From NCBI GenBank assembly GCA_018396405.1, contig JAGTQD010000006.1:1-45878 (forward strand): a stretch of 45,878 nucleotides of DNA. Direction: 5' to 3'. Under the pieces are notes generated by a model. It had not been told where the DNA came from. It searched no databases and saw only the letters and a program-made list of their open reading frames with translations. Below are positions 1-45,878 of this stretch, one piece after another. How positions within the stretch are numbered: the stretch's first letter is position 1; each line of letters begins with the position of its first letter. The position numbers were made by a program, and so were the translations under genes. This stretch comes from Candidatus Bathyarchaeota archaeon. Its GTDB lineage: Archaea > Thermoproteota > Bathyarchaeia > Bathyarchaeales > DTEX01.

Positions 1-684
1 GGCTTCAACCTCGAGGACTTTAGAAGGTTGGCTGGTAAGGATATAACTGTTGTTTCGAGGAGGGATATTGAGGATGAGGGGGGAGAAATTATCCTTAAGA
101 GGGCTCTGTATGGGAGGGTAGCCTTCCTCGTTCCAGGCGATCCCATGATTGCGACAACACATATAACTCTTAGAATAAAGGCTGAGAAAATGGGGATAAA
201 AACTAGGATTATTCATGGAGCATCAATATTATCAGCCGCGATAGGGCTATCAGGCCTGCAAAACTATAGGTTTGGTAAGAGTGTGACGATACCATTTCCA
301 GAGGGCGGCATAATATCGAATACACCATACATCATTATATCTGAGAATAAGGCTCGAAATCTCCACACGCTATGCTTCTTGGATATTAGGGCTGAGGAGG
401 CTAGATACATGACTATAGGAGAGGCTTTAGGTGTACTTATTGAGCTAGAGAAAATTAATGGGCTGGGTCTTTTAAGGGAGGATAGCCTAGCAGTCGGTGT
501 TGCTAGGGCTGGGTCTGAGAATCCCGTTGTTAAGGCTGACACCATAAAGAACTTAGTTAACTTTGATTTTGGCGGCCCACCCCATACACTAATTATACCA
601 GCAGATAAACTCCATTTCATGGAGGCGGAGGCTCTGATAGCCCTTGCTAGTGCGCCAAGATGGGTTATGGAGATGATTGGATGA
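1..684 (+). CDS. dphB: Diphthine synthase, 5' end outside the window
   Basis: This enzyme methylates the modified histidine of translation elongation factor 2 with S-adenosylmethionine, a middle step of diphthamide synthesis. The reading frame is open from base 1, so the true N-terminus lies upstream and the TTG at 28 is only an internal codon. Visible family hallmarks are VPGDPMIATTH, IHGASILSAAIGLSGLQNY, the LHTLCFLDIRAEEARYMT stretch, RAGS, and the C-terminal GGPPHTLIIPADKLHFMEAE. The stop overlaps the start of the next gene as ATGA, so the two are probably translationally coupled. The part seen is about 227 residues of a usual 255-270, so only some 30-40 residues are missing. Confidence 0.95.
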   Translation, partial: GFNLEDFRRLAGKDITVVSRRDIEDEGGEIILKRALYGRVAFLVPGDPMIATTHITLRIKAEKMGIKTRIIHGASILSAAIGLSGLQNYRFGKSVTIPFPEGGIISNTPYIIISENKARNLHTLCFLDIRAEEARYMTIGEALGVLIELEKINGLGLLREDSLAVGVARAGSENPVVKADTIKNLVNFDFGGPPHTLIIPADKLHFMEAEALIALASAPRWVMEMIG

Positions 685-947
685 ACAAGATAAGTATAGA
701 GGAGAGGGCACGGAGATATCTGCTTAAAACCGAGAGGGTTCTAAAGGAGATAAGGGTCGTAGAAAACCCCACGCTTATAGATGGAAGTCGCGTGCTAAGA
801 GTTATCGAGGAGGCTAACAGGTATTTTGAGGATGCAAAATATTATTTTGAGAGAAAAGAATATGAGGTTAGTTTAGTATCTATATCTTACTGTGAAGGGC
901 TTTTAGATGCGCTACGCATGCTTAAATTAGCTGAATTTGAGTGGTAG
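681..947 (+). CDS. DUF357 family helical protein
   Basis: A small, charged, helical protein of 88 residues matching the archaeal DUF357 family, whose biochemical role is unknown to me. The motif pattern ERARRYLLKTERVLKEI followed by a second helical half with SYCEGLLDALRML is typical. I chose the ATG at 681, which overlaps the dphB stop in an ATGA junction; an in-frame ATG at 660 exists but lies inside dphB. In archaea this family is commonly found next to or fused with the FAD synthase gene, as here. Family assignment is fairly sure; function is not known. Confidence 0.8.
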   Translation: MNKISIEERARRYLLKTERVLKEIRVVENPTLIDGSRVLRVIEEANRYFEDAKYYFERKEYEVSLVSISYCEGLLDALRMLKLAEFEW

Positions 948-957
948 GCTGCTGGCT

Positions 958-1428
958 ATGGAGGGGGAAGAGAGAAGAGAGAAAATTGTATTAGCCGAGG
1001 GGACATTTGACCTACTCCATTATGGGCATATTTATTACTTAACTAATGCGAAGAAGGCTGGTGGAGAAAATGCTAAGCTAATAGTTGTGGTTGCTAGGGA
1101 TAAAACTGTTGAGAGGCTTAAGGGTAGGAAGCCTATATTACCTGAGGATCAGCGTAGGGCTATTGTTGAGTCACTAAAGGTTGTGGATGAGGCGATCCTC
1201 GGATACGAGGACATGGATATGTATAAGGTTATAGAAAAGATTAAGCCGGATATAATAGCGCTCGGATACGATAAAATTGAATTAGAAAAAGAGTTAAAGA
1301 GGTATGTTGAGGAGAAAGGCCTAAATATAGAGGTTATAAGGATGAGCAAGTTCGATTCTATCGAGCCCAATAGCTCGTCAAGCATCAGGAGAAAGATTAT
1401 TGAAACTTACCAAGGCCATATAAAATAG
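958..1428 (+). CDS. ribL: Archaeal FAD synthase (cytidylyltransferase family)
   Basis: RibL transfers AMP from ATP to FMN to make FAD. The 156-residue protein has the nucleotidyltransferase signature GTFDLLHYGH (the HxGH box, residues 21-24) near the N-terminus, the VVARDKTVERLKGRKPI stretch, IALGYD, and a C-terminal SSSSIRRK that corresponds to the ISSTxxR-like phosphate-binding motif. I prefer the ATG at 958; a TTG at 937, inside the preceding gene, would add seven residues and has no better ribosome-binding site. It is the third gene of the dphB-DUF357-ribL run. A perfect inverted repeat begins at its stop codon. Confidence 0.9.
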   Translation: MEGEERREKIVLAEGTFDLLHYGHIYYLTNAKKAGGENAKLIVVVARDKTVERLKGRKPILPEDQRRAIVESLKVVDEAILGYEDMDMYKVIEKIKPDIIALGYDKIELEKELKRYVEEKGLNIEVIRMSKFDSIEPNSSSSIRRKIIETYQGHIK

Positions 1429-1455
1429 GAGTGAAAAATCCTAATATCACTCCTA
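1426..1455. terminator. 9-bp inverted repeat at the ribL stop codon
   Basis: TAGGAGTGA at 1426-1434 is the exact reverse complement of TCACTCCTA at 1447-1455, with a 12-base loop. The left arm contains the ribL stop codon. Its place at the end of the dphB-ribL unit suggests an RNA hairpin that ends or protects the transcript. No clear T-run follows, so a site for a DNA-binding protein upstream of the nfo gene is an alternative. Confidence 0.45.
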
Positions 1456-1530
1456 CCCATTCCAGGTCAACCAAAAAGATTATGGATATATGTTCTGGAC
1501 CCCTTTTAGCGCCCTTTTAAGGTGTAGATA

Positions 1531-2379
1531 ATGCCATTAAGAATAGGCTTTCATATGTCTATATATGGTTCTGTCGACAAGGCTGTTGACAGAGCCCTTG
1601 AGATTGGATGCAACACCCTCCAGATATTCACAAGGAACCCGAGGGGGTGGATTGCCCGACCGCTTAGGCAGAGTGAGGTGGAACTATTCATAATTAAGGT
1701 TGATAGGAATGATATCAAGCCAGTCTTCGCCCACATGCCATATCTACCAAACCTAGCCTCTCCGAGGAAAGACGTATATATGAAGTCTGTTGAGGCCCTA
1801 ATAACTGAGATGAGAAGATGCGAGACTCTGAAAATTCCATTTCTCGTGACACATTTAGGAAGCCACTTGGGTTTTGGTCCTAAAATAGGCCTGGAGAATG
1901 TGGTTAAGGCGATAGATAAGGCTTTCTCTGTTGCTGGAGAGAAAATATTTCTTCTACTCGAAAATACTGCGGGGACGAGGAATAGCATCGGCGGCTCATT
2001 TAGAGACCTCCAATACATAATTGAGAGGACATCGTATCCAGATAAAATTGGAATATGCTTTGATACATGCCATGCGTTCGCGGCGGGCTACGACCTTAGA
2101 ACGGAGGAAGCAATAGATAGAACAATAGAGATTATTGAGGAGACTGTGAGCTTTAATAGGCTGAAGCTCGTCCACCTGAATGACTCGCGCGGAGATTTAA
2201 ACTCGCGTATAGATAGGCATGAGCATATAGGTTTAGGGAAAATTGGAGAGGGCTTCAAAAACATATTAAAGAGCAGATTTGCCAGTTTGCCGCTGATTCT
2301 GGAAACGCCTATAGATGGGCGGAGAAGCGATCTAGAGAACATGATTAAAGTTAAGGAATATGCTGGCATCAAGCCTTAA
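1531..2379 (+). CDS. nfo: Endonuclease IV (AP endonuclease family 2)
   Basis: This DNA-repair enzyme cuts 5' of abasic sites in base-excision repair. The 282-residue TIM-barrel shows the expected metal-ligand regions: GFHMSIYGSVDKA (first His), AHMPYLPNLASP, VTHLGSHLG, LLENTAGTRNSIGG (Glu), CFDTCHAFAAGYD (Asp and His), VHLNDSRGDLNSRIDRHEHI and LETPIDG near the C-terminus. Length is normal for the family. The ATG at 1531 follows an AAGGTG ribosome-binding site. It stands alone between the ribL hairpin and convergent minus-strand genes. Confidence 0.95.
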   Translation: MPLRIGFHMSIYGSVDKAVDRALEIGCNTLQIFTRNPRGWIARPLRQSEVELFIIKVDRNDIKPVFAHMPYLPNLASPRKDVYMKSVEALITEMRRCETLKIPFLVTHLGSHLGFGPKIGLENVVKAIDKAFSVAGEKIFLLLENTAGTRNSIGGSFRDLQYIIERTSYPDKIGICFDTCHAFAAGYDLRTEEAIDRTIEIIEETVSFNRLKLVHLNDSRGDLNSRIDRHEHIGLGKIGEGFKNILKSRFASLPLILETPIDGRRSDLENMIKVKEYAGIKP

Positions 2380-2383
2380 CACA

Positions 2384-2725
2384 TTAGCCCTCACGAACCT
2401 TTATATCTCGCCTCTGCCCATACTGATTCGGTCTATTCATATTCTTCCTCCACTTCTCTAGAAAGAGCTTATCGACATCTATCTCTGTTCCTTGGGTCTT
2501 CTCAACAAGCCCAATGAAATCTAATATATAGAAGATGACATCGATAAGTTCTTCGCATATGATGCTCCAGTCTTCACCCTTCTTATATGCATCGGCCGCC
2601 TCACCCAATTCGACGAATGCCCAGAGGAGCTTCTGGGTTAGTGCTGATTCATCGTTTGGGAAACCCTTGGCCTCGACGAGCTCTCTGACGAGCCTTTTAG
2701 CCTCATTAAAGGTGCACGTATGCAT
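2384..2725 (-). CDS. MazG-like nucleotide pyrophosphohydrolase
   Basis: A 113-residue all-alpha protein of the MazG/dUTPase-like superfamily, which hydrolyses nucleoside triphosphates and is often a house-cleaning enzyme. The pattern FVELGEAADAYKKGE followed by CEELIDVIFYILDFI gives the paired acidic ExxE and ExxD motifs that bind magnesium. It lies directly downstream of cysS, about 19 bases after the cysS stop, and is probably cotranscribed. Its substrate cannot be told from sequence. Confidence 0.8.
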   Translation of the reverse strand: MHTCTFNEAKRLVRELVEAKGFPNDESALTQKLLWAFVELGEAADAYKKGEDWSIICEELIDVIFYILDFIGLVEKTQGTEIDVDKLFLEKWRKNMNRPNQYGQRRDIKVREG

Positions 2726-2744
2726 TCTCTTAACCCCAAGAGCG

Positions 2745-4172
2745 CTAGACTTCCTTTAGCTGCCACCTTGTTCCATGAGGCGTATCTTCTATGATGACGC
2801 CAATCTTCCGTAGCTTATCCCTTATCTCATCAGAAATCTTCCACTCCTTTCTCCTGCGCATCTCCTGCCTAAATTCTAAAATAATATTCATCAAAGAGTC
2901 CACTAACTCACTTCTAGGCTTCTCCTTACCTTTAGTCTCGATTTTGATGCCTAGAACGTCTTCTAATAGAGTTCTTACTACTCCATACACTTCCTTTTTT
3001 GTTGTCGACTCTATTTGTCTCTCTTTGCTGGAATATATGTTTATTGCTTTCACGATATCGAATATTGCTGCGATCGCTAGCGGAGTGTTGAAGTCGTCAT
3101 CCATGGCCTCCTCAAACCTCTTCTTCGCCTCATAAACCTGGCTTAAGAGGGCATCCTCATTCTCTCCCTTCTTAGTCCTCTCTTCTAGAGAAAGCAGTCT
3201 CTCTATAGCATTAAGGATTTTTTCAAGGCTCGCTTTAGCCTGCTCAAGACTTTCTTTGTTAAAGTCTAATGGGCTCCTATAATGCGCGGATATCAAGAAG
3301 AACCTTAAGACTTGTGGACTGCACATTTTGAGGGCATCTTGGACAGTAATAAAGTTTCCAAGAGACTTTGACATCTTCTGCCCATTAACTGTAAGCCACT
3401 CATTATGGAGCCAATATCGAGCAAATGGCTTTCCAGTAAGTGACTCAGCCTGAGCTATCTCATTTTCATGGTGTGGAAAAATTAGGTCTTTTCCGCCCAT
3501 ATGTATATCAAATGTCTCACCCAAATACCTCATGGCCATAGTTGAGCACTCAATATGCCATCCAGGTCTACCCCAACCCCACGGGCTATACCACGCTGGC
3601 TCACCCTCTTTACGGCTCTTCCATAGGGCGAAATCAGCCGGGTTCCTCTTCTTGGGGTTAACTTCTATCCTAGCGCCCATCTCAAGGGCCTCCATCTTAT
3701 TCCCTGAGAGCTTACCATAATCCTCAAACTTTGATACATCAAAGTAGACGTCGCCATCAACCTGGTATGCAAAGCCTTTTTCAATAAGCTTCTGGATCAC
3801 TTCAATCATCTCGGATATATGCTGCGTCGCCCTTGGGCATACATCGGGCTTCATTATATTCAAGGCCTCTATATCGTTGAAGTATGCTTCGCTATATATC
3901 TCGCCAATCTGCTGTATGCTTAAGCCCGTTTCCTGTGAGCGCCTTATGATCTTATCATCCACATCGGTTATATTGCTTACGAAGATCACCCTAAATCCCT
4001 TATACTCCAGGTACCTGTGCACTATGTCCATGAAAACGAATGCCCTTGCATTTCCAATATGTATGAAATCGTATACTGTTGGCCCGCAGGCATATATTCT
4101 GACTTCACCATCACGGAGGGGGACAAAGTCTTCTTTACGCATGCCTAGAGTATTAAATATTCTCAGTCTCAT
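2745..4172 (-). CDS. cysS: Cysteinyl-tRNA synthetase
   Basis: Class I synthetase that charges tRNA-Cys with cysteine. In the 475-residue protein the zinc-binding ACGPTVYD (C29) leads into the HIGH-like box HIGN at residues 38-41. GWGRPGWHIECS and HHENEIAQAE supply the remaining zinc ligands, and KMSKSLGN is the KMSKS loop. The C-terminal third is the helical anticodon-binding DALR-type domain. Full length is normal. Its presence shows direct Cys-tRNA formation instead of reliance on the SepRS/SepCysS route. Confidence 0.97.
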   Translation of the reverse strand: MRLRIFNTLGMRKEDFVPLRDGEVRIYACGPTVYDFIHIGNARAFVFMDIVHRYLEYKGFRVIFVSNITDVDDKIIRRSQETGLSIQQIGEIYSEAYFNDIEALNIMKPDVCPRATQHISEMIEVIQKLIEKGFAYQVDGDVYFDVSKFEDYGKLSGNKMEALEMGARIEVNPKKRNPADFALWKSRKEGEPAWYSPWGWGRPGWHIECSTMAMRYLGETFDIHMGGKDLIFPHHENEIAQAESLTGKPFARYWLHNEWLTVNGQKMSKSLGNFITVQDALKMCSPQVLRFFLISAHYRSPLDFNKESLEQAKASLEKILNAIERLLSLEERTKKGENEDALLSQVYEAKKRFEEAMDDDFNTPLAIAAIFDIVKAINIYSSKERQIESTTKKEVYGVVRTLLEDVLGIKIETKGKEKPRSELVDSLMNIILEFRQEMRRRKEWKISDEIRDKLRKIGVIIEDTPHGTRWQLKEV

Positions 4173-4212
4173 ACTAAACCACTCAAATAAAATGGGATCA
4201 TGTATAAAAGCA

Positions 4213-4893
4213 TCACTTTCTATAAATCTTCAGGCATATGGTGATAACCTTCTCCGAGATCTCTAGGATTTTATCTCTACTTTTTCTCCAAGATATGAGG
4301 ACGCATAAAATTAATGAGATTATCAGGAGCAGTATTGATGTAGTTTCATATTCAAGTGTGGATTTGAGTTCCATGAAGATGAAACCTCCAATATATGCCC
4401 CAGTTATGTAGAGTATTGTTTTTCCAATGAACTGGATTAATATAACCTTCCATATGGGGAGGCGAAAAGAACCAGCTAATAGAACTATTGGTGTGTCTGG
4501 CAGTGGCGATGCCGCAAATAATATCATTAATATTAGCCAATATTTCTCAGCAAACTTAGATGAAGGATCATTCTCCCGCTGAGTATCCAGAGCGCTCCTT
4601 ACGCCGGAGCCGAAATAATACACTGTTATCTCACCTAGAGCGCCACCTAAGCCGGCCACCAACCCGAGAACCGCGGGGCTATAAAATTCTGTTAATGATA
4701 ATAGTGCAGGAAGAAAAACACCCCTAGCAATAACTGATAGGTGACTTAACAGTGCTGATAAAAAGACCCCGAGAAGCCCATAGCTCCATAAGACTGTGCT
4801 CTCAGCAAATATTCTATAGAGCATGATTAAGGATATGATGGCGGCGACAGCGGCCCCGAGAATCCTCAATAGGGCTCCAACACTGACTCTCAT
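4213..4893 (-). CDS. VTT-domain (DedA/SNARE-associated type) membrane protein
   Basis: A 226-residue integral membrane protein with about six hydrophobic segments. The central part contains GLVAGLGGALGEITVYYFG and FAASPLPDTPIVLLAG, the conserved G-rich and P-x-P-D elements of the VTT fold; DedA relatives act in membrane lipid or proton homeostasis. A distant paralogue lies at 33133-33825 and shares the AGLGxALGE and PLPD elements. It starts 41 bases upstream of cysS, on the same strand. The exact role is unknown. Confidence 0.75.
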   Translation of the reverse strand: MRVSVGALLRILGAAVAAIISLIMLYRIFAESTVLWSYGLLGVFLSALLSHLSVIARGVFLPALLSLTEFYSPAVLGLVAGLGGALGEITVYYFGSGVRSALDTQRENDPSSKFAEKYWLILMILFAASPLPDTPIVLLAGSFRLPIWKVILIQFIGKTILYITGAYIGGFIFMELKSTLEYETTSILLLIISLILCVLISWRKSRDKILEISEKVITICLKIYRK

Positions 4894-5641
4894 GGAAGAT
4901 TCTAATATTTAACCCCATTATAAACCTTCCATTAACCACAAATTTAGATCAAATGGAGATCCGAGTGGAAACGAAAATCAATAACAGCATATTACTAATT
5001 ATTTTACTAGGTATTATCACCATCAGCATCAATTTTTTAAGGATAGTGATGAAGTAATATCCCTATTCAACTCCTAGGCTTTTCATCTCCGACCCTCAGG
5101 TTTCATAAACCTCATCATTATTGATTATTTAATTGCCAGCTTTGGCGCTTTACTGGGCGACTTGTGAATCATAGTTTTAATATTAAATGAAGTTTAAAGG
5201 TTGTTGCAAGAAGAGTCGTTAATTCTGCCAAAAATGGCGTCTAACTTTACTCAAAAGTATCTATTGGCGTCTTTGGTCAGTTTCCTCATATATTCTCCGC
5301 CGTCATATACTCACCTTCAGTCATAACAATCATAGGCGCCAGCGAATTTAGGGCTCAAATGTCTTCAAGGGTTAGCAGAGCCGTTAAGGTTTGCTGATTA
5401 TAAATATAAAGAAGACTATGAATGATTGGGGGACGAAAATTGTTAGCGAGGGATACAGCAATAATTTGTTACCTATAAAGAAGATAAATATGCGTGAGAA
5501 TAATCTGTATTAGATAAGTCTACCAAGATAATAAGGGATCAAGCCCGCCGACGGGACAAAAGCTTTGATAATGAATGAGATCGAGTGATAAACGGCATAA
5601 ACAATATAAACTCTCTGGAGAGAAATCCTAGTGGACGTAGA
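4894..5641. other. Gene-poor stretch before tRNA-Pro
   Basis: About 750 AT-rich bases without a convincing gene. Short frames exist, for example a plus-strand frame near 5341-5430 that ends with the peptide LAEPLRFADYKYKEDYE, but none has a start, a ribosome-binding site and recognisable family features. A lone GTGATGA at 5046-5052 resembles a C box, but I see no matching D box. Together with the broken PIN gene downstream, this may be the decayed remains of accessory genes around a tRNA. Confidence 0.5.
5604..5610 (+). promoter_or_regulatory. TATA box of tRNA-Pro
   Basis: ATATAAA lies 32-38 bases upstream of the tRNA 5' end, the spacing expected for an archaeal promoter plus a short leader. 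A small palindrome, CTCTC-TG-GAGAG, at 5611-5622 sits between the box and the gene. Confidence 0.5.
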
Positions 5642-5720
5642 GGGGCCGTGGTCGAGCCTGGACTAAGATGCGCGCCTGGGGCGTGCGTGGTCGTGGGTTC
5701 AAATCCCACCGGCCCCACCA
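5642..5720 (+). tRNA. tRNA-Pro (anticodon GGG), CCA encoded
   Basis: The acceptor stem GGGGCCG pairs exactly with CGGCCCC. The T arm is GTGGG-TTCAAAT-CCCAC. The anticodon stem CGCGC/GTGCG closes the 7-base loop CTGGGGC, which gives anticodon GGG for codon CCC. The D arm begins GTCG and has the conserved GG in its loop. The discriminator base is A and the CCA tail is encoded at 5718-5720. There is no intron. A truncated PIN-domain gene follows 35 bases downstream. Confidence 0.95.
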
Positions 5721-5754
5721 TTACTGCACCTGGGGCAGTGAATCTTTTGGATGA

Positions 5755-6033
5755 ACAAGCAACATTTTAGGCAAGTGGCAGGAGCCGCCTTCGCCCAATG
5801 AAATTGAGGATATCGTGGAGGCTCTAGATGCATTCTCCTTTGGGCTATATTCCCTTAAGGGTGAGTATGCGAAGAAGACCCCGGAGATGGCGTATGAGAA
5901 CAACATAGCAGTATATAATGCATCCTATATATCATTGGCATTTCTCAAAAATACCTATGTGTACACCGCAGATGTAAAACTTGTGGAGAAGCTGAAGGAT
6001 GAATATTCACCCTATATCAAGATACTAAAATGA
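5755..6033 (+). pseudogene. Truncated VapC-like PIN-domain toxin remnant
   Basis: The open frame has no good start codon; a GTG at 5815 is possible. It encodes roughly the C-terminal two-thirds of a PIN-domain ribonuclease. The stretch NNIAVYNASYISLAF followed by YVYTADVKLVEKL matches the end of VapC toxins, where the usual sequence is vYDAsYvaLA and TaDxkL. Two defects show. The N-terminal part with the first catalytic aspartate is missing, and the aspartate of the YDA motif is asparagine here. No antitoxin gene is next to it. It is most likely a dead remnant stranded beside the tRNA-Pro gene. Confidence 0.65.
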
Positions 6034-6193
6034 GGGGTAAGTGAGAATAGTCATTCATAGCGTAAAGTGTATCCCCATCATCATTTAAAGTGATAATTTC
6101 TTCACTCTTAAACCTGAAGCACTTTTTAGAAGCCTTAATTAACGATTCTAAATTTTAAATTTTTTGCTCTTCTTGCCAAATCATCCTTTTTTA

Positions 6194-6211
6194 GGAAAGT
6201 TTGTTCTTTCC
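6194..6211. repeat. Inverted repeat upstream of ino1
   Basis: GGAAAGTTTGTTCTTTCC has 6-bp perfect arms and a 6-base loop. A second, looser pair, AGGTTT/AAACCT, follows before the ino1 promoter. Both lie 80-100 bases upstream of the start of the DIP operon, so they are candidate control sites for a heat- or salt-regulated pathway. Function is inferred from position only. Confidence 0.35.
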
Positions 6212-6294
6212 AAAAGGTTTTTATTTTTCTTTAAACCTATAAGTATTATCATTTACCTATACATTGTCGGTATAATTTAGGGGTGTTTGCGGAA

Positions 6295-7374
6295 ATGGTC
6301 ATTAAAGTTGCTTTAGCTGGTATTGGCAATTGTGCTTCAGCGCTAGTTCAGGGCATAGAATACTATAAAGACGCTAAGGATGGTGAGATCGTTCCAGGGC
6401 TTATGCATGTAAATTTTGGCGGCTATCATATTAGAGACATAAAGTTTGTGGCAGCCTTCGACATTAACCGACTAAAGATTGGAAAAGATTTGAGCGAGGC
6501 GATATTTGCTGAGCCAAACTGCTGCGCAAGGTTCGTTGAATCAATGCCTAAATTGGGCGTTAAGGTTCTCCCGGGCCCAATCCTTGATGGCGCCTCCCCA
6601 CATATGCTGGAGGCATTCAAAGTTTATTCTGAGGAGGATCTTGAACCTGTAGACGTTGTCTCAGTATTGAGGGAAGTCGATGCAGATATGCTGGTAAACT
6701 TCCTCCCAGTCGGCAGCTACCACGCTACACGCTATTATGCTGAGGCTGCGCTTAAAGCTGGATGCGCATTCGTCAATTGTATTCCGGAGTTCATTGCAAG
6801 CGATAAGGTTTGGGCTGCTAAATTTGAGGCAGCTGGCTTACCGGTCGCTGGCGATGATATTAAAAGCCAGCTGGGGGCGACAATCCTACATAGAGCTATC
6901 GTTAACCTATTTGTTGAGAGGGGTGTTGTGATTGATGAAACCTATCAGCTTAACATTGGCGGAAACACCGATTTCCTAAATATGACCCTTGAGGAGAGAT
7001 TAAAGACTAAGAGGATAAGTAAGACTGAGGCTGTAACAAGCCTTGTTCCATATGATGTGCCGACTAAAATTGGCCCATCAGATTACATACCATTCCTTAA
7101 GGACAAAAAGGTATGCTACATCTATGTTAAAGGCAGGAACTTTGGGAATCAACCTGTAACATTGATGCTGAGGCTTGAGGTTGAGGACTCCCCGAATAGT
7201 GCGGGCGTTGTTATAGACGTGATAAGGGCGGTTAAAATAGCCCTGGATAGGGGTATATCTGGCCCATTAATAAGCATATCTGCTTATGCATTTAAGCATC
7301 CACCAGTCCAGGTTCAGGACGCGGTAGCGAGGCAATGGGTTGAGGAGTTTATAGAGGGGAGGAGGGAGCGCTGA
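6295..7374 (+). CDS. ino1: myo-Inositol-1-phosphate synthase
   Basis: This NAD-dependent enzyme turns glucose-6-phosphate into L-myo-inositol-1-phosphate, the first step to inositol phospholipids and to the thermolyte di-myo-inositol phosphate. The N-terminal Rossmann motif is ALAGIGNCASALVQG. Further family blocks are FVAAFDINRLKIGKDLSEAI, FVNCIPEFIA, GDDIKSQLGATI and NIGGNTDFLNM. The length of 359 residues fits the short archaeal/actinobacterial form. I chose the ATG at 6295, nine bases after AGGGGTG; the GTG at 6283 lies inside that ribosome-binding site. It is the first gene of a three-gene operon with the two enzymes that turn its product into DIP phosphate. Confidence 0.95.
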   Translation: MVIKVALAGIGNCASALVQGIEYYKDAKDGEIVPGLMHVNFGGYHIRDIKFVAAFDINRLKIGKDLSEAIFAEPNCCARFVESMPKLGVKVLPGPILDGASPHMLEAFKVYSEEDLEPVDVVSVLREVDADMLVNFLPVGSYHATRYYAEAALKAGCAFVNCIPEFIASDKVWAAKFEAAGLPVAGDDIKSQLGATILHRAIVNLFVERGVVIDETYQLNIGGNTDFLNMTLEERLKTKRISKTEAVTSLVPYDVPTKIGPSDYIPFLKDKKVCYIYVKGRNFGNQPVTLMLRLEVEDSPNSAGVVIDVIRAVKIALDRGISGPLISISAYAFKHPPVQVQDAVARQWVEEFIEGRRER

Positions 7375-7377
7375 GAG

Positions 7378-8136
7378 GTGCGCGCGGTAATATTGGCGGC
7401 TGGAAGGGGGGCTCGCCTCCATCCATACTCAGAAAGCATCCCAAAATCATTAATCAAAGTTCTTGGAAAGCCCCTACTAGAGAATACAATCCTGGTTCTC
7501 AAGAGGGCGGGAATAAAAGATATAACTATAGTTATTGGATATCTAGGGGATCAGATTAAAAAGTATCTGGGTGATGGAAGAAGTTTAGGTGTGAGGATCA
7601 ATTATTGCTATAATCAAAACTATACTCTTGAGAACGCAGTCTCCTTGAAAGAAGCTGAAGGAGAACTACGTGGCGAACGGCGTTTTCTACTTTTGATGGG
7701 AGACCATTACTTTGAGGATGGAATAATAGAGTCTATCCTTAGGGAGGGGGGAGATCGCATCCTCTTATGTATCGATAGGAGCCCCAGCCACCCACCCCAA
7801 ATCAAGGATGCAACCAAGGTTTTAGTTGACGGGGATAATCGTATAATTGATATTGGAAAAGATATACGTGTATGGAATGCTGTCGACGCTGGTCTATTCA
7901 TGCTCGACAATAGTATTTTTGGGGTGATCCACACACTAGAGGCGGAGAAGCCCAGCGTATCAATAACAGACTGCATAAAGTATTTAACGCAGAGGGTGAA
8001 GCCAGTTTATGGGTTCGATATCTCCGGGCATTTATGGTTCGATATAGATACACCCCAGGATATTGAGTTCATAAATACTTTTCTGGGGAAAATGGATGCC
8101 AAGAGAGTGGGACGGGATAGTCTCACAATATATTAA
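7378..8136 (+). CDS. CTP:inositol-1-phosphate cytidylyltransferase
   Basis: The enzyme activates inositol-1-phosphate with CTP to CDP-inositol for DIP synthesis. The 252-residue protein has the sugar nucleotidyltransferase signature LAAGRGARLHPYS at the N-terminus, PKSLIKVLGKPLLE, LLLMGDHYFED as the metal-binding aspartate region, and WFDIDTPQDIEF near the end. The GTG start at 7378 follows GGAGGAGG and lies three bases after the ino1 stop. The call rests on sequence type plus context, since the product of the gene before is the substrate. In Archaeoglobus this domain is fused to the next enzyme; here the two frames overlap by 41 bases instead. Confidence 0.88.
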   Translation: MRAVILAAGRGARLHPYSESIPKSLIKVLGKPLLENTILVLKRAGIKDITIVIGYLGDQIKKYLGDGRSLGVRINYCYNQNYTLENAVSLKEAEGELRGERRFLLLMGDHYFEDGIIESILREGGDRILLCIDRSPSHPPQIKDATKVLVDGDNRIIDIGKDIRVWNAVDAGLFMLDNSIFGVIHTLEAEKPSVSITDCIKYLTQRVKPVYGFDISGHLWFDIDTPQDIEFINTFLGKMDAKRVGRDSLTIY

Positions 8137-8716
8137 TCGAAGAGTCTCCCGCCCCATGGCGAAATTCCTAGCAAAGCATACATGTATCTCACCTAACCAC
8201 ATAACATTCATAAGCTTCTTGACGGCAGTATTCTCCGGAATAGCATTCTCGCTAAACTATATGATGCTTGGCGGCGTTCTAGCCCAAATAGCATCTATCT
8301 TGGATGGAGTGGACGGGGATCTGGCCGTTCTTACTAATAGAGTTTCACCCTTCGGCGGTTTCCTAGACGCCATGCTAGACCGCTACGGTGATGCAGCGAT
8401 TTTAATGGGTATGACCTATCTCATCGCAACCACCAAATGCTATGATATTGCATGTATTATTGTGGCGTTTGCAGCATTACTTGGCTCTTTGCTCGTAAGC
8501 TATAGTAGGGTGCGTGCAAGGGCAGATTTGGGATTAGCGTTTAATAGAGGTTTCACGGGATACGCCGCAAATAGGGATGTCCGACTCTTCATAATAATGG
8601 TTGGAGGGCTCCTAGGCCAAGCTTTTATAACACTCGCCCTAATAGCATCCTTAACAAACTTAAACGTTATGTCACGCATATGGATCTCTTGGAAAAGTGT
8701 TAAGGTGGAGAAATGA
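8096..8716 (+). CDS. Di-myo-inositol-phosphate-phosphate synthase (CDP-alcohol phosphotransferase family)
   Basis: The membrane enzyme joins CDP-inositol and inositol-1-phosphate to form phosphorylated DIP. The CDP-alcohol phosphotransferase motif is present as D70-x2-D73-G74-x2-A77, then G87-x3-D91-x3-D95. The usual arginine after A77 is valine (V78). Several transmembrane helices are visible. The start is ATG 8096, and the N-terminal DGIVSQYINRRVSRP is what relatives show right after the cytidylyltransferase domain, so the gene must begin inside the upstream frame. Relative to that frame it is shifted by one base just after a GGGGAAAA run. A kinase-free phosphatase step that gives DIP would be encoded elsewhere. 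Confidence 0.87.
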   Translation: MPREWDGIVSQYINRRVSRPMAKFLAKHTCISPNHITFISFLTAVFSGIAFSLNYMMLGGVLAQIASILDGVDGDLAVLTNRVSPFGGFLDAMLDRYGDAAILMGMTYLIATTKCYDIACIIVAFAALLGSLLVSYSRVRARADLGLAFNRGFTGYAANRDVRLFIIMVGGLLGQAFITLALIASLTNLNVMSRIWISWKSVKVEK

Positions 8717-8799
8717 TTCTTGAGGGCAATAAAAATCCTCGTTCACCGAAAATATATTTTCTTTTCCCCAATATCGCCCTTTAAATAAGGGAATACTTA

Positions 8800-9093
8800 T
8801 TATGGATTAATCTCTATTATTATCCTCGAAACCGCTGGTTCACAGATTTTTCTCACGCCCCTTTTACCCCTTCTATAATTCGCTTTAATTAAGCCAGCCT
8901 CCTCTAAAAGTTGTATCTGCTCACTCACATAAGCCTCACTTAAGCCTAATCTCTCAGCAACCGAGGAAACATCTAATTTCTCCTTAGAAAGTATCTGAAG
9001 TATTTTTAGGCTTGTTGAGGTTAAGATCTCAGCAATCTTTAAGGCATCCTCACCCTTCACCACAAGATCATCTGGCTGCAAATAGGTTTTCAT
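8800..9093 (-). CDS. ArsR-like winged-helix regulator
   Basis: A 97-residue DNA-binding protein. Residues about 25-75 form a winged helix-turn-helix: SLKILQILSKEKLDVSSVAE, LGLSEAYVSEQIQLLEEAGL as the recognition region, then the basic wing YRRGKRGVRK. No cysteine cluster for metal sensing is seen; the single Cys lies near the C-terminus. It is divergent from the MFS transporter gene, and the shared upstream DNA holds three copies of a TTAGGGTA-like motif, so control of that transporter and of itself is likely. Confidence 0.8.
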   Translation of the reverse strand: MKTYLQPDDLVVKGEDALKIAEILTSTSLKILQILSKEKLDVSSVAERLGLSEAYVSEQIQLLEEAGLIKANYRRGKRGVRKICEPAVSRIIIEINP

Positions 9094-9105
9094 CCCTCCA
9101 TCAAT

Positions 9106-9131
9106 CTTATCCTAAATAAACTTACCCTAAT
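9106..9131. promoter_or_regulatory. Tandem CTTA(T/C)CCTAA sites at the ArsR gene promoter
   Basis: CTTATCCTAA at 9106-9115 and CTTACCCTAA at 9121-9130 are direct repeats 15 bases apart. They lie between the likely TATA box of the minus-strand regulator gene (around 9131-9142) and its start codon. That is where an archaeal repressor would block transcription start. A third, inverted copy lies at 9216-9223. Confidence 0.5.
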
Positions 9132-9215
9132 AAATATATAGAATTACCATGTCAAAATTAATTTATTAAAGTTATTATGTCGTGAGATATTTTTAATAGA
9201 TGTTTTTCGCTAAAG

Positions 9216-9223
9216 TTAGGGTA
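9216..9223. promoter_or_regulatory. Inverted TTAGGGTA copy on the transporter side
   Basis: TTAGGGTA is the reverse complement of TACCCTAA at 9123-9130. It lies on the MFS-gene side of the divergent intergenic region and may let one regulator control both promoters. An 8-mer alone could arise by chance; the three-copy arrangement makes it more credible. Confidence 0.4.
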
Positions 9224-9353
9224 GAAATCGCAATAATAGACCGCTAAAAAGCATTATTTAAGGGTGTTTTTGAGATATATGTATAATAGTCGCTTCTAAT
9301 GGATAAAAGTGGGTATAACTAGTTTGAATCTGAATTGATTCTGGGTGGTTGCC

Positions 9354-10688
9354 ATGGCGGTAAACCCTAAAGCTTCTTGGAAGATAGTTTGGATATTAAC
9401 TCTGGAGATTCTTCTCGCTGGGGCATATGTTTCGTTGACGAGGGGTCTCTTTGTAATATATCTAGCTTCAATTGGATACAATATTAATAGCATCTCTCTC
9501 GTCATGTTTTCATCGGCATTAGCATCAATTGTTTTTGGCCTCCTCATATACAAGCATCCTCAATTCTTAACTAGAAGGGTGAAGCCTAAGCTAATAGCCT
9601 TCCACGCATCAGAAAGGATTATGTGGCTGTTGATCCCATTAACTCGGAGTTTACCGGTAATACTCTCCTTATACTCTATTCAACTGGTCTCTTCATTCTT
9701 CGTCAGCGCATTTATCTCATATATAGCCTATGGATCACTTACAGAGGACATGATAAGAGATGTCACTGCTAAGAGGTCTGCTGCGAACGGAATATCGAGC
9801 ATAATAGGCTTCTTTGCTGGGACACTCTTGCTCGCCCTCCTTCCGCCCGAAGATAAATTCAAGGATATTTTCATGATGGGATCCCTAATCGGCCTAATTT
9901 CAACATTGATCATTAGCACATTGAACCTTTCGCACCTAGAGGGAAGGGGTTTCCCGAGAGTTGTTGAGGAGCCGGAGAAGATCTTCTCCTCATCGCTATT
10001 CTCGATAATCTTTCTGTCTGGAAGTAACATCTTGGGGATTGCGTGGGCACCATACGTAATAAGGCGTCTGGGTGGTGCAGATTATATGGCATCCCTAATG
10101 AGCCTTGCTGGAACAATATCAAACACTATTGCATCCCTCTTCTGGAGGAAGAGGACATTCAAGGCCCTCCGAGTCAGCCTCATGGCAAACGCTCTTGGGC
10201 CAATATTTATACTCGTTACGCCATGGCCGATCGCTCACACAACCATAAGTATATACACATCTTTCACATATACTGGATCGAGCTTCATCACAGCATTTCT
10301 ATTTGCTAGATACAATAGATGGTTCGGGGCTGTGAGATCAAGTATACTCCTTGTTCTCTTCAACAATTGCGCGCAGATGGTTGCATCACTCGTAGGATTA
10401 TTTATTAAGGAAGACTTTATCGCAGTCTTCTTGGCAGCCTTAATAGCCAAGCTCTTAGCCGCGCTTCTAGTGCTATTTGTAATCCCTGAAACAGCTATAA
10501 TTCCAGAGGAGATCGCTAGAACATACTCGGAGATACTATATAACAATAGTTTAATGGGGTATCAAATGGGGGTTGAGCTTTCAAAAGAGACGATAATGGT
10601 ATCTTTTAGATTCCTAGCGTTACTATTATCAATTATGACGCTATATTTAATATATTATTTATTGTGGCTGCTTATGAGCTTGGGATGA
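9354..10688 (+). CDS. Major facilitator superfamily transporter
   Basis: A 444-residue membrane protein with about twelve hydrophobic helices in two halves and a central charged loop near residues 195-215. The helix-2/3 loop region, LLIYKHPQFLTRRVKPK, is consistent with an MFS carrier, as is the family-like segment ANGISSIIGFFAGTLL. The substrate is unknown. I chose ATG 9354, preceded by GGGTGG, over the GTG at 9345. The next gene follows nine bases after the stop, suggesting an operon. The divergent ArsR-like gene probably regulates it. Confidence 0.8.
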   Translation: MAVNPKASWKIVWILTLEILLAGAYVSLTRGLFVIYLASIGYNINSISLVMFSSALASIVFGLLIYKHPQFLTRRVKPKLIAFHASERIMWLLIPLTRSLPVILSLYSIQLVSSFFVSAFISYIAYGSLTEDMIRDVTAKRSAANGISSIIGFFAGTLLLALLPPEDKFKDIFMMGSLIGLISTLIISTLNLSHLEGRGFPRVVEEPEKIFSSSLFSIIFLSGSNILGIAWAPYVIRRLGGADYMASLMSLAGTISNTIASLFWRKRTFKALRVSLMANALGPIFILVTPWPIAHTTISIYTSFTYTGSSFITAFLFARYNRWFGAVRSSILLVLFNNCAQMVASLVGLFIKEDFIAVFLAALIAKLLAALLVLFVIPETAIIPEEIARTYSEILYNNSLMGYQMGVELSKETIMVSFRFLALLLSIMTLYLIYYLLWLLMSLG

Positions 10689-10697
10689 GGGGAGAGC

Positions 10698-11348
10698 TTG
10701 CTTCAGGAAGATCTTCTAAAATTATTTGGGGAAATAGTTGCCCAAGTGTTCTCGGAGATCATCCGCACACTACCAAAAATACTCACCACGTTAATAATCT
10801 TCATTATAGCATTTGTAGTAATCAGGGCATTAAACGCTTTTCTGGGGAAAGCCATGAAGATAGCGAGGGTAGACGAGGTCTTTACCAGGTTTTCAGGCTT
10901 CTTACTTCCCTTCTCTCTGGAGAAATTCATAATACTTCTCGCCGATATAGGCATAGTTTTAGTCGCATTCTATGCAATAGTAAGCCTCTTTCTCGAGCCA
11001 CGCTATATCCAATTGATTAACGATGGAATATACTACGGCGCGCGGATAATAAGTATAATAGTCATAACCTTAGTTATTTTTGCTATTTTTAATGCGGTTA
11101 TTATAAGAGTTAAGGTTGACCCGCGAATTAGAGTATACCCGCTGGTGATAATAATGCTCTTGGTTACCGCGATGTTAATCGATATAACCGCTCTCAGTGA
11201 CGAGATGAAGAGAGCCCTGGCGATGGGATTATCTATTGGGGTTGGTGTGGCGATAGGCGCCTTCGCTGTCTGGTTCTTCTTTCACGAATACCTAGACGCT
11301 TTCTTCAAAGCTAAAATGGGAGCTGAGGAGAAAAAGGATCATGGATAG
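10698..11348 (+). CDS. Multi-helix membrane protein, MscS-like transmembrane type
   Basis: A 216-residue protein with an amphipathic N-terminus and about five hydrophobic helices, such as ILTTLIIFIIAFVVIRALNA and IISIIVITLVIFAIFNAVI. It resembles the conserved TM-helix part of small mechanosensitive-channel-like proteins, but I see no MscS beta domain. The start is TTG 10698 right after the strong ribosome-binding site GAGGGGAGAG, nine bases behind the MFS stop. A helper role for the transporter is possible but only suggested by context. The charged C-terminus (GAEEKKDHG) should be cytoplasmic. Confidence 0.55.
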   Translation: MLQEDLLKLFGEIVAQVFSEIIRTLPKILTTLIIFIIAFVVIRALNAFLGKAMKIARVDEVFTRFSGFLLPFSLEKFIILLADIGIVLVAFYAIVSLFLEPRYIQLINDGIYYGARIISIIVITLVIFAIFNAVIIRVKVDPRIRVYPLVIIMLLVTAMLIDITALSDEMKRALAMGLSIGVGVAIGAFAVWFFFHEYLDAFFKAKMGAEEKKDHG

Positions 11349-11407
11349 CATTGTGAGACAAATTCTGAGGGACTAAACTTACTATCAGCCAGCCTCTGGC
11401 GCAGCAA

Positions 11408-12433
11408 TTATTTTATTACTAGAACCCCACTCCCCCTATATGCTCCGTATTTAAGCATCTTTAGGGCCTCATTCGCCTCCTCAATCCTAAATTCCACGAC
11501 CTCAGGCTTTATCGGAATCTTTGCGGCTACCTCCAGGAACTCGGCTACATCCCTCCTAGTTATATTTGCAACTGACTTTATCTCCTTTTCCCACCAGAGG
11601 TGTAACGTGTAATCAAGATCTGTTATAGGGGTTTCTTTCCTTATAAGGTTCATTACAAGCCTTCCGCCTCTCTCTAAGTTCCCTAGCGCCTCTCTTACTG
11701 GTATACCAGTTGGCGTTGTATCTATAGCACAGTTCAGCTTTAGCGGCGGCTTCTCTCCAGTCTCGCCGATCCAGTCGGCGCCCATCTTAGCTGCTAGCTG
11801 GCTGGGAGGATCCCCACGCCTCTTAGTAAAAACAAATATTTTGCTATTCGGGTAAAGGTATCTTACGAGCTGGAAGACTATGTGGGCTGAGGATCCGAAT
11901 CCATAAAGCCCTATGACATCCCCATCCTCTATGCCAGTTAGCTTAAGCGCCCTGTACCCAATTGCCCCAGCGCAGAGTAGGGGTGCAGCCTCAACATCCG
12001 AGAAGATGGTCGGGATTTTATAGGCGTAATCCTCATTAACAATCATGTATTCTGCGTATCCTCCATCTGCATCGCATCCAGTGCCCATAAAATTTTCGCA
12101 GAGGTTCTCTAGACCCCTCCTGCAGAAGCGGCATACCCCGCATGAAGAGTAAATCCACGCGACCCCAACGCGGTCACCAACACTAAATCTCCCTGCCTCA
12201 GCCCCCATCTCAACAACTCTGCCTACAACTTGGTGCCCTGGTATAACTGGTATCCTCGGCTTAAGCCTACCCTCTATCTCATCTAGCTCTGTCCGGCATA
12301 TTCCGCAGGCATGAACTCTAATTAGAATATCCTTCCCCTTTGGCTCCGGCGTTGGAAGATCCTCATAGCTTAGAGGACTCTCTTCTATAGGCGCTATCCT
12401 CCTAATAACAACAGCTTTCATTGGCACCGCCAT
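11408..12433 (-). CDS. Zinc-dependent alcohol dehydrogenase family protein
   Basis: A medium-chain dehydrogenase/reductase of 341 residues. The catalytic-zinc region is HACGICRTELDE (C43) with GHQ at 66-68, where GHE is usual. The structural zinc is held by C98, C101, C104 and C112. The Rossmann cofactor motif is GLYGFGSSAH, and FTKRRGDP after the second strand suggests a positively charged pocket that may favour NADP. Length is normal. A second ATG four codons inside (12421) is an alternative start. Substrate is unknown. It converges with the gene before it. Confidence 0.88.
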   Translation of the reverse strand: MAVPMKAVVIRRIAPIEESPLSYEDLPTPEPKGKDILIRVHACGICRTELDEIEGRLKPRIPVIPGHQVVGRVVEMGAEAGRFSVGDRVGVAWIYSSCGVCRFCRRGLENLCENFMGTGCDADGGYAEYMIVNEDYAYKIPTIFSDVEAAPLLCAGAIGYRALKLTGIEDGDVIGLYGFGSSAHIVFQLVRYLYPNSKIFVFTKRRGDPPSQLAAKMGADWIGETGEKPPLKLNCAIDTTPTGIPVREALGNLERGGRLVMNLIRKETPITDLDYTLHLWWEKEIKSVANITRRDVAEFLEVAAKIPIKPEVVEFRIEEANEALKMLKYGAYRGSGVLVIK

Positions 12434-12545
12434 CTAGAAACTTTGAAGGCGTTAATCTTTAATTTTACTTTTGGAAACCTCAGATGGATTGACATGTCTG
12501 CCTCAAGAGATATTTAGTATCAATGTTTGGGTCTATTTCTCTCCT

Positions 12546-12926
12546 CTACGGTTTTTCTGCCCATAACCCCAAGATTTTTCTAATATATTCCTCTATGGCT
12601 TCTGAGATAAATGAGTCTAATGTCCTCCATGCTTTGGGGGCAATGAATATAGCTTCCTTCGCCTCAGCAGCTATTTCCACGGGTATCTGGATCTCGATAA
12701 GATGATATTTCAGCCATCTCCTAAGAGCCGCTCTCGTCGCAATATAGCGTCCATCGGAGAGCCTTAGAATCTTACCCTCAAGCTCGAGTTGATAGAGTGT
12801 CTCGTATATTCGATATTTATCCACTAGCTGAACACATTCTCTATAAATGAATTCTACATCAAATGGCTCTTTTCTAAACTGAACAAACTCAAGGAGATTA
12901 TCCTTGAACTCCTCTATGTCTATCAC
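12546..12926 (-). CDS. Winged-helix plus ribbon-helix-helix-like protein, partner of the upstream RHH gene
   Basis: I do not know this 126-residue family by name. Residues 1-75 look like a small winged helix: FIYRECVQLVDKYRIYETLY, LELEGKILRLSDGRYI. Residues about 79-121 read as a ribbon-helix-helix: the strand LIEIQIPVEI, then a helix ending in SFISEAIEEYIRKIL. This second part aligns without gaps to the RHH domain of the gene just upstream, with the Pro after the strand and the F-I-x-x-A of helix B in the same places. The start overlaps that gene's stop by four bases (ATGA). It could form a hetero-oligomer with it, or be a regulator or toxin-like partner. Confidence 0.6.
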   Translation of the reverse strand: MIDIEEFKDNLLEFVQFRKEPFDVEFIYRECVQLVDKYRIYETLYQLELEGKILRLSDGRYIATRAALRRWLKYHLIEIQIPVEIAAEAKEAIFIAPKAWRTLDSFISEAIEEYIRKILGLWAEKP

Positions 12927-13141
12927 TTCTTTTCACCGCTTACTTCAGCCCTAAGCCTAAGAATCTTGTCTCTCACGGCATCTTTGATAAATTCCATTCG
13001 GCTTTTGTAACCAAGGATACCAGCAGAGACTATCCTATCAACCTCATCCATAAGCTCCTTCGGTATCTTAATGCTGATGTATCTGGCCTCCTCCTTCTCA
13101 CCCTCAACCTTCTGGGAGGTCCTGACGATAGACTTAGGCAT
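12923..13141 (-). CDS. Ribbon-helix-helix (CopG/MetJ type) regulator
   Basis: A 72-residue DNA-binding protein. After a charged tail, residues 21-63 show the strand RYISIKIPKEL, helix A with DEVDRIV, and helix B MEFIKDAVRDKILRL, the standard RHH order. It is transcribed first in a two-gene unit whose second gene overlaps it by four bases. A 13-bp inverted repeat lies close to the predicted transcription start upstream, fitting self-repression. It could be a VapB-like antitoxin, but the partner is not a PIN or RelE protein. Confidence 0.82.
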   Translation of the reverse strand: MPKSIVRTSQKVEGEKEEARYISIKIPKELMDEVDRIVSAGILGYKSRMEFIKDAVRDKILRLRAEVSGEKK

Positions 13142-13166
13142 CTAATACACCACTTTTTCTCCATCT

Positions 13167-13179
13167 ATACAACATGTAT
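13167..13179. promoter_or_regulatory. Candidate operator of the RHH pair
   Basis: ATACA-ACA-TGTAT is a perfect 5-bp inverted repeat with a 3-bp spacer. The likely TATA box on the minus strand (CTTTAAATTT, about 13188-13198) would start transcription near 13167, so the repeat covers the start region. RHH repressors often bind such short palindromes. The link is inferred from position. Confidence 0.45.
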
Positions 13180-13344
13180 GCACCAAAAAATTTAAAGCTT
13201 TCTCGAGACGAACAGAACCAGGATACGAGACAAAAAATCAAGAACAAGATTATTACCACGCCAGGTTAAACATAGTTATTGGGTTTTAAATGGAAGTAAA
13301 AGTATAAATGTTCAAACCCATTATGGAAGGATAGGAGGGTTTGT

Positions 13345-13821
13345 GTGGAGGGGCTGGGGGAAGAAAAGGTATTTGTTGTGGAGGGAGCGGTTTCACTCCT
13401 CCTACTACTAATAACTATCATTGTTTGTCTTTTCAGCGGCTATGTTCCTGAGGAGAAAGGTGTTATTTCAGCATCTATATGCGCCTCAATAGTATTATTC
13501 TTCTCCATGATCTCGGTTCTCGGCAAAGAGGGCGTTGAGGGCTTCTTTTATGCATTAGTTGGATCGTTCATGGCGTGGTTGGCTCTAACCCTTATCGGAT
13601 CCAGACTAGCCTTCGATCCAAACATAGGTAGCTACTTCCTATCCTCCCTAGTCCTCTCAATAATCCTCTCGCTTAGCGGCATTCTATACATGCTGCCAGA
13701 AAATCTAAGTATTATAAAGGGGGATATCAGCTTAAAGAAGACTTTAACATGGTTTTCCTCAATAGTGTTTACGACTGCCGTAAACTTCATGATAATATAC
13801 TGGCTTCCAAAAATAGTTTAA
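13345..13821 (+). CDS. Small integral membrane protein, unknown
   Basis: A 158-residue protein that I do not recognise. After a short acidic N-terminus it has four clear hydrophobic helices: SLLLLLITIIVCLFSGYV, ISASICASIVLFFSMISVL, the segment around ALVGSFMAWLALTLIG, and LSSLVLSIILSLSGILYML; a fifth, weaker one ends the protein. The GTG start at 13345 follows AGGAGGG. The stop lies 63 bases before purP, so the two may be cotranscribed. No catalytic motif is seen. Confidence 0.6.
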   Translation: MEGLGEEKVFVVEGAVSLLLLLITIIVCLFSGYVPEEKGVISASICASIVLFFSMISVLGKEGVEGFFYALVGSFMAWLALTLIGSRLAFDPNIGSYFLSSLVLSIILSLSGILYMLPENLSIIKGDISLKKTLTWFSSIVFTTAVNFMIIYWLPKIV

Positions 13822-13883
13822 GGGAGAAACTTAACTATTTTTGGAAGAATATTTTATTTTTCTTTGAAATAGTGGTGAATCAA

Positions 13884-14873
13884 ATGGATTATACTATAGC
13901 GACCCTTGGGACGCACTCGGCGCTTCAAATATTGAGAGGCGCTAAAGATGAGGGATTCAAGACAATAGCGGTATGTAAGAGAGACCATGCCTTCGTTTAC
14001 AGGCACTTCGGCGTCGCTGACACGATAATCGAGATAAACTCTTATGATGAATTTCATACCGTTGAAGATGATCTCATAAGGAATAATGCGATCCTCGTGC
14101 CACACGCCTCACTCATAGCTTATGTTCCACCTAAGACGATAGAGAGTTTGAGGGTTCCATATTACGGGAATAGGAGGATACTCTTTTGGGAGAGTGATAG
14201 GGATAGGCAGAGGATCTGGCTTGAGAAGGCTGGGCTTAACATCCCAAAGATCTTTAAGGATCCATCCGAGATAGATAGACTCGTCATAGTTAAGTTCCAT
14301 GGACCAAAGGGGGGCCAAGGATATTTTCTAGCCAGGAGCGAGCAGGAATTTATGCGGAAGATAGGTGTTTCAAAAGACTACGTCATCCAAGAGTATATTA
14401 TCGGTATACCAGTCTACATACATTACTTCTATTCGGTTATACGAGGGGAGCTTGAGCTCATGGGGTTTGATAGGCGCTATGAATCAAACGTGGATGGGAT
14501 CGGGAGGATACCGGCCGAGGTCCAGCAGGGAATAGATGTAACCTATACTATTGTTGGGAACTTTCCACTTTTCCTTCGAGAGTCCCTTCTACCAGAGGTC
14601 TTCAAAATTGGTGAGAGGATTGTTGAGGCGTCGAGGGAGATATGTAGCCCCGGGATTTACGGCCCATTCTGTCTGGAGACTATTGTTACGCCCGACTTAA
14701 AGTTCTATGCCTTTGAGATCTCCGCTAGAATAGTCGCTGGCACAAATGTTTTTATGGAGACATCGCCCTACGCCCTCTTAAAGCATGGTAAGCCGATGAG
14801 CACGGGACGTAGAATAGCTTTGGAGATAAGGGAAGCCATTGAGCAGGGCAGATTAGAAGAAATACTGGGGTGA
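13884..14873 (+). CDS. purP: FAICAR synthetase PurP (formate-dependent)
   Basis: PurP is the archaeal enzyme that formylates AICAR with free formate and ATP late in purine synthesis. The 330-residue ATP-grasp-like protein shows TIATLGTHSALQILRGAKDEG at the AICAR end, then YGNRRILFWESDRDRQ, IDRLVIVKFHGPKGGQGYF (the nucleotide-binding loop), IQEYIIGIPVYIHYFYS, GFDRRYESNVDGIGRIPA and FCLETIV. I chose ATG 13884 after GGTGA; the open frame runs further upstream into the preceding gene without similarity. A paralogue follows 25 bases downstream. Confidence 0.93.
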   Translation: MDYTIATLGTHSALQILRGAKDEGFKTIAVCKRDHAFVYRHFGVADTIIEINSYDEFHTVEDDLIRNNAILVPHASLIAYVPPKTIESLRVPYYGNRRILFWESDRDRQRIWLEKAGLNIPKIFKDPSEIDRLVIVKFHGPKGGQGYFLARSEQEFMRKIGVSKDYVIQEYIIGIPVYIHYFYSVIRGELELMGFDRRYESNVDGIGRIPAEVQQGIDVTYTIVGNFPLFLRESLLPEVFKIGERIVEASREICSPGIYGPFCLETIVTPDLKFYAFEISARIVAGTNVFMETSPYALLKHGKPMSTGRRIALEIREAIEQGRLEEILG

Positions 14874-14898
14874 GGATATTACTTTGGGGTGAAAGCGT

Positions 14899-16071
14899 TT
14901 GGTTATTAGCAGATCCCATGTCCAGAAAGTCGTCTCGGAGTATGATTCGGAGAGGATAACTATTGGCGTCTTGGGCTCCCACTCGGCTGAGGAGGTTGGT
15001 GTATCAGCGAAGGCCTTCGGCCTTCCAACAGTCGTCGTATGCCAGAGGGGTAGGGAAGAATTATATGCAAGACATAATAGGCACTTGTTTGACCACGTGA
15101 TTTTACTGGAGAAATTCTCTGAGATTGTAAGAGAGGAGGTTCAGGAGAAATTGCTGGAGCTAAATACTATTTTTATTCCAAACCGTTCCTTCTCAGTATA
15201 CGTTGGATACGATAATATTGAGAATAAATTTAGGGTGCCGATCTATGGAAACCGCTTTCTCCTCAGGGCTGAGGAAAGGAATGCCCCGAGAAACCAGTAT
15301 TGGCTACTGGAGAAGGCTGGGATAAAGATTCCAAAGAAGTTTGATAGACCCGAAAATATTGATAGGCTCGTCATAGTTAAGGTTCAGCAGAAAAAGAAGC
15401 CTCTTGAGAGAGCCTTCTTCTATGCATCGTCGCCTGATGAATATTATAGGAGGGCTGAAGAGCTGATAAAGAAGGACGTGATAGATGAGGAGGGCTTGAA
15501 AAAGGCTAGGATAGAGGAATATGTGCTTGGCCAAAAATTTAACGCCAACTTTCAGGGATGGGCGCTTAAAGACCAGTTCGGAGACTTCGATTTCCTGGGA
15601 TTCGATGATAGAAAGCAGACAAATCTCCATGGAATATTAAGCCTGCCAGCTAGAGACCAGCTGTCACTAAATGTCCCAATCAAAAACGAGGAGATAGGGC
15701 ACTATGGATTAACTATGAGGGAATCTCAGAAGCCACTGGTATATGAGGCGGCCGAAAAGTTTAGGAGGGTTTGCGAGGAGGAGTATCCGCCCGGCATGAT
15801 AGGTCTATTCGCACTTCAGGGCGCAATAGCCTATGATGCAGACGATCCGGAGCAGAAGAGATTAGCCTTCTATGTATTCGATGTGAGCCCAAGGGTTCCG
15901 GGAGCCCCATGTGTTGGGCCAACATCACCCGAGATGCGTAGGCTGACCCTGAAGTATCAAAATCTCCTCAAAAAATATAATGTTGATAGAATTGAGAGTC
16001 CGATGGATCTGCCGATGCTGGAGATAAAGTTTGCTGCCGAGAATGGGAGACTACATGAGATTGTAACATAG
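14899..16071 (+). CDS. PurP-family paralogue
   Basis: A 390-residue second member of the PurP family. It shares TIGVLGSHSAEEVGVSAKAF, YGNRFLLRAEER, LLEKAGIKIPKKF, IDRLVIVKVQ, IEEYVLGQKFNANF, GFDDRKQTNLHGILSLPA and FDVSPRVPGAP. The glycine-rich HGPKGGQGYF loop of the neighbour is replaced by QQKKKPLERAFFY, and an extra helical insert makes it about 60 residues longer. The start is TTG 14899 after GGGGTGAAAG. Archaeal genomes often hold two PurP types; whether this one also makes FAICAR, works with the first, or does another reaction is unclear. Confidence 0.82.
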   Translation: MVISRSHVQKVVSEYDSERITIGVLGSHSAEEVGVSAKAFGLPTVVVCQRGREELYARHNRHLFDHVILLEKFSEIVREEVQEKLLELNTIFIPNRSFSVYVGYDNIENKFRVPIYGNRFLLRAEERNAPRNQYWLLEKAGIKIPKKFDRPENIDRLVIVKVQQKKKPLERAFFYASSPDEYYRRAEELIKKDVIDEEGLKKARIEEYVLGQKFNANFQGWALKDQFGDFDFLGFDDRKQTNLHGILSLPARDQLSLNVPIKNEEIGHYGLTMRESQKPLVYEAAEKFRRVCEEEYPPGMIGLFALQGAIAYDADDPEQKRLAFYVFDVSPRVPGAPCVGPTSPEMRRLTLKYQNLLKKYNVDRIESPMDLPMLEIKFAAENGRLHEIVT

Positions 16072-16088
16072 ATTGAGTTCCTGGGCTT

Positions 16089-17393
16089 ATGGGGATACAC
16101 TTGATACCACAAGTAATACAGGATATTCTTAAGAGAATCGAGAATCTTAAGGAAGAGCTGGTTTCCCTTACATCAAACCTCATTAAATTTCAGACGATCT
16201 CTCCCCCAAGCAATACTCTTGAATGCGCTGAATATATTGTGTCTTATCTTGAGAAAATCGGTTTAGAGGCGAAGATTTATTCTAGGGAGAAAGGAAAGGC
16301 GAACGTCCACGTTAGAGTTCCAGGTGGATCTGAGAAGACGATTATTTGGCTCGGCCACTTGGATGTTGTTCCAGAGGGTAGGCATGAGGAGTGGGCTTAT
16401 GAACCATTTAGCGGATTCGTTGTCGGCGATAAGATATATGGCAGGGGGGCAAGTGATATGAAGGGCTCCTGCGCGGCAGCATTAATCGCGGCTGGAGTTT
16501 TAAGCGAAGTTAAGTGTGAGAATAAGGCTACAGTAGACTTCTGGTTTACGTGTGATGAAGAGGTTGGATCACGCGACGGGACTAGATGGCTTCTCGAGGC
16601 TGGCCTAATAAGGGGGGATGCATGCCTAATAGGCGACTCGCTCGCCAGAGATCCGATCTATGAACCATATATTGATGTTGGCTGCAGAGGCTATCTGCGC
16701 ATACTCTTAAAGGCTTTTGGAAAAACAGCCCATGCGAGCATGCCGTTTTATGGCGATAATGCTATAGAAAAACTGTTAGCTGCCATTGAAGTTGTAAAGA
16801 AGATTAGTGAGTATCGACTTAATATACCAGTAGAGATCGAGACTATCATTAAGTCGAGCACAGAGTATCTCCTCTCAAGAGAAGATTTAAATGAAAAGCA
16901 GAGAGATGCGATAAGGAAAATCTATTATTATCCAACGGTTAGCCTAACGATGATTAATGGGGGTGTGAAGATTAATGTTATCCCAGATTATGCCGAGGCA
17001 TCATTTGATATAAGAGTCACGCCTGGAGCCAATTTAGAAGAAATTTCTGGGCATATTGAGGAGCTTATCGCCCAGAGTGGTATAAGTGGTGTTAGTGTTA
17101 ATGTTATGGGCTTGGAAAGCGGGTACTATGAATCATGGGACTCAAACTTTGCGGCCAGCTTGAAAAAAGCCATTAAGCTCGTGACGGGTGTTGAGCCGAA
17201 GCCCAAAATACTCCTTGGCGCGACGGATGGTGTGCCTGTAAAAAGGGCTCTTAGGGTTCCATGCCTTGGTTTCGGCGCTGGCGTGGAGGAGCTTGCTCAC
17301 GCCCCAAATGAATATGTTACCATAGATGGGCTGCTTACGGCAACAAAAGTATACTCTATTCTACCATTAATCTTTGCTGGTCTCCGGGATTAA
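16089..17393 (+). CDS. M20 family metallopeptidase (ArgE/DapE type)
   Basis: A 434-residue di-zinc amidohydrolase. The metal-site motifs are present in order: WLGHLDVVPEG, GRGASDMKGSCAA, then FTCDEEVGSRDGT, and a late histidine in EELAHAPNEYV. The middle part with ITPGAN-like VTPGANLEEI and the CRGYLRILLKAFGKTAHAS region is the dimerisation domain. The exact substrate is open. Succinyl-diaminopimelate desuccinylase is one idea given nearby dap genes, but the DapL route found here does not need that step. Its stop overlaps the stop of the convergent flavoprotein gene by three bases. Confidence 0.85.
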   Translation: MGIHLIPQVIQDILKRIENLKEELVSLTSNLIKFQTISPPSNTLECAEYIVSYLEKIGLEAKIYSREKGKANVHVRVPGGSEKTIIWLGHLDVVPEGRHEEWAYEPFSGFVVGDKIYGRGASDMKGSCAAALIAAGVLSEVKCENKATVDFWFTCDEEVGSRDGTRWLLEAGLIRGDACLIGDSLARDPIYEPYIDVGCRGYLRILLKAFGKTAHASMPFYGDNAIEKLLAAIEVVKKISEYRLNIPVEIETIIKSSTEYLLSREDLNEKQRDAIRKIYYYPTVSLTMINGGVKINVIPDYAEASFDIRVTPGANLEEISGHIEELIAQSGISGVSVNVMGLESGYYESWDSNFAASLKKAIKLVTGVEPKPKILLGATDGVPVKRALRVPCLGFGAGVEELAHAPNEYVTIDGLLTATKVYSILPLIFAGLRD

Positions 17394-18790
17394 TCCTTCA
17401 ACCGCTTTACATGCTCCTTCTCTCTACGCATTATTTCCTCCGCCACGATTACCCCGCTGGCGCTCGCTTGAACAAGCCCACGGGTTATGCCAGCCCCATC
17501 CCCTATCGTAAACAGGTTCCTTATCCTAGTCTCTAAGTTCTCACTTAACTCAAGTCTCGATGAATAAAATTTAACCTCAACACCATATAGCAGAGTATCC
17601 TTTGAGTATATTCCCGGGGCAACTTTATCCAGAGCCATAAGCATCTCTTTAATATCAGTTAAATATCTATATGGTAGGACGAAGCTGAGGTCTCCGGGCG
17701 TTGCAACCTTGAGGGTTGGTTTAACGACACTCCGGCTTATTCTATCCTCAGTAGATCTCCTGCCCAATTCAAGGTCTCCTAAACGCTGGATTATCACGCC
17801 CCCGCTGAGGAGGTTTGCCAGCCTAGCAATATATTCTCCGTAGGCTATCGGCTCCCTGAACGGATATGTGAATGAAGTGCTAACGAGAACTGCGAAATTC
17901 GTGTTCTCGGTCTTTCTCTCAGCGTAGCTCTGTCCATTAACGCTTATCACGCCGCCATAGGACTCGGTGATAACCTCACCATAAGGATTAACACAGAAGG
18001 TTCTAACCTGATCGTCAAAGGCCTTTGAATAATATATAAACTTAGGCTCGTATAGAACGTTTGTCAGTTCCTCCATCGTCACCGCTAGAACCTCAACCCT
18101 AACACCGACATCAACAGGATTATTTAGCGTTTTCAGCCCGAGTGATTGAGCCTCACTTTTAAGCCACTCCGCCCCACTTCTACCAGGAGCAACAATAACA
18201 TACTTCCCATAAATTTTTTCGCCATCACTTGTCTCAATCCCTAAGACGACATCATTCTTCACGATAAGACTCTTAACTTCCGTCCTAGTCCTCACCTCAA
18301 CTCTATTATTTAGGTCTTTGCGGATTCTCTGAAGAACCTCTGCGCACTTCTCTGTCCCAAGATGCCTAATCCTCTGCTTAACTAGGATTAAGCCTGCTAG
18401 AGAAGCCTTCCTCTCAATCCTCTCAACGGCATCGACGTCATCACCATAAACCTTCTGTGGCCCACCATACCTAACATAAACATTATCAACATAGTTGATC
18501 AGCTTCGTAAGCCTTTCTTCGCCAATATACTCGCTTAGCCAACCGCCAACTGAAGGGGAGAGGGTGAGTTTCCCATCGCTGAATGCCCCAGCGCCACCCC
18601 AGCCGGAGAGTAGAGAGCAAGGATTACATTTTAAGCACCCAAGACCCCTACTCGCTGGACACCTACGCTTATCAATATCCGACCCCTTATCAAGCATAAG
18701 GATTTTAAGATCAGTATTGTTTGAGAGCTCTAGAGCTGAAAATATTCCAGCCGGGCCTGCCCCAACAATTATCACATCATACCTCTGCAA
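17390..18790 (-). CDS. FAD-dependent oxidoreductase (COG2509-like)
   Basis: A 466-residue flavoprotein. It begins with the FAD-binding YDVIIVGAGPAGIFSALEL and ends with FTIGDGAGITRGLVQASASG, the second FAD contact. Between them is a cysteine-rich stretch, RRCPASRGLGCLKCNPCSLL followed by GWGGAGAFSDGKL, which is typical of the uncharacterised FAD-dependent dehydrogenase family. The four cysteines may bind a metal or cluster, but that is a guess. The substrate is unknown. It stands alone between convergent and same-strand genes. Confidence 0.85.
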   Translation of the reverse strand: MQRYDVIIVGAGPAGIFSALELSNNTDLKILMLDKGSDIDKRRCPASRGLGCLKCNPCSLLSGWGGAGAFSDGKLTLSPSVGGWLSEYIGEERLTKLINYVDNVYVRYGGPQKVYGDDVDAVERIERKASLAGLILVKQRIRHLGTEKCAEVLQRIRKDLNNRVEVRTRTEVKSLIVKNDVVLGIETSDGEKIYGKYVIVAPGRSGAEWLKSEAQSLGLKTLNNPVDVGVRVEVLAVTMEELTNVLYEPKFIYYSKAFDDQVRTFCVNPYGEVITESYGGVISVNGQSYAERKTENTNFAVLVSTSFTYPFREPIAYGEYIARLANLLSGGVIIQRLGDLELGRRSTEDRISRSVVKPTLKVATPGDLSFVLPYRYLTDIKEMLMALDKVAPGIYSKDTLLYGVEVKFYSSRLELSENLETRIRNLFTIGDGAGITRGLVQASASGVIVAEEIMRREKEHVKRLKD

Positions 18791-18864
18791 GATTCATCAT
18801 CCAAAAGGAAACTAGGTTACTAGAAAGGATATAAATTATTTGTGCGAAGAAAGTCCTGGGGATA

Positions 18865-20034
18865 CTAAAGCGTTAATGCCCTCTTAATTCTCTCGCATGC
18901 CTCCTCTATACGCTCTTTTGGCTGAGTTATAGAGAACCTTATATAACCTTCGCCATACTTCCCAAAACCTATTCCAGGGGAGACTACTACCCCAACCTCA
19001 AGGAGCTTTGAGGCGAACTCCATGGAGCTGCCGCCGCACTTCGCCCAGACGTAGAATGTTGCCAATGGCTTCTTAACCTTGAGACCAGCCTCATTTAAGC
19101 CTCTGACTAATATATCTCTTCTCTCCATGTAAACCCTATTCATCCATTTTACATACTCAGGCGGCTCGCCTTTAACGTAGCTTTGAAGGGCTCTTGCCGC
19201 AACCTTCTGAGTATATACTGGCGGCCCAGAATCTATCTGGGACTTAACTTTCACAAGACCACTTATTAACTCGCTATTTCCCACAGCAAACCCTATCCTA
19301 TCGCCTGTCATATTAAAGGTTTTAGAACATGAATGGAATTCTATGGCAACATCTATAGCGCCGTCAACCTCAAGTATGCTTGGAGCCTTATAACCATCAA
19401 ACGTTATCTCGGAATAAGCGTTATCATAGCATATAATTATATTCTTCTCCCTAGCCAAGTCAACTATAGCCTTTAGATCCTCTTTGGTCATAACACTTCC
19501 CGTCGGGTTATTTGGGTAATTCAGGTACATCATCTTTATACCGCTGATGTCGAGCGACTCTAAATCTGGCTTAAAATCGTTCTCCTCTAAAAGGGGCATT
19601 GAAACCGGGATACCATCATTCAGTAGTGTGGCACCGTTAGCGTAAACCGGGTATGCTGGGTCTGGCACAAGAACTTTATCACCAGGGTTAACGAAGGCTC
19701 TAGCAAAGTTCGCTAGCCCCTCCTTCGAACCTATTAGCGCTATAACCTCCTTTTGCGGGTCTAAATCTACGCCAAAACGCTCCTTATACCATTCTGTGAC
19801 AGCCTCACGGAAAAATGGTTCTCCCTGACTAAAGGAGTAATTATGATTCTTCGGGTTCGAGCTCTCCTCTCTAAGCGCCTCCAGAACGAATGGTGGGGGT
19901 GGGAGGTCGGGGTCACCTATACTCAAAGATATTATGTCAACGCCCTGCTTCCGCTTCTCAATTATTATCTTCTCGAGCTCAGCGAAAAGGTATGGCGGAA
20001 GCCTCTTAACCCTATCAGCCAACTGGAACCTCAA
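18865..20034 (-). CDS. dapL: LL-diaminopimelate aminotransferase
   Basis: A PLP enzyme that makes LL-diaminopimelate directly from tetrahydrodipicolinate and glutamate, skipping the acyl-blocked route. The fold-type I signature is clear: LSIGDPDLPPPPFV, SKEGLANFARAFVNPGDKVL, MMYLNYPNNPTG, ICYDNAYSEI, and the PLP lysine in HSCSKTFNMTGDRIG (K238). Length (389) is normal. It starts within the last four bases of dapF (ATGA), so the two are surely one unit. Closely related aminotransferases differ in substrate; the dapF partner supports this call. Confidence 0.9.
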   Translation of the reverse strand: MRFQLADRVKRLPPYLFAELEKIIIEKRKQGVDIISLSIGDPDLPPPPFVLEALREESSNPKNHNYSFSQGEPFFREAVTEWYKERFGVDLDPQKEVIALIGSKEGLANFARAFVNPGDKVLVPDPAYPVYANGATLLNDGIPVSMPLLEENDFKPDLESLDISGIKMMYLNYPNNPTGSVMTKEDLKAIVDLAREKNIIICYDNAYSEITFDGYKAPSILEVDGAIDVAIEFHSCSKTFNMTGDRIGFAVGNSELISGLVKVKSQIDSGPPVYTQKVAARALQSYVKGEPPEYVKWMNRVYMERRDILVRGLNEAGLKVKKPLATFYVWAKCGGSSMEFASKLLEVGVVVSPGIGFGKYGEGYIRFSITQPKERIEEACERIKRALTL

Positions 20035-20897
20035 ATAAACCCCTCCAACTCAAATACACCCTCATAAACCTTTTCAGCTGGTCCAATCAGAAATATTTTA
20101 TTGTTAGCCTCATCATATTTTATTTTTAGCTCTCCGCCCGGAAGGTGGACAACGCATTCGCTGTTTAATAGGCCGAGAATTCTCCCAGCCACGACGCTTG
20201 CGCAGGCCCCTGTGCCACATGCAAGAGTTTCTCCGACACCTCTCTCCCAAACCCTAACCTTAATTAGGTCAGGTCTCACAATCTGGACAAACTCCACATT
20301 CGTTCTCTTTGGAAAAAGGCTGTGTCTCTCTATCTTTGGGCCATAAAATTCAACTCGGAAACTTTCAACATTCTCAACGAAGATTATGCAGTGAGGGTTA
20401 CCGACAGATAGGCATGTCGCTTTAAACTTCTCTCCATCGACATTAAGATCCTCATTTATGAATTTGTCCTCGCCCAAAACTGGTATCTTCTCCCTATCAA
20501 AAATCGGGGAGCCCATATCAACAGTTACAGATGATACTCTTCCGCCAGCAATATAGAGGCTAACGCTCTTAATGCCCGCTAAAGTCTCCACGCTTAATTC
20601 GCTTTTACCTATAATGCCGCTTTCATAACAGTATTTCGCTAGGCATCTTATACCGTTGCCGCACATCTCAGCCTCACTCCCATCGGCATTAAAAATCCTC
20701 ATCTTAACGTCGGCAACACTAGAGTTATAGAGGAGGAGAAGACCGTCAGCGCCGATAGAGAACCTCCTCCTACAAAGTTTCTGGGCCAGAGAACTCAATA
20801 TTCTATCATCTATTTTCTCATCTCTATTATCAATTAGAATATAATCGTTTCCCAATCCATGCATTTTCCAGAAGGGTATTCTCACCACATTGCCCAC
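20031..20897 (-). CDS. dapF: Diaminopimelate epimerase
   Basis: Cofactor-free epimerase that converts LL- to meso-diaminopimelate on the way to lysine. Both catalytic cysteines are visible: C79 in AEMCGNGIRC and C227 in ETLACGTGACASVV. The N-terminal KMHGLGNDYILID and the middle VGNPHCIIFVEN are also family marks. The 288-residue length is usual. With dapL it shows that this organism makes lysine by the diaminopimelate pathway and not only by the LysW-aminoadipate route common in cultured Crenarchaeota. Confidence 0.96.
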   Translation of the reverse strand: MGNVVRIPFWKMHGLGNDYILIDNRDEKIDDRILSSLAQKLCRRRFSIGADGLLLLYNSSVADVKMRIFNADGSEAEMCGNGIRCLAKYCYESGIIGKSELSVETLAGIKSVSLYIAGGRVSSVTVDMGSPIFDREKIPVLGEDKFINEDLNVDGEKFKATCLSVGNPHCIIFVENVESFRVEFYGPKIERHSLFPKRTNVEFVQIVRPDLIKVRVWERGVGETLACGTGACASVVAGRILGLLNSECVVHLPGGELKIKYDEANNKIFLIGPAEKVYEGVFELEGFI

Positions 20898-20925
20898 CGT
20901 ATCAGCAGATAGCCCAGCACTAATA

Positions 20926-20950
20926 TAAGCCTTAGTTTAAGGAAGGCTTA
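20926..20950. promoter_or_regulatory. 8-bp inverted repeat between dapF and the NifU-like gene
   Basis: TAAGCCTT at 20926-20933 and AAGGCTTA at 20943-20950 are exact reverse complements with a 9-base spacer; an inner pair CCTTA/TAAGG is nested in it. The right arm runs into CTTAAATATGAA, the likely TATA box of the plus-strand gene. A regulator bound here could affect either divergent gene. Confidence 0.4.
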
Positions 20951-20989
20951 AATATGAATGGAATAACATGGTTATATAAGTGATGAGAA

Positions 20990-21211
20990 ATGAAGGATGA
21001 GATTGAAAGGGCGATAGAGGAGATAAGACCAGTACTGAGGGCCGATGGCGGGGATATAGAGCTAGTTGACGTCACGGAGGACGGCGTGGTTAAGATAAGG
21101 CTTAAGGGAGCATGCGCTGGTTGTCCATTTTCGATGATTACCATACGATACAACGTTGAAAGATATCTGAGGTATAAAGTGCCACAAATAAAAGAGGTTA
21201 TAGTTGTTTAG
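20990..21211 (+). CDS. NifU-like C-terminal domain protein (Fe-S carrier)
   Basis: A 73-residue stand-alone Nfu domain, which holds and delivers iron-sulphur clusters. The marks are RPVLRADGGDIELVDVTEDG and the cluster-binding GACAGCPFSM with C42 and C45. This is the usual size for the single-domain archaeal form. The ATG at 20990 follows GTGATGAG. It is convergent with ilvE and divergent from dapF, so probably a single-gene transcript. Confidence 0.92.
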   Translation: MKDEIERAIEEIRPVLRADGGDIELVDVTEDGVVKIRLKGACAGCPFSMITIRYNVERYLRYKVPQIKEVIVV

Positions 21212-21223
21212 CAATAGCTAGGC

Positions 21224-22138
21224 CTATGAAGATTGCTGATATATTGGTACTCCCTCCCTTGGATCTTGAACAATCTTCGTAAACTCCTCCCATATTCTCC
21301 TGGTTATTTCACCCATTCCTCCAGTACCTATCTTCCGCTTATTGATCTCACTAATCGGCATGATCTCAGCGCCAGTTCCGGTTAAGAATGCTTCATCTGC
21401 ACAAAATAGTTCTGTAATAGTAATATTTTTCTCGATAACCTCATACCCAAGTTTAGCAGCTATCTTCTTAACAACGCTTGCAGTTATTCCAGGTAAGGCT
21501 CCACTAGATCTTGGCGGAGTATAAATTTTTCCGTCCTTAACTATAAATATGTTCTCACCAGTAGCTTCACAAACAAATCCATTCTTATCTAAAATTATCG
21601 CCTCGTCAGCCCCAGCATTATTAGCTTCGATCTTAGCCAATATACTGTTTAGGTAGTTTAGGGATTTTATTTCGTGGGATGTCGCATCAACTGGATCCCT
21701 TCTAACCCAAGATATTATTGTGCTTATGCCTTCTTTACGCTTCTTTTCGTCGTAGAGTCTTAGCATAGGCACAGTTATTATTATGACTGATGGTTTAGAG
21801 CATTTTCTTGGATCTAGTCCAAGATCGCCAACGCCTCTAGTGACGACCAGTCTAATGTAGGCGTCACGTAGATTATTCCTTCTTAATGTTTCTAAAACTG
21901 CGTTTATCATCTCTTCTTTCGTCATGGGTATATTGAGCATTATCGCGTGGGCCGACTCATATAGCCTGTCTATATGCTCCTTAAGCTTAAAGACAACACC
22001 ATTATATGCGCGTATACCTTCGAAGACACCGTCTCCGTATAGAAAACCATGATCAAAAACAGATATTTTTGCCTCATTCTTTGGATAATATTTACCATCA
22101 ATGTATACTAAGAGATCATGATCCAACATTCGTGTCAT
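21224..22138 (-). CDS. ilvE: Branched-chain amino acid aminotransferase
   Basis: Fold-type IV PLP aminotransferase for the last step of valine, leucine and isoleucine synthesis. The N-terminal [20 protein letters not shown], the [14 protein letters not shown] block, [13 protein letters not shown], and the PLP lysine in [15 protein letters not shown] (K158) are all present. Glu in [12 protein letters not shown] is the usual partner. At 304 residues it is full length. ATG 22138 is nearly leaderless with respect to the likely promoter; an in-frame ATG three codons on (22129), behind AGGGG, is an alternative. Confidence 0.93.
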
Positions 22139-22164
22139 CCCCTAACCTAATGACATAATTTAAA

Positions 22165-22182
22165 GCATAAAGAATTTTATGC
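22165..22182. promoter_or_regulatory. Palindrome upstream of ilvE
   Basis: GCATAAAGAATTTTATGC has perfect 7-bp arms and a 4-base centre. It sits just upstream of the likely ilvE TATA box (CTTTAAATTA on the minus strand, about 22155-22164), in the BRE/activator position, and also shortly after the thrS stop. It may be an amino-acid-responsive regulator site or a thrS 3' hairpin. Confidence 0.4.
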
Positions 22183-22204
22183 ATGTATCTTAAAATTAAT
22201 TCTT

Positions 22205-24079
22205 TCATCTATGGAAGCGCGGCCTCTTTGATAGGGCTGCTGGCATGGTTAATGGCTTAAATGGTTTTCCAGAAGTCTCCTTCTTTATTTCATCTATGAG
22301 ATCTTCTAGGCGCATCTTCCTTATCTTTTGTTCCCCCACTAAACGCCTATCCCTAACGGCCAGTAGACCAGTAGAAACTTCCTCCTTGCCTATAACAACT
22401 ATATAGGGTATCCACTCCATCTCAGCCTCCCTAATCTTCCTCTGCATAGTTAACGGTCTATCGTCCCAGTCAACCCTAATATTGTGCCTCGCTATCTCCT
22501 CAGTTATCTTCTCGCACTCACTATAGAAATCTTCGTTTATTGGTATAATTCTGACTTGTGTCGGCGAGAGCCAGAGGGGTAGCATCGGCACACTTCCACT
22601 CTTATAAACTCTATAGGCTTTTTCGAGAAGAGCATATATGTCTCTCTCAATGGCGCCGCTTGGCGAGCAGTGTAGGATTAGCGGAGTCTTCCTCTCACCC
22701 TTTTCGTCCACATAATATATCCCATATCTCTCAGCGTTCTCTACATCTATTTGGTCTGTTGATAGGGCTGACGCCTTATCCAAATTATCAATAAAGTTGA
22801 ACTCCCACTTTAGAACAAAGTAGAAGAAGCGCTCCTCCCACATCTCGACAAGGGCTGGCTTACCAAATATTTTTACAAGCGATACTATAAAGTCTCTGTT
22901 TGATTCGTAGAAGTTTTTTGTGAACCTTATAGCCATCTCATAATCATCGCGTGTCAACCCAATCCCTTCAAGAACCTCCATGCTCAGCTTAAGTCTCTTT
23001 ATAACCTCCTCCTTAACCTGCTCCATATCAGCGCATAAGGCATGGCAATCCGGCATCGTGAAGGCTCTTAACCTCCTTAGCCCAGCGAGCTCACCGCTCT
23101 TCTCCCTCCTAAAGCTGTAGTGCGTCATCTCATAGATTCTTAGTGGCAGGTGCTTGTATGAGATCTGTGCGTCGCTGAGCATGAGGAATTGGCCGAAGCA
23201 TGCGCTAAAGCGGAGGAATAGATCCTTATCCTCAGACTTAACTATGTATTGGCGGGCTGGAAACCTATGGAGGTAGCTTGCGAGGGCTGGGTGATTAATA
23301 TCATACATGATTGGAGTCTCAACTTTAAGTGCGCCATAAGCTATAACTTTCTCCGTCACATACTCCTCTATAAGCGACTTTATAAGCTCCCCCTTCGGAT
23401 ACCACCTAAAATTACCTGGATCGCTTGCCTCCTCATAATCGGCTATCTCAAGCTTCCTCATTAATAATGTATGTGGAGGTTGCTGGTGAACAACCCTGGA
23501 CTTCGCCATCTCATAGCTGGCAAGCTTCTTTAAATTTTCATATCCAACGAAGTCGAACTCTTCAACGGGAATCATCTCGCCATCCGGCTTAAGTATAAAC
23601 CAGTAAGATTTAAGCTTCTCCTCAGCCTCTAGGGCTCTAGAGACTATCTCCTCCTTAGCAGTTTTTCCCTCAGCCAATATCGACTTAAACTGCTCTGCTA
23701 GGGGGTGCCCCTTCACCGAAATTGAGAATTCCTTGCACCATCCAAAGGGCGCCCTATAAACCTCTATGCCTAACTCCCGCGCATAGGACTCCATCTCCCT
23801 CAGGATCTTAATGGCTTCTGAGGGGCTTGCCAGATCCGCGCTTAAGTGGGCGTATGGATAAATTAATATGCGATTCGCTTTCACCTTATCCAGAAATTCT
23901 TTAATCTCGTTTATAGCCCTATAAGCGTTTTCAGGGGTATCTCCCTTCTCAATGCATGTGAAGAGGACTACTACCTCCTCCAGCCGGTATACTTTAGGCT
24001 CAGCTTCCTCGGCTATCGCTATCTCCTTCTCAACCGGGCGATACTCAATAAAGTTTGAGTGAAGCTGTAGTATCTTCAA
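22205..24079 (-). CDS. thrS: Threonyl-tRNA synthetase, archaeal type
   Basis: Class II synthetase of 624 residues. Residues 1 to about 145 form the archaeal editing domain related to D-amino-acid deacylases (KILQLHSNFIEYRPV, ILIYPYAHLSADLASP, YRAPFGWCKEFSISVKGHPL), which clears mischarged serine. The catalytic core contains FRWYPKGELIKSLIEEY (motif 1 region), RFSACFGQFLM (motif 2 area), and HCSPSGAIERDIYALLE (motif 3). The end holds an anticodon-binding domain with VRIIPINEDFY and VDWDDRPLTMQRKIREAE. It is followed by ilvE on the same strand. Confidence 0.97.
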   Translation of the reverse strand: MKILQLHSNFIEYRPVEKEIAIAEEAEPKVYRLEEVVVLFTCIEKGDTPENAYRAINEIKEFLDKVKANRILIYPYAHLSADLASPSEAIKILREMESYARELGIEVYRAPFGWCKEFSISVKGHPLAEQFKSILAEGKTAKEEIVSRALEAEEKLKSYWFILKPDGEMIPVEEFDFVGYENLKKLASYEMAKSRVVHQQPPHTLLMRKLEIADYEEASDPGNFRWYPKGELIKSLIEEYVTEKVIAYGALKVETPIMYDINHPALASYLHRFPARQYIVKSEDKDLFLRFSACFGQFLMLSDAQISYKHLPLRIYEMTHYSFRREKSGELAGLRRLRAFTMPDCHALCADMEQVKEEVIKRLKLSMEVLEGIGLTRDDYEMAIRFTKNFYESNRDFIVSLVKIFGKPALVEMWEERFFYFVLKWEFNFIDNLDKASALSTDQIDVENAERYGIYYVDEKGERKTPLILHCSPSGAIERDIYALLEKAYRVYKSGSVPMLPLWLSPTQVRIIPINEDFYSECEKITEEIARHNIRVDWDDRPLTMQRKIREAEMEWIPYIVVIGKEEVSTGLLAVRDRRLVGEQKIRKMRLEDLIDEIKKETSGKPFKPLTMPAALSKRPRFHR

Positions 24080-24151
24080 GGATCATTCACGACCGTTGAG
24101 TAACTACTTAGGTGATTATGCATTCAAAGATAATAATTTTTTGAGGTGAAG

Positions 24152-24361
24152 CTAGGGGACAATCTTACGCCATTTCTCAATAATTTTATCCTTCTTAGAC
24201 GCCCTCTTATATTCCTTGTAATGATCTTTGCATAAATATGCTCTTCTACCCTCATTAATTTTTAGACCAGTAGCTCTAGCCTTCTCAGCGCTCAGGGATT
24301 TAATAGCCTCTTTATCGCATCCTTCCACACTACATTTAGTGCCCTTTGAAACCTTACCCAT
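24152..24361 (-). CDS. Small zinc-binding archaeal protein, unknown function
   Basis: A basic 69-residue protein. KCSVEGCDKEA gives one Cys pair and YLCKDHYKEY a Cys-x2-His pair, so a single zinc finger is likely. The rest is lysine-rich with a helical C-terminus (KDKIIEKWRKIVP). I prefer ATG 24361: the likely TATA box CTTAAATATACC at 24394-24405 would start transcription near 24374, downstream of the other ATG at 24391. I recall similar short proteins in other archaea but no known role; nucleic-acid binding is a reasonable guess. Confidence 0.65.
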   Translation of the reverse strand: MGKVSKGTKCSVEGCDKEAIKSLSAEKARATGLKINEGRRAYLCKDHYKEYKRASKKDKIIEKWRKIVP

Positions 24362-24399
24362 AAACTTAACCCCTACTCCAGCCCACTTCATAGGTATAT

Positions 24400-25314
24400 T
24401 TAAGTAGTGACTTCAGTAACCATTTTGTAAACGCGCTCAGCCCTCTCATAAATTCTCTTTCTCCCCTTAAAGCCTTTTGGCCCAACTTCCTCAACCGCGA
24501 AGGAGGCTGCTGATGAGCCAACGGATGCGCACCATAATATATCCGCCCCTCTAACATATTCGGCTAGGAAGCCGCCTATAAACGAGTCGCCTGCACCGGT
24601 AGGATCCACGATCTTCTTCGGTTGAGCTGCTGGAACATAAAAAACTCTATCACCAAGAGATATGTATGCTCCACCTCCACCAATAGTGGCTATCGCCACT
24701 TTAACGCCGAAGTCTATGGCTTTTCTGAGAGATTTAAAGATGTTGTCTAATCCAGTCAGAGTCTTTAATTCCTCCACCGAAGCCTTCAGGATCTCAACAT
24801 GCTTAAGAAAAGATAGATCGCCTATTATCTGTAATAAGACTTTGCCATTATTATCAAATCGTCTTAGTAGGCCCTGGGGGTCAAGTGAGATTGTGGGGAC
24901 TAAGTTAGCTACTTCCTCTATTAAAGTTGTGGATACTTCGTTAGCTATTGGTGATATATGGAGAGCCTTGGCTTTTAAGCCCTCTATGTCTTCGACGCAT
25001 ATTGGCGGCGCTCTATTCTTAAGGAATATGTCTCTACTGCTATCCGCATAGTATATTATTAGAAAACTTGTTGTCTTCGAAGTCTCATCTATTCTGAGCC
25101 GACTTAAGTCTATACCTTGCCTCCTAAGCCATCTTAAATATTTTTCTGGGAAATCTCCGCCAACATTAGATACGACCGACACTTCTGCACCAATCTTTTT
25201 AGCGGAGAGAGATGTATATGTTGGAGGCCCGCCAAGCCTCATCTTAGGCTTTGCCTCGCCTGGAAGAAGAATAAAGTCTATTGAAAAGTGGCCCACAGTA
25301 ACCAAGTCGAACAT
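24400..25314 (-). CDS. PfkB/ribokinase family sugar kinase
   Basis: A 304-residue carbohydrate kinase. The N-terminal VTVGHFSIDFIL and MRLGGPPTYTSLSAKKIGAE form the sugar-binding part with the GG signature. The C-terminal KKIVDPTGAGDSFIGGFLAEY carries the catalytic aspartate and anion hole. Residues around TIGGGGAYISLGD are also typical. The substrate is unknown. Since inositol metabolism is rich in this window, myo-inositol kinase is one possibility, alongside ribokinase- or fructokinase-like activities, but nothing in the sequence decides it. Confidence 0.85.
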   Translation of the reverse strand: MFDLVTVGHFSIDFILLPGEAKPKMRLGGPPTYTSLSAKKIGAEVSVVSNVGGDFPEKYLRWLRRQGIDLSRLRIDETSKTTSFLIIYYADSSRDIFLKNRAPPICVEDIEGLKAKALHISPIANEVSTTLIEEVANLVPTISLDPQGLLRRFDNNGKVLLQIIGDLSFLKHVEILKASVEELKTLTGLDNIFKSLRKAIDFGVKVAIATIGGGGAYISLGDRVFYVPAAQPKKIVDPTGAGDSFIGGFLAEYVRGADILWCASVGSSAASFAVEEVGPKGFKGRKRIYERAERVYKMVTEVTT

Positions 25315-25335
25315 TTTTATCTCCCCAAACTCGGT

Positions 25336-26013
25336 TTAAACCGTAAAGTAGGCTAATACCGCTGACACAATTAGTGATGGGAGAAGATTTGTCACTCTCA
25401 TCTTCCTTATTTCCAATATATTTATTCCCAGCCCGATTAATATTATGCCACCAGCCGCGCTAACCTCATTTATTACAACCCCTCTGAAGAAATCTTTTAA
25501 TAGAGAAGCGAGTATTGTTATCCCGCCCTGATACAGCAAGAGTGGTATAGCGGAGAAGAGGACGCCCACGCCCAGCGCTGAGGAAAGCGATATTGATGCA
25601 AAGCCATCGAGGACCGATTTAGCATATAAAATGCTTGGATTCCCATTTAATCCATCCTCAATTGAGCCAATGATCGTCATGGAGCCCATGCAGAAAATTA
25701 GGAAAGCCGTTATGAAGCCCTCAACAAACTTATCCTCCTTAGAACTGAATTTTGATTTAATAAGGTTTCCGAAGCTCTCAATATGTCCCTCAATATTAAG
25801 AAACTCTCCTATAACAGCGCCGATGATCACGCTGAAAAATAGTATAATTAGATTGCCAGTCTTCATAGTCATCTGAAAACCAATGAAGAGGGTCACGAGA
25901 CCTATCCCCTGAAAAACAATCTTTTTAATTCTTTCGGGAAAACTGCGACGTAAAGCCAATCCTATTAAACTACCAATAATAACTGCAATAGCATTTACAA
26001 GTGTTCCCTGCAT
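25336..26013 (-). CDS. DUF554 family membrane protein
   Basis: A 225-residue protein with about seven hydrophobic helices. It starts with MQGTLVNAIAVIIGSLIGLA, contains FIGFQMTMKTGN, GAVIGEFLNIE, and FLIFCMGSMTIIGSIEDGLNG, all hallmarks of DUF554 (YdfK-like), and ends with NLLPSLIVSAVLAYFTV. A transport role is suspected for the family, but no substrate is known. It follows closely upstream of the PfkB kinase on the same strand with a 21-base gap, so they may be coexpressed. Confidence 0.85.
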   Translation of the reverse strand: MQGTLVNAIAVIIGSLIGLALRRSFPERIKKIVFQGIGLVTLFIGFQMTMKTGNLIILFFSVIIGAVIGEFLNIEGHIESFGNLIKSKFSSKEDKFVEGFITAFLIFCMGSMTIIGSIEDGLNGNPSILYAKSVLDGFASISLSSALGVGVLFSAIPLLLYQGGITILASLLKDFFRGVVINEVSAAGGIILIGLGINILEIRKMRVTNLLPSLIVSAVLAYFTV

Positions 26014-26445
26014 AAAATAAGAATAAATGAAAAAGAATTAAAAGTTTTAGTCTATCATTTACCGAGACAAGATAGAAGATCTTGATTAACGAGACTATTC
26101 CCGCAGTAACTATCACTCCTATTAAACGTAATACTCCAGATGAAATAGTTGGTGAACTATAGGATGCTAAACCACTCATATGGGTCATGGGCAGGGACTC
26201 CGAGCTCTTCCCTGAAGAGGAAACCGATGATACATAACTGCATTGAAGCTTATTCGAATTGTGAGGAGAGTGACCTATCTTAACCTCCTCAGCTAGTCCA
26301 GTGGGAGCTTCTCTTGGAGCACCCATGAAACTGATACCATAGCATAACCTAGACCAGCAGGGAATAACACTATATTAACAAAGCTGCAAGCAGCCCCTTC
26401 CCCATAAATTGCATCCTGCACAAAAATAAGTGTAGGATTTTCCAA
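25970..26445 (-). pseudogene. Possible frameshifted small membrane protein
   Basis: Two minus-strand frames overlap here. The first, TTG 26445 to stop 26293 (50 codons), has a hydrophobic segment, FVNIVLFPAGLGYAMVSVSW. The second, ATG 26326 to 25970, has a serine-rich stretch and then a hydrophobic helix, GVLRLIGVIVTAGIVSLIKI, before it runs into the DUF554 start. Read together they would give one protein with two membrane helices around a Ser-rich loop, broken by a frameshift near 26295-26326. I recognise no family. It may be a pseudogene, two tiny genes, or chance open frames. Confidence 0.3.
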
Positions 26446-26593
26446 GAATATTTAAATTTTCATTAAAGCATAGGAAAATGCAATATTTCCTGAAGAATTT
26501 GGGATTAAGGAAAAGCGTAAGATATAAGTGTATATTTGCATCTTTTATCCTCTAGATAACTTGGTATATGATGGAGAGGAAGGGAGTTAATCT

Positions 26594-26881
26594 ATGCCAC
26601 ATAAGCGTAAGAATAGGGGTCGCTCAAAGGGTCAGAAAGGTAGAGGCGATCTTGTTCAGTGTAGTGGTTGTGGAGAGCTTGTTCCGCGTGATAAAGCAAA
26701 GAAAGTTACACGTCGAATCTCAGTTGTAGATCCGGCCCTGGCAAAGGAGCTTAGGCAGAAGGGCGCTTATATATCAAGTAGAATTGAGACATTCTATTAC
26801 TGTATCTCTTGTGCTATTTTTAGAGGCTTAGTTAAAATTAGGGCTAGAGAAGAAAGAAAGATTAAAACTCCATTAAGATAA
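26594..26881 (+). CDS. rps26e: Ribosomal protein S26e
   Basis: Small-subunit protein of 95 residues near the mRNA exit. The basic start PHKRKNRGRSKGQKGRGDLV, zinc ligands VQCSGCGELVPRDKA (C23, C26) and YYCISCAIFRGLVKIRARE are family marks. It occurs in eukaryotes and in TACK/Asgard-type archaea but not in most Euryarchaeota, so it is a useful lineage clue. The ATG follows a strong GGAGAGGAAGGGA site. It is divergent from the frames on its left and convergent with the next gene. Confidence 0.97.
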   Translation: MPHKRKNRGRSKGQKGRGDLVQCSGCGELVPRDKAKKVTRRISVVDPALAKELRQKGAYISSRIETFYYCISCAIFRGLVKIRAREERKIKTPLR

Positions 26882-26920
26882 ATGGATATACCGTCTGTTC
26901 ACTATATCTTTTCTCTTTAC

Positions 26921-27541
26921 CTAGGATGATGCTCTCCTGTAAAAATAGATGATTCTTTGGAGGACTGTAAAATTTGATGCTATGGCTAAAACAAGTATGC
27001 CGATGCGCAATGCGGATAAGGATGGGCAAATAACTTCTATTAAAGATGAGATTAATATGATTATAATTCTCTCAGCCCTCTCAACCAAACCGACGGACTC
27101 CATTAATACGCCGGAGGACTCTGCTCTAGCCCTGGCATAGCTCGTTAGTAATGAACCTATTAATGCTAATGCCCCCCAGAGTAGATCACATAGCCTGCCG
27201 AGGATCAGGCCGAGCAAGACCGCGGAATCCACATATCTATCGACTATAGAGTCGAGGAAGCCTCCAAAAGCTGTTACCCCGCCACAGGTTCTGGCCATGA
27301 CACCATCCAAAGCGTCACAAATGCCTGAAAGAAGGAGGAAAAGGAGTGCTAGGATCAAGTAAACTCTATATATATTTAAGTCTGTAGATAGCACGCCAGC
27401 CGCCCAATAGATTATCCCAGAAGAGAACCCCATAATTAATCCTATGAGGCTTATTATATTTGGTTTGAGGCCGGTTCTATAGATTATTTGGGACCAGCTG
27501 GCTAATAATTCCTGTAATTTTAGCTTAAGTTTGGTTAACAT
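26921..27541 (-). CDS. Archaetidylinositol phosphate synthase (CDP-alcohol phosphotransferase)
   Basis: A 206-residue integral membrane enzyme expected to join CDP-archaeol with inositol-1-phosphate, the first step of inositol ether lipids. The motif is complete: D76-x2-D79-G80-x2-A83-R84, then G93-x3-D97-x3-D101. About six helices are seen. Specificity is inferred from the match to archaeal AIP synthases and from the ino1 gene in the same window. Other CDP-archaeol transferases remain possible. The start lies 10 bases downstream of the DUF89 stop, so they form one unit. Confidence 0.8.
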   Translation of the reverse strand: MLTKLKLKLQELLASWSQIIYRTGLKPNIISLIGLIMGFSSGIIYWAAGVLSTDLNIYRVYLILALLFLLLSGICDALDGVMARTCGGVTAFGGFLDSIVDRYVDSAVLLGLILGRLCDLLWGALALIGSLLTSYARARAESSGVLMESVGLVERAERIIIILISSLIEVICPSLSALRIGILVLAIASNFTVLQRIIYFYRRASS

Positions 27542-27551
27542 TCTTCAGCAC

Positions 27552-28448
27552 TCAAGGATATAATAGTTTGGCCACATTTTTATTTCTCTCGACCCCAAAG
27601 TATCTGGCGACATTCTCGCATTTGGCTCTCAGAAGAAGGAGATGAGGCACCTTTATCTTCATCTCCGTTATTGTCTCAGCGTTAGCCATACCCTTAGCAA
27701 TAACAAAGTCAGCTGTCTCATAAATTTTAAGGAAATCTCTACTGCACTCTGATAGTATGAGCCCCATTGTATCGCTCCCAGTAGTGATCACTTCATCCGC
27801 CACCTTATCTATCCCAACGAATAAGGCATCCTCAAAAGTAGCATCGTTACAGACCGGCTTCTCTTTAACCGCGACTATAACTTTGCATCCAAGATCCTTT
27901 AGCTCCCTAATAAACAGTTTATCAAAGGCTATTTCACCAGAATTATCAGCCAAATAAACTATTAGTTTATCTCTTTTAAGGAGACTGAAAGCCACATAAA
28001 TATCATCTATTGCTAAGTCCATTTCAGCATTAATGAGCAGCCCATATAACTCGTTAAAGTCAAAGGTGTGGTCAGGGATGTCGAATTCTATAACGTTGCC
28101 AACAACAGCGTATAGACAAGCCCTCCTAAATCTCATATAGCCAGATTCCCTAGAGATAAGCTGTTCAGCGAGCGGAAGGATCTTCATAGTCTCAATATTA
28201 CTCAATACTTTTCTTTTTGCCATGGGGTCACTATTACCAGTCACATCTTTAATTATCCTCTCGCGCAGGGTTCCGAGGACTGCTGGCACAGCGTTTGGAT
28301 GGAAATTTTCGGCAAGCATCCTGAGAAGGTGAATTGTCGCCCTGAACCTCAGCTCTAAGTTATCTGTTGCCTCAAGTATCTCTAAATAACCCCTCTGGAA
28401 GAGACAGAGAGCACACTCAGGACTAACCTTCAATACTGATGCCTCCAA
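27552..28448 (-). CDS. DUF89/ARMT1-like damage-control phosphatase
   Basis: A 298-residue metal-dependent protein of the DUF89 family, whose members remove phosphate from harmful or side-product sugar phosphates and related metabolites. Typical blocks are the CALCLFQRG cysteine pair near the N-terminus (archaeal subgroup), LADNSGEIAFDKLFI with the metal-binding Asp-Asn, VKEKPVCNDAT, FVIAKGMANAE and LLLRAKCENVA. It sits directly before the CDP-alcohol phosphotransferase gene; its exact substrate is unknown, though a link to inositol phosphates would fit. Confidence 0.85.
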   Translation of the reverse strand: MEASVLKVSPECALCLFQRGYLEILEATDNLELRFRATIHLLRMLAENFHPNAVPAVLGTLRERIIKDVTGNSDPMAKRKVLSNIETMKILPLAEQLISRESGYMRFRRACLYAVVGNVIEFDIPDHTFDFNELYGLLINAEMDLAIDDIYVAFSLLKRDKLIVYLADNSGEIAFDKLFIRELKDLGCKVIVAVKEKPVCNDATFEDALFVGIDKVADEVITTGSDTMGLILSECSRDFLKIYETADFVIAKGMANAETITEMKIKVPHLLLLRAKCENVARYFGVERNKNVAKLLYP

Positions 28449-28492
28449 TACTAGATGTAACTCCTCTAATGGGACGCGGCATAACTAGATCT

Positions 28493-29185
28493 TTAGCCCT
28501 TGCTCGAGAGTATCGCCTCGGCGAGCTCAAGCATAACTTTATAGGGATCTTTGGCCTTTACTAAGCTACTTGAGATTAAAACCCCCTCAACCCCAAGCCT
28601 TATAGCCGCTTCGACATCGCTGCCGCTGGTTATTCCAGCCCCACATAAGACGGAGACTTCTGGATTAACCCTCTTAACAGCCTTAATAGCGCTTGTGATA
28701 ATCTCAGGCTTAGCTTTTGAGACCGCTACGCCAGTGCCTATGAGCTCCGGCGGCTCAATAGCAATCATGTCTGGCTTAAGGGTTGCTAGTATAGTGCTTG
28801 CTGCCACACTTTCAGAGCATACGACTGATATTAATCCTACCTCACGGGCCCTCGCAACTGCAGCGCTTATATCGCTTAGAGCAAGTTTTCTTTCGGAATG
28901 ATTAATAAGTGAGCCGACAGCACCAGCCTGCTTAACAGCCTCGGGCAGCACGTAACCAGTATAGCTTCCATGTGTTATTGGATCTATGTGCTGCGCAAAA
29001 ACTGGCACATTAAATCTCCTCGCTATCACGGGTATATCAACAAACTGCGGGGCGACACAAACACAAACATTTGTTTCAGAACTAACCTTCTCGGCTAACT
29101 CAGATAATTTAACGGCCCTCTCCCCAATAGCCTCTGCATAAGCCTTAAAATTTATAAGTATCATCGGGAGTTTAACCTTAGACAT
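28493..29185 (-). CDS. tpiA: Triosephosphate isomerase, archaeal type
   Basis: Glycolytic and gluconeogenic enzyme that interconverts dihydroxyacetone phosphate and glyceraldehyde-3-phosphate. The 230-residue length is the short archaeal form. Catalytic residues are K14 in LINFKAYAEA, H96 in LINHSERKL and E144 in IAIEPPELIGTG. The phosphate loop is LCGAGITSGSD with GVLISSSLVKAKDP at the end. It is followed by the DUF89 gene after 44 bases. Confidence 0.96.
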   Translation of the reverse strand: MSKVKLPMILINFKAYAEAIGERAVKLSELAEKVSSETNVCVCVAPQFVDIPVIARRFNVPVFAQHIDPITHGSYTGYVLPEAVKQAGAVGSLINHSERKLALSDISAAVARAREVGLISVVCSESVAASTILATLKPDMIAIEPPELIGTGVAVSKAKPEIITSAIKAVKRVNPEVSVLCGAGITSGSDVEAAIRLGVEGVLISSSLVKAKDPYKVMLELAEAILSSKG

Positions 29186-29301
29186 CGGAGTTATCTCCCT
29201 ATTTTTAGCTCAACATCTGTTTACGATACAACGCTCCTATATATTGTTTCGGGTTAATGCTCATTTATCCTTAACTGTTTCTTTCCTAAAAAAGGCTAAA
29301 T

Positions 29302-29682
29302 CTATCCATAAAATGGCATTTTATCACGTGGTATATCCCGCAGAGATTGCTCAGACATTTTTCTAGCATCCTCAAGAAGGCTATCAAATGTTTCATCAAG
29401 CTCAGATACGTATGTTTCGAGAGCTTCAATATATAATTGAAGAGCCCTAATTAGATCGCTTGCACTATTACTATAGTCTAAAACAACGCTTATGAAGTCC
29501 AAGTCCTCTTTACTTTTATCTGTCCTGTCAAAATCTTTTTTGACGTCCTCCAACATTTTAAGAAAGCATTTTTCCTCAGCCTTAAATAGATTCGATTTAA
29601 GGTTTACGTAAGCCCTAAGGCTTTCCAGAGTCTTTTTCACAGTTTTTCTCCCTATAGGCTCAGACAAGCCGACACCTTCCAC
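29302..29682 (-). CDS. Helical protein of unknown function
   Basis: A 126-residue, charged, almost wholly alpha-helical protein. Heptad-like stretches such as LFKAEEKCFLKMLEDVKKDF and YIEALETYVSELDETFDSLL suggest a coiled coil or helical bundle. There is no signal peptide, membrane helix or known motif. Its own promoter region lies upstream (29683-29861). I cannot name a family; a scaffold or structural role is possible. Confidence 0.5.
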   Translation of the reverse strand: MEGVGLSEPIGRKTVKKTLESLRAYVNLKSNLFKAEEKCFLKMLEDVKKDFDRTDKSKEDLDFISVVLDYSNSASDLIRALQLYIEALETYVSELDETFDSLLEDARKMSEQSLRDIPRDKMPFYG

Positions 29683-29861
29683 GAAATTCTCTTTAAACTT
29701 TTAGGGGGATAAAAAGAATTATAACATTTGTTAATAGTCCTATGTATCCCTAAAAATTCTTAAGGTAATTACGTTGGGCAAAAGCTTTTTGAAGTTCCAT
29801 AATAATTTTTTCAGCTTAGTATCACATCTTTTTAAATGATGATGGGTTATGGAAGTAGGTT

Positions 29862-30323
29862 ATGATGCGCCGTGATGAAATGAGACGGCCAAAAAGAGTC
29901 TACCCAGAAACACCGCTAGTCGGCGTCGGTGCAGTTGTATGTGCGGACGGAAAAATCCTGCTAATACGTAGGGCAAATGAGCCTGGGAAAGGTTTATGGT
30001 CGATCCCTGGCGGGCTTGTTGAAGTTGGCGAAAGAATCGTGGATGCTGTTAAGCGTGAGGTTGAGGAGGAAACGGGGATAAAGGTCGAGGTTGGGCGGCT
30101 CATCGACGTAGTGGAGAATATTATCTTTGATGGAGATGGACGAGTAAAATTTCATTATATACTTATAGATTTTGAGGCTAAACCAGTATCAGAAAAATTG
30201 GAGATCAAGCCCTCACCAGAGGTTCTTGAGGCCCGCTGGTTCACCCCTGAGGAGATAAAAAACTTGCCTATGACGCAGACAGCCAAAATATTATTTAAGA
30301 AAATGGGTATAGAAGTTTATTGA
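29862..30323 (+). CDS. Nudix hydrolase, ADP-ribose pyrophosphatase-like
   Basis: A 153-residue protein with a complete Nudix box, G51-x5-E57-x7-R65-E66-V67-x-E69-E70-x-G72-I73, which binds magnesium and cleaves nucleoside diphosphate derivatives. The preceding LLIRRANEPGKGLWSIPGG and following ARWFTPEEIKNLP are typical of the ADP-ribose/MutT-like subgroup. Two or three Met codons at the start (29862, 29865, 29880) make the exact start uncertain. It converges with polB. Confidence 0.9.
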   Translation: MMRRDEMRRPKRVYPETPLVGVGAVVCADGKILLIRRANEPGKGLWSIPGGLVEVGERIVDAVKREVEEETGIKVEVGRLIDVVENIIFDGDGRVKFHYILIDFEAKPVSEKLEIKPSPEVLEARWFTPEEIKNLPMTQTAKILFKKMGIEVY

Positions 30324-30349
30324 AATATTAACTTTTGCTTCCCCTTTTC

Positions 30350-33040
30350 TCACATAAAGCGTTCGAGTCTTGTTAGCCCAACAATTTCGTCGAACTCTAA
30401 ATTTAATGCATCTAGTATTTGATCAAATGTCGATCTAAGATAACTTATGTATTTATCAACATCTATTTCTTTAGAGGATGCTAGCTGAACTGGTTTGACA
30501 AATGGTTCCCTAATAGTCTTTACAAACCTTATTGTGTCGCCAGCCTTTAGCTCGATGCCCCTTACCTGTAACATGAGTGCGGCTTTAACATGTTGTGGTG
30601 TCGTTTTAGTGTAGGCTTCCGGTGGCTTACCAAGAACAACCTCGAAGGCAAGATCGTTTATGTCGCCCCATTCCCTATTCTTTAGCTTCGTATAACATTC
30701 GCGTATGATGCCCTCAATATCCTTCTTTGCTATCTCAAATTCTCCGGGCGTCTTAACACGGCTCAGTATATCTTCAATTATATCGAAGTATCTCTTTATA
30801 AAGAGTGGCATATGTCTCTTTTTACCAGTAAGACCTTTAACGTCCACGCTCCCATCATCTAAAACGCCGAGATAATTCTTTTTTCTATAGCTGAAGACGG
30901 CATAGCGGTAATATTTGTCTATGTCGAGTTCCATGCCCAAAACCTTTTCAGCCCACTCCGATAACTCTTTAATCTTTTCCGGAGATGGGTTTTTTAGAAA
31001 TAGGCTATCTGTATCACCATAAATCACGTCAATGCCTAGCTCACGCGCCTTTCTTATTGTAAGCGTTATAATGTTTCTTCCTATAGCCGCGGTAGCCTCA
31101 GCGGCTGGGGGGCAATAGAGATCAAAAATCTCCGCACCGAATACTCCATAGGAAGCATTTAATATAACTTTAAGCGCGCTCTGTATCACGTTATACCATT
31201 CCCTCTGATCCGCCTGAAGAGACTTATCCTTAGATTTAGGCTTATACCACTTAACCCTTAAATCTCTAAGGGAACCTATTAATGCGCTCTCAAGGGCTCT
31301 GTGCTTCTTGCAAACCCAGTGGGTCGTTTCTGGAACAAGGTTATCTTTGCATTCCTCATGGACGCATCGAACTGTTTGATAACCTAAGTTATAAACCTTG
31401 ATTATTGATGGATATAGGCTCTGAAAGTCCATTACGGCTATATTAAAATGCACGCCCGGCACTGGCTTAACAACAATTGCACCCATATACTTTTTGCCCT
31501 TAATTATAGCCTTTGTTACAGTTGTTCCCCTCGCCGCAATAATATCCTCGCTATTCGGGATTAGCATATTCCTCCTTCGATGCTCATAGTACATGAAGCT
31601 GCGGATCCACTTGGAGACGCCTTGTCTACTCACATCCTCCATTGGCATCCTGCTTATCCTTGCTAAAATAAGTAGGAGCTTCATTACGAGGTCATTATTA
31701 TAGGATGTTAGTTCCATGGTTATCTTGGCGTCATTTAGGCAGTAGCGGGCCAGATCGCCATAAGAGAGTTCCGAGAATGGTTTTGTAAGAGTAATTTTTG
31801 ATTTTCCAAGGAGCGCCCTTGCAACCTCATCTAAAGTTACGTTACGGTATTTCTGCCCAAAAGCATATATCTGGATCGACTTATTCAGGAAGAACCTGTA
31901 GAGATCTATATGCACACTATACCTTAACAAGCAAATTTTTTGCCCCTTCTCTATCGGAATATCACTCTTTGAAAAACCTAAGTTCTTAGCCCTGTGATAC
32001 AGATAATTTAAGTCAAAGTCATCTCCATTGAAGGTTATAACAAATGGATACTCGTCTAACGCATTAAAGATTGATTTAATCAGATCTTTTTCAGAGTCAT
32101 AGAATTCAATTGTTACATCTGGGGGTAGGTTTAGGTCACCTTCTTCAACACCCTCACGCTTAAGTAATAGGACACGCTTCCTCCCATCAGAGTCGACTAA
32201 CGAAGCACATATAACTGGTTGAGAGGCCTCCTCGGGATCCGGAACACGTGTTGCAACTGGCGAGTAAACCTCTATGTCAAGGGCTGCACGCCGCATCTTT
32301 GGAGCCGGATACTCTAGCAGTCTAACCCATGTTTCCAAGTAGGGCAGGAGATCACTAGGTGTATCCTCAGAGAGATGTTTAACGATCTTATCAACGTTCC
32401 TTTCAGTCTCTTCATGGAAATATGGTGTTAGCTCGCCCCCTTTAATCGTATACAGCATGCCAGGTTGCAGTCCTCTATCATAGATGTAGCATTGATAATA
32501 TTTGATGGATGCTTCCCAAACTTTAACTTCCTCGTTTTTCCCAAACGTTGCTGAGAATACTTCTGGAATAACATCTCTTAGGGAGCCCTTTGGCTTCCCA
32601 CCTATCGCCAGAGGATCCTTTGCAACGACCTTCGTTACTCTTATTACTCGATCAAATAGTGCATCATATTTCTCGACAACCTCAAAATGGTCAAGACCGG
32701 GGTATTGGGCTATCCTGTCAACTTTCTTCAACTCCTCAACTGGAATATTTGTGAGGAGGTATGGTTTGTGGCCAGTATTATCGTGCCATAAGTAAATGCG
32801 CTGGGAAGTCGGCTCAAATAACTTTACATAAGCAACACCCCTAGAACCATCATAGCCAACGGATACAAGATAAGATGGTGGGAGATTATCCGGTGCAATA
32901 TTTGCCGCTTCGCTAATCCCAGTCACATAGGCTTCATCCTCATCCTCAAGCTCCAAAGCAGCATTCTCACTAATTTTATTCTCATAACCACCGCGTTCGA
33001 CTGATTGCTTACAGAACTCTTCCAGAGTTTTCTGTCGCAT
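30350..33040 (-). CDS. polB: Family B DNA polymerase, PolB1 (Dpo1)-like
   Basis: Replicative polymerase of 896 residues. The 3'-5' exonuclease has Exo I ALDIEVYSP (D255, E257), Exo II FNGDDFDLNYL and Exo III YCLNDAKI (D437). Polymerase motifs are A, MDFQSLYPSII (D538), B, KVILNASYGVFG, and C, YGDTDSLFL (674-682). HDNTGHKPYLLTNI near the N-terminus and TPQHVKAALML near the end resemble Sulfolobus Dpo1. C559, C564, C577 and H580 between motifs A and B could hold a zinc. I chose ATG 33040; the longer frame to 33103 adds 21 unlikely residues. Confidence 0.95.
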   Translation of the reverse strand: MRQKTLEEFCKQSVERGGYENKISENAALELEDEDEAYVTGISEAANIAPDNLPPSYLVSVGYDGSRGVAYVKLFEPTSQRIYLWHDNTGHKPYLLTNIPVEELKKVDRIAQYPGLDHFEVVEKYDALFDRVIRVTKVVAKDPLAIGGKPKGSLRDVIPEVFSATFGKNEEVKVWEASIKYYQCYIYDRGLQPGMLYTIKGGELTPYFHEETERNVDKIVKHLSEDTPSDLLPYLETWVRLLEYPAPKMRRAALDIEVYSPVATRVPDPEEASQPVICASLVDSDGRKRVLLLKREGVEEGDLNLPPDVTIEFYDSEKDLIKSIFNALDEYPFVITFNGDDFDLNYLYHRAKNLGFSKSDIPIEKGQKICLLRYSVHIDLYRFFLNKSIQIYAFGQKYRNVTLDEVARALLGKSKITLTKPFSELSYGDLARYCLNDAKITMELTSYNNDLVMKLLLILARISRMPMEDVSRQGVSKWIRSFMYYEHRRRNMLIPNSEDIIAARGTTVTKAIIKGKKYMGAIVVKPVPGVHFNIAVMDFQSLYPSIIKVYNLGYQTVRCVHEECKDNLVPETTHWVCKKHRALESALIGSLRDLRVKWYKPKSKDKSLQADQREWYNVIQSALKVILNASYGVFGAEIFDLYCPPAAEATAAIGRNIITLTIRKARELGIDVIYGDTDSLFLKNPSPEKIKELSEWAEKVLGMELDIDKYYRYAVFSYRKKNYLGVLDDGSVDVKGLTGKKRHMPLFIKRYFDIIEDILSRVKTPGEFEIAKKDIEGIIRECYTKLKNREWGDINDLAFEVVLGKPPEAYTKTTPQHVKAALMLQVRGIELKAGDTIRFVKTIREPFVKPVQLASSKEIDVDKYISYLRSTFDQILDALNLEFDEIVGLTRLERFM

Positions 33041-33132
33041 CTTTAACCTACAAAAATTATTTATGTAGGACAGCCATTTAAAACTTCTGAAAGAAGTTAT
33101 CAAAGATTGTTCACTTAAAGGTTTGAAGAATC

Positions 33133-33825
33133 ATGAAGAATAGCGATATCTTAAATAAAATAGTATTGGGCTGTTTTATACAGAGTAGCCATGCTGCTCA
33201 AATAACTTCGTGGCTGAGGGAGATGGCGATAAAACATGGTTATTTTGGAGCGTTTTTCCTAAGTTTTCTTGGAACGTTTCCCATAATTCTACCAATTCCA
33301 TACACTCTGACAATATTTGCGTTAGGTGGGCTGCTTGATCCAAACCTACTGGCCCTCTCGGCGGGGCTTGGATCAGCCCTCGGTGAGTTCGTTGGATATT
33401 TAATTGGGTATTATGGAGGCGCCTTCATAAGTGAGAAGAGAAGAAAGAGAATCGATCCCATAATAAAGATCTTTAACAAGTATGGGGCTATCGCAGTCTT
33501 CATATTTGCTTTAACGCCCCTACCAGATGACTTGCTCTTAATACCGCTTGGCATCATGCGCTTATCAATCGCCAAGGTTTTCCTGCCATGCTTACTTGGA
33601 AAAATTGCTATGTGCTTCATACTGGCTTATGGCGGAAGATTCTCAATAAGGCTTATAGGAGAACTGGCTGGGAACGAAGCTGGAGAACTTCTTACAACAG
33701 TTATAGCGAGCATACTCTTAATAATCTTCATCATTATAATGTTTAAGGTTGATTGGGAGGATCTTCTGCTGGAGGGGGGTTATAAAAGAATAAAATTGCC
33801 ATTTTTTGGGCTGAGGAAAAGGTAA
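33133..33825 (+). CDS. VTT-domain (DedA/SNARE-associated type) membrane protein
   Basis: A 230-residue membrane protein and distant paralogue of the one at 4213-4893. The core elements are FLGTFPIILPIPYTLTIFAL, SAGLGSALGEFVGYLIGYYG, and FALTPLPDDLLLIPLGIMRL. Five or six helices are seen. In this family the re-entrant loops with the P-x-P-D element are thought to be important for transport. It is divergent from polB across a short 92-base region. Function in the cell is unknown. Confidence 0.75.
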   Translation: MKNSDILNKIVLGCFIQSSHAAQITSWLREMAIKHGYFGAFFLSFLGTFPIILPIPYTLTIFALGGLLDPNLLALSAGLGSALGEFVGYLIGYYGGAFISEKRRKRIDPIIKIFNKYGAIAVFIFALTPLPDDLLLIPLGIMRLSIAKVFLPCLLGKIAMCFILAYGGRFSIRLIGELAGNEAGELLTTVIASILLIIFIIIMFKVDWEDLLLEGGYKRIKLPFFGLRKR

Positions 33826-33846
33826 TAAATAAATATCATGGCATTT

Positions 33847-34466
33847 TTATTGTGCGCCAAGATGTTGATAAAACAGGTATACTTTTGTTTGGGCGAGTAT
33901 TCCACAGGTCTTGATTAATTTTGCAAGTCCCTTGGCATCAGCCTCCTTAAGTCTCTCCACATATATCTGCTTCTCTATATATGGACTGTGTATACCAAGG
34001 GCTTTTGCGAGTCGTGGGTGCCTATAAGCTGAGAACACTTCCTTTATATACTCCATCCCCCTCATGTTTAGGACGCCTAATTTTTCCAGCACATATTTTT
34101 CATAGGCCAGAAGAAGCGTGTTAAAGCCGAGTTTCCGCAGCTCCTCTATAATTTTGATTATTTCTCCTGGCGGTTTCGTTTCAGCTATTTTTCTCATTCC
34201 CGCCTTTTCCGCGAAGGGGTTGTATTTCGCCATCACGGCAATCATTTCAACGTATGGTGTTCCGCAGAGTTGGAGTGTCTCTTTAACTATTTTCTGCCCA
34301 AGCCCTGTGCTCCTGTATTTTGGGTGTATGACAACGCGGCTTATTATGTTCAGCTTCTCATTTAGCTCTTTTATGCTCATTCTCGGCAGGACGAGCCTAT
34401 CAATCTCTCTCTAATGAGGTTTCTTGGGAGGCTTATCGAGACGTAGCCTTTCTCTTTCTTCTTCAT
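33847..34466 (-). pseudogene. GNAT acetyltransferase-like gene with a frameshifted 5' end
   Basis: The intact frame ATG 34380 to 33847 gives 177 residues like the C-terminal acetyltransferase part of the archaeal ABC-ATPase/GNAT family: ISRVVIHPKYRSTGLGQKIV is the acetyl-CoA site and AVMAKYNPFAEKAGM follows. Open frame continues upstream to a stop at 34411. A better start, ATG 34466 after GAGGA, encodes MKKKEKGYVSISLPRNLIRE, an RHH-like beginning, and stops at 34377. Removing two bases from the GAGAGAGA run near 34404-34412 would join both frames. Either the gene is broken or the assembly has an indel, or the short product overlaps by chance. Confidence 0.6.
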
Positions 34467-35068
34467 ATATTCCTCATTAATTCTTCATAAACAAAAATGT
34501 ATAAAAGCTTTTTGGCGCATATAAGACTAATAAATACCGAAAATAATATCACTCTAAATAGAGTGCTAGATATCTTTTATATAGCTTTGGCTTAATGCTA
34601 CAAAGCATCCTTATTTCACATTTTTCTTATCCTGAAGATAGACTTACCCAGGAATCAATAAGGGTGGTAGGCTCGGGTGATTAGATAATCCTCATACCTT
34701 CAGTGGAGGACCACTTCCTCATCGCCCACCATGAAAAATATAGGAAGATTTCAGGATATTTATTTTTTATCGGGTTTCTGGCGAAAAACGTTAAATGTTT
34801 ATCAGTCTCTTTGTTATAGATATTTTTGGCGATGAAGGCGTTTATTACTCCCGGCGCTGACCTTTAAGAATGGGATGAAGAGCCCACGAACCCGAAGAGC
34901 CAGAAACAAAACTTCTTCATTATTTAAAGTTTATCTGGCTCGGCGCTGCGTGAGCTCCTCATTCTATGGTCGGTTGAGAGGAGGCATCCTCATCGCCATA
35001 GGATAGCCACTACTATTATATTTCGGCCCAGATAATTAAATTTTAGTTACCACCTAATTCATAAGTGA
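34467..35068. other. Gene-poor stretch between the GNAT and DUF5131 genes
   Basis: About 600 AT-rich bases without a supported gene. The motif GGCGATGA recurs: on the plus strand near 34828, and on the minus strand near 34716-34724 and 34990-34998, there as GGCGATGAGGA. Short minus-strand frames near 34630-34730 look protein-like but carry in-frame stops. The palindrome at 34550-34565 is the clearest element. I cannot say whether this is gene decay, small RNA genes or plain spacer. Confidence 0.4.
34550..34565. repeat. Perfect 7-bp inverted repeat
   Basis: CACTCTAAATAGAGTG has 7-bp arms around AA. It lies 84 bases upstream of the start at 34466 of the frameshifted RHH/GNAT gene on the minus strand, where a regulator could bind. 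No further copy was noticed. Confidence 0.4.
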
Positions 35069-35761
35069 TTGTCGTGGAGTGATTTATTCCTATTGCTGGG
35101 AGAGATAAATTATACCTGGAACCCCATTGTGGGATGCCTACATAACTGCTCATACTGCTGGTCTAGGAGGTACGCGGCCAGATTAGCCTCTAGGGGCATA
35201 GAGCCCTATAAGTCGCGTGGCTTCAGCCCGACACTCGTTCCCGAGAGGCTTAGGCAGAGGCTCCCAGAGGGAAAGTTCATCTTTGTTTCAGATATGGGTG
35301 ATATGTGGGGGGCATGGATTCCGACTGAGTGGATTGAGAGTGTATTGAGGATTGTTAGGTCTAAGCCGAGGTCTCGCTTCCTATTTCTGACAAAGAACCC
35401 CGCAAGATACCTTGAGTTTATCGATAAGTTCAGCGATAATGTTGTTCTCGGGGCTACGATTGAGACTAATAGAGATTATGGGTTGAGTAGGGCTCCTAGG
35501 CCTAGGGAGCGCTATGAGGCTATGGTTAAGCTGAGTTGGAGGTGGAAGGCGGTTGTAATAGAACCAATATTAGACTTTGATGAAGAATTCATAGACTGGA
35601 TTTATGATATAAAGCCATGCATGGTCTACGTCGGATACGATAATTATGGGAATAGGCTGCCTGAGCCCAAGCTCTCCAAGACAAAGATACTGTTAGATGC
35701 CCTCGCAAATATAACAGACCTGAGACCAAAGACTATAAGGAAGGCGTGGCATGAAAGCTAG
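35069..35761 (+). CDS. DUF5131 family radical-SAM-like protein
   Basis: A 230-residue protein related to the phage Gp37/Gp68 family (DUF5131). WNPIVGCLHNCSYCWSRRYA contains C-x3-C-x2-C, the [4Fe-4S] ligands of radical SAM enzymes. VPERLRQRLPEGKFIFVSDMGDMWG and FLFLTKNPARYLEF are further marks, and GATIETNRDYG sits near the SAM site. The reaction is not known. The start is TTG 35069 with a weak ribosome-binding site, so translation may be nearly leaderless. It stands alone between two gene-poor stretches. Confidence 0.85.
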   Translation: MSWSDLFLLLGEINYTWNPIVGCLHNCSYCWSRRYAARLASRGIEPYKSRGFSPTLVPERLRQRLPEGKFIFVSDMGDMWGAWIPTEWIESVLRIVRSKPRSRFLFLTKNPARYLEFIDKFSDNVVLGATIETNRDYGLSRAPRPRERYEAMVKLSWRWKAVVIEPILDFDEEFIDWIYDIKPCMVYVGYDNYGNRLPEPKLSKTKILLDALANITDLRPKTIRKAWHES

Positions 35762-35822
35762 CCAATGGGCTAGATGGACTGGCTATAAATCTTATAACTG
35801 TGGTAAAGAGTAATAATTTATT

Positions 35823-35885
35823 GGGGATGATGAGGATTAAAAGCGCGGACAAAAATGGATGACAGGCTGGCTGATCTCTGACTCT
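35823..35885 (+). ncRNA. Candidate C/D box guide sRNA
   Basis: The order of elements fits an archaeal C/D sRNA of about 60 bases. Box C is ATGATGA (35827-35833). A 12-base guide precedes the D'-like CGGA (35846-35849), then comes a 6-base spacer, a C'-like TGGATGA (35856-35862), and a second guide before box D, CTGA at 35878-35881; an earlier CTGA is at 35871. Four bases before C (GGGG) can pair with CTCT after D as a terminal stem, and a TATAAAT lies about 40 bases upstream. D' and C' are each imperfect, and I have not matched a target in rRNA or tRNA. Confidence 0.42.
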
Positions 35886-35943
35886 CAAAAACAGTTTAAG
35901 AGTATTAGAGAGCAAGATCAAAAAATAAGAAAAATATTTTTGG

Positions 35944-37569
35944 CTATGGTATTGTGAACTCGGCTGAAGCCGTTACTGGCGTGCGGCTCTTCTCAAGCCA
36001 GCCTGTTACAACAACCCTGTATGCCCCGGGAGATGGTTGCTTGAGCGTGACCGTGATGGTTCTGCTCTCGCCTGGATTAAGCGTTACCAGAATCTGGGCC
36101 GATATGGGCGTGTATCTTGGGATTGGGAGCCAGACTTTAGCGGTCTTCTTCTCGATCATCATTCCATAGGCGGTGTTTGGGAATACAATGGGTTCGTTGC
36201 CAACGTTCTCAATAGTTACGCTCAACTTATAGTCTTTTCCATTCTTCTCCACATTGGCGCTAACCTTTAATACATCGCTTGGGGCTACTGGCATTATGGG
36301 TGGTGTCGGCACTATAATTGGGCCTAGCGGAGTTAAGAGCATCTCTCTTATATATATCGTGTCTCCCTCAACTATAACCCTGCCAACAACAGTCACTCTC
36401 GCCCCCTCTAGGATGATTGGCCTACGTGCAATGCCCATCCGCCCATCTCTGACAATATAGATCCAGCCAGACTCATCAGCGAGTATCCACCAGCTGTCCT
36501 CAGGCGGCTTTCCTGATGGTCCTGGAAGACTCTTGGGGGCGCTCTGACCACAGCAGTTCCCAGTAACTATAACTAGTTCTCCCTTGAAGGCGGAGGCATT
36601 TGCAAGTATATCCCCAATCTTCGCTCTCTTCATCTTCTCAGAAACTATTCTCCTAGCCTCCCTGAGTAGGTCGCATATGTCTCTGAGATCCTCAGTAATA
36701 TTCTTGATCACATCCTTGATTTTCTTCGGCTCCATCTTCTTTATAATGTCAGATAGGTTCTCAGAGATCTCATCAAGGTTTTCGAGGCCGAGCTGCCCGA
36801 GGATCTCGGTTGCGTTTAGCCCCTCCTCCCTAACTCTCTTAGCGATCTCGCTTCTGATCCTCCCAAAGTTTAAGACGAACTTCTCAGCCCTAGTCTGAGT
36901 CATGTTCTCTGCTCTACGCCTCAGCTGAACAAAGGCTTCTGAGATAAGCTTATTCGCTTCTGCGAGCTTATGCGCCGCCTCCGAAACATTCCCCTGCCTC
37001 AAAAGCGGCTCTATCTCATTCAGCAGTCTCTCCGCATCACTAAGCATGTCATCTGTAGCATTCAGCATTAGCCTAATACGCTTAATTCTCTCAAGCGACC
37101 TGTTAACGGCGACTAGGAGGCCCTGAGCCTTTAGTTCAGGCGCCTCTTCAATGGGGGTTACGCCAGCCTTACATAGAATTCTATGGATTTCAGTATATGC
37201 GCTCCTAAAGAGTCTCATAGCTTCGATGGCTGCTTGGATGGCTGAATCATAGTTCTTAGAGCTAAAGCTTTCCTCAGCATTTTTTAGTAGGCTTGAGCCC
37301 TTATCTATGAGGCTCTTAGCCCTGAGATAGGATTCGTAGAGACCAGTTTCATTAATAGCCCCTATAATCGTCTCGTTCCCCTCAACCATCTCCACGAGGC
37401 TTATAACCCTCTCCTCGGCTCTCCTAGCAACATCTATTAAAGCCCTTGCCTTATTCTCTAGGTCGTCTACGGCGGCATTAGGTAGCCCTATAGCGGCAGC
37501 CTGAACTGCGGCTGAAGCAAAGATGATCGCTAATACTATTGCGGTTAGGCTTAGAGCCCTCAACCTCAC
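35944..37569 (-). CDS. Secreted multidomain protein: helical region, beta domain, Ig-like end
   Basis: A 541-residue protein with a signal peptide (residues 1-25, cleavage near AVQA). Residues 31-325 form long amphipathic helices, some in repeat-like units such as AEESFSSKNYDSAIQAAIEA. Residues 328-412 are beta-rich and resemble an OB-like fold (ARVTVVGRVIVEGDTIYI) with a vicinal pair C339-C340. A proline linker, PTPPIMPVAP, leads to an Ig-like or BsuPI-like domain (VSANVEKNGKDYKLSVTIEN). Several N-x-S/T sites suggest glycosylation. No anchor is seen, so it should be released or bound to the S-layer. Function unknown. Confidence 0.7.
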   Translation of the reverse strand: MRLRALSLTAIVLAIIFASAAVQAAAIGLPNAAVDDLENKARALIDVARRAEERVISLVEMVEGNETIIGAINETGLYESYLRAKSLIDKGSSLLKNAEESFSSKNYDSAIQAAIEAMRLFRSAYTEIHRILCKAGVTPIEEAPELKAQGLLVAVNRSLERIKRIRLMLNATDDMLSDAERLLNEIEPLLRQGNVSEAAHKLAEANKLISEAFVQLRRRAENMTQTRAEKFVLNFGRIRSEIAKRVREEGLNATEILGQLGLENLDEISENLSDIIKKMEPKKIKDVIKNITEDLRDICDLLREARRIVSEKMKRAKIGDILANASAFKGELVIVTGNCCGQSAPKSLPGPSGKPPEDSWWILADESGWIYIVRDGRMGIARRPIILEGARVTVVGRVIVEGDTIYIREMLLTPLGPIIVPTPPIMPVAPSDVLKVSANVEKNGKDYKLSVTIENVGNEPIVFPNTAYGMMIEKKTAKVWLPIPRYTPISAQILVTLNPGESRTITVTLKQPSPGAYRVVVTGWLEKSRTPVTASAEFTIP

Positions 37570-37619
37570 TCCGCATCACCAAAAAATAATCTTCAAGAAG
37601 TCTAAGATAAGGAACGCTT

Positions 37620-37636
37620 TGAAACGCCGCGTTTCA
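37620..37636. repeat. Perfect inverted repeat between hypE and the secreted-protein gene
   Basis: TGAAACGCCGCGTTTCA has 7-bp perfect arms around CCG. It is 15 bases beyond the hypE stop and about 50 bases upstream of the secreted-protein start. It could end the hypE transcript or bind a regulator of the next gene. Confidence 0.4.
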
Positions 37637-37651
37637 CGGTGTTAGTTGGTT

Positions 37652-38734
37652 TTAGCATATTCTCGGGATCGGGTCCCCTATGGGTCTCGGTATAATCCTT
37701 TTTCCGCCAATAATCGTTTCCATGGCGACGCCACTAAGCTTGTCTGTCACAACACCTATTATTTCCGCATCTCTTCCCTCATTAGTGCTCCTAAGAAATT
37801 CGAGGGCCTCCTCAGCCTTCTCTTTCACAACGCCTATGACAACTTTGCCTTCATTACCTATCTCGAGTGGGTCGAGCCCAAGCATCTCGCATGCAGCCCT
37901 AACAGGCTCCTTTATCGGTATCTTATCCTCATAAATGATTATGCCGACGTTAGACTTCTCAGAGAACTCGTTTAGGGCGTCTGCCAATCCGCCCCTCGTA
38001 GGATCCTTCATTGAGACCACGCCTCCAACCTCACCTAACATGCGCTGTATTATTTTATTCAATGGCTTAACATCTGACTTAATATCCCCGCCGAAATCCA
38101 GGCCCTCCTGGGCTGATAGAACTGCTATGCCATGATCGCCTATTGTTCCGGATATGATTATTTTATCTCCAGGCCTAAGGTTTGAATCCAGTATCCACCT
38201 CTCCCTGAAATCAGGTCTATATCGCCTAACGACGCTAATGTTCTTTTCAAGGCTCTCTGTCCTAACGCCTATCCCAGAAGTATTTACTAGGCAGCCCCCC
38301 AACCCGCTCTTCTCGACAACCTTAGTGTCCCCAGTGACTATCGCCACACCTGCCTCGAGACAAGTCTCACGGATGCTCGCTAATATACGCTGCAGGTCCC
38401 TTAATGGCAGCCCCTCTTCAAGGATGAGCCCGCATGCAAGCGCTGTTGGCTGCGCGCCCATAACGGAAATATCATTAACCGTCCCAGAGACAGCTAGGCG
38501 CCCAATGTCGCCGCCTGGAAAGAATATTGGCTTAACCACGTGGGAGTCGCTCTTAAACACTATGTCTCCAACAGCTGCTGCATCGTCAAGAGCCTTTAAT
38601 GGGATGCCTAAACCCTGTATCTCAAGGTCTCCGAAGAACTTTAGAATATATTTTTTAATAAAGTCATGCATAACTGAGCCGCCTGCGCCGTAAAGCATGG
38701 TTATATATTCTTCGCTGGGAGTCAACTCCACCAT
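37652..38734 (-). CDS. hypE: Hydrogenase maturation protein HypE
   Basis: HypE dehydrates the thiocarbamoyl group on its own C-terminal cysteine to a thiocyanate, the source of the cyanide ligands of [NiFe] hydrogenase. The 360-residue protein ends in IPRIC, the required terminal motif with C360. The PurM-like ATP-binding fold is seen in LKALDDAAAVGD, SGTVNDISVMGAQP, ILASIRETCLEAGVAIVTGD and MKDPTRGGLADALNEFS. It faces hypA across a 61-base gap, and both would share one AT-rich promoter core. No hydrogenase subunit gene lies in this window. Confidence 0.97.
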   Translation of the reverse strand: MVELTPSEEYITMLYGAGGSVMHDFIKKYILKFFGDLEIQGLGIPLKALDDAAAVGDIVFKSDSHVVKPIFFPGGDIGRLAVSGTVNDISVMGAQPTALACGLILEEGLPLRDLQRILASIRETCLEAGVAIVTGDTKVVEKSGLGGCLVNTSGIGVRTESLEKNISVVRRYRPDFRERWILDSNLRPGDKIIISGTIGDHGIAVLSAQEGLDFGGDIKSDVKPLNKIIQRMLGEVGGVVSMKDPTRGGLADALNEFSEKSNVGIIIYEDKIPIKEPVRAACEMLGLDPLEIGNEGKVVIGVVKEKAEEALEFLRSTNEGRDAEIIGVVTDKLSGVAMETIIGGKRIIPRPIGDPIPRIC

Positions 38735-38758
38735 CCCCGGGTCCTCGTGCGAGATGCA

Positions 38759-38768
38759 TAAATATTTA
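38759..38768. promoter_or_regulatory. Shared palindromic TATA region of hypE and hypA
   Basis: TAAATATTTA is a perfect palindrome, centred at 38763.5. The hypA start codon (38796) and the hypE start codon (38734) each lie about 30 bases away on either side; their midpoint is 38765. That is close to the distance of a TATA box from a leaderless start, so one box may serve both directions. No strong ribosome-binding sites are seen before either start. Confidence 0.45.
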
Positions 38769-38795
38769 ATTTCCGCGTTATTCTAAAGTTTTCTT

Positions 38796-39194
38796 ATGCA
38801 TGAGTGGGCTTTGGCAGAGGCGATTATCTCCGCTGTCTCGGAGGTTGCTGATAAGGAGAATTTTAAAGAAGTTAAGAGTGTGCTAGTTCTAGTTGGGGAG
38901 CTTCAGCAGGTTGATAGGGAGGTGCTTAAGTTCGCCATAACGCAGCTGAGACCCGATAAGCTCGCTAAAACAAGGTTTATTATAAGGGTTGTTAGGGCGA
39001 GCTTCACCTGTAAGGCGTGTGGGCATAAGTGGCCTTTCAGGGAAAGTGTGCTGCAGGATTGGGTGAAGGAGGCGATACATTTTGTTCCAGAGGTTGCCCA
39101 CGCTTATATTAGGTGCCCTGTGTGCGGAAGCCCGGACTTCGAGATCTCGGGTGGGAGGGGGGTTTGGATAGCTGGCATAAGGGGAGAAAGGTGA
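38796..39194 (+). CDS. hypA: Hydrogenase nickel incorporation protein HypA
   Basis: HypA carries nickel to the hydrogenase large subunit. The mature-type N-terminus MHEWALAEAI gives the nickel-binding H2 and E3. The zinc site has C72 and C75 (TCKACGHKW) and C107 and C110 (RCPVCGSPD). The longer insert between the two Cys pairs is typical of archaeal forms. The length is 132 residues. The next gene starts one base after the stop codon, so translation is coupled with the ATPase that in archaea can serve as the HypB partner. Confidence 0.95.
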   Translation: MHEWALAEAIISAVSEVADKENFKEVKSVLVLVGELQQVDREVLKFAITQLRPDKLAKTRFIIRVVRASFTCKACGHKWPFRESVLQDWVKEAIHFVPEVAHAYIRCPVCGSPDFEISGGRGVWIAGIRGER

Positions 39195-39195
39195 A

Positions 39196-39927
39196 ATGTT
39201 CGACCCTAGGATAAGCATTATAGATGATAGGCTGAGCACGATAGATAGGGTGATAGCCGTTGTGAGTGGTAAGGGTGGTGTTGGAAAGAGTGTTATAGCC
39301 TCAACCCTAGCCCTACTATTAGCCAAGGAAGGATTTAAGGTGGGGCTGCTGGACGTGGATTTCACAAGCCCAACGACTCATGTGGTTCTAAATGCCAGCG
39401 GACTACAGCCGATTGAGGATAAGGGGATTGTGCCCCCCGAGATACATGGCATAAAATATATGTCCCTAGTATTCTATCTTGGAAATACAATATCGCCTTT
39501 AAGGGGCACAGAGCTAACAAATATTCTCCTAGAGATCTTAGCATACACCTGCTGGGGTAGACTCGATATCTTGATAATAGATATGCCGCCGGGAATAAGC
39601 GACCTAATGCTAGATATGTTAAAGTATGTTAAGAGGGCAGGTTACCTAATAGTGACAACGCCCTCCAAGATGTCTTTTGAGACCGTGAGGAAGCTGATAA
39701 TGCTTCTTAAAGGCTTGGGGGCGCAGATTATAGGCGTTGTCGAGAATATGTTGATGAGCGGCTCTACAGAGTATATTAGGCGGGAGGTAGAGGCTCTGAG
39801 AGAAAGGTATCTTGGGGGAATACATTATGATACAAGCCTAGAGGAGAGCCTTGGGAATGTGGAGGAACTACTAAAGACAGGGTTTGCCTTAGAGCTCAAA
39901 AGCATCCTCCAGAACATAATAATGTAA
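39196..39927 (+). CDS. MinD/Mrp-type ATPase, likely HypB substitute of HypA
   Basis: A 243-residue P-loop ATPase. The deviant Walker A is SGKGGVGKS (residues 24-32) and further blocks are LLDVDFTSPTTH and LIIDMPPGISDLML. It has no metal-binding GTPase features of classical HypB. In Thermococcus a MinD/Mrp-like ATPase next to HypA (called HypB-AT) works with it in nickel delivery, and the one-base spacing here points to the same role. A general Fe-S carrier (ApbC/NBP35-like) is less likely given the missing C-terminal CxxC. Confidence 0.82.
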   Translation: MFDPRISIIDDRLSTIDRVIAVVSGKGGVGKSVIASTLALLLAKEGFKVGLLDVDFTSPTTHVVLNASGLQPIEDKGIVPPEIHGIKYMSLVFYLGNTISPLRGTELTNILLEILAYTCWGRLDILIIDMPPGISDLMLDMLKYVKRAGYLIVTTPSKMSFETVRKLIMLLKGLGAQIIGVVENMLMSGSTEYIRREVEALRERYLGGIHYDTSLEESLGNVEELLKTGFALELKSILQNIIM

Positions 39928-39948
39928 AATTGTTTTTGAGGGTGAGGT

Positions 39949-40575
39949 GTGCCCCGGAGAAAGATTATTCAGGTCGGAAACATCTGCGCTCTCTGTAATG
40001 AAACTTATCTGAGAAGTGTGCTCTATACATGTAGCCGCTGTGGGCTAATGTATTGCGGGAACTGTATTCTATTTGAGGATGGCGCAATAATATGTCTGAG
40101 GTGCGCTGTAAGAAGGGTGATGCCAAAGGCCCGCGGGAGCAAGTATATGAGACTCAGCGATTTCCTCGCCAGGAGGGCAAGGACCCTAAACGAGGTTACA
40201 TTATCCTTCCAGAAAATAGAGGAGGTGATTGGGGATAGGTTGCCTGAGTCCGCATACACTCGGAGGGCGTGGTGGAGTAATGTTAGGGGGCGTATGCCCT
40301 CAGAAGCTTGGCTAACAGTCGGCTGGGCTGTGAAAGAAGTTAACCTTGAGGATAGGATTGTAAAATTTGTTAGGGAGGGAGCGCAGGAGACAAGGGAGGA
40401 TGCTGTGGAGGCTCGGGGAGATAAATCGTCCTTTAAGGCTTTAGCCTTAAAAGCTAGGGCTAGGATCAAGAGGTCTAAGGGTTTATCGAAGACGAAGATA
40501 GCTATTCTCCAAGCCCGACTAAAGAACATTGAGAGGCAGAGAAAAGCCAGAAAATATTGGGGAGGAAGCCTTTAA
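39949..40575 (+). CDS. Zinc cross-brace protein with DUF7662-like domain
   Basis: A 208-residue protein. The N-terminus has four Cys pairs: C13/C16, C28/C31, C36/C39 and C49/C52. This spacing fits a two-zinc cross-brace (treble-clef) finger. Residues about 65-137 resemble a DUF7662 domain: MRLSDFLARRARTLNEVTLSF, LPESAYTRRAWWSN, SEAWLTVGWAVKEVNLEDRI. The C-terminus is basic and helical. The GTG start follows GAGGGTGAGG, 21 bases after the HypB-like gene; moaD starts 66 bases later. The function is unknown, though nucleic-acid or protein-protein binding would fit the domains. Confidence 0.7.
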   Translation: MPRRKIIQVGNICALCNETYLRSVLYTCSRCGLMYCGNCILFEDGAIICLRCAVRRVMPKARGSKYMRLSDFLARRARTLNEVTLSFQKIEEVIGDRLPESAYTRRAWWSNVRGRMPSEAWLTVGWAVKEVNLEDRIVKFVREGAQETREDAVEARGDKSSFKALALKARARIKRSKGLSKTKIAILQARLKNIERQRKARKYWGGSL

Positions 40576-40641
40576 AAGGCTCGGTTAAAATAAAATTTTT
40601 GTCAAGAATTATTTATTGTTTGTGGATTGTGGGGTGGTTGG

Positions 40642-40962
40642 GTGGTTAAGGTTAAGGTTAGGTATTTTGGTAGGATACGTGAGCTCACTGGCCTCAGGGA
40701 GGAGGAGTATGAGGTTGAGAACGCTACTAGCTTAGCCGAGCTCCTCCTCAAGCATATACCAGAGAGGCACAACGATATCTCCAGGGAGTGGAGAGAAACT
40801 GTTTTTACAACTGTTAGGGGTGAGGTTTCCATGGATAGGAATGGAAACCCTGTTCTTAGAGACAACTATGTAATACTTGTTAATGGAAGAGTACGTGAAG
40901 TCAGCTATAGGCTGATGGATGGAGATGAGGTTGCCGTTCTGCCGCCAGTTGGGGGTGGATGA
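40642..40962 (+). CDS. moaD: MoaD-like small molybdopterin synthase subunit (ubiquitin-like)
   Basis: A 106-residue beta-grasp protein that carries sulphur as a C-terminal thiocarboxylate for molybdopterin. VKVKVRYFGRIRELTG opens the fold, LVNGRVREVSYRLMDGDEVA is typical, and the end is LPPVGGG, with the needed terminal Gly-Gly. I chose GTG 40642 because it opens the first strand; TTG 40627 would add five residues. moaE starts one base after its stop. The cofactor could serve molybdenum or tungsten enzymes. In archaea such proteins can also be attached to other proteins (SAMPs). Confidence 0.88.
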   Translation: MVKVKVRYFGRIRELTGLREEEYEVENATSLAELLLKHIPERHNDISREWRETVFTTVRGEVSMDRNGNPVLRDNYVILVNGRVREVSYRLMDGDEVAVLPPVGGG

Positions 40963-40963
40963 T

Positions 40964-41383
40964 ATGAAGATTAAGGTTGCGGAGAAGCTCGATAACATAA
41001 ATGATCTTCTAGGCGAGATTAAGAGATCTTCCAGCGAGATAGGTGCTGTAACAATCTTTGTCGGCTCAGCTAGGAGCATTGGTGAGGATGGAAGCAGGGT
41101 TTTAAGGTTGGAGTATGAGGCCTATGAGGAGGCTGCTGTAAAGGCTCTTGAAAAAATAATATGTGATTTGAGGGAAAAGTATGGGATAATTGATGTCATT
41201 ATAGAGCATAGGGTTGGTTGGGTGGGTGTTGGGGAAGATATAGTATACGCCTTGGTTGCATCAAAGCATAGGGAGGAGGGTTTTAAGTCCACGATAGAAT
41301 TGGTGGAGAGGCTGAAGAGAGAGGTTCCAATATGGAAGAAAGAGGTGACGGAGAAGGGATCACGCTGGATAGAGGGTACCTAG
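40964..41383 (+). CDS. moaE: Molybdopterin synthase catalytic subunit MoaE
   Basis: Large subunit that adds two sulphurs from MoaD to precursor Z. Family marks in the 139-residue protein are IGAVTIFVGSARSIG, LEYEAYEEAAVKALEKI, IEHRVGWVGVGEDIV, and the catalytic lysines in VPIWKKEVTEKGSRW. The ATG at 40964 lies one base after the moaD stop; the longer frame from 40919 runs inside moaD and is not likely. The two genes form a complete molybdopterin synthase. Confidence 0.95.
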   Translation: MKIKVAEKLDNINDLLGEIKRSSSEIGAVTIFVGSARSIGEDGSRVLRLEYEAYEEAAVKALEKIICDLREKYGIIDVIIEHRVGWVGVGEDIVYALVASKHREEGFKSTIELVERLKREVPIWKKEVTEKGSRWIEGT

Positions 41384-41426
41384 CCGCATCATATTATATG
41401 ATAGGGGTTTGCCCGATTATAATTGG

Positions 41427-41630
41427 TTATCTCTTCGCCTTCGCCCTCTCCTCGGCTCCATAATACATAGTCCACTTTAGCTTGCGTGGGTCTCGGCCGA
41501 GCTTCAGGTGATTCTTCCTACACTTGCTTGAGCAGAACCAGAATATTGATCCGTCATTGCTGACATACATTATTCCCGTCCCAGAACTAAAATCCTTGCC
41601 ACAGAAGATACATTTTCTTGGCTTCGGCAT
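41427..41630 (-). CDS. rpl24e: Ribosomal protein L24e
   Basis: A 67-residue large-subunit protein with a zinc finger: KCIFCGKDF (C7, C10) and WFCSSKCRKNHLKLGRDP (C33, C37). The LKWTMYYG ending is conserved. It is the last gene of the L7Ae-S28e-L24e operon, 49 bases after S28e. The order is the same as in many archaea. Confidence 0.97.
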   Translation of the reverse strand: MPKPRKCIFCGKDFSSGTGIMYVSNDGSIFWFCSSKCRKNHLKLGRDPRKLKWTMYYGAEERAKAKR

Positions 41631-41679
41631 CTATTCTCCAACCCTGGAAACATTATATGGTTAGTGGGCTGCCTTCATA

Positions 41680-41928
41680 TTACTTTATCTTCCTGGCTTC
41701 CCTCTCCGTCTCCCTGAGCATTAGTATGTCGCCGAGCCTAACAGGTCCCTTAACATTCCTAGTTATTATCCGACCCTTATCTGGACCCTCAAGTATCCTA
41801 ACCCTAACCTGCTCTATCTCCCCAGTTACACCCGTCCGCCCTATTATCTGGATTACCTCGGCTGGCGTTGGAGGAGCCTCGGTCTCCTTCTCATCCTCCC
41901 TGATCTCCCGCGCCGCCCTCTTACTCAA
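41680..41928 (-). CDS. rps28e: Ribosomal protein S28e
   Basis: An 82-residue small-subunit protein with an OB-type fold. [40 protein letters not shown] and the closing [15 protein letters not shown] are diagnostic. The first 20 residues are an extra charged tail compared with the shortest homologues. The start lies five bases after the L7Ae stop, so it is cotranslated with it. Confidence 0.97.
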
Positions 41929-41933
41929 GGGAT

Positions 41934-42308
41934 TTAGCCACCCCTAATCTTCTGAACTTTACTTATAATCTCCTTAACTAGGTCTGCTGCCTCGCCCGGA
42001 TCAATTATGCAGGCGGATGCTGCTGAAACCTCTATTCCAGCGGCCGAGCCCAGTTTAGCCTTGCTTGGAACATATACAAATGGTATTTTCCGTTCATCAC
42101 ATAATAGTGGTAGGTGGGCTACAACCTCCGGTGGATCAACGTCCTCAGCTATCACTACTAGCTTGGCAAGCCCCCTCTCAACAGCCTTTGTGGTCTCATT
42201 TGTCCCCCTCTTAACCTTCCCAGTCCTACTCGCCATCTGCACAGCCTCATATACCGCGTTAGCCAGCTCGGAGGGAACCTCAAACTTAACATAGAAGGGT
42301 TTTGGCAT
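41934..42308 (-). CDS. rpl7ae: Ribosomal protein L7Ae (kink-turn binding)
   Basis: A 124-residue protein that binds kink-turns in 23S rRNA, in C/D and H/ACA guide RNAs and in RNase P. The hallmark is [20 protein letters not shown], then [18 protein letters not shown] and [13 protein letters not shown] chose ATG 42308, preceded by GAGGTGG; ATG 42323 lies in front of this ribosome-binding site. It opens the ribosomal operon. A C/D sRNA candidate elsewhere in the window would need this protein. Confidence 0.97.
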
Positions 42309-42344
42309 ACTAATCCACCTCATTAAAGGGATCTCGGTTTCATC

Positions 42345-42351
42345 ATTATAA
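42345..42351 (-). promoter_or_regulatory. TATA box of the L7Ae operon
   Basis: TTATAAT on the minus strand lies 37-43 bases upstream of the L7Ae start codon. This would put transcription start near 42322, leaving a short leader that holds the GAGGTGG site. Confidence 0.45.
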
Positions 42352-42472
42352 CCCTAAAATGAGCAGTTTCTCCCTATATACCTTACGCTTCCATTATAAA
42401 GGGGTGGAGAATAAAAGACATTTTTATCATGGATTAAAAGGCTGCTTTTTCTGTTTAAGGGTTTAGGTGGGG

Positions 42473-42513
42473 GGCTCATACGAAATTTTTTGTCTTGGGG
42501 TCTCGTTTGAGCC
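42473..42513. repeat. Inverted repeat upstream of the R-M gene
   Basis: GGCTCATACGA (42473-42483) and TCGTTTGAGCC (42503-42513) can pair over 10 of 11 positions around a 19-base loop. It lies just upstream of the likely TATA box (TTTTTATGTT, about 42531-42540) of the R-M gene, so it may bind a regulator that controls it. A direct repeat AGGGGTGGAGA also occurs at 42400-42410 and 42556-42566, but it looks like a ribosome-binding site and may be chance. Confidence 0.4.
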
Positions 42514-42589
42514 GATGGGTTGCAAAGCCTTTTTATGTTAACTACATGAATATTTAGGGGTGGAGATTGTCCAATGGGGTTAGCTTTAG

Positions 42590-45500
42590 GTGTCCGGTTT
42601 GTGGTTGGAGGCTGAGGCTGAGAGTAAGCTCTATCACTATATTCTTAGTGTTTTAGAGAAGAGGGGCTTTAATGTCGATGGTGTAAGGTTTGATGAGCCT
42701 AAGACCCAGTTTCCCGTTAATGGCCGTAGGGCTGATTTAGCAGTTATTCTAGCTGGTGGTAAACCCCTCTTAATCATTGAGACTAAGCGTAAGTATGAGG
42801 AGAGGGGTTATTATAGGGTTGTCCGCAGTATTATGCCGACGAGCAGAGCTGTTATTGATCAGGCTCTTTGGTATGCGATTTATTCGGGTGCACCCTATTT
42901 TGCAACGACGAATGGAAGGGTTTTTGCGTTGTTCAGAAGGCCTGAAGCTGGCGAGAAATTCTCTTTTGATACGCATAGGATTCTGATAAGGGAGCGCATA
43001 ACCATTAATGAGGAGTTTGCTGAGGAAATTCTCATCACGGTATCTCGTCTTTACAAGAAGGTTCCTGTTGCCGTTACACCGCTTGATTGGTCTTTTATTA
43101 TTCTGCTTAGGGATTTTGTGACATGGCTTTCTGAGACTATTGAGCCCTTGATTCGGAGGAAAATTAGGGTGGATGAAGGGTTTAGAGCTCGGTATGAGGG
43201 GTTTGCTGGGGAGGTTGGCTATAAGCCCGATGCTTCTCAGCTGGCTAAGGAGATGGCTTACGTCTTCATGAATAAGATTATCTTCTATAAGGTTTTGGAG
43301 AGGCATTTTAAGGAGCTGGGTGGGCGTAAGCTTAGGCCTATTATGGCTCCTGACTCCAAGTCTTACTTGGATATTCTGAATCGGTATTTCGCTAAGGCTG
43401 TTGAGGTTACTGGTGATTTTGAACCTGTATTTTACACGGGCATCTATGATGAGATTGAGCTTCCAGACGACCCGTTTGTTCTTGAGAACATTAATGCCTT
43501 TATTGAGGATATGGAGCATCATAGGCTTGAGGACTTGGGCTCAGATATTGTAGGCTTCATATATGAGGAGCTTATCCCCGCCGCTGAGAGGCATGCCCTT
43601 GGACAGTTCTATACTCCGCCAGCTATAGCGGAGCTGATCACGAGGTGGGCTGTCAGAAGCCCGGATGATAAGGTTTTAGATCCTGGTTGTGGCTCTGGAA
43701 CATTTTTGGTTAAGGCGTATAAGCGCCTGTTGGAGTTGAAGGGTTATAGAGAGTCTACTGAGAAGGCGCATAAGGAGATTTTGAGACAACTTTACGCTTT
43801 TGACATAAACCCGTTTCCACTTCATTTAACGGCCTTAAATTTGGCTTCACGTTATATTAGGGCCCCATCAACAGAAGTGAATACTATTCATACCGATTTC
43901 TTTAGGGTTAGGGCTGAGCAAACAGTTGTTTCACCCTATATTGTTAAGACTGCTGCGGGAGAAGTTAAACGTGAGATAAATATTCCGAGGTTTGACGCCA
44001 TTATTGCTAATCCACCTTATACGCGGTGGACTGAGATCCCTGAGAAGACGAGGGAGGCCATTAAAGATTCCATTGGAAAATTATTGTCAGAGTATAATTT
44101 AACTGCTCAGGTTCAGAGGGGCATTGAGCCCGGCATCTACATTCACTTCATTATGCACGCCCATTCTATGCTTAAGGAGGGCGGGAGGCTTGGAATGATT
44201 ATTTCTGACAGCTGGCTCCAAACAGATTATGGCATTGATTTCGGGCGCTTCCTCTTAGACCACTTCAAGGTTAAGGCTTTAATTGATATTTCGGCCAGAG
44301 TCTTCCCAGTGCCATTAATAGGCACATGCATCATACTCCTTGAGAAATGCGACAATGAGAAGGAACGTGGGGAGAATCAAGCAGTCTTCATGTATGCAGA
44401 CATATCAGAAAAAGAGGCATTCAAGGTTGATGAAATCCTAGAAGCCATCGAGAAGCCGGAGAAATATGGGGATCGCTATACTCTCAGAGTCTTAAAGCAG
44501 GGAGAAATACCAAGAAACCAGAAATGGATAAACCTCATTTTCGATGCAAACGCTATATTAGACGAATTAAAGAGGAAAACCATTAAAATGGCAGAAATTT
44601 TTGAGCCCTCCTATGGTAATGCGACGTATCTTTATCTTGCATCGCGTAGGAAGATAGGCGGGCCAAGAAATTTAGGGACTAAAGAGTTCTTTTATTTAGA
44701 TGAGGAGAAGGTTCAGCAGTATGGCTTAAGAGACTATGCCTATCCGGCTTTAACAAGTGCACGGTATGCTAAATGGTTCACCTTCACAAAGGAAGATTGG
44801 GAAGATCTGAAAAATAAGGGCGCGCCATGCTACTTTTTCATGTGCCATGAGCCACGGGAGAAGCTGCCCAAAAACGTCTTAGACTATATTAGGTGGGGAG
44901 AAACAGAATGCCGAACAATGATTAGGGGGACAAGGGGCGGAGGAAAGATATGCAGTCAAGCCTTAGCATGTCAAGCAAGAGAGAAAAAGAAAGACCTTTT
45001 CTATGGATGGTATGACCTCGGCGGAGTAGAAAAAGCACCAATAATGGCAATAAGACAATCGCGTTATAAAACAAGGTTTATAATGCAAAAGTTCGATGTT
45101 GTCACATATGACGCGATTGTGACATTGATTCCTAAGTCTGAGTTAGATGATTTAGAATTAAAAGCACTGCTGGCTTTTTTAAACTCAAGCTTTGCGCAAC
45201 TTTACATTGAGACAACTGGACGGACAACTGGAGCTGTCGGCCCTGTAAGCCTTGAAGTTAAGCATACTGAGGAAATGCCCATTTTAAACGTTAAGGCTCC
45301 AAGACAAGAGGATATTGAGTTATTGGCTTCTCTTTTTGATGGGCTTGAGGCTGAGGCTCGTAGGCTTGGTGGCGCAGATACTATGGAGAATATTGAGAAG
45401 CTTTGGGATACGGTCATCGAGAAGATTGACGTAGAGGTGGCGAGTATCCTCGGGTTGCCGAGGGAGCTGGCTAAAACAATGATGAAGAGAAGACTTCAAA

Positions 45501-45631
45501 GGGCTGAGGAGGCTGCACCAGAAGCCATAAAAGGAGAGGAGGAACCACGCCTAAAACCACCCAAAAAACCAGAAAGACAAACCAGCACAGACAAAAACAT
45601 CCCACTAGACAAGTTCCTAAGCGAAAAATAA
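42590..45631 (+). CDS. Type IIG-like restriction-modification protein (nuclease + N6-adenine methylase)
   Basis: A 1013-residue single-chain enzyme. The N-terminus has a PD-(D/E)xK nuclease pattern: D49, then E64 and K66 in LIIETKRK. The methylase core has GQFYTPPAIAEL (338-349), motif I VLDPGCGSGTFLV (362-374), and motif IV NPPY (474-477), typical of N6-adenine enzymes. The last 400 residues contain target-recognition parts (e.g. FLNSSFAQLYIETTGRTTGA). It would cut and methylate the same site without separate subunits. The start is uncertain: GTG 42590 or TTG 42599 after AGGTG. No other R-M gene is nearby. Confidence 0.88.
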   Translation: MSGLWLEAEAESKLYHYILSVLEKRGFNVDGVRFDEPKTQFPVNGRRADLAVILAGGKPLLIIETKRKYEERGYYRVVRSIMPTSRAVIDQALWYAIYSGAPYFATTNGRVFALFRRPEAGEKFSFDTHRILIRERITINEEFAEEILITVSRLYKKVPVAVTPLDWSFIILLRDFVTWLSETIEPLIRRKIRVDEGFRARYEGFAGEVGYKPDASQLAKEMAYVFMNKIIFYKVLERHFKELGGRKLRPIMAPDSKSYLDILNRYFAKAVEVTGDFEPVFYTGIYDEIELPDDPFVLENINAFIEDMEHHRLEDLGSDIVGFIYEELIPAAERHALGQFYTPPAIAELITRWAVRSPDDKVLDPGCGSGTFLVKAYKRLLELKGYRESTEKAHKEILRQLYAFDINPFPLHLTALNLASRYIRAPSTEVNTIHTDFFRVRAEQTVVSPYIVKTAAGEVKREINIPRFDAIIANPPYTRWTEIPEKTREAIKDSIGKLLSEYNLTAQVQRGIEPGIYIHFIMHAHSMLKEGGRLGMIISDSWLQTDYGIDFGRFLLDHFKVKALIDISARVFPVPLIGTCIILLEKCDNEKERGENQAVFMYADISEKEAFKVDEILEAIEKPEKYGDRYTLRVLKQGEIPRNQKWINLIFDANAILDELKRKTIKMAEIFEPSYGNATYLYLASRRKIGGPRNLGTKEFFYLDEEKVQQYGLRDYAYPALTSARYAKWFTFTKEDWEDLKNKGAPCYFFMCHEPREKLPKNVLDYIRWGETECRTMIRGTRGGGKICSQALACQAREKKKDLFYGWYDLGGVEKAPIMAIRQSRYKTRFIMQKFDVVTYDAIVTLIPKSELDDLELKALLAFLNSSFAQLYIETTGRTTGAVGPVSLEVKHTEEMPILNVKAPRQEDIELLASLFDGLEAEARRLGGADTMENIEKLWDTVIEKIDVEVASILGLPRELAKTMMKRRLQRAEEAAPEAIKGEEEPRLKPPKKPERQTSTDKNIPLDKFLSEK

Positions 45632-45679
45632 AGTTCACCCAAAATCTGATCCCACCAAACCCAACCACTAAAAACCATT

Positions 45680-45777
45680 TGGTGGACCGGGCGGGATTCG
45701 AACCCGCGACCTCCGCCGTTCTCGGCGCCATAAAGCAGCCTGCGAAGGCGGCATTCATACCGCTGAACTACCGGCCC
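45680..45777 (-). tRNA. tRNA-Ala (anticodon CGC) with intron, CCA encoded
   Basis: On the minus strand the acceptor GGGCCGG pairs with CCGGTCC, including the G3-U70 wobble that marks tRNA-Ala. The T arm is GCGGG-TTCGAAT-CCCGC and the D arm GTTC/GAAT. The anticodon stem CCGCC/GGCGG closes a loop that reads TTCGCA, then the intron, then C. The anticodon is CGC. The discriminator is A and CCA is encoded at 45680-45682. An AT-rich TATA-like box lies at about 45806-45816. Confidence 0.95.
45719..45740 (-). other. 22-nt tRNA intron at position 37/38
   Basis: The intron sits at the standard archaeal site, after A37. A bulge-helix-bulge can be drawn: loop bases TTCG pair with CGAG in the intron as the 4-bp central helix (one U-G), flanked by the three-base bulges CAG and AAC, each cut after its second base. 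The inner stem uses GC/GC pairs. It should be removed by the tRNA splicing endonuclease. Confidence 0.85.
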
Positions 45778-45878
45778 CTCAACACTATTAATTAGAGGAG
45801 ACTGAAAATTTAATTTTGCGGTATATGATTTTCGTTTCAGAATATATTTTGTAGAAAGCAACATTAAAGGTCATAACC

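Follow-up and report, generated by a model that had tools for sequence, protein, structure and literature searches.

In this study, we analyzed a 45,878-nt window, contig C65 of a Candidatus Bathyarchaeota metagenome-assembled genome (MAG) consisting of 108 contigs and 1.49 Mb. Three consecutive genes on the + strand encode a myo-inositol-1-phosphate synthase (MIPS, 6283–7374), a CTP:inositol-1-phosphate cytidylyltransferase (IPCT, 7378–8136; GTG start, 252 amino acids), and a DIPP synthase (CDP-inositol:inositol-1-phosphate transferase; DIPPS, 8096–8716; ATG start, 206 amino acids). The ATG of DIPPS at 8096 is located within IPCT, and the two coding regions overlap by 41 nt (8096–8136, + strand). 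The upstream stop codon in the DIPPS frame is at 8072–8074, and both frames are open over 8075–8136 with an offset of one base, in agreement with the original prediction that the second gene begins inside the first. Only the DIPPS reading of the overlap (MPREWDGIVSQYIN) is conserved; IPCT ends in a tail of ~14 residues (MDAKRVGRDSLTIY) that lacks conservation and results from out-of-frame reading of the beginning of DIPPS. Because 25–35% of the codon positions in the 14 long ORFs of the window are followed by 13 stop-free out-of-frame codons, the overlap is not improbable. A GGGG stretch (8085–8088, + strand), 7 nt 5' of the DIPPS ATG, is a candidate Shine–Dalgarno site.

The gene identities proposed from the sequence, a cytidylyltransferase and a DIP-phosphate synthase, are supported by Pfam, NCBIfam, and PDB matches and by the operon. 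MIPS matched PF01658 (1.2e-31); its NCBIfam TIGR03450 score of 444 bits is under the cut-off of 638. IPCT has a nucleotidyltransferase fold (PF00483, 3.1e-22), and its nearest solved homolog in a phmmer search is the inositol-1-phosphate cytidylyltransferase of A. fulgidus (2xme, best PDB match, 8.8e-23; 4mnd, 2e-22). DIPPS scored 41.4 bits with PF01066 (2.6e-10; gathering cut-off, 22), the score of a CDP-alcohol phosphotransferase family member, and matched the solved structures 4o6m (5.7e-24) and 4mnd (1.1e-20). Its match to the C-terminal half of NF041135 (1.4e-39) outranks that to archaetidylinositol phosphate synthase (3.7e-32), and this transferase-half similarity, together with the neighboring MIPS and IPCT genes, identifies it as a DIPP synthase. 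The named records most similar to it are Candidatus Bathyarchaeota MAGs. The window contains a second CDP-alcohol phosphotransferase gene (26921–27541, − strand), and an ARMT1-like damage-control phosphatase gene (27552–28448) lies 10 nt away from it.

The MIPS–IPCT–DIPPS order is retained in most relatives. A second MIPS copy, 78% identical to the operon copy, is present in the same genome (G000:C21:60304–61374), and MIPS is likewise present in two or three copies in several relatives. Di-inositol phosphate is a heat-protection solute, and a di-myo-inositol phosphate operon in this Bathyarchaeota group would fit a thermophilic or stressed lifestyle. Our literature search found no description of the di-myo-inositol phosphate genes of Bathyarchaeota.

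Split genes in related Bathyarchaeota

DIPPS orthologues were searched in 200 relatives and 257 genomes of the class. Close full-length DIPPS (56–67% identity, E < 1e-68) were found in 11 other Bathyarchaeota genomes, from the window's own genus and from five further families of its order, and were separated by a gap from distant sequences at or below about 50% identity. A twelfth genome (G029), in which DIPPS occurs in pieces at contig ends only, is not counted among the 11. The comparison of close relatives proposed in the original prediction gave a uniform result: all 11 orthologues are stand-alone ORFs of 204–226 amino acids, and an intact IPCT gene lies directly upstream in nine of them. 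The adjacent genes overlap by 10 nt (L004), 25 nt (L005 and L010), 8 nt (L006), or 2 nt (L009), or are separated by gaps of 3 nt (L007), 0 nt (L011), 2 nt (L012), or 5 nt (L013), and relative frames 0, 1, and 2 are all represented among these nine pairs. In L007 and L011, both genes share one frame and are separated by an in-frame stop codon, so no one-base change could join them. A clean split without overlap in relatives had been regarded as evidence against frameshifting; the nine pairs come close to this arrangement, being either clean or differently overlapping. The GGGGAAAA run at the IPCT/DIPPS junction was absent from all relatives compared.

The ends of the two proteins are also marked in the alignments. 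The DIPPS start occupies one alignment column with ATG, GTG, or TTG in 11 of the 12 sequences, a variation that fits an initiator codon and not an internal Met, Val, or Leu of a fused protein. IPCT homology stops at FINTFLGK (FINSLLMR in G004), where the relatives end, and the tail past this point is absent or different among the orthologues. The remaining two split DIPPS genes, L008 (G026) and L014 (G069), have no adjacent IPCT, and the gene upstream of DIPPS in both genomes is Alba-like as judged from the sequence by eye. The DIPPS contig of G026 carries a diverged IPCT-like gene (35%) on the other strand, while in G069 a short piece, ~TISDCMKNLVRS, which by eye resembles the C-terminal part of IPCT, seemingly remains before the DIPPS start.

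Junction length was measured between the IPCT DxD motif and the DIPPS DG motif. It is 61 nt in the window and 64–67 nt in the rest of the split clade, including 65 nt in the closest relative from the same genus (G004), which lacks the run. In fused genes, it is 60 nt wherever measured (Hydrothermarchaeum, Hadesarchaea, Thermoplasmatota, Firmicutes, and the class members G227 and G228), and 72 nt in three longer fused proteins (L015, L017, and L018). These three, from other class members, are fused IPCT–DIPPS frames of 634–648 amino acids with ~200 extra residues after the transferase domain. Since the split (61–67 nt) and fused (60 nt) forms are only a few bases apart, the junction lengths indicate that they are close evolutionary states, which gives the idea of a gene one base from fusion some evolutionary sense. 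The 61-nt junction would be explained most simply by a 4-nt deletion in the lineage of the window, because its nearest relatives have 65 nt.

In a tree of the DIPPS transferase domain, the 12 split members group together (91/89) beside a mixed group of fused and split sequences; support for the deep forks and for the root is too weak to place fission before fusion or the reverse. Several MAGs of anaerobic Firmicutes (L041–L045; Syntrophaceticus, Pelotomaculum, and others) carry MIPS and a fused IPCT–DIPPS whose identity to archaeal DIPPS is 42–45%, and these genes possibly arrived by gene transfer.

Two genes, an indel, or a programmed frameshift

We conclude with high confidence that IPCT and DIPPS are two truly separate genes with a slight overlap, forming part of a MIPS–IPCT–DIPPS operon for di-myo-inositol phosphate. 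Of the three readings offered by the original prediction, only that of a real split gene is supported, with 11 orthologues that are also split. Homology and operon context suggest that MIPS would produce inositol phosphate, IPCT would convert it to CDP-inositol, and a membrane-bound DIPPS would condense CDP-inositol with a second inositol phosphate.

Ribosomes most likely initiate DIPPS translation independently at the ATG at 8096, with GGGG at 8085–8088 as the putative ribosome-binding site, and the overlap suggests that initiation may be coupled to the termination of IPCT 41 nt downstream. A family search found no 16S rRNA gene in the source MAG, and no clear rRNA emerged from a pattern search for the 3' end of 16S; a generic anti-Shine–Dalgarno sequence was therefore used. 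Its duplex with GGGG has an energy of −5.5 kcal/mol, which was matched by 153 of 500 shuffles and is not significant. Pairing is stronger in L004, L005, L006, and L010 (26–38 of 500 shuffles), and GGAG, GAGG, or GGCGGAG occurs at about the same place in several relatives.

A sequencing or assembly indel, in which a base was added to the run of a gene that is truly fused, is very unlikely. At 61 nt, the junction is one base longer than the 60 nt measured in most of the fused enzymes sampled, and a one-base deletion anywhere in 8072–8136 restores a continuous frame. However, each of the 11 orthologues is a split gene, and the nearest junctions are 64–67 nt, so that fusion here would require a reversal within the split clade; moreover, the conserved start codon is in place, and the run is only 4+4 bases. 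The original prediction correctly noted that removal of one base from the run at 8085–8092 joins TFLGK to WMPREWDG, but each of the 65 single-base deletions in 8072–8136 likewise yields one continuous frame, and the run is therefore not special. Counting against the split reading, the source genome is a MAG for which no other assembly of its species turned up.

Least probable is a programmed +1 frameshift at GGGGAAAA that would yield both a short IPCT and a fused IPCT–DIPPS: the geometry permits it, as the frames differ by +1 and are both open over 62 nt, but the run is missing from the junction of every relative, the nine adjacent pairs fall in all three relative frames with in-frame stops in two, so that neither shift site nor frame relation is conserved, DIPPS has its own conserved start codon, and GGGGAAAA is common in the 1.49-Mb genome (85 occurrences, compared with 60 for a reversed control). 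Both the indel and the programmed shift were rejected on these comparative grounds of orthologue splits, frames, and junctions, and the run at 8085–8092 has no frameshifting role. A candidate recoding event is thereby removed; a clade of Bathyarchaeota maintains a separate gene for the second half of an osmolyte enzyme that is usually fused, and small overlaps and gaps at the IPCT/DIPPS junction drift freely.

The signature arginine and comparison with known enzymes

CDP-alcohol phosphotransferases share the signature D1xxD2G1xxAR...G2xxxD3xxxD4 with eight conserved residues (PMC4634129). In the cholinephosphotransferase structure, Arg119 coordinates the CDP diphosphate (PMC10182977), and its motif spacing from Asp111 identifies it as the signature Arg. 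The window DIPPS (signature at ~8306–8383) has seven of the eight residues, with Val in place of Arg; by Pfam score and homology it is classified in the family as a variant that differs in one signature residue. The Arg is replaced in all 12 members of the split clade (V, K, F, V, I, V, V, I, H, L, V, and D in the order L003–L014), while the other seven residues, including all four catalytic Asp residues, are retained. The Arg is retained (with one Lys) in fused relatives, in the other split relatives, and in the outgroup, which resembles archaetidylinositol phosphate synthase. Because the split L016, L020, and L040 keep it, the loss is a trait of this clade and not of splitting. We tentatively suggest that the split bathyarchaeal DIPPS clade might differ functionally, having an altered donor site, although this is the less probable interpretation of the substitution pattern; if so, the Arg-less DIPPS may bind CDP-inositol differently or take another donor.

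The fused IPCT–DIPPS of A. fulgidus (4mnd; IPCT domain, 2xme) and Thermococcales (NF041135) combines the two catalytic domains of the window genes in identical order, whereas here they are two proteins. The window IPCT and DIPPS each match half of NF041135 with ~136 bits, compared with a cut-off of 580 for the fused protein. MIPS is upstream in fused loci as well and directly adjoins the fused IPCT–DIPPS in Hydrothermarchaeum, Thermoplasmatota, and Firmicutes (L039, L041–L045, and L049), and the junction is 60 nt in most fused systems sampled versus 61 nt in the window. Among solved structures, A. fulgidus AF2299 (PDB 4o6m) is the top single match for the transferase half (5.7e-24), and the matches of the window IPCT do not include it. 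Split IPCT and DIPPS genes are reported for a few hyperthermophiles. These have separate genes for the two steps, as in the window, which differs in belonging to Bathyarchaeota and in its short overlap. Within the same class, L016 and L020 have a separate DIPPS with an ORF in another frame ending just upstream; together with L040, they keep the signature Arg that the clade of the window lacks.
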